This document shows, piece after piece, positions 1 through 64,000 of a stretch of 64,000 nucleotides of DNA (position 1 is its first letter; each line of letters begins with the position of its first letter). The stretch spans positions 124,001 through 188,000 of the forward strand of contig WHVD01000068.1 of NCBI GenBank assembly GCA_015178975.1, read 5' to 3'. Position numbers and translations under genes: made by a program. The notes under the pieces are model-generated. The model saw only the letters and a list, made by a program, of their open reading frames with translations, was not told where the DNA came from and ran no database searches. Source of the stretch: Hysterangium stoloniferum. Taxonomy: Eukaryota; Basidiomycota; Agaricomycetes; Hysterangiales; Hysterangiaceae.

Positions 1-598
1 ACCTGTCATGATTCGTTCTCCGCTCCCGTTCCGTTCCGTCCCTAATTCCCAGTTTAGTATTTACTTGTTTCGTTTTATGTTTAATAGTTCTGCCTCTCAT
101 TAATACCGGATTTGGTATTATTACATTTCACAGTCTATATAAGTCCGCTATATTCATGTACTTAGAATCCAGTTTCAATCTCGAACTAGTTTTCCCCCGA
201 ACAAGTTTGACCCCCGAACTAGTTTGACCCTTGAACAAGTTTCCCTTCGATCCCAGTCTCTAGTCCTCTTGTCTGTCTGCACGCTCGATTCCCGGAACTC
301 CCACGGGAACTCCGGAATCTATATCTCCTTGCCTGCATTCTGTCAGTTCGAAATATGGACGCCCGAATGAGTGTACGAGGGCGCAGCCTATAAGCTGAAG
401 CCAAGTCCATCTCAGTCGTTCTCTGGTAACTATTCTGACACACCTGTCTTGTACTACTAATATCCCCGGAACTCTCCCCGGACCTATTACCCGGGGAGTC
501 CGTGGGACTATTACCCAGAGAGTGTGTGTTCGGAATATAGTTACCGGAGAAACCTCCGTGGGAATGTCCGTGGATTCTATTTGTTCGGGAACTTAACA
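1..598 (+). mobile_element. Ty3-type LTR, left end outside window
   Basis: The stretch ends in ...cttaaca at 598, the usual CA end of an LTR. Positions 377-408 are the exact reverse complement of 49775-49806, inside the 810-bp LTR of the Ty3 element further right. General layout also agrees: AC-rich start with cgttccgttcc, T-rich middle, then a block rich in ccgg/ggactcc. It is therefore an LTR of a related but diverged family in the opposite orientation. Whether it is a solo LTR or the 3' LTR of a full element cannot be seen from here. It abuts a Helitron fragment directly. Confidence 0.6.
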
Positions 599-917
599 GC
601 ATGATGCACAAGCCATTTATACACCCCTTCATTATGTCATGCTCTTTCCCAGGAGTGAGTGTGGTTGGTCATGGGACATTCCCTATGTGAATCAAAATTG
701 GCAGCCTGAGCCTGGACAGCAGGATGAAGAAGGTGAAGATGAAGATAAAAGTTGTAAAGTGACCCAATGTGAATATTATGCCTATCGCCTATTTCCCAGA
801 GCAAATGAAGCCATGACCATTTTTTATACACAAAAGCTATTCCAGCAGTATATTGTCAATGCCTGGGTCATAACAGGCAGTGCAGATTGAGATTTCTGAG
901 GGATAATCAACCAAGGT
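599..917 (+). pseudogene. Inverted Helitron Rep fragment
   Basis: On the plus strand this encodes the same peptide block (MLFPR..GWSWDIPY..NQNW, then EGEDEDKS) as the minus-strand Rep segment at about 985-1303. The two arms are roughly 95 percent identical by eye, with a spacer of about 70 bp, so together they can fold into a long hairpin. It is a fold-back rearrangement of Helitron A, not a separate gene. No start or end of a functional protein lies here. Confidence 0.8.
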
Positions 918-2871
918 TATGTGCCTCTGTATTGACATCCTGATTTGTAAATGCATCAACCACCTGGTTGTAGAGTTCTGCACGTAACCTTGGTTGATTA
1001 TCTCTCAGAAATCTCAATCTGCACTGTTCTGTTATGGCCCAGGCATTGACAATATACTGCTGGAATAGCTTTTGTGCATAAAACATGGTCATGGCTTCAT
1101 TTGCTCTGGGAAATAGGCGATAGGCATAATATTCACATTGGGTCACTTTACAACTTTTATCTTCATCTTCACCTTCTTCATCCTGCTGTCCAGGCTGGGG
1201 CTGCCAATTTTGATTTGTATAGGGAATGTCCCATGACCAACCATGCTCACCTCTGGGGAAGAGCATGACATAGTGAAGGGGTGTATAAATGGCTTGTGCA
1301 TCATGCACACAATGGAACTGGCCACCCCTTCTCTGAACAATAATAACCCTTGGATCACTATGACCTGTGTCACCCTCTCCAGGGAGAATAACTGCAAGTT
1401 CATCACCAGTTGGAAGGTTGTACCATCGTGGATCATTAAAAACCTTGTAGCTCAGTCTAACATGCAACCTTGGAGTCTCTGCCTGTGTCCTCAATCGTTC
1501 ATGTGCCTGGCGATAGAGTTCTATAAAGGGATTATATTGCTCCATCATATCCTGGAGGTCAGAAAAGGTTTGGTTGTTCAAGTTTCAATTTGCCCTGTGA
1601 TTCTGCCTTTGCTGCAATGCCTTCCTCAGTCCATCCTCCTGTGCCAATGCAGGATCATGGATGTAAAGCTGAGCATAACTATGTGATACACCTTCTGTGT
1701 AAGGAATCAAAGCACCATGCTGGTGATACAATTCACCATGAATTTTGAAGACATATGGGCCACCACCACCTTGCAAGACAGACTCATTTAAATTGACACC
1801 AAGTGATGTAAATGCAAATGCATTATTATATGCCCGAATATTTTTCTGAAATTCTTTGCCATTGTCTGTATTATCCTCAAGGAGGGACCTTAAAGTATGA
1901 GGGACTGGCTCAAGTATTGGGAGGGCCACCTTTCCTTGCTTGCAGCACTTGCCAAATTTTGGATGTATCTTGGAGCTATTTGCCAGACACTCATCTATCC
2001 AGTGAAAGGCTCCACAGTCTGGACACTGTATGTTCATATGCCCCAAGTCATGTCTTGGAAACCTGGCCTCCACAACCGGTTGCCATCCAATGGGTAATTG
2101 TGCAACAGGAGGTGGAGGTATGGCTGCAGGCTGTAGAATGGCAGGAGGTGGAGGCATAACAGGAGGTGGAACCCATTGTAGCTGTGGTTGTGCAGCTGCA
2201 TTGGCTGCTGGCTGTAGAATGGCTGGAGGTGGAGGCATAGCAGGAGGTGGGGGCATAATAGGAGGTGGAGGCATAACAGGAGGTAGAACCTGTGCAGCTG
2301 CATTTGCTGCTGGCTGACCATGCTGAATAAGTGGTAATGGGTGCAGAGGTTGGTGGTGGTGTTGTGGTGGTGCTAATTGCAAAATAGGTACTTGTGCCTG
2401 TGGTTGTTGAGGTATATTTGCATTTACACGTGTATGCCAAGAAGGTTGCAAAGCTGCTTGTAGAGCTTCAGCCTGAGCATGCATGGCAGCTACTGCAGCA
2501 GAGCCAAGTGGGGATGGCACACCATGATTTGCAGGTCCAGGTCTATGTGGATTCTGTGGAGGCTGCAATGGTGGCAGAGGTACATGCTGGTGTGCAGGAG
2601 GATTTCTACCATGGTAAGGCAAGACCGCAGGATGTCCAGGAACCAAAAATGGATCATCATGAGATGGGCCTGCCCTCACTGGAGGTTGAGATGGGCCTGC
2701 ACCCACTGGAGGTTGTCGGAATGGTTGAGGAAGTAGTGGGATAGCATGTAACTGATTTTGCACATTAGAACGTTCACAGCAGACAGTTGGAGAGGTCATT
2801 TGCAAACACTGCCTACGCTCCTCATCTCGCTCCTGCTGGCGATGGCATTCAGGTGTTCAAGGGTGATCCAT
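907..2871 (-). pseudogene. Helitron A Rep protein, N-terminal part
   Basis: Start codon complement at 2869-2871, as in the intact sister copy at 42298. The product begins with a low-complexity Pro/Gln/Ala-rich region of about 270 residues (repeats of PPPPA and ILQLAP type), then a CPDC...HW...CC zinc-finger-like motif, then the block leading toward the HUH nuclease. Two in-frame TGA stops, at 2857-2859 and 1585-1587, sit where copy D2 reads CGA, so both fit CpG deamination. The frame is lost near 918 at the inversion, before the HUH motif, so this copy cannot make a Rep. Confidence 0.85.
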
Positions 2872-4527
2872 AATGATAGATCAGCTGAATTGGGAGGGAG
2901 GGAGGGAGGGAATGTGAAATGCAAATAGTGTGTAGCAAAATCGGGAGGCCAAGAAAAATGTAAGAAATACACTGATATAAACTGTTTGGTTGTTAGAAAG
3001 TGCACAATAAATATCAAAAATGGAATTCACCTTGAATATTGCCTGACTATCTGGAAGCAGCCACAAACAATAGGAGGAGCAGAAGGATGTCAAATTTGAA
3101 AGAGTAGACAAATCCAGAGTCTAATCCAAGGAAAAGGTCCAGAGAAAACTCCAATAAAATATGATCAAGAGAGCTATATGGCTTATCTGGAACCTAGCCA
3201 AGTTCCCACCAGAATGGAACACCAAACAGGGAAATCGCTGCAAGACAGTGCAAAGATAGGAAGGCTTATATGTGACCCCTCAGTCAATGTACAAATCCAA
3301 AGATTAATGCACGTGACCCAGGTTAAGCCCCTTGCACCACTAAGTGAGAGAGGTACTTGGCAACAGCAAACTAAGGCTGTGCAGGTGCACTTCACACTCA
3401 ATAGGCTTGTTCAACCTGTAAGGTACACCTCCTCCAACTGGCAAGCACGTCACTGATACACAAAAAAAAAAAAGCCAAATAATTGCAAGGAAAGCAGCAG
3501 CAGTAGACAAAGAAGAGCTGTCAGAAGAGGTCAGAAGAGGAAAGGAAGGAAAGTGGAAAAAGAAACCTTAGAGAGAGTGAATCCTAAAATAGGGCAAAAA
3601 TGCGAAATCAAATTGTAAATAATTTTGAGCTAAGAAATAGCATCTAAAATAACATACCTGGAGATTTATAAAAAGAGACAGAAAGGGTGACAGGGCAAAA
3701 AGGTGGCACAAAAGGGCCAACTATTATCAAATAATATATTTTAACTTTTTAAACCAAGCAAAAAATGAATTAAAGGCCAGGACTCACCTTGTACCTTAAG
3801 AAAGCACTCAATAGAAGAGGAGGAATATATGGATTGATCAGGGAGAGGGAGAGGGAGAGGGAGAGGGAGAGGGATTGAAGTAAAAGACACTAAAATAGCT
3901 TGAGAAAGCATAGAAAAAAAGATTAAATATTTTATAGCAATATAAATGGATGATAAACATACCTGAAGACAGTATATATCCTTCAGGGAGTGGACTACCA
4001 AATTTAGAGGCAGAGAAAAGTGTGGAAAGAGGGCAAAACCGGCTGCATAGATATTATTTAATGATTAAAAAAGGCAAAAATAGAGAGAAATAAATACAGG
4101 ACTCCACACACCTTTAATAATGCCCTAATACCTCAGAGAATTGTTTCAAGAAGACTCTACAACAATATAGGTAGTAGAGCCTTTGCGGGGAGGGAGTGGA
4201 AGTGGAGATAGGAGTAGCAGCCTTGAGGAGTAGCAGCCTCGAGGCTTACTGTGGACTTCCGGTGGTTCCATGGAGTGTGGGAACCTGGGCCGAAATTGCC
4301 CCTGCCCTGAGAGAATAGTCCCACACACATCACAGAATACTCCCATGATGTCATAAAAGCTCCTGCGGCAGAAGAAATACTCCCACGCATGCCAGAAATG
4401 CTCCCGCGATTGCGAAATTGCTTCTGCGGTGGCAAAAATGCCTCCATGCTGACATAAGCTCAGCGCCTGAGTTACTAAAAAAGGCAAGGTGGACCCACAA
4501 CCCACCAAGCAAAATTCATTATATGGA
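2872..4527 (-). other. Helitron A 5' leader, non-coding
   Basis: No convincing protein. On the minus strand there are several splice-like signals: an acceptor at about 4043 (..ctatgcag), donors cttcag|gtatgt at about 3962 and aag|gtgagtcc at about 3786, and caatattcaag|gtga at about 3035. A (gagagg) run lies at 3839-3875. The part from 2872 to about 4330 is shared with D2 (42299-43753). From about 4318 to 4450 there are four or five degenerate units of the type aaatactcccgcg next to the 5' terminus. Confidence 0.6.
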
Positions 4528-4690
4528 CAAGCCTGGGAACCCTTGCTATGCTGCGGGCTCCGGCTTGTTGGGGGGTGAAGCCCCCCAAACCCCCCCACGT
4601 CCATCACTCTCAAGTATTTCTGTGTACTTCTAAGTATTTATCACAATCACTCTCTTACAAAATTTCAATCAAACAAAATACATTAAATTT

Positions 4691-6778
4691 TCAATCTAAT
4701 AATACATCTTTGTACACTATATTCGCAGTTCTCTTTTTCTCCTTTAATAATATTTTTATCCTATTCCAACTTCTTCCTCTTGAAAGTCCCACATACAATT
4801 GTCCATGTCCAAATAGTGCCATTCTCAAATCTATTCCCACCAACTTCAAAGACTGTCCCTGTGACTTGTTAATAGTCATTGCAAATGCTAACTGCACTGG
4901 AAACTGAATACGATGCAGTTTAAATGGCAGTTGATCATCATTCGTAATGATTTTCACCCGTGAAATAAATGCTGGTTGCCCAGTACATGGTCCAGTTAGG
5001 ATCTGCACTTGAAGCAAATTATTTTCCATTTTCAACAGTCACAATCGTGTCCCATTGAAAAGTCCCCTCTGTGGATCTATATTCCGTAACAGCATCAAAG
5101 GTACTCCTGGCTTCATCTCAAGTCGACTCGGAGAGATTCCACCAAAATTCAGGCTGTTCAAATACTCTACAGGATACATCTCTGTCTCACTGTCTCCCTC
5201 TTCAGTATCAGCACTGTGGTACATCCGACTCTCCCCTGGAAATTTATTCAGAAGTTCTGAATTAATCTCATCCACCTCTGAATTTCTTGGACACAGAATT
5301 GCCCGGTCTAAGAAGTCTTCATCTTGCCAATCTCTTTGGTCTCTATCCACATGGATGTCTGGATATATCTCCACAATTAGATCTGACATTTCTGGACCAC
5401 AGATCATATGAGGAGGGATATCCATTGTATGATCCAAAGGCAAATCCTTTCCATGGCCTACATCCAAGAGCCACTGAGCAAACTGTTCACTTTCTGGATC
5501 ATCCTGATTCACTCACATATTCTTTTTCAAGAATAGTATCTTAATATGCTTCCAGAGTTCTGATTTCTGGATACATTGTCCAATGATCTGTTCTTTTGAA
5601 CCCTTAGGTACAACAGGCAAAGTCTGCTGGAAGTCACCTCCCCAGGCAACAGGAATCCCTCCAAAGGGAAGATCCTCCTTGTCTAATAAATCCCTTAGGG
5701 TTCTGTCAACTGCCTCACATGTGAAACGTGACTGCATTGGAACTTCATCCCAGATAATCAGTCACACTTCCTTCATGAGCTCTGCCTTTTGTGATCCCTT
5801 TTTGATATGACATAGAGCATCTTTCTCACAGGGAACAGGGATTGAAAATGTGCTGTGAGAAGTGTGACCACCCTTGAGAATCATTGATGCAATTCCAGAG
5901 GATGCCACACAAAGCACAATGTAGCCCTTGGCCCTGCATGCATGTGCCAGAGTATTCCATACAAAGGACTTGCCAGTGCCTCCTGGACCATTCACAAAGA
6001 ACAATTTGCCCTCTTGTTGCTCATCCACTGCCTTCATGATAGTCTCAAAGGCAGCATGTTGTTCAGGATTGCACTTTTCAAGATTGGCTTGGGCACTGGC
6101 AAGCTCATGTGCAACATTACAATTCTTTTGCTCCTTAATGAGACGGTTGCCAACAATCCCATCCCAATCATCAGTGCAGTTTGGCATGGTTGGATAGTGT
6201 GAGAGGGACTTTCCAGAATAGCGTAGGATCTTATCAATTTCATAGAGACCAAAGTCATAAACTTGGTTTGGTGATGGATCATCAATGCCATGTGTTTGCC
6301 AAAGTATGAACTCCAAATCATCACAAAGAAATACTTTGAAGTCATTCCAGAGTTCATGGGGTTGTGCAGGGGAGGACATGGTCAAAATGATGGCAAATAA
6401 CCTCCGCAGTTGAAACCCAGATTGTATACCACTGGCTTCTCTGAGGCGCATATGCCACTGGCCGTCATCTTCAAGCAAACCACGTGCCACACAGGCTTGT
6501 TGAAATGTAGGATAAGTCTCACCCTGAAAGGTCCTGAGCTGTTCAAATGAGGTGGCTCCTTTGACAACAGTGAGCAAAGTACGTAGGTGGAATCTTTCCC
6601 CACTGGCAATATTGACAAAATGAATATGCCCTATTGAAAACCCACTTTGACATGGCTTCCATGATTTCTTCTTGGGTACAAATGTGAAATACTCAGGAAA
6701 ATCCATATAAAATGTATCCTGGGCATGCTGTCCATTATAACTGATGAGACCTTTGGCATTAGCTGCAAAATAGGCCAT
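4691..6778 (-). pseudogene. Helitron B helicase domain (Pif1-like)
   Basis: C-terminal helicase half of a RepHel protein, a 5'-3' DNA helicase of the Pif1 family that would unwind the element during rolling-circle transposition. Walker A reads GPGGTGKS (about 5975-6000), Walker B WDE (about 5745-5755), and the C-terminal motif INKSQGQSL..VGIDL..FGHGQLYVGLSR is intact at about 4750-4870. The reading frame is interrupted by TGA at 5762, 5513 and 5039; D2 reads CGA at 5762 and 5039 and CGG at 5513. It is continuous with the Rep part upstream apart from a frame change near 6790. Confidence 0.9.
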
Positions 6779-6808
6779 GAGAGTTGTCCCTGAACGCTCT
6801 GCCCTTTG

Positions 6809-9800
6809 TCAAGCCTCAGCAGGACCTTGATCACCATCAAAAACTACAGTGTTTTCCCCAGGGAGATGGACACGAAGTGCCATTACTGCAGGAACCTGGG
6901 TGTGGAGTTCATTGCGCATTAATCGCCAGACAGACTCATGTGCACTGACATAACGTGCATCGAGGTACTGTTGAATCTCATCTGGTGTCCTTCCAAATTC
7001 CATAGTTGTACGATCATGGCCCTTGTAGCAGTATTTATGCATGTACTTCATTGACCTATTGGTAAAGGTCAACTCTACATTGATATGGCATTCAAAGGTG
7101 AGAATCAATATGGGGGAGTAAGGGACAACATATCTGTTGTCATATGTAAACTTGGGAGTTTCATAAACTCTTCCATTGTTGGGGCAAGCATATGTTGGAT
7201 AGCCTTCCTCATTGACAATGGTGGCTTCACACCAATCCTTTGGATAGTATTTACTGCACTTCTTATCAACCATACAGGCAGCATTTGGATGTTCAGCTCC
7301 ACAGGGACCATGGGTCATGAGTTGTCCTACTAAATTAAATAGCCTGGGATGTGTTTCAGGATCTGGAAAACAGGCAGAAACAAATGAGTCGACATCTTCT
7401 GGTGTCCTTGGCTTATTCTGGTCATCAAACCATATAAGGCAGTGCATGTGTGGAAGACCCCGCTTTTGGAATTCAATGACATGGATATGGGCTACTGTTC
7501 TCCCAAAGATCTGGTCCTCTGTAATCATCTTGAGCAACTTAGCCTTCTTGGCAGCAAAGACACGGGAGACCAAATCAGGACGATCAGCAGCAGTCTGTCC
7601 AGGAAGCAATTCATCAGTAACCTCCTTCCACTTGGGATTGGCTGTCATGGTGATGAAGCAGCTGGCATTGCCATACTTGTGTGCAATTGCAAATGAATTT
7701 TGCAGACTTTGTCTCATATCCCTTGAACTGCCAGTAAATGTAGAAGGGAGTATGACCCTCTGCCCAATACTATTGGCATCTGTACTGACATCCTGATTTG
7801 TAAATGCATCAACCACCTGGTTGTAGAGTTCAGCACGTAACCTTGGTTGATTATCCCTGAGAAATCTCAATCTGCACTGCTCTATTACTGCCCAGGCATT
7901 GACAATATACTGTTGGAATAGCTTTTGTGCATAAAAAAGGGTCATGGCTTCATATGCTCTGGGAAATAGGTGATAGGCATAATATTCACATTGGGTCACT
8001 TTCCAACTTTTTTCTTCATCTTCACCTTCATCCTGCTGTCCAGGCTGGGGCTGCCAATTTTGATTTGCATAGGGAATGTCCCATGACCAACCACGCTCAC
8101 CCCTGGGGAAGAGCATGACATAATGAAGGGGTGTATAAATGGCCTGTGCTTCATGGACATGATGGAACTGGCCCCCCCCTCCTCTGAACAATAATATCCC
8201 TTGGATCACCACGACCTGTGTCACCCTCTCCAGGAAGAATAACTGCAAGTTCATCACTGGTTGGAAGGTTGTACCATCTGGGATCATTAAAAGCCTTGTA
8301 GCTCAGCCTGACATGCAACCTTGGGGTCTCTGCCTGTGTCCTCAATCACTCATGTGCCTGGCAATAGAGTTGTATAAAGGGATTATATTGCTCCATCGTA
8401 TCCTGCAAGTCAGAAAAGGTTTGGTTGTTTAGGCTTCTATTTGCCCTGTGATTCTGCCTCTGCTGCAATGCCTGCATCTTTCCATGCTCCTGTGCCAATG
8501 CAGGATCATGGATGTAAAGCTGAGCATAACTACATGCTACACCCTCTCCATAAGGAATCAAGGAACCATGCTGGTGATACAATTCCCCATGAATTTTGAA
8601 GACATATGGGCCACCACCACCTTGCAAGACAGACTCATCCAAATTGACACCCAGTGATGTAAATGCAAAAGCATTATTATAGGCATGAATATTCTTGAGA
8701 AATTCCCTGCTATTATCTGTATTACCTTCTATAAGAGCCCTTAAAGTGTGAGGGACTGGCTCAAGTATTGGAAGGGCCACCTTTCCTTGCTTGCAACACT
8801 TGCCAAATTTTGGATGTGTCTTAGAGCTATTTGCCACAGCTCATCCATCCAGTGCAAAGCTCCACAGTCTGGACACTGTATGTTCATAGGTCCCAAGTCA
8901 TGTCTTGAGAATCTCTCCTCCACAACTGGTTGCCGTCCAATAGGTAATTGTGGAATGGGAGGTGGAGGTGGAGGCATGGCTGCAGGCTGTAAAATGGCTG
9001 GAGGTGGGGGAATAGCTGGAGGTGGGGCTAACTGTAGCTGTAGCTGTTGTGGAACTGGATTTCCAGGTGGATAGTGAATCTGTAGTGGTACCCACTGCAC
9101 AATAGGTGGTTGTTGTTGTTGTTGTGGAACTGGATTTCCAGGTGGATGGTGGAGCTGTGGTGGGGCTAACTGCAAAATGGGTACCTGTGCCTGATGTTGT
9201 GGGACTGGATTTCCAGGTAGATGGTGAAGCTGTGGTGGTGCCCACTGCAAAATAGGTTGTTGTTGTTGTTGCTGTGGGTGGTGATGCTGTAGTGGTGCTA
9301 ACTGCAAAATAGGTAGCTGTGCCTGGACTGGTGGCTGCAGTTGAGCAGGTTGGTGTAATCGTGGTAAAGCATCATACTGAGCATACAGAGCAGCTACTGC
9401 AGCAGAGCCAACTACAGGCTGGACAGCTTCAGGTGCTAATTGGACATTAACTGCCTGTAGTTGAACAGGTACATTTGCTGGCTGATGACTATGCTGGGTA
9501 TGTGGTGCTAATTGCAAAATTGGTTGCTGCAGTTGAGCAGCTACAGCTACATTACCTCGTGTACGACCTGGTGCCTGTGGCTGAATAGGTGCATTTGCTG
9601 GGTGATGACCCTGCTGTATATGTGGTGCTAACTGCAAAATTGGTCTCTGCATTTAAGTAGCTGCATTTCCCTGTCCACGCCTCTGCCTCTGCCGAACAGG
9701 TAGTAATGGTGGCAAATTTCTATACTGATTAAGCAAGTCAGTCATTGCATCAGAGCCAACTGGAGCAGAGCCATTTGCAGCAGAGCCACTTGCAGCAGAG

Positions 9801-10072
9801 CCACTTGCAGCAGAACCACTTGCAGCAGAACCACTTGCAGTAGAGCCACCTGCAGTAGAGCCACCTGCAGTAGAGCCACCTGGCTGAGCAACCAAAAATG
9901 GATTATCAGGTTGACCTCGACCAACAGGAAGATCTCCAAATGGTCAAGGAGGGAGTGGTATATTAGAATTTACAGCTAAACGCCAATGTCGATCAGAAGG
10001 AGATGTCATTTGTAATTGTGCCCTATGCTGGCTTCGCTCCTCCTCCCTATTATGCTCAGGTGTTCGATCCAT
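6809..10072 (-). pseudogene. Helitron B Rep (HUH) domain
   Basis: Start codon complement at 10070-10072 (MDRTPEHNREEE). A long Pro/Gln-rich N-terminus carries Gly-Gly-Ser-Thr-Ala and SGSAA repeats (9770-9890) and PILQLAP repeats. It is followed by CPDCGALHW...CC, then the Rep domain with the HUH motif in GLPHMHCLIW (about 7435-7465) and the tyrosine motif EIQQYLDARY (about 6945-6980). Stops or shifts occur at about 9950 (TGA), 9653 (TAA), 8741-8837, 8345 and 8151-8287. Family knowledge: HUH-Y2 nucleases nick and join Helitron ends. It is dead as it stands but retains all motifs. Confidence 0.88.
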
Positions 10073-11614
10073 AATAATACAGCAATCTCAGCAGCAGCAA
10101 CAGAGACAGAAACCCTGGTAAGAACGAGAGAACAGAGGAGGGATAGAAAATTGGAGTGAATTAGGCTAAAATAGGTCAAAAATGTGAAAATTAAATTATG
10201 AATAAATCTTTACAGCATCAGAGAAGGTATCAATACTAACCTGGAGTTGTTTTGTATCTAACAGGGTCACAGGGGGATAGAAATAGCAATAAAGCCAAAG
10301 GCCACAGAATGGGTGGTCAATTTTAACTGTATGGATTATATCTAAGTAAACCCTGGTAAAACTAATTACAGGGAAAGGACTCACTTTCAATACTCCACTT
10401 ATACTTATAGGGAGCAGTCACAAAAGCAGTAGAAAGTGCCAGGGAAAAGGAATTTAAACAAAGGGGTCTAAAATAGCCCAAAAATGTGAAAAATAATGCA
10501 TAAATAATTTTTAACAGCATGAGAGAAGGTACCAATACTAACCTGGAGGTATGCTATCTATTCCAGCAAGAATAGAAACAGCAATCAAGGCAATGCAGCA
10601 CAGAATAGAGGAATGTCACTATAAGAATAATATTTGAGCAAAAAAAAGTAAGGTTAATTAGAGGGACAGGACTCACCTTCAATACTCCACTTATACTCAC
10701 AGAGAGGATTCAACAAAGCAGTGGAGAGTCCCAGGGAAAAGGAATTCACACAAATGGGTCTGAAATAGCCCAAAAATGTGAAAAACAATGCATAAATTAA
10801 TTAAAACAGCATCAGAAACCCCAAACCATACCTGAGGTTATAGGGCAGGCTTCAGATTGTGTGTTCCAATGAGATGAACACCTGGGAAAGAGCAATTTAA
10901 CTGCAAATAAATTATTTAATCATTAAAAAAAGCAAAAATTAAATAATAATAGATAGGAGCTCACCACACCTTTTATCTTGCCTGAGGAGTTGAGGAAAGC
11001 TTCAGAGATAATAACTATGCAATATGGGTGGTCCAGGGCCAGTGGATGGCCAGACTCTAACTGCAGAATAATATATTTAATTATTAAAAAAGCGAAATTT
11101 AATAGAATTAAATAGAGGCCTCAACACACCTTGGTATGGGCCCAAATCCCTTGAGAAATATTCCAAAGGGCAAACTCTCACAATTTAAGGAGCACCAAGC
11201 TGGGAGAGGGAGAGGGAAAAGGAGAGAGTGTGGCAGCCTCAAGGCTTTGCAGCGGGTTTCCGGGCTTCCTGCGGCTATGGTGCAGAATGTTCCCACACAT
11301 CGCGGGTGTGTCACAAAAGTCACAGAAAAGCTCCCACGTGCATCACATGGCATCACACAATGCTCCCGCAGCACCAAAATACTCCTGCAGCATCAGAAAT
11401 GCTTCCGCGAATGGCAAAAAGCCTCCGGATTTGCTCCCACACTGACTAATAACACCCTTCGGGTGCTAACGCGCCCTCAGCTTAGTCAGGTTCAGGCGCT
11501 GTGCACCCTCACAAATTGGAGAAAAATTCGGGCACTCCACGCCCTCACGGATTAGGGCGCCTGCAGCGCCTAAAAGCACCCACGGACCCACCAAGCAACT
11601 TTACTATATATTGA
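10073..11614 (-). other. Helitron B leader with repeated exon-like blocks
   Basis: No protein recognised. The motif taaaatagxxcaaaaatg recurs at about 10167, 10469 and 10761, each followed by an a-rich run and a splice-donor-like cag|gttagt or cag|gtatg on the minus strand. Two acceptor-like runs (tttaatnattaaaaaa before ctgca on the plus strand) lie at about 10905 and 11060. Near the 5' end (11280-11440) are degenerate units of the type gctcccgcagcacc, then a GC-rich palindromic stretch (11450-11580). This could be a spliced leader or captured exons; the sequence does not decide. Confidence 0.5.
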
Positions 11615-11905
11615 TATGCAGGTAGACCAGGATGATCCAGACAGTCAACAGTTTGCTCAGTGGCTATTGGATATAGGCCATGGAAAGGATTTACCTTTGG
11701 ATCATACAATGGATATCCCTCCTCATATGATCTGTGGGCCAGAAATGTCTAATCTAATTACAGAGATATATCCAGACATCCATGTAGATAGAGACCAAAG
11801 AGATTGGCAAGATGAAGACTTCTTAGACTAGGCAATTCTGTGTCCAAGGAATTCAAAAGGAGATGAGATTAATTCAGGACTTCTGAATAAATTCCCTGGG
11901 GAGAG
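11615..11905 (+). pseudogene. Helitron helicase fragment, host of Helitron B
   Basis: Plus-strand reading gives VDQDDPDSQQFAQWLLD, PPHMICGPEM, then DWQDEDFLD with a TAG stop at about 11829 and onward ILCPRNS...NKFPGES. This is the helicase part between Walker B and the C-terminal motif in the sister copies. Its upstream half should lie left of Helitron A, outside the window. It ends abruptly near 11905 where unrelated sequence begins. Confidence 0.85.
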
Positions 11906-12029
11906 TCATGTGTAGGGTTATATGGGTCTAGTAGGGTGTCATCTAGGGACCAGGTCCCTTTGACATAGGGTAGGGCATCTTGGGAGCAGGATGAACAGCT
12001 GTGTGTACCCACCTTTTACTCTAGCACCA
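11906..12029. other. Unassigned link sequence
   Basis: Short AT/GC-mixed stretch with imperfect repeats of caggtccct/agggacc (about 11953-11972). No gene seen. It leads into the minisatellite. Confidence 0.4.
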
Positions 12030-13060
12030 AAGTTGCATGTATGTAGGTGTTCATCCAGGATGAACAACTGTGCACATGCAACTTTTATCTAGCACTGAAG
12101 CTGTGGGTGTTGCAGGTATGCAGCTGTTCATCCAGGATGAACAACTGTGCACATGCAACTTTAGTGCTAAAGCTGTGCATATTGCAGGTATGCAGGTGTT
12201 CATCCAGGATGAACAACTGTGTACACACAACTTTAGCACTGAAGCTGTGTGTCTTGCAGGTATGCAGGTGTTCATCCAGGATGAACAATGCAGATGTTCA
12301 TCCTGGATGTTGTGGGTATACAGCTGTTCATCTAGGATGAACAACTGTGTACATGCAACTTTAGTGCCAAAGCTGCGGTGTTGTGTGTATGCAGGTGTTC
12401 ATCCAGGATGAACAACTGTGCACACACAACTTTAGTGCTGAAGCTGTGCATGTTGTGGGTATGCAGCTGTTCATCCAGGATGAACATCTGTGCACATGCA
12501 ACTTTAGCGCTGAAGCTGCAGGTGTGTGGATATGCAGCTGTTCATCCAGGATAAACAACTGTGCATATGCAACTTTAGCGCTGAAGCTGTGGGTGTTGCA
12601 GGTATGCAGGTGTTCATCCAGGATGAACAACTGTGCACACACAAATTTAGCACCAAAGCTGCAGGTATGCAGGTGTGCAGGTATGCAGGTGTGCAGGTAT
12701 GCAGGTGTGCAGGTATGCAGGTGTGCAGGTATGCAGCTGCTCATCCAGGATGAACACCTGTGCACATGCAACTTTAGCACCAAAGCTGTGCATGTTGCAG
12801 GTATGCAGGTGTTCATCCAGGATGAACAACTGTGCACATATAACTTTAGTGCCAAAGCTGTGAGTGTTGCAGGTATGCAGGTGTTCATCCAGGATGAACA
12901 ACTGTGCACACATGACTTTAGCACCAAAGCTGCAGGTGTTGTGGGTATGCAACTGTTCATCCAGGATGAACAACTGTGCACACACAACTTTAGTACCAAA
13001 GCTGTGCATGTTGCGGGTATGCAGGTGTTCATCCAGGATGAACAACTGTGCACAAGCATC
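12030..13060. repeat. ~72-bp minisatellite with palindromic core
   Basis: About fourteen tandem units of 70-79 bp. Each carries the perfect 17-bp palindrome GTTCATCCAGGATGAAC, followed by aactgtgcacacacaac and tttagcaccaaagctg. At 12660-12735 a 16-bp sub-unit (gcaggtatgcaggtgt) is expanded four times. Unit length stays near a multiple of three and has few stops, so long reading frames open on both strands; none resembles a known protein, and they are explained by the repeat. Confidence 0.9.
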
Positions 13061-13197
13061 CTTGCCTTGCCAATGTCCCACCGTTGGCCTCAAATATTGA
13101 AACAGTTATAGCACAAAGTAGTGAGGTAATCTACTTGCTTAAACCATTGTATTTTAGTAACTGAGAACTGGAATATAATACCAAATACATACTTTCT
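13061..13197. other. Intergenic, nothing recognised
   Basis: AT-rich stretch between the minisatellite and the first duplicated block. No repeat unit or gene is visible. Confidence 0.4.
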
Positions 13198-13600
13198 CTA
13201 ACACTCGTCTGGATTACCCTCAATTTGTTGCTTGTGCCTCAAGGAAACAAAATCAGTCAACAGGGAACCAGGAGCTCTCTCACCATCACTCCCATTTAAA
13301 TCTACCTCCATGCCTCCCTTGTCATTTCTCTTTCCGCCACGGTCAATCGCATCCACGAAGACTTGCAGACTCCGTTCAGAACCGCGAATATCCAACATCG
13401 GCCTCCCTGTTCTTTTACCGGCAATGTTTCTACAAATCGCGAAAAATCGGCAAGTGCGTGAGCAAAAGCAACTGGAGCTGATGGCTGTGCAATTGCAGAA
13501 CGTTCTACGGCGGCCAGCCGGGCAGCAGCATTACGCCGAGACTAAAGCGTGGCAGGGTGGGCGGCGGGATGAAAGGCAATAGAGATGTGTAGGAGATGCT
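13198..13600 (-). pseudogene. Unrecognised gene fragment, copy 1
   Basis: Minus-strand frames give blocks such as FVDAIDRGGKRNDKGG and, in another frame, FSRFVETLPV. The same blocks occur in copy 2 at 19596-19934, where they are in one frame. The nucleotide match between 13305-13770 and 19650-20105 is clear but diverged. The family is not recognised. Frame differences between copies and the lack of a long open frame suggest a decayed exon rather than a working gene. Confidence 0.4.
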
Positions 13601-14751
13601 CCATGATGCTGGTAGTAGTCTTGGCACTGTCGTGATACTTGAAAGAGAATCGGTGTAGTTCTTGACCATAAGTGCTAAAGCAACGGTGCGGCTGGCTGGG
13701 ATTCGGTTCCATGGCAGCGATATGTTGCGTAAAGGTACGGACTGCGTGGGGTATGGATGATGTTTAAGTAGGACAAAGGGAGGTGATCCGTCACGTGATG
13801 CAGCAGCCAGCCCTTTGTACTCTCGAAAACTGCAATCCCCAAGTGTCCGTGGCTACCAACACCCGTTATATTAGCTGGAGATAAGAGAGGCTCCGTTGAG
13901 AATGTCAGCGAAATGGAAAATAGTTAGCGAGTATAGCTAGGATGTCTAGCAACGCGATCGTGGATAATGTCGTTGAGGTAGGATATGGAATAGCCAAGGT
14001 AAGCTGAATAAAATTTCTTAGTGCTAGTTAGCATCTGTAGGGCCAGCTAGCGGTGGTGCCTTCGAGCTCGACTATAAATAAAAATATCTGCGCCTAGAAG
14101 GTGCCATCAATGCTGAAGTACTTCGATAGATAAGGTTTAGGGAGAGATAGACAACCTACCTCAGGCTTCATCATGGTATCCAGACTTTCCTCAATGTTCT
14201 TGATAATCTCCTATGTCATCTTCGGGAGTGTCTCCAGCGCCTTCAGCCTTTCTTTCAGTTATTAAGGGGAGGACGTCCTTAAAATGATTGTCGGAGGTGT
14301 TGCAATCAATGTGAGTGATGGAAAGACACGAGAATAAGGAGGCAAGGCCGAGGTCTACTCACGTTAGGCCTCATCACCATCGGGAACGCTGGGAGGTACC
14401 CTATCAGTCAATATTTATTCTGTATTATGAGCTGTGGGATATATATGGATGATTTATACCATGTTTCACTGTCATTTACTGTCATTTTATTTATTCTCGA
14501 TTCCGGGTCCCAGACAAATGCATAGCCGATCAATTTCAGGATTGCCGCTACAATGAAATTCACCGCACTGCTGATCCCTTCAATATAAGATTAGATAACC
14601 AAAGGTTCGTATTCTTGTGTTTTCTCAAGTATTTAGTAAAGAGGGTGTAAAATTTTCTTGCACTAATATATGAAATAAATTGCGATTGAGATTGGAATGC
14701 CAATTTTCCATAAAATTGTTGGCATCTATACCATAATGTGCATGCTAATTC
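13601..14751. other. Duplicated non-coding stretch
   Basis: No gene seen. The first part (to about 13770) matches 19930-20105. The last part (from about 14440) matches 21470-21760, including the block aatgcatagccgatca. The middle holds no clear feature. Confidence 0.5.
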
Positions 14752-16272
14752 TCAAGGTAAATGAGGGGAGGAAATGTCCGCCAAATTGGACGGAGAAAGA
14801 GCGTTTCCGACCCATCCATTGTCCTCCAGTATCGACATGCAATGCGAGCTAGATAGGACCAAAGGACCGGTGAATGGATTGGCGATGAGGAGTAAGAGGG
14901 AGTGCAAGTCACTTTTCAAACGTGAAAAGTCTTCAAAATTGTGCGGGTGATGGCGAAAATCAAGTGGATCGAAATGTAAGAAAAAATTCACGAAAGCGTT
15001 TACTACATTTTCTGCTTGTATTTCACCACAGGAGAATTCTGGATCGGGAGAAGTTGATATGAGGGAGATGATGGTTTTGATTGTGCTAGCAAGACAATGG
15101 AACGCGTACCGTTGGCGGGGTTGAATCGAAATATGACTAGAAGGGGAAGGTAAGTTAATTTATCAGTTGATAAGAGCGCATGTGCAACGTGCCGTAGATA
15201 GAAAGCAATGAACGAGGCAATTCGATTAATCTTCTTGGCATGCTCTATCAGCAATACCCTGTCCTCGAAGAATCTATTCACAGCACATGCTCGGGGCCAG
15301 AGGAACGAGTCATTCCCAATATCTCGCGATATAGCGCCAATCGTGGTATCTAGGGCAATATCCAATAACGCCTTAGAGAGGATATGAAACCGTGCATCCT
15401 GTCGAGAACATAGTATGAAAATATCCATGTGGTAGTATATACAGCGGGGGTTTCTGGTGTAGGACCATCTTGGGTGGTGGGATCTGGCATGGCTTGAGTC
15501 AGCTCGGTGAAGAATGCTGACAACATATCATACTCTGGTTGCAGCCAGGATTCCAAGTAATCATGAAAAGCATTCAGCTCATAGAATGATAGCTTACGTA
15601 AACGGCAGAGATATTGCATGAGATACGCAAGCTCAAAAAGAAGGTCCCGGTCCCGTTGCCACGAGCCAGTGTGATATCGAGCGAGAATTACAACGAGATT
15701 GGATAGAACGTCGTCATAATGAATATGCTGTTAAATTTGATGATGAAACACACCTTTTTATAGGGGGAATCCACCAATTATTGCAACTTTTCATATGAAA
15801 ATGCTAATTGTGGACCATGCATTTGGAGGTTAATGTGTGTCAGAACCACTATACACCTCCCCCAGAACCACTATACACCTCCCCGAGCACCAAACCTATA
15901 TTGTCAGGTGACACAAGATATTGAGAAACAAGTACTTTTATTACAAGCTTATTAAACCCTTGTATATTGTGTATTGCAATAGAGTCAACTCATACTATTT
16001 TTAATATATGCAAGGGTGCACTCATCAGATTTCGATATAGTGCTGACATGATTTCAGGCAACCCTTCATACCCAGACTAATGGAATACCCAAGCTAACCA
16101 TTCCAAAACAAGTTGGGCACAATCATCCTTTCGGTGTGCATCATCCATATATTCGAACATGTTAAAAACGTTGAATGCTTGTTCTCGAATATAAGGTGGG
16201 TAGGATGGCCTGCGAAGATGTTCAATGTTCAAAGGGTTGGCGATAAACTCGTGTAAGACATTGCAACTCATA
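14752..16272 (-). pseudogene. Unrecognised helical protein, copy 1
   Basis: Read on the minus strand from about 16272 to 14752 it gives NVLHEFIANPLNIEHLRRPSYPPYIR, then a Leu-rich, probably alpha-helical protein (RYLCRLRKLSF, AFFTELTQAMPD, LLLLIANPFTGP, SHCMSILEDNGWVGNAL). Copy 2 at 21775-23298 matches throughout. No known domain is recognised. It is interrupted by a solo LTR at 15729-16006 and by several frame breaks and stops, for instance TAG-type loss near 16078. Products of this size and composition are common among species-specific Agaricomycete families, but that is only an impression. Confidence 0.5.
15729..16006 (-). mobile_element. Solo LTR, 278 bp, TSD TATGC
   Basis: Flanked by TATGC at 15724-15728 and 16007-16011. 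Ends on the minus strand are TATTAAA and TTTAACA, i.e. TG..CA termini with the first G changed to A. It contains two copies of ccccagaaccactatacacctcc-type sequence (about 15845-15885). It is absent from the duplicated copy at about 23030, which shows the uninterrupted target. Confidence 0.85.
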
Positions 16273-16453
16273 CTGCATTAGATCAACTGTCTCTTGCAAG
16301 ATTATTCCAAGGTGTTGCACAGATGGATGTTTGTAAGGTCATCTAGTACTTCTAAAAGGTCCCCGACCATCCACAACTTGTTCATAAAATGATAGCTTGG
16401 CTAAGAACAATGAAACCTTTGAGTGATAAAGGATTGTCCTGCCGACTCGTTCC
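16273..16453. other. Link sequence left of the miniature LTR element
   Basis: Between the helical-protein fragment and the TRIM-like insertion. On the minus strand it may encode part of the gene carried by 17329-17963, but no reliable frame is seen. Confidence 0.3.
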
Positions 16454-16615
16454 TGTTGGTGTCTGCGAGCCATAGAAGCTGCGAGACTCCGGTATTGTCT
16501 CAGATGTTTGATTCTGAGATTGAATTAGGTATTTAGGTATATAAACATCATGTAGTGAGCATTATACAATAATGTGCTTTGCCCTTATACATTAAGACTC
16601 CCAAAATATTCAACA
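16454..16615. repeat. Left LTR of the TRIM-like element
   Basis: 162 bp, TGTTGG...TTCAACA. Carries a TATA-like ggtatataaa at about 16536 and matches 17167-17328 along its length. Confidence 0.9.
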
Positions 16616-17166
16616 GGTGTTGTGCCCCGTCTGCCAAGGTGGTGGAGTCTTAATGGGAGCACATCCCAGAGGGCCACCGGTTACCCTGGCTAGACAGTGT
16701 TTTGTCGGAATCGCCCCCTGACGCCATTGCGTGAAGTCACATAAGATCAGCAGATTTTCAAGTTGCACACTGTCGATTGTCCTCACCTCTCACATCGTTT
16801 GACGCCATCCCCTGCACATACGAATATGCTCCAGATAGCGCTGCGATGACCTGGCTGACTGAGGTGCTGAAGATATGTATGTTCCAGAGCCGTCGAGCCC
16901 GAGGATGGCAGCCCGACAGGTATCATGGGCCGGAGGGATAGGAAATCTCTGCCGGAGGGAATGCTATGACTAGTAGAGTCTTAGGGAGCTGTAGTGCATT
17001 ACGGAAGAGTGTTCAGGGGTGAGGAGGACCTGGGCAAGTTCATGAGAGCGGGACTCACTAAACATGACCTTATACCATTCGGATAACTCCCCGGTCATTT
17101 GGAACGACATTGGTCGACCTATGTATGGTTGAATAGTAGTGCGAGCTTCTAAGGCTCGAGGGGGAG

Positions 17167-17328
17167 TGTTGGAGTCTGTGAGCCATAGAAGCTGCGAGAC
17201 TCTGGTATTGTCTCAGATGTTTGATTCTGAGATTGAATTAGGTATTTAGGTATATAAATGTCATGTAGTGAGCATTATGCAATAATGTGCTTTTCCCTTA
17301 TACATTAAGACTCCCAAAATATTCAACA
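17167..17328. repeat. Right LTR of the TRIM-like element
   Basis: 162 bp, TGTTGG...TTCAACA, preceded by the tract gagggggag and followed by the second GTTCC. Confidence 0.9.
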
Positions 17329-17963
17329 GTTCCAGAACGAGTCCACAAAAATACCCTGGTCCAATCTCGGGTTCTGGGTCAGTATTCGTTTCGCCAGCAC
17401 CCCAGTCAACGTTTGGGTTCATATTGGATCCAGAGCCGTCTGGGATAATAAACACCTCTGGTGGATAGTGGCATGTTGCCTGGCCTCGGCACTTTGGAAA
17501 TCAGGTATTGGATGAGTGAATAACGATAATGATGAATTTCAATGGATAGATGACCCACAATTTCGTCTATCCAAATGGAAATCTGCTCTTGAGACAGCTG
17601 GATATGACCAATATAATAAGCCCCCTGTAGGCATAAGTCGTGGTCTGGTTCGTCGTGACCCCATTGCTCATGGAGCATTTTGTAAGTATTCACTACTCTC
17701 ATGTTATGTTGATTACCCAGCTGAGAGTCGGCAATTGTAACTGCTGCTGAAGGGGAGGTAGGGGGTAACCCTGCAGCGTCGGCCATACGAATTATCGTGT
17801 CCACCCCGTGGGTATTTGGTAGGGAATCGGTAGTGATGGGCATCAGTGCTTGGTTATCGATAAATGAAAAGTGATATGCCTCTGTTATAGCAATTGGGCA
17901 ACGTGTGCATCGCATTGCCATGAAACCTGTTCCGGCTGTGTTGCTGTGCCACGCCTTTGGCAT
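17329..17963 (-). pseudogene. Unrecognised protein fragment
   Basis: A 185-residue open stretch (17406-17963) continues in another frame (17334-17455, VFIIPDGSGSNMNPNVDWG and an acidic run) up to the TRIM-like insertion. It holds a CTRC motif and an Asp/His-rich middle but nothing that identifies a family. The frame change near 17470 and the inserted element mark it as broken. The element landed inside this coding stretch or its intron. Confidence 0.4.
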
Positions 17964-18618
17964 CTCACAGCATACTTTCCCACAATGCTAGGCAAGCCAG
18001 AAATAATCCGAAGCACTTCTCATTTGCACATGTTGTCTGAACTAGGAGGATTCCGTCATGTCTTATCCTATATCCACCATGCCGACTCAAGATGATCCTT
18101 CTCCATATTCCCGCTCAGAAGAACAAGCAGATTTTGGATAGTGAGACTGAGGATAAGTACTTCAAACAAAGCATGCGCACCAGGAAATCGCGAAATGTGT
18201 ACATACCCGGGCTAGGTAGTATAACAGGCAAAGCCCAGCTATTACTAAGTGGAATTTTTTTTTTACAATGAGTTGGTGTAGACTAGCTATCTCAGGTGTC
18301 TGCTACTTAGCCTGGCCTTGTTCTAGATGGTCTAGGACCGCTATATCACATTCTGAATAGTTTTATATTTAATAATTTATTTTTTATATTTACGAGCCAT
18401 ATTGTAATTAAAAAATAATATATAAAGTAACCAGCACATTATTGGTATTATATATAACCTCACCCTTACACCCCGACAGTGCTGCGGTGTCACAACACCA
18501 CAGCCACTGAACTTCTTGAAAACAAAGTCCTCCATCTGGCCGACACCATCCACTATCCATTCCATCTCATCCATCCCCTGACCCTGTGACCAGCAAGGAT
18601 ATAAAAATATGTAATGAC
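17964..18618. other. No gene seen
   Basis: Mixed sequence with a T9 run at about 18250 and an AT-rich block (18360-18440). Nothing recognisable on either strand. Confidence 0.4.
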
Positions 18619-18759
18619 TGTTGGGATACGAAGTGAGTCTTGTTACAAACAGATAAGGACTACAATACATGTATCATCCTTATATGTATACGCCTAGTAA
18701 CTGCTTACTAATATAGGCGTATTCTTGCTGCTCGCATATCAGATTCCCAAAATCCAACA
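18619..18759. mobile_element. Solo LTR, 141 bp, TSD ATGAC
   Basis: Starts TGTTGGGAT and ends ATCCAACA, a perfect 8-bp inverted terminal match, and is flanked by ATGAC at 18614-18618 and 18760-18764. Strand cannot be set. Confidence 0.9.
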
Positions 18760-19595
18760 ATGACGTTCACACTATAACAACGAAACTACCATGTATAATT
18801 GGCAATCCGGAATACTCATAGTTCTCGCATTACCACATATGGATATGATACCAGTGACAAAAGTCACAGCAACAATGCTGGCTCTTTCATCACATCAGGT
18901 TCGGCCCAAGATATAAAATAAATATACGAACAAAATATAACTACATTCATAGAGTGTGGAAATGGAGCCGAAGGGGAAGGACATAACATGACGATGAGGG
19001 CGGCGATAAGGATAAGGTGAAGGTGAAGAGGAGGGTCAGTGAAAATTGAAAGTGAAGGTAAAGGTAAGGGGCAGGGGCAAAGACAAGGTAGTCGAAGTAC
19101 GAGGGTGACTCAAATACAAAGTTGAAGGTGAAGGTGAGGGCGTGAAGATAGGACAACTTATAAGTTTTATGTGACTCCAATGTTACTATGGCTAATTGAG
19201 ACAGCAAATGTCACGCTTCGTCCAGCTCAAAACTATGGGTACCCTGTCTCGCGCTCGTGGATGTGGTCCGTAAAGGCGTACACACGAATACCGCCGCCAA
19301 CAATTAGGACGTAACTTTGGCCACGTCGCCGGGTGCCTACTCCACTGTACTTCGAAACGCAGAATCCCATAGACAGTGCAGCGGGTTCAAGCAAGGACAG
19401 CAGGGATAGCAGGGCGTGATCAAGAGCTGGGAAGAGGTGGCCTAGGACTGTGGGTTGGATATGCGTGTTGCAGCCATGAGCGACGTTCGTCTATAGAGCT
19501 CTACATTATGCATGATATTCCAAGGACAAAAAAGATACGTTCAATTTGTGGGATGATGGTATATATGACTGAGCGAGACTCACCAGGAACCCAAT
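18760..19595. other. No gene; GA-rich low complexity
   Basis: 18955-19150 is a run of aaggtgaagg/ggtaagggg-like repeats. Minus-strand frames there are simple-sequence artefacts. The rest carries nothing recognised. Confidence 0.5.
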
Positions 19596-19934
19596 TCATC
19601 CACCCAGCCGGTCTTTCGAACCTAAACCCAGACTTAAATCTAGTACTATGCCCCCCTTGTCATTTCTCTTTCCGCCACGGTCAGTCGCATCCACGAAGAC
19701 GCCGTTCGAAACCGCGATTATCCGGCGTCGGCCTCTCCGTTCTAGTACCGGCAATGTTTCAACAAATCGCGAAAAATTAGCAAGTGTATGAGCAAACGTG
19801 GCCGGAACTAATGACTGTGCAGTCACAGAAGGTCCTACGGCACCCAGCGGGGCAGCAGCATTCCGTCGAGACTTCAGGGTGGCAGGGTGGGGGGCGGGAT
19901 GAAAGGCTGTAGAGAAGTCTGGAAGACGCTCCAT
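19596..19934 (-). pseudogene. Unrecognised gene fragment, copy 2
   Basis: Open for 112 residues beginning MERLPDFSTAF, with FSRFVETLP and FVDATDRGGKRNDKGG, both shared with copy 1 (13198-13600). The start is plausible because both copies have ATG-like context there. No domain is recognised. It lies in direct orientation about 6.4 kb from copy 1 and is part of the same duplication as the helical-protein copies. Confidence 0.45.
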
Positions 19935-21774
19935 GACGCTGGTGGTAGTCCTGGCACTGTCGTGATACTTGAAAGAGAATCAGGGTAGGTTTTTATCGTA
20001 AGTCCGAAAGCAACAGCGCGACTGGCTGACATTCGGCTATGTGGCGGCGATATGTTGCGTAAAGGTGCCGTCGGACTGCGTGGGCTATGGATGATGTTTA
20101 AGTGTGAGGGATGGTTATCAATGCATCAAAACACACTTAAACCTTCCAGCCATCCTAGTTGCAATGAGAAGTCGTCCAACTGCAGGGAGAAAGCAGCGAA
20201 GACGAAGGCGTCACGAATGACAAGGTGATTATGAAGGGTGTTTGGTCAGCCAGCGGTGATCTCGGACTGCTTGCAGGGTGAGTGTGCTCTTAGCAGTGAT
20301 GGTGGGGGGTAAATTCCTAGTAATACAATGCAAAATGTGAAATGGAGATAATGTAACGTGCCGACTAATGAACCAACGAGTGATGAATGTGAAGAGCTCC
20401 CATTTGATAAGAGGGCTGCCCAAGGAGAAGAGCACTGTGACCAGAATCGCGTTGAAATAATATACCAAAAGTTGTATGAGGGCGGGATACCGGGATGACA
20501 GATGGAATGGGTGATAGGATGCAATGTCACGAAGAAGCGCGGCTTGAGTGACTTGGACATTGGTGCGTCAAGTGAGATGGATAAAGTAAAAACACAAACA
20601 AAAAGTTTCCTGCGTCAATTGTGAATGGCCGAGGTGGTTGATGAAGAGTGGATGGTTCCACATTGAGTAACAAACGGAAAAATTGCGATCATGAATAAAT
20701 AACAATGTGACCTCACTAGCCAGTGAGCTTGTGCGCTATAAATGTTAATAGATGCCATACAAGCCATGAGAGTAGATAGCTACGGGAGAGTAAAGTATAG
20801 TAAGCATAGCGATCAAAATAATGAGGAAAATAGGATACTAGAATAGTACTAAGGGTTGGAGATAGTGGTCATGGAAAACAGATGCCTGGTTGTCTGACAC
20901 AGATTGTAGTGCCCAGAGACCTTGGGATGGTTACGATTATCCAGTTTTAAACTGAAAAATTAGCAAAGGAGTATTGGGCATGAAATTTGCCTGATATTCT
21001 CATCAAGGAGAAATATATACACTCTAATTTACCTCACAGAGCGAAATCTTGAGTATTCCATCATTAAAGTCTCCAGTGTGCCAAAGCAAATAAGTAGGCA
21101 TTTATCGAACCACAACTTGTTCTGGAGGCAGCATGGAAGGGTTTGTTGTTGTTATTGAATGAGGTCAAATAAGCCAACAGTGATTCCACGTGTAGCTGGT
21201 AGCATGATGACCGAATCATCTGTACTTCAGCATCCTGCTCTGCTGTGTGATAAATCATAAGCTCATCTACCTTGAGGTGGAACTGTTGGGATGATCGGGA
21301 AATCAATAGACATATGCAAAAAGGGAATGGTACACAATACAGCAGTAGCAGAGTCTATGATAGATTAATTATAAGAAAAACATATTCATCTTACCTGAGT
21401 GCAGGTATGCATGGACTGAAGCCTGAAGGATAAAATAGTTTTGTGATGCCTTCAGCCCTGGATATATATGGATGATATATACCATGTTTGACTGTCGATA
21501 CCGGGTATACAAATGCATAGCCGATCAGTTTCAGTGATTGCCCCTAAAATGAAATTAACCGGACTGCTGATCGATCAATATAAGATTAGATAATCAAAGG
21601 TTCGTATTGTGTTTTCTCAAATATTTAGTACAGAAGGTATAAAATTTTCTTGCACTAATATATGAAATAAATTGCAATTGAGATTGGAATGTCAATTTTC
21701 CATTAAATTGTTGGCATGTATACCAATAACGTGCATGCTAATTCTGATGGTAAATGAGGGGAGGAAGTGTCCGC
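19935..21774. other. No gene; partly duplicated
   Basis: 19935-20105 matches 13600-13770 and 21470-21760 matches 14440-14740. The rest shows only short open frames without plausible proteins. Confidence 0.45.
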
Positions 21775-23298
21775 CTAATTGGACGCAGAAAGAGCGTTTC
21801 CGACCCATCCATTGTCCTCCAGTATCGACATGCAATGCGAGCTAGATAGGACCGAAGGACCAGTGAACGGATTGGCGATGAGGAGTAAGAGGGAGTTCGA
21901 GTCACTTTTCAAACGTAAATAGTCTCTGAGATCGGAGTCATGGTGAAAATCAAGTGGATCGAAATGTAAGAAAAAATCGACGAAAGCGTTTACTACATTT
22001 TCTGCTTGTATTTCCCTACAGGAAAATTCTGGATCGGGAGAAGCTGATATGAGGGAGATGATGGCTTTGATTGTGCTAGGAAGACACTTGAACATGTTCC
22101 ATGGGTGGGGTTGAATCGAAATATGACTAGAAGGGGAAGGTAAGTTAAGATATCAAGTTGACAAGAGCGCATGTGCAACGTGCCATAGATAGAAAGCAAT
22201 GAACGAGGCAATTCGATTGATCTTCTTTGCATGCTCTATCCGCAATACCCTGTCCTCGAAGAATATATTCACAGGATATACTTGGAACTGGAGGAGGCAG
22301 TGACACTCCCTATTGTTGGAATATGAGGTATCATCTATTAGTATGACCTCATACCTTGTATTGTGACTGCTTAGGTTATTGCCGGTTCATGGACTTCCGT
22401 GATAGTATTATTAATTTAGTGACAGAGTTCCGAGTTCCTTGTGAGCACAGACCCATGCACTAACCATGTAATATAGTATATAGTTAGCCCCAGTTGAGGA
22501 GTAGAAACCTCAACTGGAAGCCTAGTTATAGCATTGGTTTATTTCCACACCGCTCTATCTAAGTCGCATTCTCTGCCCTACATAGAGAGTCATTCAACTT
22601 GCTCCCCAGGCTTGCAGTTTATTCTAATACCTATGTTGCGATGTTGCCGGAATCGTGGTATCTAGGGCCATATCCAATAACGCCTCAGAGAGTATATGAA
22701 ACCGTGCATCCTGTCGAGAACATAGTATGGAAACATCCATGTGGGAGTATATACAGCGAGGCTCTGGTGTAGGACCATCTTAGGTTGTAAAATCTGGCAT
22801 GGCTTGAGTTAGCTCGGTGAAGAATGCTGACAACATATCATACTCTGGCAGCCAGGATTCCAAGTGATCATGAATAGCATTCAGCTCATTGAATGATAGC
22901 TTACGTAAACGACAGAGATATCGCATGAGATGCGTAAGCTCAGAAGGAAGGCCACTATCGTTCCGTTCCCAGCCAGTGTGATATCGAGCGAGAATTACAA
23001 CGAAATTGGATAGAACCTCGTCATAATGAATATGCAAGGGTGCATTCGTCAGATTTCGATATAGTGCTGACATAATTTCAGGCAACCCTTCATACCCGGA
23101 ATAACGGAATACGCAACCTAACCCTTCTAAAACAAGTTGGGTGCAATTATCCCTTCGGCGTGCATCAATGTCATAGTCGAACCTGCCAAAAATGTGGAAT
23201 GCGCGTTGTCGAATATAAGGTGGGTAGGATGGCCTGCGAAGATGTTCAATGTTCAATGGGTTGGCAATAAATTCGTGTAAGAACAATCTCATGGTCAC
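21775..23298 (-). pseudogene. Unrecognised helical protein, copy 2
   Basis: The better copy. 22780-23298 encodes 172 residues (LHEFIANPLNIEHLRRPSYPP, YSGYEGLPEIMSALYRNL, RYLCRLRKLSFNELNA) and 21775-22260 the C-terminal part (FFLHFDPLDFHHD, LLLLIANPFTGPS, SILEDNGWVGNAL). A solo LTR at 22314-22629 splits them. Leu-rich, probably all-helical, no catalytic motif seen, no family recognised. The 5' end is fused to a different conserved block at 23246-23485, while copy 1 has another upstream sequence; one of the two is chimeric or the join is an intron. Confidence 0.5.
22314..22629. mobile_element. Solo LTR, 316 bp, TSD CCTAT
   Basis: Starts TGTTGGAATA and ends TATTCTAATA, i.e. inverted termini once two C-to-T changes are allowed. 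CCTAT stands at 22309-22313 and 22630-22634. The paralogous sequence at about 15310-15350 lacks it. Confidence 0.85.
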
Positions 23299-23485
23299 TA
23301 CCTTCCGAGCGGCGGTACACAGTATCGGAAATTCTTTGATCGAGGACGTCAGAGATGCACATCATACAGGAGACTTTATTCCGAGTGCACCTCATGAAGG
23401 GGAACTCTCCGTTCATTCCGCAGAGGGGTGTGAGGAAGCCTATGGTGGTGAGAGAGTTGAAGGCCATGGTGCACGGTGATGCCAT
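23246..23485 (-). pseudogene. Conserved N-terminal block, copy 1
   Basis: Reads MAFNSLTTIGFLTPLC, MNGEF, RCTRNKVSCMMCISDVLDQR and YRRSEGSDHE. The second copy at 26340-26549 has the same blocks. The Cys pattern C-x7-C-x2-C is visible, but no family is recognised. After SDHE the two copies diverge: this one runs into the helical-protein gene. Confidence 0.4.
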
Positions 23486-23770
23486 TTCTACCGAGTATTA
23501 TGAGTGACCATGGAGTGGCACTTGAAGAAGTAAAATAAAATGATTGGGCACAGTTCATTATGTCGAGTAATTATTCTATTTATTTATTTTTCAGACTCTC
23601 AGAAAGGTGTAAAATGTATCAATCTGACCCCCATTTCACGGCAAATCACCGAGGAAATGACCAAGACCGTCTATGTGCAGTTAAACTGCTGTCCTAGATA
23701 CAGGTGAACTGTGTGGTGATTCGAGCTTGTCGAGCCTCTGCCGTGTCGACAAGGCACCGTGATGATTGCA
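23285..23770. repeat. Segmental duplication, block 1
   Basis: Direct match to 26370-26835, from the YRRSEGSDHE-coding stretch through catggtgca, the T/A-rich tatttatttatttttcagac and gattcgagcttgtcga. The copies differ by scattered substitutions and short indels. Confidence 0.8.
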
Positions 23771-24268
23771 CTGTTTGGTACGAAGACGTGAGTACAGGCT
23801 CTGTCGTTATAACCGTTGATGATTAATTCCGTGTGAAGCTGTTGGCACCTGGCGGTGTCGCAGACTTTCCAATATCCATGCTTCCACCGCGCCAGATACC
23901 ACAACACGACACAGCCACACCTATTAATCATCTCAGCTCACAGATGACATGCTGGAATATGGGGTTGGAATTGTGAGTACGATGTTGTTTATTGAAACTT
24001 GAGTGCCAAAATTGTTCCTTCTGATAACGAATTGCCATCAGTTCATGACTAGGTGTACAAAGTATGGCAGATGGCAGATGGCAGGGTACTTGGTATTTGC
24101 AACTAATATATATTAGCAAACTGAATGGTGTTCCTGATATGAACAATACTCTCTACTATGTCATCTCGTAATTTGCTATACGAAGGAAATTCTTGGCGCT
24201 CAAGTAAGCACTGCTCATCAAGTGGCTATGGACCTTCGCCTCTGATTCATAACTGCGTAAGTTGTTAC
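23771..24268. other. No gene seen
   Basis: Short frames only; a small direct repeat agatggcagatggcag is at about 24066. Nothing recognised. Confidence 0.4.
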
Positions 24269-24500
24269 TATTGAGATACGAGCGTTGAAGGCACCGGAGC
24301 GAGTGGAGCTGCGCATATGATACAATAGGTCCGAGCGTTGGAACCAGTGGAGCCGCACATATGATGCAACATATGATGAGACTTATGATGCAAGTGATGT
24401 AGTGATTCAATCTTATCGACGATGTCCTAGTATATAAAGGTCATGTAGTTAACAATATGTGCTTTTCCCCGTATATTGAGACTGCCAATAATTCCTAATA
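24269..24500. mobile_element. Solo LTR, 232 bp, TSD GTTAC
   Basis: GTTAC at 24264-24268 and 24501-24505. Termini TATTGAG...CCTAATA are decayed TG..CA. The last 90 bp (tatataaaggtcatgtag, tgtgcttttcccc) resemble the 3' part of the TRIM-like LTRs at 16454 and 17167, so it is a distant member of that family. Confidence 0.8.
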
Positions 24501-26339
24501 GTTACCTTATGGAGCGATAGACTGGCTAGAGTTGCTTCTCATTGGGCGCCTGCAGTCAACTACTTATAATGTACCGTGAATGCTGTTAATTAATGGCTAA
24601 GAGCGACCCAGTCCTGATACTTGTCATTATCTCACATGGCATCCGTGGTAGATCTTCAAAGGGCGGCTATTCAAGAAGCAACTGCACAGTAACTACTCAC
24701 CCCCGGCCGTCTCATCGCTCACATCGCTGACCGTAGGTTTCCAGGAGGGATTGGACTTACACAGATTTCACAGCACTAGGTCTGTCTACAAGCAGTCGCA
24801 GTTGTTTACCACACTGTATAGACGGGCATCACAGTTCTGATTAGTTATGACACCATTTTGACTCTTCCGGCGGAAATCTAGTTCGTATGGAAGCGTAGGA
24901 TCAGACTAACATCTGTGCTGTATATCATTGCCCGATATTTCGCCCTAATCGAGTGTATATTTTCTGTGGTTCTTGATTTCGCGGATAGACCGTTAGAGGT
25001 GCGTGGTGAGGCGGGCCCGAAAATGTTCCCGCGACTGACACCAGTTGATATAGTGCGTGGCACTTTCTGAACCCTCACGATAGTTGTTCACCAGGTGGCC
25101 ATAGGGCATGTAATGCTATGTTACAGACTATGGACACCGTGGACATTGTAGCAACACTTGGTGCACACGGTGATCAATCTATTTACCATATACTTGCTCA
25201 AATAACTCAACAAAGGATGGATGTCAGGGATATTACTGACAAGGGTTTACGCTATAAGCAGAGATCATAAATACCTTTCAACACCGATATTGTTAATATA
25301 TCTCGCCGGACTTTGCTGCCGTGTGGTGCGTTTACGCATTAGCACCGTCTAATGGATCGGTACTGTAATACCGTCGTCAATTGGGATCACTGGCGGTCAC
25401 ACAAGTTGACAGGACCATGGTGTATTGTCCAGAGCAGAACAAGATACAGGCAAGTGCAGCGTATGGTAAGATCTAAGGGTCCTGAAAACTTCCCGGCTAC
25501 TTATACCTACAACACAATGATTATGTAATCACGTAAAACTAAAGGGTCCGTGCGTAAGACTGGGGGCACCAGGATTACACGTACACTTATAAGCACGATA
25601 GTTTATTGCAGTCAATGATAATTGTATTCCGCGGAGAAGTATGAAACTGTGCGTTTCACTCCACCAGACCAACATAACTAATTAACAGCATTAAACAGAA
25701 GTACAAAGTCCATTGGATATACCTTGAGAGCTCCAGTTGATATGATCGTCAGTCACAGCAGAAAGGGCCTTGACAATTACATTTGATGGGCTCATATTAT
25801 TCACTACCTTATTCTACACTATCGGCACATTTAGGCTACAAAGAGATATTAAAGAATTGCGGAAAATATCTATAACCTATCTGATTGTACAACAAGGTAT
25901 TTACTTCGGCTTTTGAGCCTACATGTTCCTTACGACCTGTTCATATCAATTGCAGGTGTTCTCCGCTTCGTGTCAGTACTAAATTTACCTGAGTTTAGTG
26001 GATGAGAATTTGATTTTGATTTTTTAGCGTAATTTTTGTATGGAATTTACAGGGCATAATCACGGATAAGGTTTGGAATTACCACTCCTTTCCCCCTCTT
26101 TCACTGATACTATAGCATTTCTGCCAAGTTTGTCTCAGTGAGTCTCTTTTCTTCTCTGTGAATTTAATATCACGTACTCATCTCACACCTAAAATAGACC
26201 CCATTTTTAAGCATCGGTGCAAACATGGAGAGTTCGCAAGTATTTATCGCATTTATGTTCTCTCTAAATCTTTAATGGTGATTGCAGCATATCCACCCCC
26301 CTCATTTGCCGCTTCTTTCTCGATGTGCGAGAATTAAAC
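24501..26339. other. No gene seen in 1.8 kb
   Basis: No plausible protein, no terminal repeats and no tandem arrays found. Composition is ordinary; probably old intergenic or decayed sequence. Confidence 0.4.
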
Positions 26340-26549
26340 TCATCGTATGAGGCGATCAATTCGACGAAGAGTCTCGTGGTCACTACCTTCCGAGCGGCGG
26401 TACGCAGTATTGGAAATTCTTTGATCGAAGACGTCGGAGATGCAAACTATACAGGAGATTTTATTCCGAGGGCACCTCACGAAGAGGAACTCCCCGTTCA
26501 TTTTGCAGAGGGGTGTGAGGAAACCTATGGTGAGAGAGCTGAAGGCCAT
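26340..26549 (-). pseudogene. Conserved N-terminal block, copy 2
   Basis: Sixty-nine residues beginning MAFSSLTIGFLTPLC and ending SDHETLRRIDRLIR. Matches copy 1 at 23246-23485 up to SDHE. It stops at a TGA shortly after, so it is truncated or continues in an exon not recognised. Confidence 0.4.
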
Positions 26550-26835
26550 GGTGCATGGTAATGCAATTTCTCCCGAGTATTATGAGTGACCATGCAGTGA
26601 CACTTGAAGAACGTAAAATAAACAATATCATTAGGCACAGTTTATTATCGAGTAATTATTCTATTTATTTATTTTTCAGACTCTCAAAAAGGTATAAAAT
26701 GTATCAATCTGACCCCCATTTCACGACAAATCACCCGAGGAAATGACTGAGACCGTCTATGTCCAACTGCTGTCCTAGATACAGGTGAATTGTGTGGTGA
26801 TTCGAGCTTGTCGAAGCCTCTGGTGTCGACTGGGT
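26370..26835. repeat. Segmental duplication, block 2
   Basis: Direct partner of 23285-23770. Confidence 0.8.
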
Positions 26836-27125
26836 TATGAGCGACATCAATCCATAAGTTACACTTATATGCTAATACGTTGAGAAGGGGATTCAGTCCG
26901 GACATATTTTGTGGAATTGCATCATTCTCAAACATAATCTAGTCATTCCGTTTCCCAGCACCTATCCCTATTTTTATCGAAATCGGCCGCATATAATGAA
27001 TCGGCTAATGGCTCGAAGTAGAACCCGAATCAAGCCATTATAAATAAGTTTGGCTCCTGCTCTGGCTGCTTCCGGCTTGGCTTGGTGGAAACTAAAGTAG
27101 TTAAGATGAAAATCCAATCATAAAG
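26836..27125. other. No gene seen
   Basis: Unique-looking sequence between the two duplicated blocks; nothing recognised. Confidence 0.4.
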
Positions 27126-27382
27126 ACAATGACCCGTGCTGTGACACTATCGCATAAAATTCGTTATAGTAGTTCGAATTGTACCAATTTATTACAGTTT
27201 CCGAAATACTCATTACTCGTCGCTAGCAAAGTGAGTGTACTGTATAAGGTGTTGTTCCCATTCCCCGAAATAAATTCCCACCAGACGGCAGTTCTCAGAT
27301 GTATAAATTGTTGGAAAGCATCATGGACAACAGTGTCTATTTTTAGAATGACAAAAGGGTGGTCTCCGGAACTTGTGGACAC
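27126..27382 (-). pseudogene. Gene fragment shared with 48.6 kb
   Basis: Minus strand reads FIHLRTAVWWEFISGNGN, then LLATSNEYFGNCNKLVQFE. A diverged copy lies at 48608-48975 in the same orientation, so the pair brackets the tyrosine-recombinase retroelement. Family not recognised. Confidence 0.4.
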
Positions 27383-28419
27383 ACGGAGATGTAGGGCCGC
27401 GTCACCTTGTATAAATACTAAGAGTCGGTTATACTTATCCTTGACTCCCTAATAATACGGGTCTTGAGTTTTAACAGGTTATGGGCCCCAGCTCGCGCCG
27501 TATAACCAAGTCTCGAAACACTGTCCAATTGTGTTTTCAAGTCTCCAGACCCACCTTCCACTTTCTGCACAGGTTGTATTCATCTTCGAAATGCTCTTCG
27601 CAATATTTTCTTTAGGGCTTATTATTCAGGACTAATCCCAACAATAACCATTCGAAAACCCATTTATCACATCTACCATAATTCTATTCAATGCAAACTT
27701 TTCAACCATCTGCGTTACACCTTCCTGCATTATTTTTCGAGCGGTCATTACCAGTCGTGATCGGTTATCCGAATCCATTTCTCTTTCTCGACTCACCTCA
27801 CATCGCTCGCCTGTCTTTGCTGGCCGTCACTCTATCTCATCCATCTCTCTTTCGAACCGATCATATCTTGTTTCACGTTACCCCAATTTATTCGGTTGCA
27901 TGTTTCCTTTTTAGGTCTCCGGCAGGGAACTACGTAACAGGAGGAGTAGAGCGGTGAGGGGGAGCATTGAGAGTTAAGACACTGCACAATAGGAAGGAGG
28001 CGCTCCCTATGTTTATGTTCGATGCACTGATCGTGGCTGCCTTCATATCTTCCATTCTTTAGAGCGGCGAGGAGGAGTATTGAGAAGAGAACACCGCACT
28101 ATGGAAAGAAGCGGCCCCTCCTTTGTTTAGGTTCTCTGCGCAATAGTGTCTATCCATCCTTCACCGCACTCGTCGCACGTGCATCATACCCGCCATCCTT
28201 CAATGTCTCTCTCAACCTACTCTAGCGCGTAATTGTGTCCGCTTCATTTATCTCATCACCACCACGTCTATTGCATCTGCGCTCAACATTCTCGATGACT
28301 CATTGATTCGAGGACTGGATGCTGCCGTTCAAAGATCGACAACTCATATATGTAACGTCTCCGAAACCACGTGACAGTGTGAGGAGGAGTGTTGAGCATC
28401 AAGACACCACATAGTCGCG
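27383..28419. other. Region with a dispersed GAGGAG repeat
   Basis: No protein recognised. The motif agcggygaggaggag followed by ttgagaag and caccgcac appears near 27945 and 28065 and again at 28375 and 28545, each with variations. This may be a decayed tandem repeat upstream of, or belonging to, the retroelement that follows. Confidence 0.45.
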
Positions 28420-29034
28420 TTGGCCATCCTTATCAGCTCAGCACTGTCCCTAATCGCTCTCCATCGCATTGGTTCCCATCATGTAATGGTCACGACACTT
28501 ATCTTATTCGTCCCTTTGCATGGCTGTGGTGGCAACAGGAAGAGTAGCGCGGTGAGGAGGAGTGAGAAGAGAACACCGCACCATGGAAGGAAGTGGCACC
28601 CCTCATCAGCATGCACCCTGGTACGGTCTACTGCCGCTGCGGCAGCTGTGAGCCAATTGATTATACTGATGACACATCGCTCTATGGTCACTCCACCCAA
28701 GTGCCCATGGTCGGAAGGGGCACCACCCCAACCAACATCACTATGGAAGAAGCCGCACACTGATAAGGACACTTCTCATTGTTTTCGATGTGGAGCACAA
28801 GGCCATTTCCCCTCCAATTGCAAAGCGAAGCTCACAACGGCAGGAAAGAATGCCGTCCCAATCATGCATGGCGCCAAGAACAAGCAAGCCCTCACCGCAC
28901 CCAATGGTAAACAGTTTTGCTTCGGCTGGGCCCTTGGATCGTCTTGTAGATGGGGTGACAGCTGCATCAACGCCCACACTTGTAGTATCTGCTTCGAGGA
29001 CAACCATGGAGCAGGATCCTGCAAACAGCTCTGA
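28420..29034 (+). pseudogene. gag-like protein of DIRS/Ngaro-type element
   Basis: Up to 204 residues. The C-terminal half carries a CCHC knuckle CFRCGAQGHFPSNC (about residue 122), then CFGWALGSSCRWGDSCINAH and CSICFEDNHGAGSC, a CCCH-plus-CxxC arrangement I know from the gag-like ORF of basidiomycete tyrosine-recombinase retroelements. The knuckle would bind the element's RNA. It lies just upstream of the RT frame in the same orientation. The N-terminal 90 residues look unlike protein and the true start is uncertain; upstream sequence may be foreign. Confidence 0.7.
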
Positions 29035-29170
29035 CCTGAGAAGGGTCATGACACTGCTTGACCCTGCTGGTGCAGTGTGTATATTAAGTAAATACAGTAT
29101 AGCTCAGTATTGGCAGCACATTATAACAAGTTTAATTGACAGATTTGACATTGGGGTGAAAGACTACATT

Positions 29171-30674
29171 ACGAGAATGGCTATTTTTCAAGAATCACAA
29201 ATCTTCATCAACAGATACGGACTTTATAAGCAGGTACATATCAAGTGAGCAGGAGGCAGGTCGTTACTCCAAAGGCTTCTTGCCGGCAGATCTGGAGTGG
29301 ATCATCGGGCCATTCCAGACATCTCCCCTGGGACTAATCCCAAAACCAAGTTCAAACACTTACCGCATGATTCAGGACCTCTCATTTCCCCGGGACGACC
29401 CAAACCATGCTTCTATAAACAGTCGCATAAACTCCAACAAATCTCCGACAGAATGGGGAACATTCGCAGATGCAGCCACATTAATTCTATCACTCCCAGA
29501 GGGTTCAGTAGCGGCGACCTTCGAAATATCAGCAGCATACCGATTGACTCCTATACGACCAGACCAGCAGAATGCATGTTGCATTTTCTGGGATGGCTTA
29601 GTGTACGTCGACCGGGCTGTCGTGTTTGGTTTAGCCTCGAGTGCTGGGGTGTTTGGTGGTATAGCAGATATGCTCATAGCCTTATACCGGAAAGCAGGCT
29701 TTGGGTGGCTGCTCAAATGGGTGGATGACCTCCTGGTGATTCGTTTACCGGGACAAGTTTGGACAGAGGACGATTTCATTGCATTAACAGCACAGTTCGC
29801 TATACCATGGAGCAAGAGCAAGACAAGGCCATTCTCATCAGTACAGAAATATATTGGCTTCATGTGGGATTTGGATGCCAGAACAGTGGCACTCCCTCAA
29901 GAGAAACTCGATGTGATGCTGAAACTCATCAAGCAATGGGAGGTAGAAGGAGACTGATTCTCGGCAAACAATGCAGAGAGACTACATGGAAAACTGGTAC
30001 ATATATCTTCTATCTTCCCATGGATAAAACCATTCCTTTGCTCCATTGCCTCATTCGCAAGCAGCTTCACATCACGAAGAGTGGCATTCCCACCCAGCCC
30101 AGATGTCTGAGCAGATATGTCCTGGGTTCGGTTTATACTGCAACACTTACCAAATGAGCTTCCTATCGCATCATCGGAGGTAGTGGACTTAGGCTGGTGG
30201 GGGGACACCAGTACATCCTTTGGGTTGGGCATGGTGATCGGCAACCACTGGGCAGTGTGGAAGTGGGCTCCTGGCTTCGAAGTGGGCCCACATCGGCAAT
30301 ACGACATTGGTTGGGCAGAGGCCATCGCTGTGGAAATGGGCCTGAGGCTGGCACTGCAGATTGGTGCAATACAGGAGTGGAGCCAAGCACAGTCTATTTT
30401 CTTGGTATGATCAGACAACAGCGGTGTAGTCACCATTTTGAACAAAGGCCGCTCACACAGCAAGGAAACAAACAAGGTTCTAAAAGAAATATACAAGTTG
30501 TTAGCCTTGAATCACATACAGCTGAAGGCCGAATACGTGCCTTCGAGGAACAATATCGCGGATGCTCTCTCACAAGGGAACATCATTGAATTCCTCAAAG
30601 GCTTTCCAGGAGCACATACTCAAGCCAAGATGGATATCCCTGGACACCTGAGATGGCGAATCCAATCATTGTAG
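29171..30674 (+). pseudogene. Reverse transcriptase-RNase H of DIRS/Ngaro-type element
   Basis: One frame with three internal TGA stops (29955, 30108, 30408). The RT part reads WIIGPFQTSPLGLIPKP, FEISAAYRLTPIRP (family usually FD, so a catalytic Asp is now Glu), VDRAVVFGLASSAG and the active site KWVDDLLVIRLP (about 29720-29750). The RNase H part has LGWWGDTSTSFGLG, WAEAIAVEMGLRLAL, SDNSGVV and YVPSRNNIADALSQG, which supply the Asp-Glu-Asp-Asp set. Synthesis of element cDNA is the expected role. The product is inactive because of the stops. It overlaps the recombinase start by about 20 bases. Confidence 0.9.
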
Positions 30675-31559
30675 CCCCAGCCAGAGTGTCAGCACCATTC
30701 ACCCATACATTGCAGGCAACGGTGCCAAGTCAGTTGCACTTGGTGCCATCGATACTTAGACCGCCATGCAAAGCTGGGGAAAGGCTTTTCAAGTGGAGAG
30801 GGATTAACATACCACTGCTGGCTACAGTACAACACCCAGTATTGCAATTACTCGCATCTGTGGCCTCTGAAGCATTGCTTTGGGATGCAGGTAGCTATGG
30901 ATCGGGCCTGCACAAGTTCCACATTTTCTGTGACATATTTTCCATAGCAGAGGTGGACAGACTACCGGCATCCTTTCCAATTTTGCATTCCTTCACTCTT
31001 TGGGTGGCAGCTGACCCATCCTTTCTGGGAGAAGCACTAACTGCTGGAACCACATTTGAGACGATTTCAGTTAGCGTCACACGGAAATACCTGTCAGCAA
31101 TCAGGGCATGGCACATAGCCCAGGGTTGGCCACTGCTGTTATCAGATGATGAGCAATCAAGAATAGAATGGTCATTGAGAGGACTGGAGAACTTACAAGG
31201 TAGTACTCGAAAATGGCCTCCACGACCACCGATAAAATTGAAGATGTTGTTGGCACTGAATACATCGTTGAATTTGGATAACCCCTTCGATGCTTGTATT
31301 TGGGCCGTGTCGACATGTGCATTTTGGAGACTGATGAGGTTTGGGGAGGTGACAGTCCAATCCAGATTGCATTTTGAGGTTAGTAAACACCTAAAATGCC
31401 AGGATGTCTTAATTAGTTGGGACAATGATGGCAAACGGTATGCGATTGGACTTACCTTCAGCAAAAACAGCCAAAGCAGGCACATATCAGTCAGTTTTCC
31501 TAATAGACCAACAGAAGGCTTGCCCAATTGAAGCACTAATCAACTTGTCGAAAGTCGTC
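30653..31559 (+). pseudogene. Tyrosine recombinase, N-terminal and first catalytic part
   Basis: Starts ATGGCGAATCC at 30653, overlapping the RNase H end. It includes FHIFCDIFSIAEVDRLPAS, TRKYLSAIRAWH, a SAM-like core, then AFWRLMRFGEVTV, where the Arg is the first catalytic residue of tyrosine recombinases. A frame change occurs near 31500-31520 (the original frame continues as CPIEALINLSKVV), and the gene is cut at 31559/31560 by element X1. The remaining C-terminal part is at 46721-47028. In such retroelements this enzyme integrates circular cDNA without target duplication. Confidence 0.9.
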
Positions 31560-32216
31560 TGTGATGTATCCAGTTGATTTTCACAAATTTTCCCTTAATT
31601 TTCCTGAATTTATTTCAATTTATTTGATTCTATTTTATTTTATTTATTATTTCAAGAATTAGGCTGTTTCCTTTTAACTTCGAATACTCAAAGCTTCGAA
31701 GGACATCACATTATGTAATCGAAGCCTAGAGCAGTCAAAATATAAATATAATAAAGCCAGGTTATCTAATTTCGAGAGGCTGGGTTTTTATTATATTATA
31801 TTACTACATTTGTATATGTGCATTATTATCGTGCGATCACATGACATCACATGATGACGTGTTTACAAATTGTCACGAGTAGTTTTCGCAGCCGCCTGGC
31901 CGCATTTATTTCCATTTCAGCCCCACGGCTCATTTTGCTTCCACCCTCGGCCATCCTGGGTTTATTTTCTGACTCAACCGGTTCGGATCTTCGAGTCGGG
32001 TGATAGCTATGACACCATAGCGGAATTATAGAAACTTTTAGAAGCTTTTAATAATTTCCTAATTAGTTATTTAGATATTATTAAGCAAAAATCTCTACAT
32101 GTATAAAAGGAGGCCTAAATCACTGAATAAAACAACTACTTTACTACTATCAACAGCACCAGCTCAAAACTTATCTAATCATCCTAAGGACAAAAATAGC
32201 CTTAGTCTGATATCTA
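31560..32216 (+). mobile_element. Element X, copy X1, left part
   Basis: Non-coding insertion in the recombinase gene, starting TGTGATGTATC. The right part is 46133-46720, ending TTACATCA; total about 1.25 kb without later insertions. Removing it with one copy of TC (31558-31559, 46721-46722) joins KVV to PAGPNDPLF in frame. It contains a TATA-like tgtataaaagg at about 32099 and an aataaa signal. A second copy, X2, lies in the copia element. No coding capacity is seen. TATA and polyadenylation signals suggest an LTR-like or non-autonomous element. Confidence 0.7.
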
Positions 32217-32415
32217 CAGTGAGCTTCCAATGATTTTTAGTTGTGCAAAGATTCTTGAATAACTCAAGAACCACTGTAGATACAGACCTGAAATTTGGTT
32301 GTTGGTTAAGTCTACATGTTATCTATATGCCCTTAAAATATTATGACATAAGCATTAGTATTTCCCATGCTATAAATAAAATGATAATAAAATCACATTG
32401 GAAGGGTTTTGTCCC

Positions 32416-32482
32416 AGTCACATGATTAACACAAAACCTTATTGATTATCAGCAAATAAGGTTTTGTTTAATCATGTGACCT
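32416..32482. repeat. Inverted repeat upstream of transposase
   Basis: gtcacatgattaa...aaccttatt, a ~10-base loop, then aataaggtt...ttaatcatgtgac; about 25-bp arms with one or two mismatches. It sits between the left TIR and the transposase start, where the promoter should be. Confidence 0.8.
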
Positions 32483-32554
32483 GTCAAAATTAGATATATA
32501 TATAGTTGTTCACTTCTTAGTTCAACAACTCCCCACAACTCAACATTCTACACC

Positions 32555-33558
32555 ATGAAAGCTCTTACTCCTCCTCAGGTTGCCACATTCTCATTTTGCT
32601 CAATAAGGGCAAGTCTACTTCTCAGATCTCTGCAATCACTGGCAGAAATCTGTTTACTATATCCAGAATTCACTTTACCCATTGCCTATCACTTGCCAAA
32701 GCACCTGGTGGCCATCTATGCAAGCTTTCTCCCTCAGATATTCATTATTCCCTCTAACAAATCACTTCTCAGAAGGCAGAACATGCCACTGAGGTGACCA
32801 AAATCCTTCAAAATATGACTGGAGAGTCCATTTCAGTGAAGACTGTTCATACAGCACTCAAGAAGGCTGGAATGAGGGCTGTGGTGGAGAGAAAAGGCCT
32901 TTACTCACTCAGAGGCATAGGAAGGCAAGGATGGACTCTGCTCTGGCACACAAGAACTGGACTGTGGATGATTGGAAGAGGGCTGTTTGGTTAGATGAGA
33001 CAAAAATCAATTGTTTGGAGTCAGATGGGAGGAAGTAGGTGTGGAAAAGGGCAGGAGAGGGGCTCATTGATAGGGTGGCTGAGGGTACAATCAGGTTTGG
33101 AGGAGGAAATCTGATGTTGTGAGGTTGTATGTTGTGGGAAGGACCAGGATATTCCACCAAAATTGATTCAAGGATGGATGCTGACCTTTATGTTAGCATT
33201 ATGGAAGATGAAATTCAAGAAATCATGGAGTATTATGGCAAGAACACAGGAAATGTGGTCTTTCAGCAAGACAATGACCCCAAACACAAGAGCAAAAAGG
33301 CCACCAATTGGTTTAAAGACAATGGATTTGTGGTCATAGTATGGCCACCTCAGTCTGCTGACCTTAATCCAATTGAACACCTCTGGTATTACCTCAAAAG
33401 GAGGCTGGGTGGCACCCAAGAGTATTCATGAGTTGTGGGAGAGGGTTCAGACAGAGTGGGAGAAGATCCCTGCCTCTACTTGTCAGAACTTGATAGAGAG
33501 TATGCCTAGAAGGGTTGAGGCTGTTTTGAAGGCCAAGGGAGGCTATACCAAGTACTAG
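32555..33558 (+). pseudogene. Tc1/mariner DD34E transposase
   Basis: ATG at 32555 (MKALTPPQ). The helix-turn-helix region is out of frame after about residue 8. Then SVKTVHTALKKAGMRA, VWLDETKIN (first Asp), FQQDNDPKHKSKKATNW (second Asp) and PPQSADLNPIEHLWYYLKRR (Glu). Thirty-four residues separate the second Asp from the Glu, the DD34E spacing of Tc1 elements. Several stops (e.g. TAG near 33037, TGA near 33121, TGA near 33429) and frame changes make it inactive. The enzyme would cut and paste the element into TA. Confidence 0.92.
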
Positions 33559-33829
33559 ATTGTTTAATTTGTATTTTTTTTATACCAGGGACAAAACCCT
33601 TCCAATGTGATTTTATTAGTGTTTTATTTATAGTGTGGGAAATACTAATGCTTATGTCATAATATTTTAAGGGCATATAGATAACATACAAGCCTGGGAA
33701 CCCTTGCTACGCTGCGGGGCGGTCACTTCGTGACCTGCCCCACAACTTCACTGTGGGCTCCGGCTTGTTGGGGGGCAAAGCCTCCCAAACCCCCCCGCGT
33801 CGACAACTTTTAAGTATTTCGGAGACTCA

Positions 33830-34185
33830 TTGTTTGAACAGAAAGTGTTCAGAGAACGGAAAGTGTTCAGAGAACGGAAAGTGTTGTAAGAATGGAAACA
33901 TCAGTCACAAATGGAAGCCACAGCCCCAAAAGGAAACAATGGTTACAAAAGGAACAACAGTTACATAGGAAACAATGGTTACAAAAGGAGACAACAGTTA
34001 CACAGGAAACAACGGTTACAAAAGGAGACAATGGTTACAAAGTAAACAACACTTATAAAAGAACAAACAGTTACCAAGGGAACAATGTATAAAAGGATGA
34101 ATCATTACAAAAGGAAAAATGGTTACCAAAGGAACAATGGTCACAAATGGAACAATGGTTACCAAAGGAAGAATGGTTCCAATGG
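33830..34185. repeat. Arrays of agaacggaaagtgtt and ggttacaaaaggaaac units
   Basis: A few 18-bp agagaacggaaagtgttc units, then about seventeen ~20-bp units of the type ggttacaaaaggaaacaat. The same two unit types, in the same order, recur in D2 at 43754-45020. Confidence 0.85.
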
Positions 34186-34204
34186 TTGAATTGACAGTCA
34201 ACTA

Positions 34205-34382
34205 ATTAATGTGGGTAGCTGATTTATTTATTTTGATTTACTTATTTCATTGTGATTCATGTATTTTATTTTGATTTATTTTATTTTATTCTAATTTATT
34301 TGAATTTCACTTTAATTTACTGCATTTTATTTTTATTTATTCCATTGTATTTTTATTTGATGTATATTATTTTTATTTTAGG
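34205..34382. repeat. AT-rich attttattttgattt array
   Basis: Degenerate 15-20 bp units of T/A-rich sequence; the counterpart in D2 is at 45060-45400. Confidence 0.8.
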
Positions 34383-36445
34383 ATTGCTGTGATCAGAGGA
34401 CAAAAAGAGAAGGAAAGGGGACACACCTCTGGGAGGACAGACAGGAGACCAATCAGATGGGGAGGAAGAGAGAAGGAAACAGTACACACACTCATTGGAG
34501 GAAAGAGAGAGGAGGTCAATCAGAGGACGAAGAGAGAAGGAAACAGCACAGGCACCCTGGAAGAAAGAGAGATGGGGCTGATCAGAGCAGGATGGAGGAA
34601 GAAGGAAATGGTACATGCACCACCTGGAGGAAAGAGAGGCCAATCAGAGCAGGATGGAGAGAGAAAGAAATGGTATACACACCATCTGGAGGAAAGAGAG
34701 AGGGGCCCATTCAGAGCAGGATGGAGAGTGAAGGAAATGGTACACACACTGGCTGAAGGAAAGAGAGGAGGACAATCAGAGGAGGACAAAGGTGAAGGAA
34801 ATGATACACACACTCATTGGAGGAAAGAAAGAGGAGGCTGATCAGAGGAGGACGGAGGAAGAAGGAAACAGAACACAGACTGGCTGAAGGAGAGAGAGAG
34901 GGGGGGCCAATCAGTGATCAGAGGAGGATGGAGGAAGAAGGATATGGTAGACACACCGGCTGGAGGAAAGAGAGAGGAGGCCAGTCAGAGGAAGACGGAA
35001 AGAGAAGGAAACTGTACATACACTGGCTGGAGGAAAGAGAGGGCCAGTCAGAGGAGAGAGGAAGAGGGAAACAGTACATGCACACACTGGAGGAAAGAGA
35101 GAGGAGGCCAGTCAGAGGAGGACGGAAAGAGAAGGAAACTGTACATACACTGGCTGGAGGAAAGAGAGGGCCAGTCAGAGGAGAGAGGAAGAGGGAAACA
35201 GTACATGCACACACTGGAGGAAAGAGAGAGGAGGCCAGTCAGAGGAGGATGGAAAGAGAAGGAAACTGTACATACACTGGCTGGAGGAAAGAGAGAGAGG
35301 GCCAGTCAGAGGAGAGAGGAAGAGGGAAACAGTACATGCACACACTGGAGGAAAGAGAGAGGAGGCCAGTCAGAGGAGGACAGAGAGAGAAGGAAAGGGA
35401 ACACACACTGGCTGGAGGAAAGAGGAGGCCAATCAGAGGAGGATATAGTGGGAAAGGGAACACACACCGGCTTGAGGAAAGAGAGGGGGGCCAATCAGAA
35501 GAGAACAGAGAGAGAGGGAAAGGAAACACGCACCGGCTGGGGAAAAGAGAGGAGGCCAATCAGAGAAGGATGGAGAGAGAAGGAAAGGGGACACATACCA
35601 TCTGGGGGAAAGACAGAGGGGAGCAAAGAGAGAAGGAAAGGGGACACACATCCCTGGAAGAAAGAGAGGAAGACAATCAGAAGAGGCTGAAGAGAGAAGG
35701 AAAGGGGACACGCGCCTCCTGGAGGAAAGTGTGAGGAGGCTGATTAGAGGAGGACAGAGAGAGAAGGAAAGGGAATGCGCACCGGCTGGAGGAAAGAGAG
35801 GGAAGGCCAATCAGAGGAGGATGAAGAGAGAAGTAAACTGTACACCCACTGCCTGGAGGAAAGAGAAGAGGACAAAGGGAGAAAGACAGGCTACATGCAA
35901 CTCCTGGAGGAAAGAGAGAGGACGATCAGAAGAAGACAAAGAGAGAAAGACAGGGTACACGCACCTCCTGGAGAAAAAAGGGAGAGGGGAAGGGTACACA
36001 CACTCACTGGAGGAAAGGGAGAGGAGGACGATCAGAGGAGAGCAAAGACAGAAGGAAAGGGTACACGCACTTGCTGGAGGAAAGGGAGAGGAGGACAATC
36101 AGAGGAGAACAAAGGGAGGAGGAAAGGGGACACGCACTTGCTGGAGGAAAGAGAGGAGGCCATCAGAGGAGGACAAAGAGAGAAGGAAAGGGTACATGCA
36201 CTTCCTGGAGGAAAGAGGAGGCCCATGAGTGGAGGATGAAGAGAGAAAGAAAGGGTACACACACATCCTGGAGGAAAGAGAAGAGGTGATCAGAGGAGGA
36301 CGAAGAGAGAAGAAAAGGGGACACACACCAACTGGAGGAAAGACAGATGGACAAAGAGAGAAGGAAAGGGGACACACATCCTGGAGGAAAGAGATGAGGA
36401 CGATCAGAGGAGGATGAAGAGAGAAGGAAAGGGGACATGCACCAA
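34383..36445. repeat. ~65-bp purine-rich minisatellite, ~32 units
   Basis: Units begin gaggaaagagagaggaggcc and end near acacactggctg, 60-68 bp. At about 35030-35345 a two-unit higher-order repeat is present three times. The strand is strongly purine-biased. Long frames on both strands come from the repeat. Confidence 0.9.
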
Positions 36446-36589
36446 CTGGAGGGGCCGATCAGAGCAGGGTACACGCCCAATCGGGCACAAATGGGTACAG
36501 TGCGTTGCGAACAGGTGCGGTGCGTGCGCTCGTTGGCAAACGGAATGTGCTTTGCCGGTTTGTGCCCGAGCGGGCAGCAGGCATGTGCC

Positions 36590-36905
36590 CATCGATGGGA
36601 GTGTGTGCGCGGTGGATGGGAGTGGGTGTGTGGTGGATGGGTGCGTGGTGGATGGGTGCGCGGTGGATGGGTGCATGGTGGATGGGTGCGCGGTGGATGG
36701 GAGCGGGTGGATGGGTGCACCGTGGGTGGGTGCGGGTGGATGGGTACGGGTGGATGGGTGCGGGTGGATGGGTGCAGGTGGATGGGTGCGGGTGGATGGG
36801 TGCGGGTGGATGGGTTCGGTGGATGGGTGCACGGGCGGTGGATGGGTGCGCGGTGGATGGGTGCGTGGCAGATGGGTGCGCGGTGGATGGGAGCAGGTGC
36901 GCGGT
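36590..36905. repeat. 13-15 bp G-rich array (gggtggatgggtgcg)
   Basis: About twenty units of ggtggatgggtgcg with variants. Regular GGG runs on the plus strand could form G-quadruplexes. Confidence 0.9.
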
Positions 36906-37167
36906 GTGTGGTTGAGAATGCCACGCGTGTATAAAATAATTCCGCACGTGTATAGAATGTTTCCATGTGTGCATAATAATTCCGCGCGGGCAAAAATGCT
37001 CCCGCGGCGCGGCAATAATACACCCGCAGCGTGCCAAATATTCCCGCGATGGCATAATTGCTTTCACATTGGCAGAAATGCCTCCGTGCTGACATAAGCT
37101 TGGCACCTTAATTACTAAAAAAGGCAAGGTGGACCCACAACCCACCAAGCAAAATTCATTATATGGA
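36906..37167 (-). other. Helitron D1 5'-subterminal region
   Basis: Seven or eight degenerate ~25-bp units (aatgctcccgcggcgcgg and similar), then ctaaaaaaggcaaggtggacc and the terminus. The same arrangement is seen before the 5' ends of A, B and D2. Confidence 0.65.
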
Positions 37168-37359
37168 CAAGCCTGGGAACCCTTGCTACGCTGCGGGGCG
37201 GTCGCTTTGCGACCTGCCCCCCAAACCCCCCCGCGTCCATGACTCTTAAGTATTTCTCAGCACTTCTAAGTATTTCTGAGCATTTCTAAGTATTTACATA
37301 TCACAATCACTGTTAGAAGTTAGAAAAGTTAGAACAATCGATCAAAATACATTAAAACT

Positions 37360-39479
37360 TCAATCTAATAAAACATCTTTGTACACTATATTTGCTGTTC
37401 TCTTCATCTCTTTTAATAATATTTTTATCCTATTCCAACTTCTTCCCCTTGAAAGTCCCACATACAATTGCCCATGTCCAAACACTGCCATTCTCAAATC
37501 TATTCCCACCACTTTCAAAGACTGTCCCTGTGACTTGTTAATCATCATTGCAAATGCCAACCGCACTGGAAATTGAATACGATGCAGTTTAAATGGCAGT
37601 TGATCATCATTTGTAATTATTTTGATCCGTGAAAGAAATGCCATTTTTCCAGTACATGGTCCAGTTAGGATCCGCACTTGAAGCAAATGATTTTCCATTT
37701 TCACCAATCGCAATCGTGTCCCATTGAAAAGCCCCCTCTGTGGATCTATGTTCCATAATAGCATCAATGGCACTCCTGGCTTCACCTCAAGTCGACTCGG
37801 TGAGATTCCACCAAAATTCAGGCTGTTCAAATACTCTACAGGATACATCTCTGTCTCACTGTCTCCCTCTGCAGTATCAGCACTGTGGTATACCCGACTC
37901 TCCCCAGGGAATTTATTCAGAAGTTCTGAATTAATCTCATCAACCTCTGAATTCCTTGGACACAGAATTGCCCGTTCTAGAAGTCTTCATCTTGCCAATC
38001 TCTTTGGTCTCTATCCACATGGATGTCTGGATATATCTCAGCAATTAGATCTGACATTTCTGGACCACAAATCATATGAGGGGGGATATCCATTGTATGA
38101 TCCAAAGGTAAATCCTTTCCATGGCCTATATCTAATAGCCACTGAGCAAACTGTTGATTGTCTGGATCATCCTGGTCCACCCGCATATTCTTTTTCAAGA
38201 AGAGTACCTTGATATGCTTCCAGAGTTCTGATTTCTGGATACATTGTCCAATGATCTGTTCTTTTGAACCCTTTGGTACAACAGGCAAAGTCTGCTGGAA
38301 GTCACCTCCCCAGGCAACAGGAATCCCTCCAAAGGGAAGATCCTCCTTGTCTAATAAATCCCTCAGAGTTCTCTCAACTGCCTCACATGTGAAACATGAC
38401 TGCATTGGAACTTCATCCCAGATAATCAGTCGGACATTCTTCATGAGCTCTGCTTTTTCTGAACCCTTTTTGATATGACATAGAGCATCCTTCTCACAGG
38501 GAACAGGGATTGAAAATGTACTGTGAGAAGTGCGACCACCCTTGAGAATCATTGATGCAATTCCAGAAGATGCCACACAAAGCACAATGTAGCCCTTGGC
38601 CCTACATGCATGTGCCAAAGTATTCCATACAAAGGACTTGCCAGTGCCACCTGGACCATTCACAAAAAACAATTTGCCCTGCTGCTGCTCATCCACTGCC
38701 TTCATGATAGTCTCAAAGGCAGCTCGTTGTTCAGGATTGCACTTTTCAAGTTTGGCTTGGGCACTGGCAAGCTCATGTGCAACATTATAATTCTTTTGCT
38801 CCTTAATGAGACGGTTGCCAAGAATACCATCCCAAACGTCAGTGCAGTTTGGCATGGTTGGATAGTGTGAGAGGGACTTTCCAGAATAGCGTAGGATCTT
38901 ATCAATTTCATAGAGACCAAAGTCATAAACTTGGTTTGGTGATGGATTATCAATGCCATGTGTTTGCTGGAGTATGAACTCCAAATCATCACAAAGAAAT
39001 ACTTTAAAGTCATTCCAGAGTTCATGGGGTTGTGCAGGGGAGGACATAGTCAAAATGATAGCAAACAATCTGCGAAGTTGAAACCCAGACTCTATGCGAC
39101 TGGCTTCTGTGAGGCACATGTGCCACTGGCGGTCATCTTCAAGCAAACCACGTGCAACACAGGCTTGCTGAAATGTGGGATAAGTCTCACCCTGAAAGGT
39201 CCTGAGCTGTTCAAATGAGGTGGCACCTTTGACAACAGTGAGCAATGTACAGAGGTGGAATCTTTCCCCACTGGCAATATTAACAAAATGAATACGCCCT
39301 ATGGAAAAGCCACGTTGACGTGGCTTCCATGATTTAGTCTTGGGTACATATGTGAAATACTCAGGAAAGTCCATATAAAATGTATCCTTGGCATGCTGTC
39401 CATTATATCCAATGAGATCCTTAGCATTAGCCTCAAAATAAGCCATGAGAGTTGTGCCTGAATGCTCTGCCCTTTGCAA
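37360..39479 (-). pseudogene. Helitron D2 helicase domain (Pif1-like)
   Basis: Two frames. 37977-39479 (500 residues) has FFVNGPGGTGKSFVW (Walker A, about 38630-38665) and [11 protein letters not shown] (Walker B, about 38410-38440). 37360-37848 (162 residues) has MINKSQGQSL..VGIDL..FGHGQLYVGLSRGRSW. A one- or two-base loss at about 37977 (gaagacttctag against cttagaccgg in B) creates a TAG and shifts the frame. The join to Rep is broken by a 76-bp deletion at about 39497 relative to B. All motifs are otherwise intact. Confidence 0.92.
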
Positions 39480-42298
39480 AGCCTCAGCAGGACCTTGAGT
39501 TCATTGCGCATTAATCGCCAGACAGACTTATGTGCACTGACATAACGTGCATCAAGGTACTGTTGAATCTCATCTGGTGTTGTTCCAAATTCCATAGTTG
39601 TACGATCATGGCCCTTGTAACAATATTTATGCATGTACTTCATTGACCTATTGGTAAAGGTCAACTCCACATTAATATGGCATTCAAAGGTGAGAATCAA
39701 AATAGGGGAATAAGGGACAACATGTCTGTTGTCATATGTAAACTTGGGAGTTTGATAAACCCTTCCATTGTTAGGGCGACGGCATGTTGGATAGCCTTCC
39801 TCATTGACAATGGTGGCTTCACACCACTCCTTTGGATAGTGTTTACTACATTTCTTATCTACCATGCAGGCAGCATTTGGATGATCAGTTCCACAGGGAC
39901 CATGGGTCATGAGTTGTCCTACTAAATTAAATAGTCTGGGATGTGTTTCAGGATCTGGAAAACAGGCAGAGACCATTGAGTCGACATCTTCTGGTGTCCT
40001 TGGCTTATTCTGGTCATCAAACCAGATGAGGCAGTGCATGTGTGGAAGACCACACTTTTGGAATTCAATAACATGGATATGAGCTACTGTTCTACCAAAG
40101 ATGTGATCTTCTGTGATCATCTTGAGTAACTTAGCCTTCTTGGCAGCAAATACACGGGACACCAAATCAGGCCGATCAGCAGGGGTCTGGCCAGGAAGCA
40201 ATTCACGGGTGACCTCCTCCCAATTGGGATTGGCAGTCATAGTGATGAAGCAGCTGGCATTGCCATACTTGCGTGCAATTGCAAATGAATTCTGTAGACT
40301 TTGCCTCATATCCCTTGAACCCCCAGTAAATGAAGAAGGTAGTATCACCCTCTGACCAATATTATTAGCATCTGTATTGACATCCTGATTTGTAAATGCA
40401 TCAACCACCTGGTTGTAGAGTTCTGCACGTAACCTTGGTTGATTATCTCTCAGAAATCTCAATCTGCGCTGCTCTGTTATGGCCCAGGCATTGACAATAT
40501 ACTGCTGGAATAGCTTTTGTGCATAAAAAATGGTCATGGCTTCATTTGCTCTGGGAAATAGGCGATTGGCATAATATTCACATTGGGTCACTTTACGACT
40601 TTTATCTTCATCTTCACCTTCTTCATCCTGCTGTCCAGGCTGGGGCTGCCAATTTTGATTTGCATAGGGAATGTCCCATGACCAACCACGCTCACCCCTG
40701 GGGAAGAGCATGACATAGTGAAGGGGTGTATAAATGGCTTGTGCATCATGCACACGATGGAACTGGCCACCCCTTCTTTGAACAATAATATCCCTTGGAT
40801 CACCATGACCTGTGTCACCCTCTCCAGGGAGAATGACTGCAGGTTCATCACCGGTTGGAAGGTTGTACCGTCGAGGATCATTAAAAGCCTTGTAGCTCAG
40901 TCTAACATGCAACCTTGGAGTCTCTGCCTGTGTCCTCAATTGTTCATGTGCCTGGCGATAGAGTTCTATAAAGGGATTATATTGCTCCATCATATCCTGG
41001 AGGTCAGAAAAGGTTTGGTTGTTCAAGTTTCGATTTGCCCTGTGATTCTGCCTTTGCTGCAATGCCTGCCTCAATCCATCCTCCTGTGCCAATGCAGGAT
41101 CATGGATGTAAAGCTGAGCATAACTACGTGATACACCTTCTGTGTAAGGAATCAAGGCACCATGCTGGTGATACAATTCACCATGAATTTTGAAGACATA
41201 TGGGCCACCACCACCTTGCAAGACAGACTCATCCAAATTGACACCAAGTGATGTAAATGCAAATGCATTATTATATGCCCGAATATTTTTCCGAAATTCT
41301 TTGCCATTGTCTGTATTATCCTCAAGGAGAGACCTTAAAGTATGAGGGACTGGCTCAAGTATTGGGAGGGCCACCTTTCCTTGCTTGCAGCACTTGCCAA
41401 ATTTTGGATGTATCTTGGAGCTATTTGCCAGATGCTCATCTATCCAGTGAAAGGCTCCACAGTCTGGACACGGTATGTTCATATGCCCCAAGTCATGTCT
41501 TGGAAACCTGGCCTCCACAACCGGTTGCCGTCCAATGGGTAATTGTGCAACAGGAGGTGGAGGTATGGCTGCAGGCTGTAGAATGGCAGGAGGTGGAGGC
41601 ATAACAGGAGGTGGAACCCATTGTAGCTGTGGTTGTGCAGCTGCATTGGCTGCTGGCTGTAGAATGGCTGGAGGTGGAGGCATAGCAGGAGGTGGAGGCA
41701 TAACAGGAGGTGGAACCTGTGCAGCTGCATTTGCTGCTGGCTGACCATGCTGAATAAGTGGTAATGGGTGCAGAGGTTGGTGGTGGTGTTGTGGTGGTGC
41801 TAATTGCAAAATAGGTACTTGTGCCTGTGGTTGTTGAGGTATATTTGCATTTACACGTGTACGCCGAGAAGGTTGCAAAGCTGCTTGTAGAGCTTCAGCC
41901 TGAGCACGCATGGCAGCTACTGCAGCAGAGCCAAGTGGGGGTGGCACACCATGATTTGCAGGTCCAGGTCTATGTGGATTCTGTGGAGGCTGCAATGGTG
42001 GCAGAGGTACATGCTGGAGTGCAGAAGGATTTCTACCATGGTAAGGCAAGACCGCAGGATGTCCAGGAACCAAAAATGGATCATCATGAGATGGGCCTGC
42101 CCTCACTGGAGGTTGAGATGGGCCTGCACTCACTGGAGGTTGTCGGAATGGTTGAGAAGGTGGTGGGATAGCATGTAACTGATTCTGCACATTAGAACGT
42201 TCACAGCGGACAGTTGGAGAGGTCATTTGCAAACACTGCCTACGCTCCTCATCTTGCTCCTGCTGGCGATGGCGTTCAGGTGTTCGAGGGGGATCCAT
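39299..42298 (-). CDS. Helitron D2 Rep (HUH-Y2) protein, 999-residue open frame
   Basis: ATG at 42298 (MDPPRTPERHRQQ), conserved in position in A and B. About residues 30-265 are Pro/Gln/Ala-rich with PPPPA and ILQLAP repeats. CPDCGAFHW...KCCKQGKV follows near 275-310. The Rep domain has CFITMTANPNW (about 690), GLPHMHCLIWFDD (HUH, about 750), FECHINVELTFTN and KYMHKYCYKGHDR (about 880), and EIQQYLDARYVSAH with the candidate tyrosines (about 914). The last ~60 residues (after MRNEL) are out of frame because 76 bp present in B are missing. Nicking and strand joining at the Helitron ends is the known family role. Confidence 0.9.
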   Translation of the reverse strand: MDPPRTPERHRQQEQDEERRQCLQMTSPTVRCERSNVQNQLHAIPPPSQPFRQPPVSAGPSQPPVRAGPSHDDPFLVPGHPAVLPYHGRNPSALQHVPLPPLQPPQNPHRPGPANHGVPPPLGSAAVAAMRAQAEALQAALQPSRRTRVNANIPQQPQAQVPILQLAPPQHHHQPLHPLPLIQHGQPAANAAAQVPPPVMPPPPAMPPPPAILQPAANAAAQPQLQWVPPPVMPPPPAILQPAAIPPPPVAQLPIGRQPVVEARFPRHDLGHMNIPCPDCGAFHWIDEHLANSSKIHPKFGKCCKQGKVALPILEPVPHTLRSLLEDNTDNGKEFRKNIRAYNNAFAFTSLGVNLDESVLQGGGGPYVFKIHGELYHQHGALIPYTEGVSRSYAQLYIHDPALAQEDGLRQALQQRQNHRANRNLNNQTFSDLQDMMEQYNPFIELYRQAHEQLRTQAETPRLHVRLSYKAFNDPRRYNLPTGDEPAVILPGEGDTGHGDPRDIIVQRRGGQFHRVHDAQAIYTPLHYVMLFPRGERGWSWDIPYANQNWQPQPGQQDEEGEDEDKSRKVTQCEYYANRLFPRANEAMTIFYAQKLFQQYIVNAWAITEQRRLRFLRDNQPRLRAELYNQVVDAFTNQDVNTDANNIGQRVILPSSFTGGSRDMRQSLQNSFAIARKYGNASCFITMTANPNWEEVTRELLPGQTPADRPDLVSRVFAAKKAKLLKMITEDHIFGRTVAHIHVIEFQKCGLPHMHCLIWFDDQNKPRTPEDVDSMVSACFPDPETHPRLFNLVGQLMTHGPCGTDHPNAACMVDKKCSKHYPKEWCEATIVNEEGYPTCRRPNNGRVYQTPKFTYDNRHVVPYSPILILTFECHINVELTFTNRSMKYMHKYCYKGHDRTTMEFGTTPDEIQQYLDARYVSAHKSVWRLMRNELKVLLRLCKGQSIQAQLSWLILRLMLRISLDIMDSMPRIHFIWTFLSISHMYPRLNHGSHVNVAFP

Positions 42299-43753
42299 AA
42301 TGATAGATCAGCTGAATTGGGAGGGAGGGAGAGAGGGAATGTGAAATGCAAATAGTGTGTAGCAAAATCGGGAGGCCAAGGAAAATGTAAGAAATACACT
42401 GATATAAACTGTTTGGTTGTTAGAAAGTGCACAATAAATATCAAAAATGGAATTCACCTTGAATATTGCCTGACTATCTGGAAGCAGCCACAAACAATAG
42501 GAGGAGCAGAAGGATGTCAAATTTGAAAGAGTAGACAAATCCAGAGTCTGATCCAAGGAAAAGGTCCAGAGAAAACTCCAATAAAATATGATCAAGAGAG
42601 CTATATGGCTTATCTGGAACCTAGCCAAGTTCCCACCAGAATGGAACACCAAACAGGGAAATCGCCGCAAGACAGTGCAAAGATAGGAAGGCTTATATGT
42701 GACCCCTCAGTCAATGTACAAATCCAAAGATTAATGCATGTGACCCAGGTTAAGCCCCTTGCACCGCTAAGTGAGAGAGGTACTTGGCAATAGCAAACTA
42801 AGGCTGTGCAGGTGCACTTCACACTCAATAGGCTTGTTCAACCTGTAAGGTACACCTCCTCCAACTGGCAAGCACATCACTGATACACAAAAAAAAAAGC
42901 CAAATAATCGCAAGGAAAGCAGCAGCAGTAGACAAAGAAGAGCTGTCAGAAGAGGTCAGAAGAGGAAAGGAAGGAAAGTGGAAAAAGAAACCTTATATAG
43001 AGAGTGAATCCTAAAATAGGGCAAAAATGCGAAATTAAATTGTAAATAATTTTGAGCTAAGAAATAGCATCTAAAATAACATACCTGGAGATTTATAAAA
43101 AGAGACAGAAAAGGTGACAGGGCAAAAAGGTGGCACAAAAGGGCCAACTATTATCAAATAATATATTTTAACTTTTTAAACCAAGCAAAAAATGAATTAA
43201 AGGCCAGGACTCACCTTGTACCTTAAGAAAGCACTCAATAGAAGAGGAGGAACATATGGATTGATCAGGGAGAGGGAGAGGGAGAGGGAGAGGGATTGAA
43301 GTAAAAGACACTAAAATAGCTTGAGAAAGCATAGAAAAAAAGATTAAATATTTTATAGCAATATAAATGGATGATAAACATACCTGAAGACAGTATATAT
43401 CCTTCAGGGAGTGGACTACCAAATTTAGAGGCAGAGAAAAGTGTGGAAAGAGGGCAAAACCGGCTGCATAGATATTATTTAATGATTAAAAAAGGCAAAA
43501 ATAGAGAGAAATAAATACAGGACTCCACACACCTTTAATAATGCCCTAATACCTCAGAGAATTGTTTCAAGAAGACTCTACAACAATATAGGTAGTAGAG
43601 CCTTTGCGGGGAGGGAGTGGAAGTGGAGATAGGAGTAGCAGCCTTGAGGAGTAGCAGCCTCGAGGCTTACTGTGGACTTCCGGTGGTTCCATGGAGTGTG
43701 GGAACCTGGGCCGAAATTGCCCCTGCCCTGAGAGAATAGTCCCACACACATCA
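42299..43753 (-). other. Helitron D2 leader, shared with A
   Basis: Near-identical to 2872-4330 including splice-like donors at about 43207 (aag|gtgagtcc) and 43382 (cag|gtatgt), acceptor at about 43464, and a (gggaga) run with one unit fewer than in A (43268-43294). No protein recognised. Just past 43753 the sequence switches to satellites, whereas A continues with 5'-subterminal units. Confidence 0.65.
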
Positions 43754-43880
43754 AAAGCGTTTGTAGAACGGAAAGCGTTTGTAGAACGGAAAGCGTTTGT
43801 AGAACGGAAAGCGTTTGTAGAACGGAAAGCGTTTGTAGAACGGAAAGCGTTTGTAGAACGGAAAGCGTTCGCAGAACGGT
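43754..43880. repeat. 18-bp array aaagcgtttgtagaacgg
   Basis: Seven head-to-tail units, the first six almost perfect. Confidence 0.95.
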
Positions 43881-45020
43881 CAATGGTTACAAATGGACTC
43901 AACGGTTACAAATGGACTCAACGGTTACAAATGGACTCAACGGTTACAAAAGGACCCAACGGTTACAAATGGACTCAAAGGTTACAAATGGACTCAAAGG
44001 TTAAAATGGACTCAAAGGTTAAAATGGACTTAACGGTTACAAAGGAATTAATGGTTACAAAGGAATCAACAGTTACAAAAAGAATCAATGGTTACAAACA
44101 ACTCAACAGTTACAAAAGGAATCAATCGTTCCAAAAGGAATCAATCGTTCCAAAAGGAATCACTCGTTCCAAAAGGAATCAATCGTTCCAAAAGGAGTCA
44201 AAGGTTACAAAGGAATCAAAGGCTACAAAAGGAATCAGTGGTTACAAAGGAATCAACAGTTACACAGGACTCAACGGTTACAAAAGGAGTCAACAGTTAC
44301 AAAAGGAGTCAAAGGTTACAAAGCAGTCAACAGTTACAAAAGGAGTTAAAGGTTACAAAAGGAGGCAAAGGTTACAAAGGAGTCATCAATGGTTACAAAA
44401 GGAGTCAACAGTTACAAAGCAGTCAACGGTTACAAAGGAGTCAACAGTTACAAAAGGAGTAAACAGTTACAAAGCAGTCAACGGTTACAAAAGGAGTCAA
44501 AGGTTACAAAGGAGCCAACGATTACAAAAGGAGTCAAAGGTTACAAAAGGAGTCAAAGGTTACAAAGGAGTCAAAGGTTACAAAGGAGTCAAAGGTTACA
44601 AAAGGAGTCAACAGTTACAAAAGAAGTCAACAGTTACAAAAGGAGTCAATGGTTACAAAGCAGTCAACGGTTACAAAAGGAGTCAACAGTTACAAAGGAG
44701 CCAACGGTTACAAAAGGAGTCAAAGGTTACAAAGGAGTCAATGGTTACAAAGGAGTCAATGATTACAAAAGGAGTCAAAGGTTACAAAAGGAGTCAACAG
44801 TTTACAAAAGGAGTCAACAGTACAAAGGAGTCAACGATTACAAAAGGAGTCAACAGTTACAAAAGGAGTCAACCGTTACAACGGAGTCAACAGTTACAAA
44901 GGAGTCAATGGTTACAAAGGAGTCAATGGTTACAAAGGAGTCAATGGTTACAAAAGGAAACAACTGTTACAAAAGAAAACAATGATTACAAAAGGAAGTA
45001 AAGGTTACAAAAGAAATAAC
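43881..45020. repeat. ~19-bp array (caaaaggagtcaacagtta)
   Basis: About sixty units. It starts as caaatggactcaacggtta, then caatcgttccaaaaggaat, then caaaaggagtcaacagtta. Because the units lack stops in most frames, a 436-codon open frame runs through; it has the composition of the repeat and is not a gene. Confidence 0.95.
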
Positions 45021-45039
45021 AGTTCCAATGGTTGAATTG

Positions 45040-45410
45040 AATTATTGTGGTCACCTGAATTATTGATTCAACTTAATGTATTTGATTTTGATTTAATGTA
45101 TCTATTTTGATTTATTATATTTTATTTTGATTTAATATATTTTATTTTGATTTATTGTATCTCATTTTGATTTAATGTATCTTATTTTGATTTATTGTAT
45201 TTTATTTTGATGTACTGTATTTTATTTTGATTTATTGTATTTTATTTTGATTTATTATATTGTTTTTGGATTCATTGAATTTGAATTTGATTTATCTTAT
45301 TTTATTTTCAATTATTATTTTTTCTTCTTAATTTATCAGATTTTATTTTCATTTATTGTATTTTATTTGAATTAATATGATTTTATTGAGATTTTCCCGG
45401 AAATCCTTAT
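45040..45410. repeat. AT-rich attttattttgatttattgt array
   Basis: About fifteen degenerate 20-22 bp units, same type as 34205-34382 in D1. Confidence 0.85.
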
Positions 45411-45459
45411 AGACCTCCCGATCCTTCTCCGGAGAACTGGCCTCAAAATTCCTCCATTG

Positions 45460-46024
45460 AAGGCCATGGGAAATGTGCCCGTGTGTAGGGCGGGAAATGC
45501 TGATATGAAGGGCCCGGGAAATGGTCCCGTGAGCAGCATGGGAAACGGTTACATTAACGGCATGGGAAATGCTTATGTGAACAGCGCGGGAGAGAGTCGT
45601 GGGAAATATCCCCATTAGGGCGTGTGAACTGGTTCCACGAATGTGAGAAATACTCCTGCCTATGTCAAAATACTCCCGCGCATTAACAAATACCTCCGCA
45701 CATCACAAAATACTTCCACGTGTCACATAATACTTCTGCGCCTGTTACAAAATACTCCCGCGGCGCTATGAAATACTCCCGTGGCGCCAAAATTACTCCC
45801 GCGGTGCCAAGAAAGCTCCCACGAATGCCAAAAAGACTCCGTATTTGCTCCCATGATGACTAATAACGTTCCGGCGCTAATATTAGTCAGACTCTCCCAC
45901 ACAGAAGCTTCGGGATTTTTCGACCCTGATGGGGAAGCTCGGGCGCTCCGCGCCCTCACGGATTGGGGCACCTTTGGCGCCTAAAAGCGCCCACCGCCCA
46001 CCAAGCAACTTTACTATATATTGA
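45460..46024 (-). other. Helitron D2 5'-subterminal region
   Basis: 45460-45620: units of gggaaatg...tgaacggc type. 45640-45850: about nine ~22-bp units with actcccgcggcgc cores. Then a palindromic GC-rich stretch (gggcgctccgcgccctcacgg, about 45928-45955) and the terminus ccaccaagcaactttactat. Confidence 0.7.
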
Positions 46025-46132
46025 TAGACCTAACCAACCTCCAAATTTCAGGTCTGTATTTACAGTAGTTCTTGAGTTATTCAAGAATCTTTGCACAACT
46101 AAAAATCATTGGAAGGGTTTTGTCCCTCACTG
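46025..46132 (+). mobile_element. Tc1-like transposon, rest of right TIR
   Basis: Continues the TIR cut at 33688 and ends ...ttttgtccctcactg at 46132, followed by TA. It matches the reverse complement of 32217-32320, with the outer direct repeat intact here. Confidence 0.9.
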
Positions 46133-46720
46133 TAACTGCAAGCACCTACACTTGCAGCATCTTGAACTCTTTCTCTTGAACTTAGCTAATTCATCTAAGT
46201 TCCCTCAGCTTCCCGGAAAACCTTTAGGCTTACTAATCACTTAAGTAAATCTAAATTCTTATTACTGAAATCCCTGCCCGTTTAGGTTATTCAAGAGCCC
46301 ATTTTAACAGCACAGTTAATCGATCTTTAAACAAACGCTTGGATATTCGACTCTCAGACAATCTCTCTATTTATAAATTATTTAACAGCTTGTTAAATCT
46401 TTATAAATAGTAAACTAAAAGGCTACAAGAAAGCGAAGACTTACGACAAGTTTCTGCCAACTTATTGCACATACATTCAGCTCCCGAACCTTTATTCTCA
46501 AAGAGAACTTAACTTTCGTAGAGCACGTCACTACAAGTTCATCTGAATTTGTCAAGAGACCAAACAAATATTGACTTTAGTTGTTTAAGCGTAATAGCGC
46601 AGCTAATTAATCTATCAGTATTTAAATTACTGGATCTTTATTTGTTTATTTCTTGAATCCCTTGCCATGTCAACGTTTGTTAATTATTTGAGAGAGTAAA
46701 TAGCTGGATACCTTACATCA
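46133..46720 (+). mobile_element. Element X, copy X1, right part
   Basis: Resumes X1 after the TA of the Tc1 insertion. Matches the reverse complement of the left half of X2 (for instance gcgcagct.attaatctatcag and agtatttaaattactgga) and ends ctggatacc.ttacatca. Confidence 0.75.
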
Positions 46721-47028
46721 TCCCAGCTGGACCTAATGATCCACTTTTTTGCTGGCGGGATAATAAGGGTGAGATTAGGCCGATGGTCAAGAAAGCAGCA
46801 ATGGATCAGATAAATTCAATTCTCAATATATGGGGATGGGGAACAACTTTCGGACATTCATTTTGCATTGGGGGAGCATCCTTTTTCTTAGCACAAGGGG
46901 TCAATCCAGAGATAGTGAGATTGGCGGGTAGATGGAAATCATTGGCATATGAGGCGTATATTAGAGCCTTCGAGCAAATGGCATCACGCTACATAGGGAA
47001 CCTTTCGGTAGGAAATATCGCTGCCTGA
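46721..47028 (+). pseudogene. Tyrosine recombinase, C-terminal catalytic part
   Basis: Reads PAGPNDPLFCWRDN, MVKKAAMDQINSIL, WGWGTTFGHSFCIGGASF, VNPEIVRLAGRWKS and YEAYIRAFEQMASRYIG. In the family the first box is GHSFRIGGAS; the catalytic Arg is Cys here (CGC to TGC fits CpG decay). The later H/R...W and Tyr boxes are present. It completes the gene begun at 30653 and ends with TGA at 47026-47028. Confidence 0.92.
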
Positions 47029-47206
47029 GGTTGGGTAGACGGCGTAGACTCGCCGTGTTTGTTGCAGGCAGGTTTTAGTGGGTGAGCGGCAAGTCTTCCC
47101 ATGCATACGCGGAGAGCTAACACTCCCCCTACCCAACCATACAGCTCCTCGCACAGAGCATTACTGAAGTAGATGAAGCTGGACGTTTGTGACAAGTTGT
47201 CACATT

Positions 47207-47985
47207 TTGTGACGACAGTCACTTGTTGTGACTCCGGTCACTTGTTGTGACTCCGGTCACTTGTTGTGACTCCGGTCACTTGTTGTGACTCCGGTCACTT
47301 GTTGTGACTCCGGTCACTTGTTGTGACTCCGGTCACTTGTTGTGACTCCGGTCACTTGTTGTGACTCCGGTCACTTGTTGTGACTCCGGTCACTTGTTGT
47401 GACTCCGGTCACTTGTTGTGACTCCGGTCACTTGTTGTGACTCCGGTCACTTGTTGTGACTCCGGTCACTTGTTGTGACTCCGGTCACTTGTTGTGACTC
47501 CGGTCACTTGTTGTGACTCCGGTCACTTGTTGTGACTCCGGTCACTTGTTGTGACTCCGGTCACTTGTTGTGACTCCGGTCACTTGTTGTGACTCCGGTC
47601 ACTTGTTGTGACTCCGGTCACTTGTTGTGACTCCGGTCACTTGTTGTGACTCCGGTCACCTGTTGTGACTCCGGTCACCTGTTGTGACTCTGGTCACCTG
47701 TTGTGACTCTGGTCACCTGTTGTGACTCCGGTCACCTGTTGTGACTCTGGTCACCTGTTGTGACTCTGGTCACCTGTTGTGACTCTGGTCACCTGTTGTG
47801 ACTCTGGTCACCTGTTGTGACTCTGGTCACCTGTTGTGACTCTGGTCACCTGTTGTGACTCCAGTCACCTGTTGTGACTCTGGTCACCTGTTGTGACTCC
47901 GGTCACCTGTTGTGACTCCGGTCACCTGTTGTGACTCCAGTCACTTGTTGTGACAAATGTCACCTGTTGTGACAAATATTCCCGT
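47207..47985. repeat. 19-bp palindromic satellite, ~38 units
   Basis: Unit cacttgttgtgactccggt. Every unit contains the 14-bp inverted repeat GTGACTCCGGTCAC. The first ~23 units are almost identical; from about 47655 the units read cacctg and then gactctgg. It begins 180 bp after the recombinase stop, inside the 3' tail of the retroelement. Confidence 0.97.
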
Positions 47986-48607
47986 GCGTTGCGCAATAAG
48001 CGCCAGATGGCCGACTTAGAGAAGATATTTAGATAAAAAAGAAAAAAACAGTAGAAATTTGATAGTTCTCCCAAAATAAATCATAAAAATATGAAATAAA
48101 TTGTGAAAATTCAGGTTAATTTCAGGAGACTATTATACAATAATTTCGTCGCAATATAAGTACATTTGAACTTGTTTTTATCAACTTGTTAGGGGGAGAT
48201 TGGTTAAAAATTGGAAAAACCTAAAAATACATAACAACAACGGTCTAATAAATTAGATCGTGGTCTTTGCAATGGGAGTGTTTAAGCTCCGCTACACTGG
48301 AACCCTTTCCTGTCACCTTTGTCTCTTGCCACCATCATCTGAGTGGCCGGCCCTCAAGGTATTGCTCAGCCTTGCCTTAAGTACTTTTCTTTTTGCCACC
48401 ATCCCACCCTTTCCTGCTCCTTTATTGCCCTAAAACTTGTAGTTTAGATTGAGTTTTCATGTATTTACTACTAGTTTGGCATGCTGTCGGGGCTCACTCA
48501 TGTCCCCATCAGCATGCTTTGTGCAATGGAGCCTGCGGCCCCCGGATTCACTTCCACTGGGCGTCCGCTCACCAAACACGGACAGAGACAAAGAATGAAG
48601 ACCATTG
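47986..48607. other. Retroelement 3' tail with hairpin
   Basis: No protein. At 48478-48520 GCATGCTG..GGGG pairs with CCCC..CAGCATGC across a short loop. An A-rich stretch lies at 48030-48060. The right boundary of the element is probably near 48600, where sequence shared with 27126 starts, but the terminal repeats were not resolved. Confidence 0.45.
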
Positions 48608-48975
48608 AATGACCCGTGCTGTGGCACTATAGTATAAAATGTTGGAATATGTGGTTTGGAACCCTAAGTACCCACATGTATCCATAGTAGTCTTTATCCA
48701 TGGCTTTGGTTCTGTCCACCATGCGGTCAATCTGAGTCTGAGTTTGAGTATGAGTGGTGGTCTATTCGTCCACTAGGGTCACTATTCTGTGCCCCGAACC
48801 CCCTTACCTTCCTTCATTCTAATATCATTATTAATTCGAATTGTACCAATTTATTACAGTTTCAGAAATACTTATTACTAGTCGTTAACATTGAAAATGA
48901 GTGTGTAAGGTGCTGCTCCCACTTCCCCGAAAAGAATTCCCACTGGATGGCAGTTCTAAGATGTATAAATCCCTC
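48608..48975 (-). pseudogene. Gene fragment shared with 27.1 kb, interrupted
   Basis: Diverged direct copy of 27126-27310, split by an LTR-like insert at about 48640-48824 (TGTTGGAATATG...CATTCTAATA). Family not recognised. Confidence 0.5.
48640..48824. mobile_element. Probable solo LTR remnant
   Basis: Begins TGTTGGAATA and ends TTCTAATA, like the solo LTR at 22314-22629. No clear target duplication was found, so the ends are approximate. Confidence 0.5.
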
Positions 48976-49357
48976 AAAAACTTAGATCCCACCTTTCCTC
49001 TTCAGGTTCCTCTCCACCACCGTTCTCACTAACAGGTATCCTCCCTCCTCCTTTACCGTATTTCTGATATCTAATACCACAAACAGACCAGGATTGAGTC
49101 GTTGGCAGCTCCTTTCGTTCTGGCAACTTGTTCACCGACATTTTTCAGCATATTAATTTCTGTTGGAAATTGTGGACTATGACGTGCGAGCGTCGTCGAG
49201 TTTGACGTCACACTTGAAGTCATAGTAGACATCATGGTTGATGTCATGGTAAAACAGGTTTTATTATATATAGTGGACATGTTAATGTCGTACTATAATG
49301 CATTTTGTAACCTGATACGGTTCCAAGTTCAATTTTTGTTCGTTAAAATCCAACAAT
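48976..49357. other. Upstream region of the CBM19-type gene
   Basis: Pyrimidine-rich, with several gacgtca/tgatgtca-like motifs (about 49176-49250) and a TATA-like ttatatata at about 49262. No other gene seen. Confidence 0.4.
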
Positions 49358-49719
49358 TTCCCTTTAGCCATATTCTCATTAACGTTTGCCGTCATCGTTG
49401 CTACCCTATTTGCCTCTGTCTTGGCTGCACCCGTGTGTATCTTGTTATATTTTACCCTGTGTTAACCCATTAAGATCCCCATAGGCTCCTGACATTAGTG
49501 CTAAACCATCCACTTTGAAGAATGGTCAAGATGCGATTGCATTGAAGTACATGATTCCCACCAAATGTTGACCCCGTTGACTGTATATGTACTCTAGCGA
49601 TAGTTCACTTCCTTGTCCGCAAGCTCTGCTTGCAAGGACGGTGACCTGGCCTGTATCAACGGAAAGTTTGCCCAGGTATGCCGGGGATTTTTATCTCACT
49701 TTTGCGTAGAAATGCCATG

Positions 49720-50529
49720 TGTTAGGATACACACACAGGGCGGATCTCGTGAGAAACCCACGGGATATCCAGTAGGACTTGGCTTCAGCTTATAGGCTGC
49801 GCCCTCGCTAGATTGTGTTGTCCAATTTCGAACAGGCGGACGGGAATCCCGGGGAGTCCAGGCTCAGTTCGTAGGTTGTAGGTTGTAGGTCGTGAGGTCG
49901 TGAGTTGTGAGTTGAGATAGTCGGGAGAGATAGATACGTCAGAGCCCGTGGGCTCTGACTAGTGCGAGCAGTGTGATTAGAGTAGGGAAAATATATTAGA
50001 TTAAAGGGGGGAATCTAAGCTAATTTTCTGACTGGATTGTATGTACAACATCTGCCAGTTTAAATAGACCATGGAGTGAATGAACATACTAATCCAGTAA
50101 TAATGAAAACGAAACTAACAAAACACAAACGGGAAATGTAAACACCAATTTTGGTGTTAGGAACGGAACGGAACGGAGCGGAGTCCGAATCGTGACAAAG
50201 CATAACCCATAACGGGAAACGGAGTGGGAGCAGAGTCCTAATCATGACAGGTCATTTGACTAAAATGGGAATGGGGCTCGAATAGAGCGGTGACGGGATT
50301 CTGAGCGGGATCTGGTGACTGATGCGTGGGACGAAGACGGACATAGACAGGGACAGAGTCCGGGGGAAGTCCGGTTACTGATATGTGTCGTACTGAGGTC
50401 GAACGTAACAAGTCTTGACGTAACGGAGTCCGGGCGGGAAATCCTATAAACAGATGATTGGTGCTTGTGGCGCGTGGGGGCGTATGGGCTAGTGCCCGGA
50501 GTCCGGCGGGATTTGTCCAGGTCGTAACA
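49720..50529 (-). repeat. 3' LTR of Ty3 element
   Basis: 810 bp. Differs from the other LTR at about thirty positions (around 4 percent), nearly all transitions and mostly CG in one copy against TG or CA in the other. Confidence 0.95.
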
Positions 50530-50543
50530 GTATCCTCCCTTTA
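50530..50543 (-). promoter_or_regulatory. Polypurine tract
   Basis: Minus strand taaagggaggatac directly before the 3' LTR; plus-strand DNA priming site of LTR elements. Confidence 0.75.
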
Positions 50544-50678
50544 TGCCGAAGTCCCAAAGAGGCTTAGACCTAGATAAGGTTCTTGTCGGCTACGCGCATG
50601 TGTCAAAAGTCATGTCGGTTACACGTATGTGTCAAAGAGTCATGTGATCTGGAAGGTAAGGTTCAAACGCGACGAGCC

Positions 50679-50687
50679 TATATAAAA
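50679..50687 (+). promoter_or_regulatory. TATA box of the antisense gene
   Basis: tatataaaa, 52 bases before the ATG at 50739, in a stretch between the 3' LTR and the plus-strand coding region. Spacing fits a fungal TATA promoter with a short 5' UTR. Confidence 0.55.
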
Positions 50688-50738
50688 ATTGAAAAAAATA
50701 GAAATTTCTTCTTCTTTATTACCCCCATCTTCGTCACC

Positions 50739-51718
50739 ATGGGACCAAAACCAACACCATGCAAGCCAATGCCGACAGCAGGGCCCTCCACGGGCACTCC
50801 GTATCGGGCGCCGTGGAGTGCGGCCCAATTGTTGGCGCAGCGAGAAGAGCAACGCCAACTGCGTGAAGCAGCAGAGAAGGAGGTGAGGGAGGCCGAGGAG
50901 GCCCTGGACAGAGAGTACCAGGAAGCGTTGGCCGCGGAGGAAGAGGCCACAAAGGAGAGGGAACGTGAGGCGGAGGAGGCTGCGCGAGTGGCTGCAGAGA
51001 AGGCCCGGGTGGCTGCAGAGAGGGCCGCCATTGTTGCGGGAAAAGTAAGTCCCAATATTCGACTTGTCGAGCTTTTTACTGACTTGTAATTTTCAGCGCA
51101 AAGTGACAGAGGTGGAGTCCGAGTCCGAGGGGGAGCCGGAGAGCCCCCAAAACGTAGGCCTCGTGTCTGTGGGGCTACCACAGGAGAAACTGACCACATC
51201 AACAGAAGGCAAGGAAGGCGGCGCCAGTCCGTCTTCCAACGCGGAACGAGCCGCGGTGTTCTGGTTGTAGTGACCGGAACACGGAGTGTAACAGGAAGTC
51301 CGGCCAGGGGCCGGGCTGCTATCAATGTGTGCACCTCAAGGCGAGGTGCTCGCTTGTGCATGAGCAAGCCACGGGGTCCGGGGTGCGGGACATCAGCGGG
51401 ACGGACGGGTTTTCCGGGTTGGATGAGGTCCTCGGGCGGATCGCTGAGGGCATCGAGGCCCAAAACGTGTTGCTCCAGAAGAGCAACAAAGTCCAAGTGA
51501 AGGTGGCGAAGGAGCTGTCCGGGCTCCGCGGGGAGTTTTGGAAGTTCCTGGCGGAGTATGGCAGCTATGTGTATGAGGAGCCGCAGATCGGAAGTTCCCA
51601 GGATGCCGGGTCGGATGAGGAGGGGGTTGCCACGGAGATCGCGGAGCTTCCTGGGGAGATAGCTGAGGCGGAAAAACAGGAGGCGGGGAAAAAGGACAGT
51701 CCCATAAATGTAGACTGA
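50739..51718 (+). CDS. Antisense Zn(II)2Cys6 coiled-coil protein inside the Ty3 element
   Basis: Exons 50739-51044, 51097-51153 and 51206-51718 give 291 residues. ATG in caccATGg context. Both introns are 52 nt, phase 0, with gtaagt/gtaggc donors, ctgac branch sites and cag acceptors; unspliced frames hit stops. Residues 1-30 are Pro-rich. About 28-100 form an Ala/Glu/Arg coiled coil (EREAEEAARVAAEKARVAAE). Cys 139, 142, 149, 159, 162 and 169 follow C-x2-C-x6-C-x9-C-x2-C-x6-C, the Zn2Cys6 binuclear cluster of fungal DNA-binding proteins. Then a helical segment (LGRIAEGIEAQNVLLQ, KELSGLRGEFWKFL) and an acidic tail. It is antisense to gag-pol, so its introns would survive retrotransposition. 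Function unknown; DNA or nucleic-acid binding is inferred. Confidence 0.75.
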
Positions 51719-51923
51719 AAAGTAATATAGAAAATAAAAAATAATTGAACATAAAAAGTAAAGCGTGAAAAACATAAGAATTAAAAGTCAAGTCAAAGTC
51801 CGCGGGATATCCGCTTGAGGACTTGACAAGACAAGTCAGAACCTGTAAAAGCAAAGAGAGACATAGGGCGACAGGGGAAAATGTAAATGAGTCCAAACGT
51901 AACACGGGGTCCACGGAGTGCGG

Positions 51924-53246
51924 TCAGAGAGACGATAATGGTCCAGGTTTGTGTGGGTAAGCTGTATGAAAGTCAGTAACGATTTCCGTGGCATTACCGA
52001 GTTCCGTGGCCAAAATCCATGAAGTCTCTTCATTGGTGCCCTCGTAACCCGCCCACTTGACCAAGTAAAGCAGTTTACAAGTGCGTTGACGCTTGTCAAT
52101 TTTTGAATCTAAAATCTGCGAGATTTCAAACTCGGGTTCTCCGTCAATGACGACAGGAGGAGGTGGGGATTGCATGCGATCCGGGAGAGTGTTAGCAGTA
52201 CAAGGTTCTAACATAGAAACATGAAATACCGGGTGTACCGCGCGCATGCTATCCAGAAGCCGTAGAGTCCAAGAGACTGAACCTACTTGTGCAATAATTT
52301 CAAACGGACCTAAATATTTTTCAGCAAGCTTTTTTGATGGACGGGTAGTCCTGAAGAATTGAGCTTTGACATAAACACGGTCACCTATCTTGAAGTTGGG
52401 TGGCAGGATCCGGTGTCTGTCCGCTGAATGTTGATATTGCTCTTGGGCGGACTTTATTGCAGTCCGGAATTCCTTGTGGAGCTCATGGAGGTCCGTGGTG
52501 AACTCTTGAGCGCGAGCAGAGGCGAGATTTCATTCTGGATGTACTGTAATATTTGGATTATATCCTTTATTTGCAAAGAACGGGGAAACACCAGTAGTGG
52601 CCGAAGGAGCATTGTTGTAAGCAAACTCTGCAAGTGGTAACAAGGATTTCCAATTGTCCTGTTGGTAATTGCAATATACGCGGAGGTATTGTTCCAACGT
52701 CTGATTGACGCGTTCGGTTTGTCCGTCGCCTTCCGGGTGATGTCCGGACATGAAATGTAAGGTCATGTCCAAGGATTTTCCGAGGGATCTAAAGAAGTGA
52801 GACACGAACTCTGATCCTCTATCGGAAGTCACGTGGGACGGAACTCCGTGCTTGGAAAATATGTGAATGATGAAAAGTTCCGCTAACTGCACGGACGTAA
52901 TTGTGTCATATGTAGGGATGAATATACCTTGTTTTGAGAATCTGTCAACAACGACTAGAATGGCGGAAAAGCCTTCGGAATCCGGTAGGTGTTCCATAGA
53001 GATAGAATTCCACGGGTGATCCGGTACCGGGAGTTGTTTCAAAAGGCCGTATGGCTTGTGTCGCTGTGATTTTGAGCGGGGACAAGTAGTGCAAGATTTA
53101 CAATAGTGCTTAACGAATCCACGGAGTCCAGGCCAAGTATATTCTCTTCTTATTAATGATAGAGTTTTGTTGTACCCGAAATGTCCTGTGAGTGGATGAT
53201 CGTGTTTGTATTGGAGGATCCTTAGGCGGAGGCCATCGGAGTCCGG
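51924..53246 (-). pseudogene. Ty3 integrase and chromodomain
   Basis: The zinc-binding region (DHPLTGHFGYNKTL...YCKSCTTCPRSK, about 53070-53200) is followed by the core. The first catalytic Asp is missing: SISME runs straight into HLPDSEGF where relatives have about three more residues including Asp. The second Asp (VTSDRGSEF) and the Glu (DGQTERVNQ) are 35 apart, the normal D35E. An in-frame TGA at 52530-52532 is the only stop before the C-terminal region and the chromodomain (EISQILDSKIDKRQ, LYLVKWAGYEGTNEETSWI, 51950-52130), which in chromoviruses targets integration to heterochromatin marks. Confidence 0.9.
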
Positions 53247-53866
53247 TACATTTTTGAAGCCCTAATAAAAGCTGCAGCATTAATCAGAGAAATGGACGGA
53301 GGTGCCGTGGGTTCCGGGGAAGCTATAGGTGCCGTAGGGATCACAGGAGTCCTCGAGACTGCAGGTGCCGGGAAGGCCATGGGTGCCGTGGAGGCCGAGA
53401 CAGGCACAGTTTCCTCGGCTGCCGCGGGGGTCTGGAATGTTATACTGTTAGCTATCCAGTCAATCAATGGATTGTAGTGGGTAAGCCAGTTATGTCCTAG
53501 GACCACCGAGCAACTTGAGTCTAACTGGGTCACATAGAAAGTGACCAATTGAGATGTTCCACATGGGAATGTGATGGATAAATCACAAGCTTGGGTAACA
53601 ACCGAATTACTTGTGCCATCGAAGAGGCGGAGGCCGACGGGATTTATCGAATAAGTTGGCAAAGAATTTCTTTGCGTAAATTTAGTATCTAAAAAACAGT
53701 GAGTCGAGCCAGAATCTATTAAAGCTGAAAAAACGAATTTCGGGAGCATATTAGACATAAGTTTAATGAAAAATGAATCAGAATGTGAGAGAGCAGATGC
53801 GTTGAGGCGAGTGAACTCTTGAATGCGCGGAGAGGCAACACAACCCCCAACCCACGCGGAGTCCAC
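53222..53866 (-). pseudogene. Ty3 protease, truncated pol start
   Basis: A 214-residue frame beginning at a GTG at 53866, frame-shifted from gag. Retropepsin motif FSALIDSGSTHCFLD and VVLGHNWLTHYNP are intact. A Pro/Ala linker then leads to ISLINAAAFIRASK, where the reverse transcriptase should begin within a few dozen residues. Instead the sequence jumps at about 53250 to the integrase N-terminus (VPDSDGLRLRILQY in another frame) and stops. Confidence 0.88.
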
Positions 53867-53874
53867 GGGGTTGC

Positions 53875-55137
53875 TTACTCTTTTTTCGAGTTGGAAGCCG
53901 GTTTGTCCTTCGACGGGGTATCCACGGAGGCCTTGGCCTTAGAAGAGTTTGCTTTTGCCAGCGGACATTCCGGGACTCGATGACCGGGTTTCCCGCACAA
54001 TAGACAGAGGTTGTTGTCCATACGACGTTGTCTTTCCTGTGGGGTCAATTTGCCATCAGGTCCCAGTTTGCCTGAGAGATCGGGTTTTCCGGCTTGCTTG
54101 CTGGACTGTTGACTTTTGTTGTCCTTATTGTCCTTGTTGTTGTTGTTGTTTGAAGATTTTTTATCGTTCTTCTTGTCGGATTGCGTGGAGTTGCTTGTTG
54201 ATGAATTATTGGTATTATTTTTATTGTCCTTGGACTTGGTTACTTTGTCTGCGGATGTCTCGCGGGCAACTTCCGCATGACGTTCCCAATAACGTGTGTC
54301 CGCGTTTTGAGCCTTGAGGTGCATACGGGACAGGGTTTTTGGCTTGCCATCTTCTCCTTTTGAGACTTCGTCTTTAAGGCGGGACGGCAGACCGGCGTAG
54401 AATTGGTGGCGGAGAGCGGAATCGCCCCACTGACAACGAGCTGCAAGATTGTTGAATTGGACGATATAGTCCGTGATGCGCTGTGTGTCCTTCATGCGAA
54501 GATTTGTGAGACTGTTCTCGGCTTCTCCTGTCGGGTCATACGGGCCAAAGTTGGTTTCAAGCTCCTCAACAAAAGCATCCCAATTTTCAAGCCAGAGCGG
54601 CTCTTCCTTGGAAATCCCGCTAAAAGCCGGTTCGAACCATTTCAACGCGGATCCCGACAAGTACGAAAGTGCATAGTTGACTTTTCGGGAGTCCGTGGAG
54701 AATGCAGCAGCACAATCACGGAAATTGAAGCGACATTGCATGAGGAAAGTGGAAAGTTTGTTTGGGTTGGAACCCGTGAAGGGTTCCGGAGCATTGACTT
54801 TTGACCGTGGAGGTTCTTGTTCCTTTTTCTTTCGTTCTTCAAGCAGGTGCGTCATAAATTTATCTATAGTGCCTGCTAAACACTCAGAAGTAGGATCCCC
54901 CAAATGCGGTCGCTGATTAGGCGGAGGATTTTCGACACCTTTTCCTTTGTCGGGTGCCACGGAATCGTCCTCGTGCTCGGATTCGTCCTGGTTTTCCGGG
55001 ACTTCTTCGATACGGGTTTCTTCCATGGGTTCCGGTTGGTCCAAGGATGTCTGGCTGGTATACAGAGATAACGGGGAATGAAGAGTTGATGGTCCAGGTA
55101 ATGATGCCTGAGCACGTGTATTTCTTTTTGGTGGCAT
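53875..55137 (-). CDS. Ty3 Gag, intact 420-residue frame
   Basis: Starts MPPKRNTRAQ at 55137, 36 bases inside the 5' LTR. An acidic N-terminus (EETRIEEVPENQDESEHEDD) is followed by a capsid-type region (VNAPEPFTGSNPNKLSTFLMQCRFNF, ALSYLSGSALKWFEP, FGPYDPTGEAENSLTNL), a Ser/Asn/Lys low-complexity stretch (320-370) and one CCHC knuckle CLLCGKPGHRVPEC. It forms particles and packages RNA in the family. It is the only fully open gene of this element on its strand. Confidence 0.93.
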   Translation of the reverse strand: MPPKRNTRAQASLPGPSTLHSPLSLYTSQTSLDQPEPMEETRIEEVPENQDESEHEDDSVAPDKGKGVENPPPNQRPHLGDPTSECLAGTIDKFMTHLLEERKKKEQEPPRSKVNAPEPFTGSNPNKLSTFLMQCRFNFRDCAAAFSTDSRKVNYALSYLSGSALKWFEPAFSGISKEEPLWLENWDAFVEELETNFGPYDPTGEAENSLTNLRMKDTQRITDYIVQFNNLAARCQWGDSALRHQFYAGLPSRLKDEVSKGEDGKPKTLSRMHLKAQNADTRYWERHAEVARETSADKVTKSKDNKNNTNNSSTSNSTQSDKKNDKKSSNNNNNKDNKDNKSQQSSKQAGKPDLSGKLGPDGKLTPQERQRRMDNNLCLLCGKPGHRVPECPLAKANSSKAKASVDTPSKDKPASNSKKE

Positions 55138-55173
55138 AATGAAAACAATCTGCGAGTATCAGTCAGAAAATAC

Positions 55174-55983
55174 TGTTAGGATACACACACAGGGCGGGTC
55201 TCGTGAGAAACCCGCGGGATATCCGGTAGGACTTGGCTTCAGCTTATAGGCTGCGCCCTCACTAGATCGTGTTGTCCAATTTCGAACAGGCAGATGGGAA
55301 TCCCGGGGAGTCCGGGCGAGGTTCGTAGGTTGTAGGTTGTAGGTCGTGAGGTCGTGAGTCGTGAGTTGAGATAGTCGGGAGAGATAGATACGTCGGAGCC
55401 CGTGGGCTCCGACTAGTGCGAGCGGTGTGATTAGAGTAGGGAAAATATATTAGATTAAAGGGGGGAATCTAAGCTAATTTTCTGACTGGATTGTATGTAC
55501 AACATCTGCCAGTTTAAATAGACCATGGAGTGAATGAACATACTAATCCGGTAATAATGAAAACGAAACTAACAAAACACAAACGGGAAATGTAAACACC
55601 AATTTTGGTGTTAGGAACGGAACGGAACGGAGCGGAGTCCGAATCGTGACAAAGCATAACCCATAACGGGAAACGGAGCGGGAGCGGAGTCCTAATCGTG
55701 ACAGGTCATTTGACTAAAATGGGAACGGGGCTCGAATAGAGCGGTGACGGGATTCTGAGTGGGATCCGGTGACTGATGTGTGGGACGAAGATGGACATAG
55801 ACAGGGACAGAGTCCGGGGGAAGTCCGGTTACTGATATGTGTCGTACTGAGGTCGAACGTAACAAGTCTTGACGTAACGGAGTCCGGGCGGGAAATCCTA
55901 TAAACAGACGATTGGTGCTTGTGGCGCATGGGGGCATACGGGTTAGTGCCCGGAGTCCGGGGGGATTTGTCCAGGTCGTAACA
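55174..55983 (-). repeat. 5' LTR of Ty3 element
   Basis: 810 bp, TGTTAGGATAC...TCGTAACA on the plus strand. Holds the element's own promoter, read toward lower coordinates. Confidence 0.95.
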
Positions 55984-56176
55984 CCATGCCATCTCATGTC
56001 TCCATCAGTGCTCTGGGGGGAAATTCCTATTAACGTCCTGTGCAGTCGGGACAATGCATGCTTAATGGACACATGGTCTATCTTTCATTCCTAACACTTA
56101 ATATCAGCTGCATTGCTCTTCCTCTCGTTAACAGGCCGGGAACTGTGCGTCTTCATCCATTCCATTTCCTCGTTAC

Positions 56177-56388
56177 TGTAGTCAAAAGATGATAATATTA
56201 TTTATTCGAGATGTCATCGCGTCTTTTTATACTAAATAAATATTAACTAATTACTAATATTTCCAGATACGGGATATCGAGTTGCCGGCCCCACAACATA
56301 GCATTGGTGAGCCGCTGACTCGTTACACTGGAATGTGATGGAGTCGTCGGGAACCGTTACTAATATATATTATATTATATTACCAACA
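56177..56388 (-). repeat. 3' LTR of copia element
   Basis: 212 bp, TGTAGTC...CCAACA, with a closing ATATTATATTA-rich end. Confidence 0.95.
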
Positions 56389-56400
56389 CTCCCCCTCAAT
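56389..56400 (-). promoter_or_regulatory. Polypurine tract of copia element
   Basis: Minus strand attgagggggag immediately before the 3' LTR. Confidence 0.8.
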
Positions 56401-56412
56401 GAGATATCCCTA

Positions 56413-58308
56413 TTAATAAAATCCCAATTTCTTCTTTAAATAGTTATGCTGGTTTAAGTCCAGCCCTTTTGTCATAATATCCGCCGGGTTTTCCTTTGAC
56501 TGAACGTATGTAAGTGATGCCTCGTTAGAGACCACTTTCTCGCGAATGAAATGGTAAGCAACTTTGATATGCTTTGTACGTGCGTGAAATGTTGCGTCAT
56601 GGGCAAGTGAAATCGCACCTAGATTATCTGATTTCATAGTTGTTGGGTCATTACTGATATCAAACCCTAAATCGGTAAGTAATTTCCGCAACCAAGTCAA
56701 TTCTTTGGCTCCTTCGGTTAAGGCAATATATTCGGCCTCGGTTGTGGATAATGCCACGGTCCTCTGCTTCTTTGAGCTCCAAGCGACGCATCCTCCGTTA
56801 ATTAATACAACGTAACCGCCAATTGATAGCGCATCGTCCCAATTTGCATAATCTGAATCGACATAGATCTCTATTTCGATTTCATTGCTTGACTTGTAAG
56901 TAATGCCATCATCTTTGGTCCCCTTAAGGTACCTTAAGACGTGTTTAATGGCCGTCCAATGCTCATTTGAATAGAAGTTTGTAAATTGGCTTAAATGTTG
57001 AATGGCAAATGATATATCGGGCCGAGTTCCCAGTGCCGCGTACATGAGTGATCCGACTGCCTTTGCATAAGGTTCATTGATAACCGGTTCACTTTTGGAA
57101 TCAGGTACCGGCACGGTTAACTTTGTCGATTTATTAAGGGGTATGGATACTGGATTTGCGTTCTGCATTTGGAATCGAGATAGGATGACGTCGATATATG
57201 CGCCTTGCGATATTTTGAGTGTTCCTGCTTTGCGATCCCTTTGTATTTGTATTCCTAGTATTTTTTTCATGTCCCCTAAGTCAGTCATAGTAAAATTGTT
57301 ATTTAGTTCTTGTTTAATTTTTGCCATGCCGTCTTATGTATTTGCAAACAGTCCTAGATCATCCACATAGGCTGCAATGATCTCAATATTTGGTCCATTG
57401 ATTCTAATGAATATACATTCATCAGCGGCACTTTGGGTATATCCCAAATCGAGTAATGTCTTCTTTAAGCAATGATGCCAAGCGCGGCCTGCCTGTTTGA
57501 GTCCATAAAGCGCCCTATATAATTTGAGTACTCTGTCAGTTCCATCATTAAATCTGTCCGGTTGTTTCATATAGATTTCCTCTTCCAGAATAGAGTTCAA
57601 ATATGCACCTTTGACGTCCATTAATCCTATTTCCCAATTTAGTGCTGTCCCCAAAGCAATTAGTGCTCTGAGTGACACAAATTTGAGTACCGGTGAAGTT
57701 ATGTCATAATAGTCCATTCCAGGACGCTGTGTGAAACCTTGTGCGACTAAGCGACCTTTCACCTTTTCAAATTTCCCTTCTGGGCTTGTTTTGGTAGCAT
57801 ATACCCAACGGCATCCTATTGCCGTCCTGCCGGGTGGTAAATCAATTAATTCCCAGGTACCAATTTGTCGGTGCTGTTCTATTTCTGTTTCCATAGCGGC
57901 AATCCATATTGGTGAGTCATTTCGGGAAATTGCCTCTTTGTAATCCTCGGGAGGAGTTACAATTTCTCGCGTCACCATTACTTTATCTGTAAACCTTGAT
58001 TTGGGCCAGGCATTTGGGTTATTAAGTGTCCGGTAGTCTGGTAAAGTACTATTATTAATCCTTGAACTGTGCCGTGCTTCTTGTGGCTGAATGTCTGGTT
58101 GTGATGTAACTTCTTCAATGTAGGCCTCTGTGGGTGCAATTGACGTATTTGGTGTGATGACCATTCTACTGGGTCGCTCGGCATTGAAACTCTCCCCCTC
58201 AAGCGGGACAGTAGTTATTTCTTCACCTTCATTTTCTCCAGGTATTGGGTATAGCTTAGTGTCTGCAATATCAAATGTAATATTTCTAGAAGTTTGAACA
58301 CGCTTAGT
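56413..58308 (-). pseudogene. copia reverse transcriptase and RNase H
   Basis: One frame with a single TAA at 57334-57336. RT: SRNDSPIWIAAMETEIEQH, WVYATKTSPEGKFEKVKGRLVAQGF, LMDVKGAYLNSILEEEIYMKQP, YRALYGLKQAGRAWH and the active site AAYVDDLGLFAN, directly before the stop. The RT tail and RNase H follow: FTMTDLGDMKKILGIQI, AVGSLMYAALGTRPDI, IYVDSDYANWDD, ALSTTEAEYIAL, KSDNLGAISLA, HIKVAYHFIREKV and ENPADIMTKGL. The N-terminal boundary is set by the insert ending at 58309. All catalytic residues are visible; only the TAA and upstream damage inactivate it. Confidence 0.93.
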
Positions 58309-58886
58309 TTTTGTGTTAGGAGGATAACCCAAAACTTTAAAAGTTATTTATCCACTAAAGTATATATATTTATGTTGTTTGTTGTAAAATTAATATTTAA
58401 TCAAATTCAGTTGATTAGGTATCACTCTGAAGAATGCAAAGATATTAATATTTATTCTATATCTGACAAAATTTAGTCAAACAATCATCTGTAGATTATT
58501 CTTTTGGAATAAATTGCACAATGGGGATTGGTATCCCAGATAGTTCTGGTTAACTCTCTAAACCAACTAAATTTAAATTATATGAAATATATTTGAAAGT
58601 TTGCTTGGATACAAGAGAATAAATCATAACCCAAAGATTAAGTCATAACCCAAATAATCTAGGTTAACCCAAATAATCTAGGTTAACCCAAATAATCTAG
58701 GTTAACCCAAATAATCTTGTGTAACTATGTCATTTGTGTGTATTTTAAAAAGGCATGCATATTTTAAAGATGAAATTTCAGGTAATTAAATACAAACTCA
58801 CAGAATAAGTTGTCATGGCCAGAAGGAATAGTCTCACTTGGAAAATATGAGGATTATTCAGTAAAATTTTGTATATTCAATAAAGT
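58309..58886. mobile_element. Insert in copia pol, ~578 bp
   Basis: Separates GHT of the integrase from KRVQTSRNITFDI. AGT flanks both sides (58306-58308, 58884-58886), a possible 3-bp duplication. AT-rich and non-coding; four 18-bp units aacccaaataatctaggtt lie at about 58635-58715. No clear inverted termini. Possibly a MITE. Confidence 0.55.
58640..58715. repeat. 18-bp tandem repeat, 4 units
   Basis: aacccaaataatctaggtt repeated head to tail within the insert. Confidence 0.9.
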
Positions 58887-59511
58887 GTGACCATCCTCCT
58901 TATAGTACTTCCAGGCTTTAGCGTTCTCAGATATTCCTGTGAATATATGCTCTTCCGCTTTGGGATCCAATTTTGATCGCTGTTCGTCAGGTACCATTAC
59001 CCAACATTTGGTCCCAAATTCTTCTAATCATGATATATCTGGTTTCTTACCGAAAAATGCTTCATGGGGTGTTATGTCAGTTCCAAGAGCTCGGGTAGGT
59101 GATCGGTTCTTGATATAGCATGCGTATGAAATGGCGTCTGGCCATAAGGTTTTTGGTAAATCCTTCGCATATATCATCACCCTCGCATGTTCGACTATTG
59201 TGTGATTTAGCCGCTCAGCTATCCCATTTTGGGCAGGGGAGTAAGGCGCCGTGTTTTCTGTGATTATTCCCTCCTCTGTGCAGAAGTCTTTGAATAGTTT
59301 ACTTGTGTATTCACCACCATTGTCTGTCCTGATATGCTTTAACTTTTTGTTTATTTGATTTTCAACAAACGCCTTGTATGTTTTGAAGTGTTTCAGGGCC
59401 TGGTCCTTTGATGTGTCCGTAAATAAAACACTGTGCCTTGTTTTAATATCCGTGAACGAGTAAAAATACTTCTCGTGATTTGGTCCTTCGGTTGCGGCTG
59501 GTCCCCATACA
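58887..59511 (-). pseudogene. copia integrase core, downstream part
   Basis: Continues after X2 with WGPAATEGPNHEKYFYSF, HIRTDNGGEYTS (second catalytic Asp), YSPAQNGIAERLNHT (Glu), LWPDAISYACYIKNRSPT and THPHEAFFGKKP-type sequence. A TGA at 59028-59030 stands where Arg (CGA) is expected, then EEFGTKCWVM. The first catalytic Asp is in SDV just across the X2 insertion. Confidence 0.88.
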
Positions 59512-60936
59512 TCATGTAATGTATTCAGGGGATTCTCTTAGATAGCTCAATATATGCTATAGTGTCACAGAGCTTCAACAACAAAACAAGCAAAGGTCCA
59601 GTAATTTAAATACTGATAGATTAATGAGCTGCGCTATGAAGCTTAAACAACTCAAATCAATGCTTATTTTGATTATTGAAAGGTTCAATAGAACTGTGTA
59701 TGACTCTTTTAGCAAATAAAAGAACTAATCCTTGAGAATAGGGGCTGGAAGCTGAATATATGCGCAGTAACTTGGCAGAGACTTGATATAAGAGCTTCGG
59801 ATTCTTGTCTGCTTATTTGTAACTATTAATAGTTATTTAACAAGGTGTTAAATAATTTATTAATAGAGAAAATAATATGTATTGGATTATCTGAGTGCTT
59901 GTACTTGATTAATTCAATAAACTTAGGGCTGGGCCTTGAGTAATCTAGTATTGGCAGGGAAATTTCAGTAAGGATACTTAGATACTTATTAGGTTTATTA
60001 TCTAATTAATAAGCCTAAAAGGTAGCTGTGAGGCTGGGGGAACTTAGATGATTAGCTAAGTCCAAGAGTGCTGACAAAGATTCAAGATGCTGCAAGTGTA
60101 GGTGCTTGCAGTGAGTGTATCAGACTAAGGCTATTATTGTCCTTAGGATGATGAGGTAAGCTTCTGTGCTGTACTGTAAAATATGTGTGTGATAGATAAT
60201 TTTATTGGAAAGTTGGCCCTCCTTATATACATTTTGATAACTTAATGATTAGCTAACTATTTAGTTTATGAGGTCATTAGTTAGGTCATAATGACCTCAT
60301 ATTCTACTCATTATTTACCCTGTATTTATCACATGATTCCCCTCTCTGAGACAAGGGTTCTAAGCTTTGGCTTGAACAAGAAGGTTCAAGGCCGTGGTCC
60401 CGGGGACGGAAGCAAACGATGAGTCGGCGGGATCAAATAATGACTCGGGTAGTCACATTCGTGACCTGTGTGACATCCCGATACCGGACCGTGACTTGTG
60501 TGACAGTCACTCATGTGACTCATGTTACAGTCACCCATGACTAGTGTTACAGTCACCCATGACTAGTGTTACAGTCACCCGTGACTAGTGTTACAGTCAC
60601 CTGTGACTAGTGTTACAGTCACCTGTGACTAGTGTTACAGTCACTCACGTGACTGTAGTCATGTGACACCCGAATGCACACATACAAGCAAGCAATATGC
60701 CGAACAGTAATAACTAAGTAAATAAAATATAAATAATTAGTTAAAAATTATAATAAATTAATTGAGTAATAATAGCATAATATGAGTACATATATGCTAT
60801 TATTTATGCGAAGTTAAAAGGAATAAGGCCTATTTTTCACAATAAGCATAGTAAAAATACAATAAAAATTCGAGAAAATATTAAACAATTCAAAGAAAAT
60901 TAAGGGAACATTATGAGATAATGTTGATACATCACA
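59512..60936 (-). mobile_element. Element X, copy X2
   Basis: 1425 bp, minus orientation, start TGTGATGTATC at 60936 and end TTACATGA at 59512. Shares long blocks with X1. Removing it with one copy of TG restores the copia integrase SDV|WGP junction apart from one G/A change. It has TATA-like tatataagg (minus strand, about 60230). No coding capacity. Compared with X1 it carries an extra GTCAC-type array. Confidence 0.75.
60475..60665. repeat. ~22-bp GTCAC/GTGAC array in X2
   Basis: Five or six units of gttacagtcacccatgacta with flanking gtgac/gtcac variants. X1 has only isolated copies of the motif at the matching place (about 31840-31880). Confidence 0.85.
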
Positions 60937-61742
60937 CATCGGATACGGTTAACTCGCCTATCTCGCTTACAGAATCTTCTGCCCGTTTTGGGAATGGCTC
61001 CACATGTGCCTTTCCTTGTATGCAAGCCTTGCATTGGGTGAATTCTTGTGTCTCGTCCACCTGTAGCCCTGTAACTAGTTTGTTTTTCTTTAATAATTTG
61101 ACTGCTCCAATACTAATATGACCAAGTATTCTGTGCCATTTGTCCCAAGTGCATGTTTTGGCAATCACGGCAAACTCATTTGGTTTGGCGCTCATATTGA
61201 TTTGTGCCTTCATTTGGTACATGCGCCCGACTTTTTGGCCTTCTCCAAATATAGTACCATTAGGCGACTTGAATTTGACACCCGATGATGTGAATAGAGC
61301 CTCATGTCCATTATCCGTTAAATGCCCGATACTGAGCAAGTTGTTTGGTGTGTCTGGGGCATGTTTGACGTCCCTTAGTTCAACAGAGTAGTATTTGTTA
61401 TTGTTTTTGAACTGCAACTTGACAGTTCCTCATCCCAAAGGTCTTGAGGACTGATCCTGGGGCTACCCCTTCAATAGACGATGTTTCGGCTATGTAATTA
61501 ATAAAGTCTTGCCGGTTCCTGGCAATGTGTGTCGTTGCAGCAGAATCTGCGAGCCAATCTGCTGATGTAATCTCTGCTGATTTGTTGGAGACAAATGCAA
61601 AATCTTTGCTGTTTTCATTGGTTTGGTTGGCTTGGTCTTTGTCTTTTCTGGGCTTCCACCATTCGGTGCTTGGCCCTCCTTTCCACCACCTTTTTCCCAG
61701 CAATCTGCTTGATAATGTCCCTTTCCTCCACAATTTCGGCAC
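60937..61742 (-). pseudogene. copia protease and integrase N-terminal region
   Basis: Two frames. 61398-61742 holds the protease box ADWLADSAATTHIARNRQDF; 60932-61417 holds VELRDVKHAPDTPNNLLSIGHL, then the pre-integrase zinc motif WHRILGHISIGAVKLL...CKACIQGKAH, ending GELTVSDV at the X2 insertion. Frame changes occur at about 61665 and 61425, each consistent with a one-base indel. Confidence 0.88.
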
Positions 61743-62314
61743 TTTCCCTTGACAGTGCCTGTATGATGCTTCTTCTTGGTAGTTCTCGCTTCTTGTGCCT
61801 TAAGCGCAGTTGATTTCTCCGTAGTTAATTTCCGCAATCTGGCTTCTTCCAGGATTCTGGAAATTAATGAATCTGATGTAAGCATTTCAATTCCTGCGTT
61901 TACAGCGGTGATGAATGTTGACCAAGAGTCTGGTAGGGAAGTAAGTAGAGTATTTGTGAAGTCTTTATCAGAAATATATTCTCCACGACTATGTAGCTCT
62001 TGTTGTAGAGTTCTGAGCTTTCGTATATGTAGCTCCATATCAGCACCTTCTTCGGCAAACGTCTTGAAGAATTCTCGGCGCTTGTTAATTATACCAATGG
62101 GGCCTTTTGCCTCGAATATGTTTGATAGTGTTCGCCAAACATCAAGCGCGGTAATTAATCCTCCTGTATATACCAAATAATTATCGCTTATGCGTAAGCA
62201 AATTGCCGCATAAGCCTGTTGATCTTTCCGTTTCCAATCCATAATTGCCTGCCGTTCTTCTTCTGTTATATTCTTAGAGTCTGCCGGCATCGGCTCTCCA
62301 GTTGATCCGTCCAC
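61490..62314 (-). pseudogene. copia Gag, main part
   Basis: Reads YVDGSTGEPMPADSKNITEE, WKRKDQQAYAAICLRISDN, VWRTLSNIFEAKGPIGIINKR, ISDKDFTNTLLTSLPDSW and the CCHC knuckle CRNCGGKGHYQADCW. After about 61665 this frame is out of register. The N-terminal start of Gag is at about 62990-63080, beyond an insert. Confidence 0.9.
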
Positions 62315-62989
62315 ATATGCCCATGGAGGGTGTTTATAATTACTATAATCTCAAATATTTACTAATAAAAGTCTTATTTTTACAAAACTCCATCTTTAAA
62401 GAGTGATATCTATTCTGAAACAATTATATTATCAAAAAACAACCATCAGGAATAGTTCTCCATATTACATCTTATACAACCCATAGTTATTTAACAAATT
62501 CCATTGTATATAATTTCCTTCCTTTTACAGATGCCTACTAATACTTTTATTAGTACTTTGTTTTTTAAAAGTTGTAATGTAGTTATTTCCCTGTAAAATA
62601 TGTAAAATATTATTGGAAATTTTTCATACCACAGCTGTCTTTATTAAGTAAAACCCCCTATATATTCTGGGTATGTTGAATCAAGTAGAAATCTGTTTAG
62701 ATTAACAGATCCATTCCGAAGTAATACATATGTATTTAGAGGTGCCAATGATATACATATGCATGGAATGGACTATCTAAAGGTATCTATTTTTTAAAAG
62801 TATTAGTGTTTCAAACTACTAATTTTTTTTATTGTCTACTTGTGTCCGGAAAGATTCTTTAGTTTGTAATGTACGAGAGAGTTTAAAACTTTTTGAAAGT
62901 TTTAAAAACCAAATTATGTTTTAATCACATCCCAGATGTTTCAATGACCTTTAGAGTATATTAGAATTTGGTATACTTAATAGTTTTCA
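62315..62989. mobile_element. Insert in copia gag, ~675 bp
   Basis: AT-rich, non-coding, between GLWEDI and VDGSTGEP of Gag. A direct atat stands at both edges, but no secure duplication or termini were found. Small repeats of catatgtat/atacatatgcat (about 62725-62765). Confidence 0.5.
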
Positions 62990-63080
62990 GATATCCTCCC
63001 ATAGACCTTGTTCTATTAAGATCCATTTGAGTTTCTGTTTCCACGCAAAATAATTGTCCCCATTTAAGGGGTCAATCCTA
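62990..63080 (-). pseudogene. copia Gag, N-terminal fragment
   Basis: Minus strand reads LNGDNYFAWKQKLKWILIEQ then GLWEDI, the conserved first block of copia Gag, and is cut by the insert on its 3' side. Confidence 0.85.
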
Positions 63081-63206
63081 TATAATGAGTTTGATTGGTT
63101 AAGCGACATTGTAGGTAATTATTATTTGATTAGAATTTCCAGTGTAAAGATATGAGCATCGAGTTCTAGATTTGAGGTATGTATATACTTGTTCTAGTTT
63201 CAGCCG

Positions 63207-63218
63207 GGGCCCATAACC
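63207..63218 (-). promoter_or_regulatory. Primer-binding site, half-tRNA type
   Basis: Directly after the 5' LTR the minus strand reads ggttatgggccc, the complement of an initiator-Met tRNA anticodon arm (gggcccATAACC with the CAT anticodon). Copia-type elements are known to prime with the 5' half of tRNA-iMet. Confidence 0.7.
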
Positions 63219-63430
63219 TGTAGTCAAAAGATGATAATATTATTTATTCGAGATGTTATCGCGTCTTTTTATACTAAATAAATATTAACTAATTACTAAT
63301 ATTTCCGGATACGGGATATCGAGTTGCCGGCCCCACAACATAGCATTGGTGAGCCGCTGACTCGTTACACTGGAATGTGATGGAGTCGTCGGGAACCGCT
63401 ACTAATATATATTATATTATATTACCAACA
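63219..63430 (-). repeat. 5' LTR of copia element
   Basis: 212 bp, TGTAGTC...CCAACA; identical to the 3' LTR except three transitions. Confidence 0.95.
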
Positions 63431-64000
63431 GTTACTATGAATACTGACACGCGCATCCTAAAACAGAGCATCACATGTGACACGGCTGCAGACCGAGACG
63501 CTTAGATTGCTGCAACTGGGGCAACCCATCCCGACCAAGTTGCACCAGCGCCGGCTCCTGCCATGGCCCCCCGCCCGCTGACAACAAGGTTTCATCTGGC
63601 GACAAGAAGTCTTTCACACTCTCGAACGGAAAGGCCGCTCAGGCATTGAAGTGTGTTGCTGCCAGACGCTTCGTAGAGCTATGTATGGCTGTAGCAAACA
63701 ATTCACATCGCTCACCACCTCGTCATCCTGCACCGCGGGCCAAAATGCCTGTGTGAACAATCAGTTTGTGCAGGGTGTTGACGGTAAATTCGTCCTCACC
63801 AGATGTGCTGGTGGCTTGCAGTGTGCTGTCTTGCTCCTAGTCAACTCCCCCGGAACTGTAAGTGTGAATCTTCTTGTTTGTACATCACTTGACCTACATC
63901 TCATATATTCTCAGTCGGTCACCTGTGTTGACAATGCTCAAGCCGTTGCACGTATTGCAGCAACTGGTTGGCTCATCCCTCACAGGCAACTGAATTTGTC

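Follow-up and report, generated by a model that had tools for sequence, protein, structure and literature searches.

The window, a stretch of 64,000 nucleotides from the genome of Hysterangium stoloniferum, carries a Ty3/Gypsy chromovirus with gag-pol on the minus strand (Table 1). The two LTRs are 96.3% identical, and CCATG flanks both ends of the element, which indicates a target duplication and a real insertion. Between the LTRs of this family, gag, protease, reverse transcriptase (RT), RNase H, integrase, and chromodomain follow one another, the order of a chromovirus. RT and RNase H were found between protease and integrase in L018 and L014 (numbers with the prefix L designate individual copies) but are missing from the window copy, making this one deleted and non-autonomous. 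A polypurine tract, so assigned from its position beside the 3′ LTR, is little altered in 19 of 22 aligned copies and replaced or missing in L012, L017, and L026. Several other features surround the element. Ty1/Copia-type open frames, read from translations, adjoin the chromovirus on the minus strand (56413–59537), and a pair of inverted repeat arms about 13 kb apart (46364–46662 and 59569–59869, 79–80% complementary) encloses both the chromovirus and the copia-type element. A tandem array of 18–19-nt units (43655–45035) is open as a 448-aa frame with a probably chance match to Pfam DUF190 (5.1e-07), in which no single stretch passes alone; a second array, of 19-nt units, begins at 47066. The end of a 114-aa open frame at 46684–47028 resembles a tyrosine recombinase by eye, with no Pfam match at E 0.01.

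Table 1 Features of the chromovirus and its antisense gene (window coordinates)
Feature	Position	Strand	Description
3′ LTR	49720..50529	-	ends TGTTA..TAACA; CCATG at 49715-49719
polypurine tract adjoining 3′ LTR (putative)	50530..50544	-	sense strand = ATAAAGGGAGGATAC
promoter-like block, outside LTR	50598..50738	+	imperfect repeats sharing ATGTGTCAAA (50598, 50627); TATATAAA at 50679-50686
antisense gene	50739..51718	+	three exons, phase-0 joins, 291 codons
exon 1	50739..51044	+	N-terminal MGPKPTP conserved, followed by a heptad-like stretch rich in Glu/Ala/Arg; dN/dS 0.198
intron 1	51045..51096	+	52 nt, GTAAGT..TTTCAG
exon 2	51097..51153	+	acidic linker flanked by basic clusters GKRK.. and ..KARK
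intron 2	51154..51205	+	52 nt, GTAGGC..CAACAG
exon 3	51206..51718	+	cysteine cluster, region of predicted helix, and acidic tail with C-terminal SPINVD; stop codon
C-x2-C-x6-C-x9-C-x2-C-x6-C cluster	51257..51349	+	six cysteines, intact in 32/35 copies
C-terminal part of pol (Tf2-1-like SH3, chromodomain)	51924..52529	-	Pfam SH3_Tf2-1 3.9e-20, Chromo 3.2e-07
integrase (H2C2 and rve)	52530..53261	-	Pfam
aspartic protease	53222..53938	-	Pfam RVP_2
gag	53875..55158	-	Pfam Retrotrans_gag, Ty3_capsid
5′ LTR	55174..55983	-	second CCATG at 55984-55988

The original prediction placed a gene antisense to gag-pol between the chromodomain and the 3′ LTR, with a TATA box upstream. That arrangement was confirmed, and upon re-reading of the sequence the exon and intron coordinates, the 291-aa frame, and the cysteine spacing were exactly as claimed; the TATA box TATATAAA lies just over 50 nt 5′ of the ATG. 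From its composition (the Glu/Ala/Arg-rich stretch, basic clusters, cysteine cluster, and acidic tail), the product is suggested to be a dimeric nuclear protein, and the basic clusters of exon 2 may be nuclear localization signal (NLS)-like.

The distribution of the gene was followed through the 111-Mb genome (554 contigs). In a search with exon 3, the best 150 of 1334 candidate places were scored, and 20 long loci were fetched with their flanks. Exons 1 and 3 adjoin the chromodomain on the opposite strand in all 20, two of them with exceptions in detail (an insertion in exon 1 of L012, and L021 ending before the integrase). Because these loci were picked for having exon 3, they show the place of the gene and not its frequency. 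A gene-independent sample was formed by the best 150 of 4347 integrase candidates. Among the matches listed, at least 103 of these 150 copies have an exon-3 match no more than 4 kb away on the other strand, at a spacing of 806–925 nt in 99 of the 103; an integrase copy lacking a listed match means little, as the lists hold best matches only. Twenty of the other 47 copies were fetched, one of which was unreadable (L059, where the contig ends before the gene), and all 19 readable copies carry the gene or a remnant. The remnants comprise a gene cut by a contig end (L053), an internal deletion (L052), the promoter with the first codons (L055), and a partial exon 3 (L057). An antisense coding region between pol and the 3′ LTR, the arrangement of the aORF-3R type, is present in most sampled copies, and the gene belongs to the element.

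Two origins had been proposed at the outset: the gene could be an accessory module in a lineage of basidiomycete chromoviruses, or it could be a captured host gene. The former is borne out by a position and strand that do not change among the copies examined, by conserved introns, and by an antisense frame that is kept in related elements under a dN/dS of ~0.2. Recent capture of a host gene by one copy is not supported and seems very unlikely. The introns and the fungal-type cysteine cluster do look host-like, but nearly every sampled copy has the gene or a remnant, alleles lie up to an exon-3 dS of 0.6–1.0 from that of the window, and no host homologue was found. Short-word searches of predicted proteins, in which the best candidates were considered, returned no relative outside Hysterangium; repeat genes are often missing from predicted protein sets. 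As such searches depend on shared short words and cover predicted proteins, their outcome is compatible with an old host origin.

Conservation of the introns, proposed originally as a test, was found across related copies. Sixty copies were aligned, and L049 and L057, which have no intron region, were dropped (n = 58). Intron 1 has GT-AG ends in 58/58 copies; intron 2 ends in AG in 58/58 and starts with GT in 55/58 (GC, TT, and CT once each). Many of the copies are close relatives, so these are not 58 independent tests. Lengths range over 48–58 nt for intron 1 and 47–52 nt for intron 2, and a loose branch motif (CTRAY) occurs within the last 35 nt in 46/58 and 58/58 copies, respectively. GenBank protein P0003 of H. 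stoloniferum reads across both junctions, while P0002 shares the first junction and then follows a different join. On genomic RNA, the introns are reversed and not removable during the retrotransposition cycle. The 58 aligned copies therefore keep them, and spliced expression and mobility can coexist.

The lengths of exons 1 and 2 are multiples of three in 35 of the 41 copies first aligned; 26 of these 35 have no internal stop, and the other 15 of the 41 copies are broken. By eye, the older copies (L030–L048) often carry Trp, Gln, His, or a stop where intact copies have Arg or Gln, a pattern to be expected from C-to-T decay.

Of the 26 open copies, L033 was set aside for its replaced start and L019 is identical to L020, leaving 24 distinct coding sequences with a mean pairwise dN/dS of 0.20 (0.186 in exon 3 and 0.09 in the cysteine cluster). 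This ratio answers the dN/dS test put forward originally, although dN may be lowered somewhat because the copies were retrieved through protein similarity and selected for having open frames. Exon 3 gave 0.215 over 35 stop-free copies, and six divergent stop-free copies from the integrase sample gave 0.244 against eight others (48 pairs). For the gene and its exons alike, every mean dN/dS stayed well short of 1. In matched subsets, the ratio of the gene (0.17–0.18) stands against 0.08 for integrase (14 copies), 0.18 for the chromodomain (14 copies), and 0.51 for protease (8 copies), a coding constraint comparable to that of other element genes. Changes common to at least three of the 24 copies comprise 85 nonsynonymous and 117 synonymous, as compared to 104 and 67 among private changes, with changes in exactly two copies excluded. 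The nonsynonymous share is lower among shared changes (Fisher p 4e-4; p 0.015 without CpG), as expected if selection acts in transposing lineages. The gene looks to be under purifying selection. Constraint differs within exon 3: between allele groups, the cysteine cluster has a dN of 0.066 against a dS of 0.776, while dN reaches 0.287 in the helix region (residues 69–126 of the exon-3 alignment). Exon 3 combines a constant cysteine cluster with a variable helix region.

When the same alignment was read in the five other frames, four gave dN/dS of 1.33–1.60 and the mirror frame gave 0.266. The latter value, together with a mirror frame fully open in the window, could be taken to mean that the real gene is an env-like frame on the sense strand, 369 aa between stops, of which the antisense frame is the reflection. 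However, the sense frame is open across the gene in one of 41 copies, that of the window, and intron indels break it; the low ratio presumably arises because the wobble positions of both strands coincide. A sense-strand gene is barely credible on these data. The antisense RNA might itself be the product, pairing with genomic RNA and causing or tuning silencing, and in passages of one paper antisense transcripts of LTR elements are said to be a possible source of dsRNA (PMC7264820). Against an RNA product stand the dN/dS of 0.2, the frame kept in exons 1 and 2 of 35/41 copies alongside introns in which indels occur freely, and the preserved splice sites and cysteines, which make it improbable.

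Upstream of the gene, the promoter-like block is itself conserved. Mean pairwise differences in 40-nt bins over 50600–50719 were 0.045, 0.016, and 0.062 (21 copies, L012 excluded), and the mean over 50640–50738 was 0.057 as compared to 0.148 and 0.201 for the two introns across that set of 24 copies. When eight divergent copies were set against six others, differences of 0.000–0.071 across 50600–50719 leapt to 0.22 at 50720–50739. Conservation of the block may in part reflect shared backbone history, because the LTR and pol, too, show greater similarity among copies than the gene does. The conserved TATA block suggests a putative antisense promoter belonging to the gene. An LTR-driven antisense promoter as in the HTLV-1 gene HBZ was considered and set aside, the conserved block lying outside the LTR; the 3′ LTR contains, in either orientation, none of the 9-, 10-, or 12-nt words of 50560–50745. 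HBZ combines a promoter inside the 3′ LTR with a bZIP, whereas here TATA and repeats are outside the LTR, and bZIP is absent from Pfam matches up to E 1 when exons 1 and 3 are scanned apart. No allele-specific operator is visible in the promoter block, which is nearly the same beside very different gene alleles.

The cysteine pattern was predicted to persist in other copies, and 32 of the 35 aligned stop-free exon-3 copies keep all six residues at a spacing that we take to be that of the Zn2Cys6 family. The match to Pfam Zn_clus reaches 10.9 bits against a cutoff of 21 and covers profile positions 16–32 of 39 only. Basic residues in the first loop are typical of Zn2Cys6; the first loop of the cluster here is without them. 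It is the cysteine spacing that hints at DNA binding, the profile match being below cutoff. An AlphaFold prediction for exon 3 (35 copies) was uninformative (mean pLDDT 42.3), and a search of solved structures gave one match, talin at E 1, taken as chance. CGG triplets were considered as targets in the LTRs, where 33 and 44 occur as compared to 26.0 ± 3.6 and 32.8 ± 4.0 in shuffles; nothing is special about them, because the excess is larger in the element interior (192 versus 142.8 ± 7.9).

Taken together, we consider it rather probable that this is an accessory gene with its own TATA-type promoter, transcribed antisense and spliced twice, and that it encodes a nuclear coiled-coil cysteine-cluster protein acting in trans, most likely as a transcription regulator of the element. 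The antisense mRNA would start from the gene's own promoter just inside the 3′ LTR and would be spliced twice and translated. The cysteine cluster would bind metal and DNA, and the protein would act in trans on the element's own transcription, by analogy with maize Grande gene23 and HBZ rather than by relationship to them. A role outside transcription is possible, though clearly the less likely of the two. The protein could help to bring the pre-integration complex into the nucleus or to its target, or it could be an anti-silencing factor directed against the host, to which constraint at the protein level and basic clusters that look NLS-like by eye are also suited; a helix region changing faster than the cysteine cluster would fit an arms race with a host factor. 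Against such a role, pol already ends in a chromodomain, a known targeting module, and neither the gene nor any of its exons has a mean dN/dS that approaches 1.

Alleles of the gene do not share the history of the surrounding backbone. L011 is close to L018 in the LTR (0.8% difference), promoter (0.5%), and integrase (1.6%), yet more distant from it in exon 3 (11.2%) and exon 1 (5.2%). L011 is likewise 11.0–13.2% apart in exon 3 from six further near-identical copies, and its differences are dense from 50738 and sparse after 51833 in window coordinates, a span corresponding to the gene and 3′ UTR. L026 shows a weaker version of this gene-only divergence from L018, and L024 shows none. In L013, L014, and L015, exon 1 is 24–27% from that of the window and exon 3 is 6–11%. 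Across 17 copies (L012, L017, L021, and L028 excluded beforehand), exon-3 distances correlate with those of integrase (0.77) and LTR (0.70), though not as closely as integrase distances do with those of LTR (0.85) and chromodomain (0.87). As exon 3 is still correlated with the backbone, exchange would be occasional and not free.

Allele groups were compared as 7 by 11 copies, with L069 dropped because its exon 3 falls outside the alignment. Between groups, synonymous divergence is about five times higher in exon 3 than in the adjacent integrase (dS 0.77 versus 0.149) and is higher in exon 3 in 77/77 pairs. Members of the deep group are no more alike in integrase among themselves (dS 0.165), and exon 3 exceeds integrase divergence in 50/55 pairs of the shallow group. 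Transversions at fourfold sites gave 0.205 for exon 3 versus 0.020 for integrase between groups, and 0.042 versus 0.018 within the shallow group, so the strong divergence of the gene is not explained by CpG decay. The gene can thus be older than its backbone. Recombination between elements, probably by template switching, is the simplest account, and homogenisation of the backbone would give a similar pattern. We also entertain, as a speculative reading that we regard as unlikely, an allelic regulator cassette in which the promoter and cysteine cluster are constant, the helix region is variable, and old allele groups, maintained in the element population, are shuffled between young backbones by recombination. 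Phage repressor immunity regions follow a comparable logic, and were the cassette reading true, an element bearing another allele would not be held in check by the copies already resident.

Antisense accessory genes were described years ago in Gypsy elements of plants and in the fungal element Boty, without an established function. With its many copies, two persistent introns, strongly conserved promoter block, and diverged alleles, the present gene offers a fungal system for tests of selection, expression, and allele exchange. If the product is a self-encoded regulator, this retrotransposon has its own spliced control gene and is unable to lose the introns while moving. In the titles, abstract starts, and passages covered, mostly from open papers (including PMC11963269), no spliced or cysteine-cluster antisense gene was found in a basidiomycete element, and passages on the extra ORFs of bdelloid elements (PMC5408684) mention no antisense gene. 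Within that literature, we did not find described a basidiomycete antisense gene that has a cysteine cluster, keeps two introns, and is exchanged between backbones; Boty brtn entered this comparison by its place and orientation.

The plant aORF-3R genes (maize Grande gene23, rice RIRE2, and Silene Retand) are antisense genes of a kindred type; the word "intron" is absent from the main text of two papers on them. According to passages in one source, Grande gene23 has its own upstream promoter and a nuclear product (PMC7264820). Retand, as described in the parts consulted, belongs to a non-chromovirus lineage and has a pol–3′ LTR region of 2.9–6.6 kb with TRP28 domains, whereas the region here is about 1.4 kb and holds two introns and a cysteine cluster. 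Fungal Zn2Cys6 factors (Zn_clus, PF00172) have the same cysteine spacing, but the Pfam score here is below cutoff. HBZ of HTLV-1, in the passages available, is a spliced antisense gene with a nuclear product that lowers LTR expression (PMC10186651). HBZ and the APH genes of HTLV resemble the present gene as antisense, spliced, nuclear regulators at the 3′ end (PMC10186651), splicing and a nuclear role being predicted here; HBZ has a bZIP and is driven from inside the 3′ LTR, whereas the conserved block here sits between the LTRs, and the genes are not proposed to be related in sequence. In Boty, gag-pol encodes a CHROMO domain (PMC4227169, in part), and brtn is an additional antisense gene between pol and the 3′ LTR (PMC7264820; also PMC8365987; originally Zhao 2011, Virology 417:248), compared here as the citing papers describe it. 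Boty resides in an ascomycete; like the element of H. stoloniferum, it is a fungal chromodomain element with an antisense gene between pol and the 3′ LTR.
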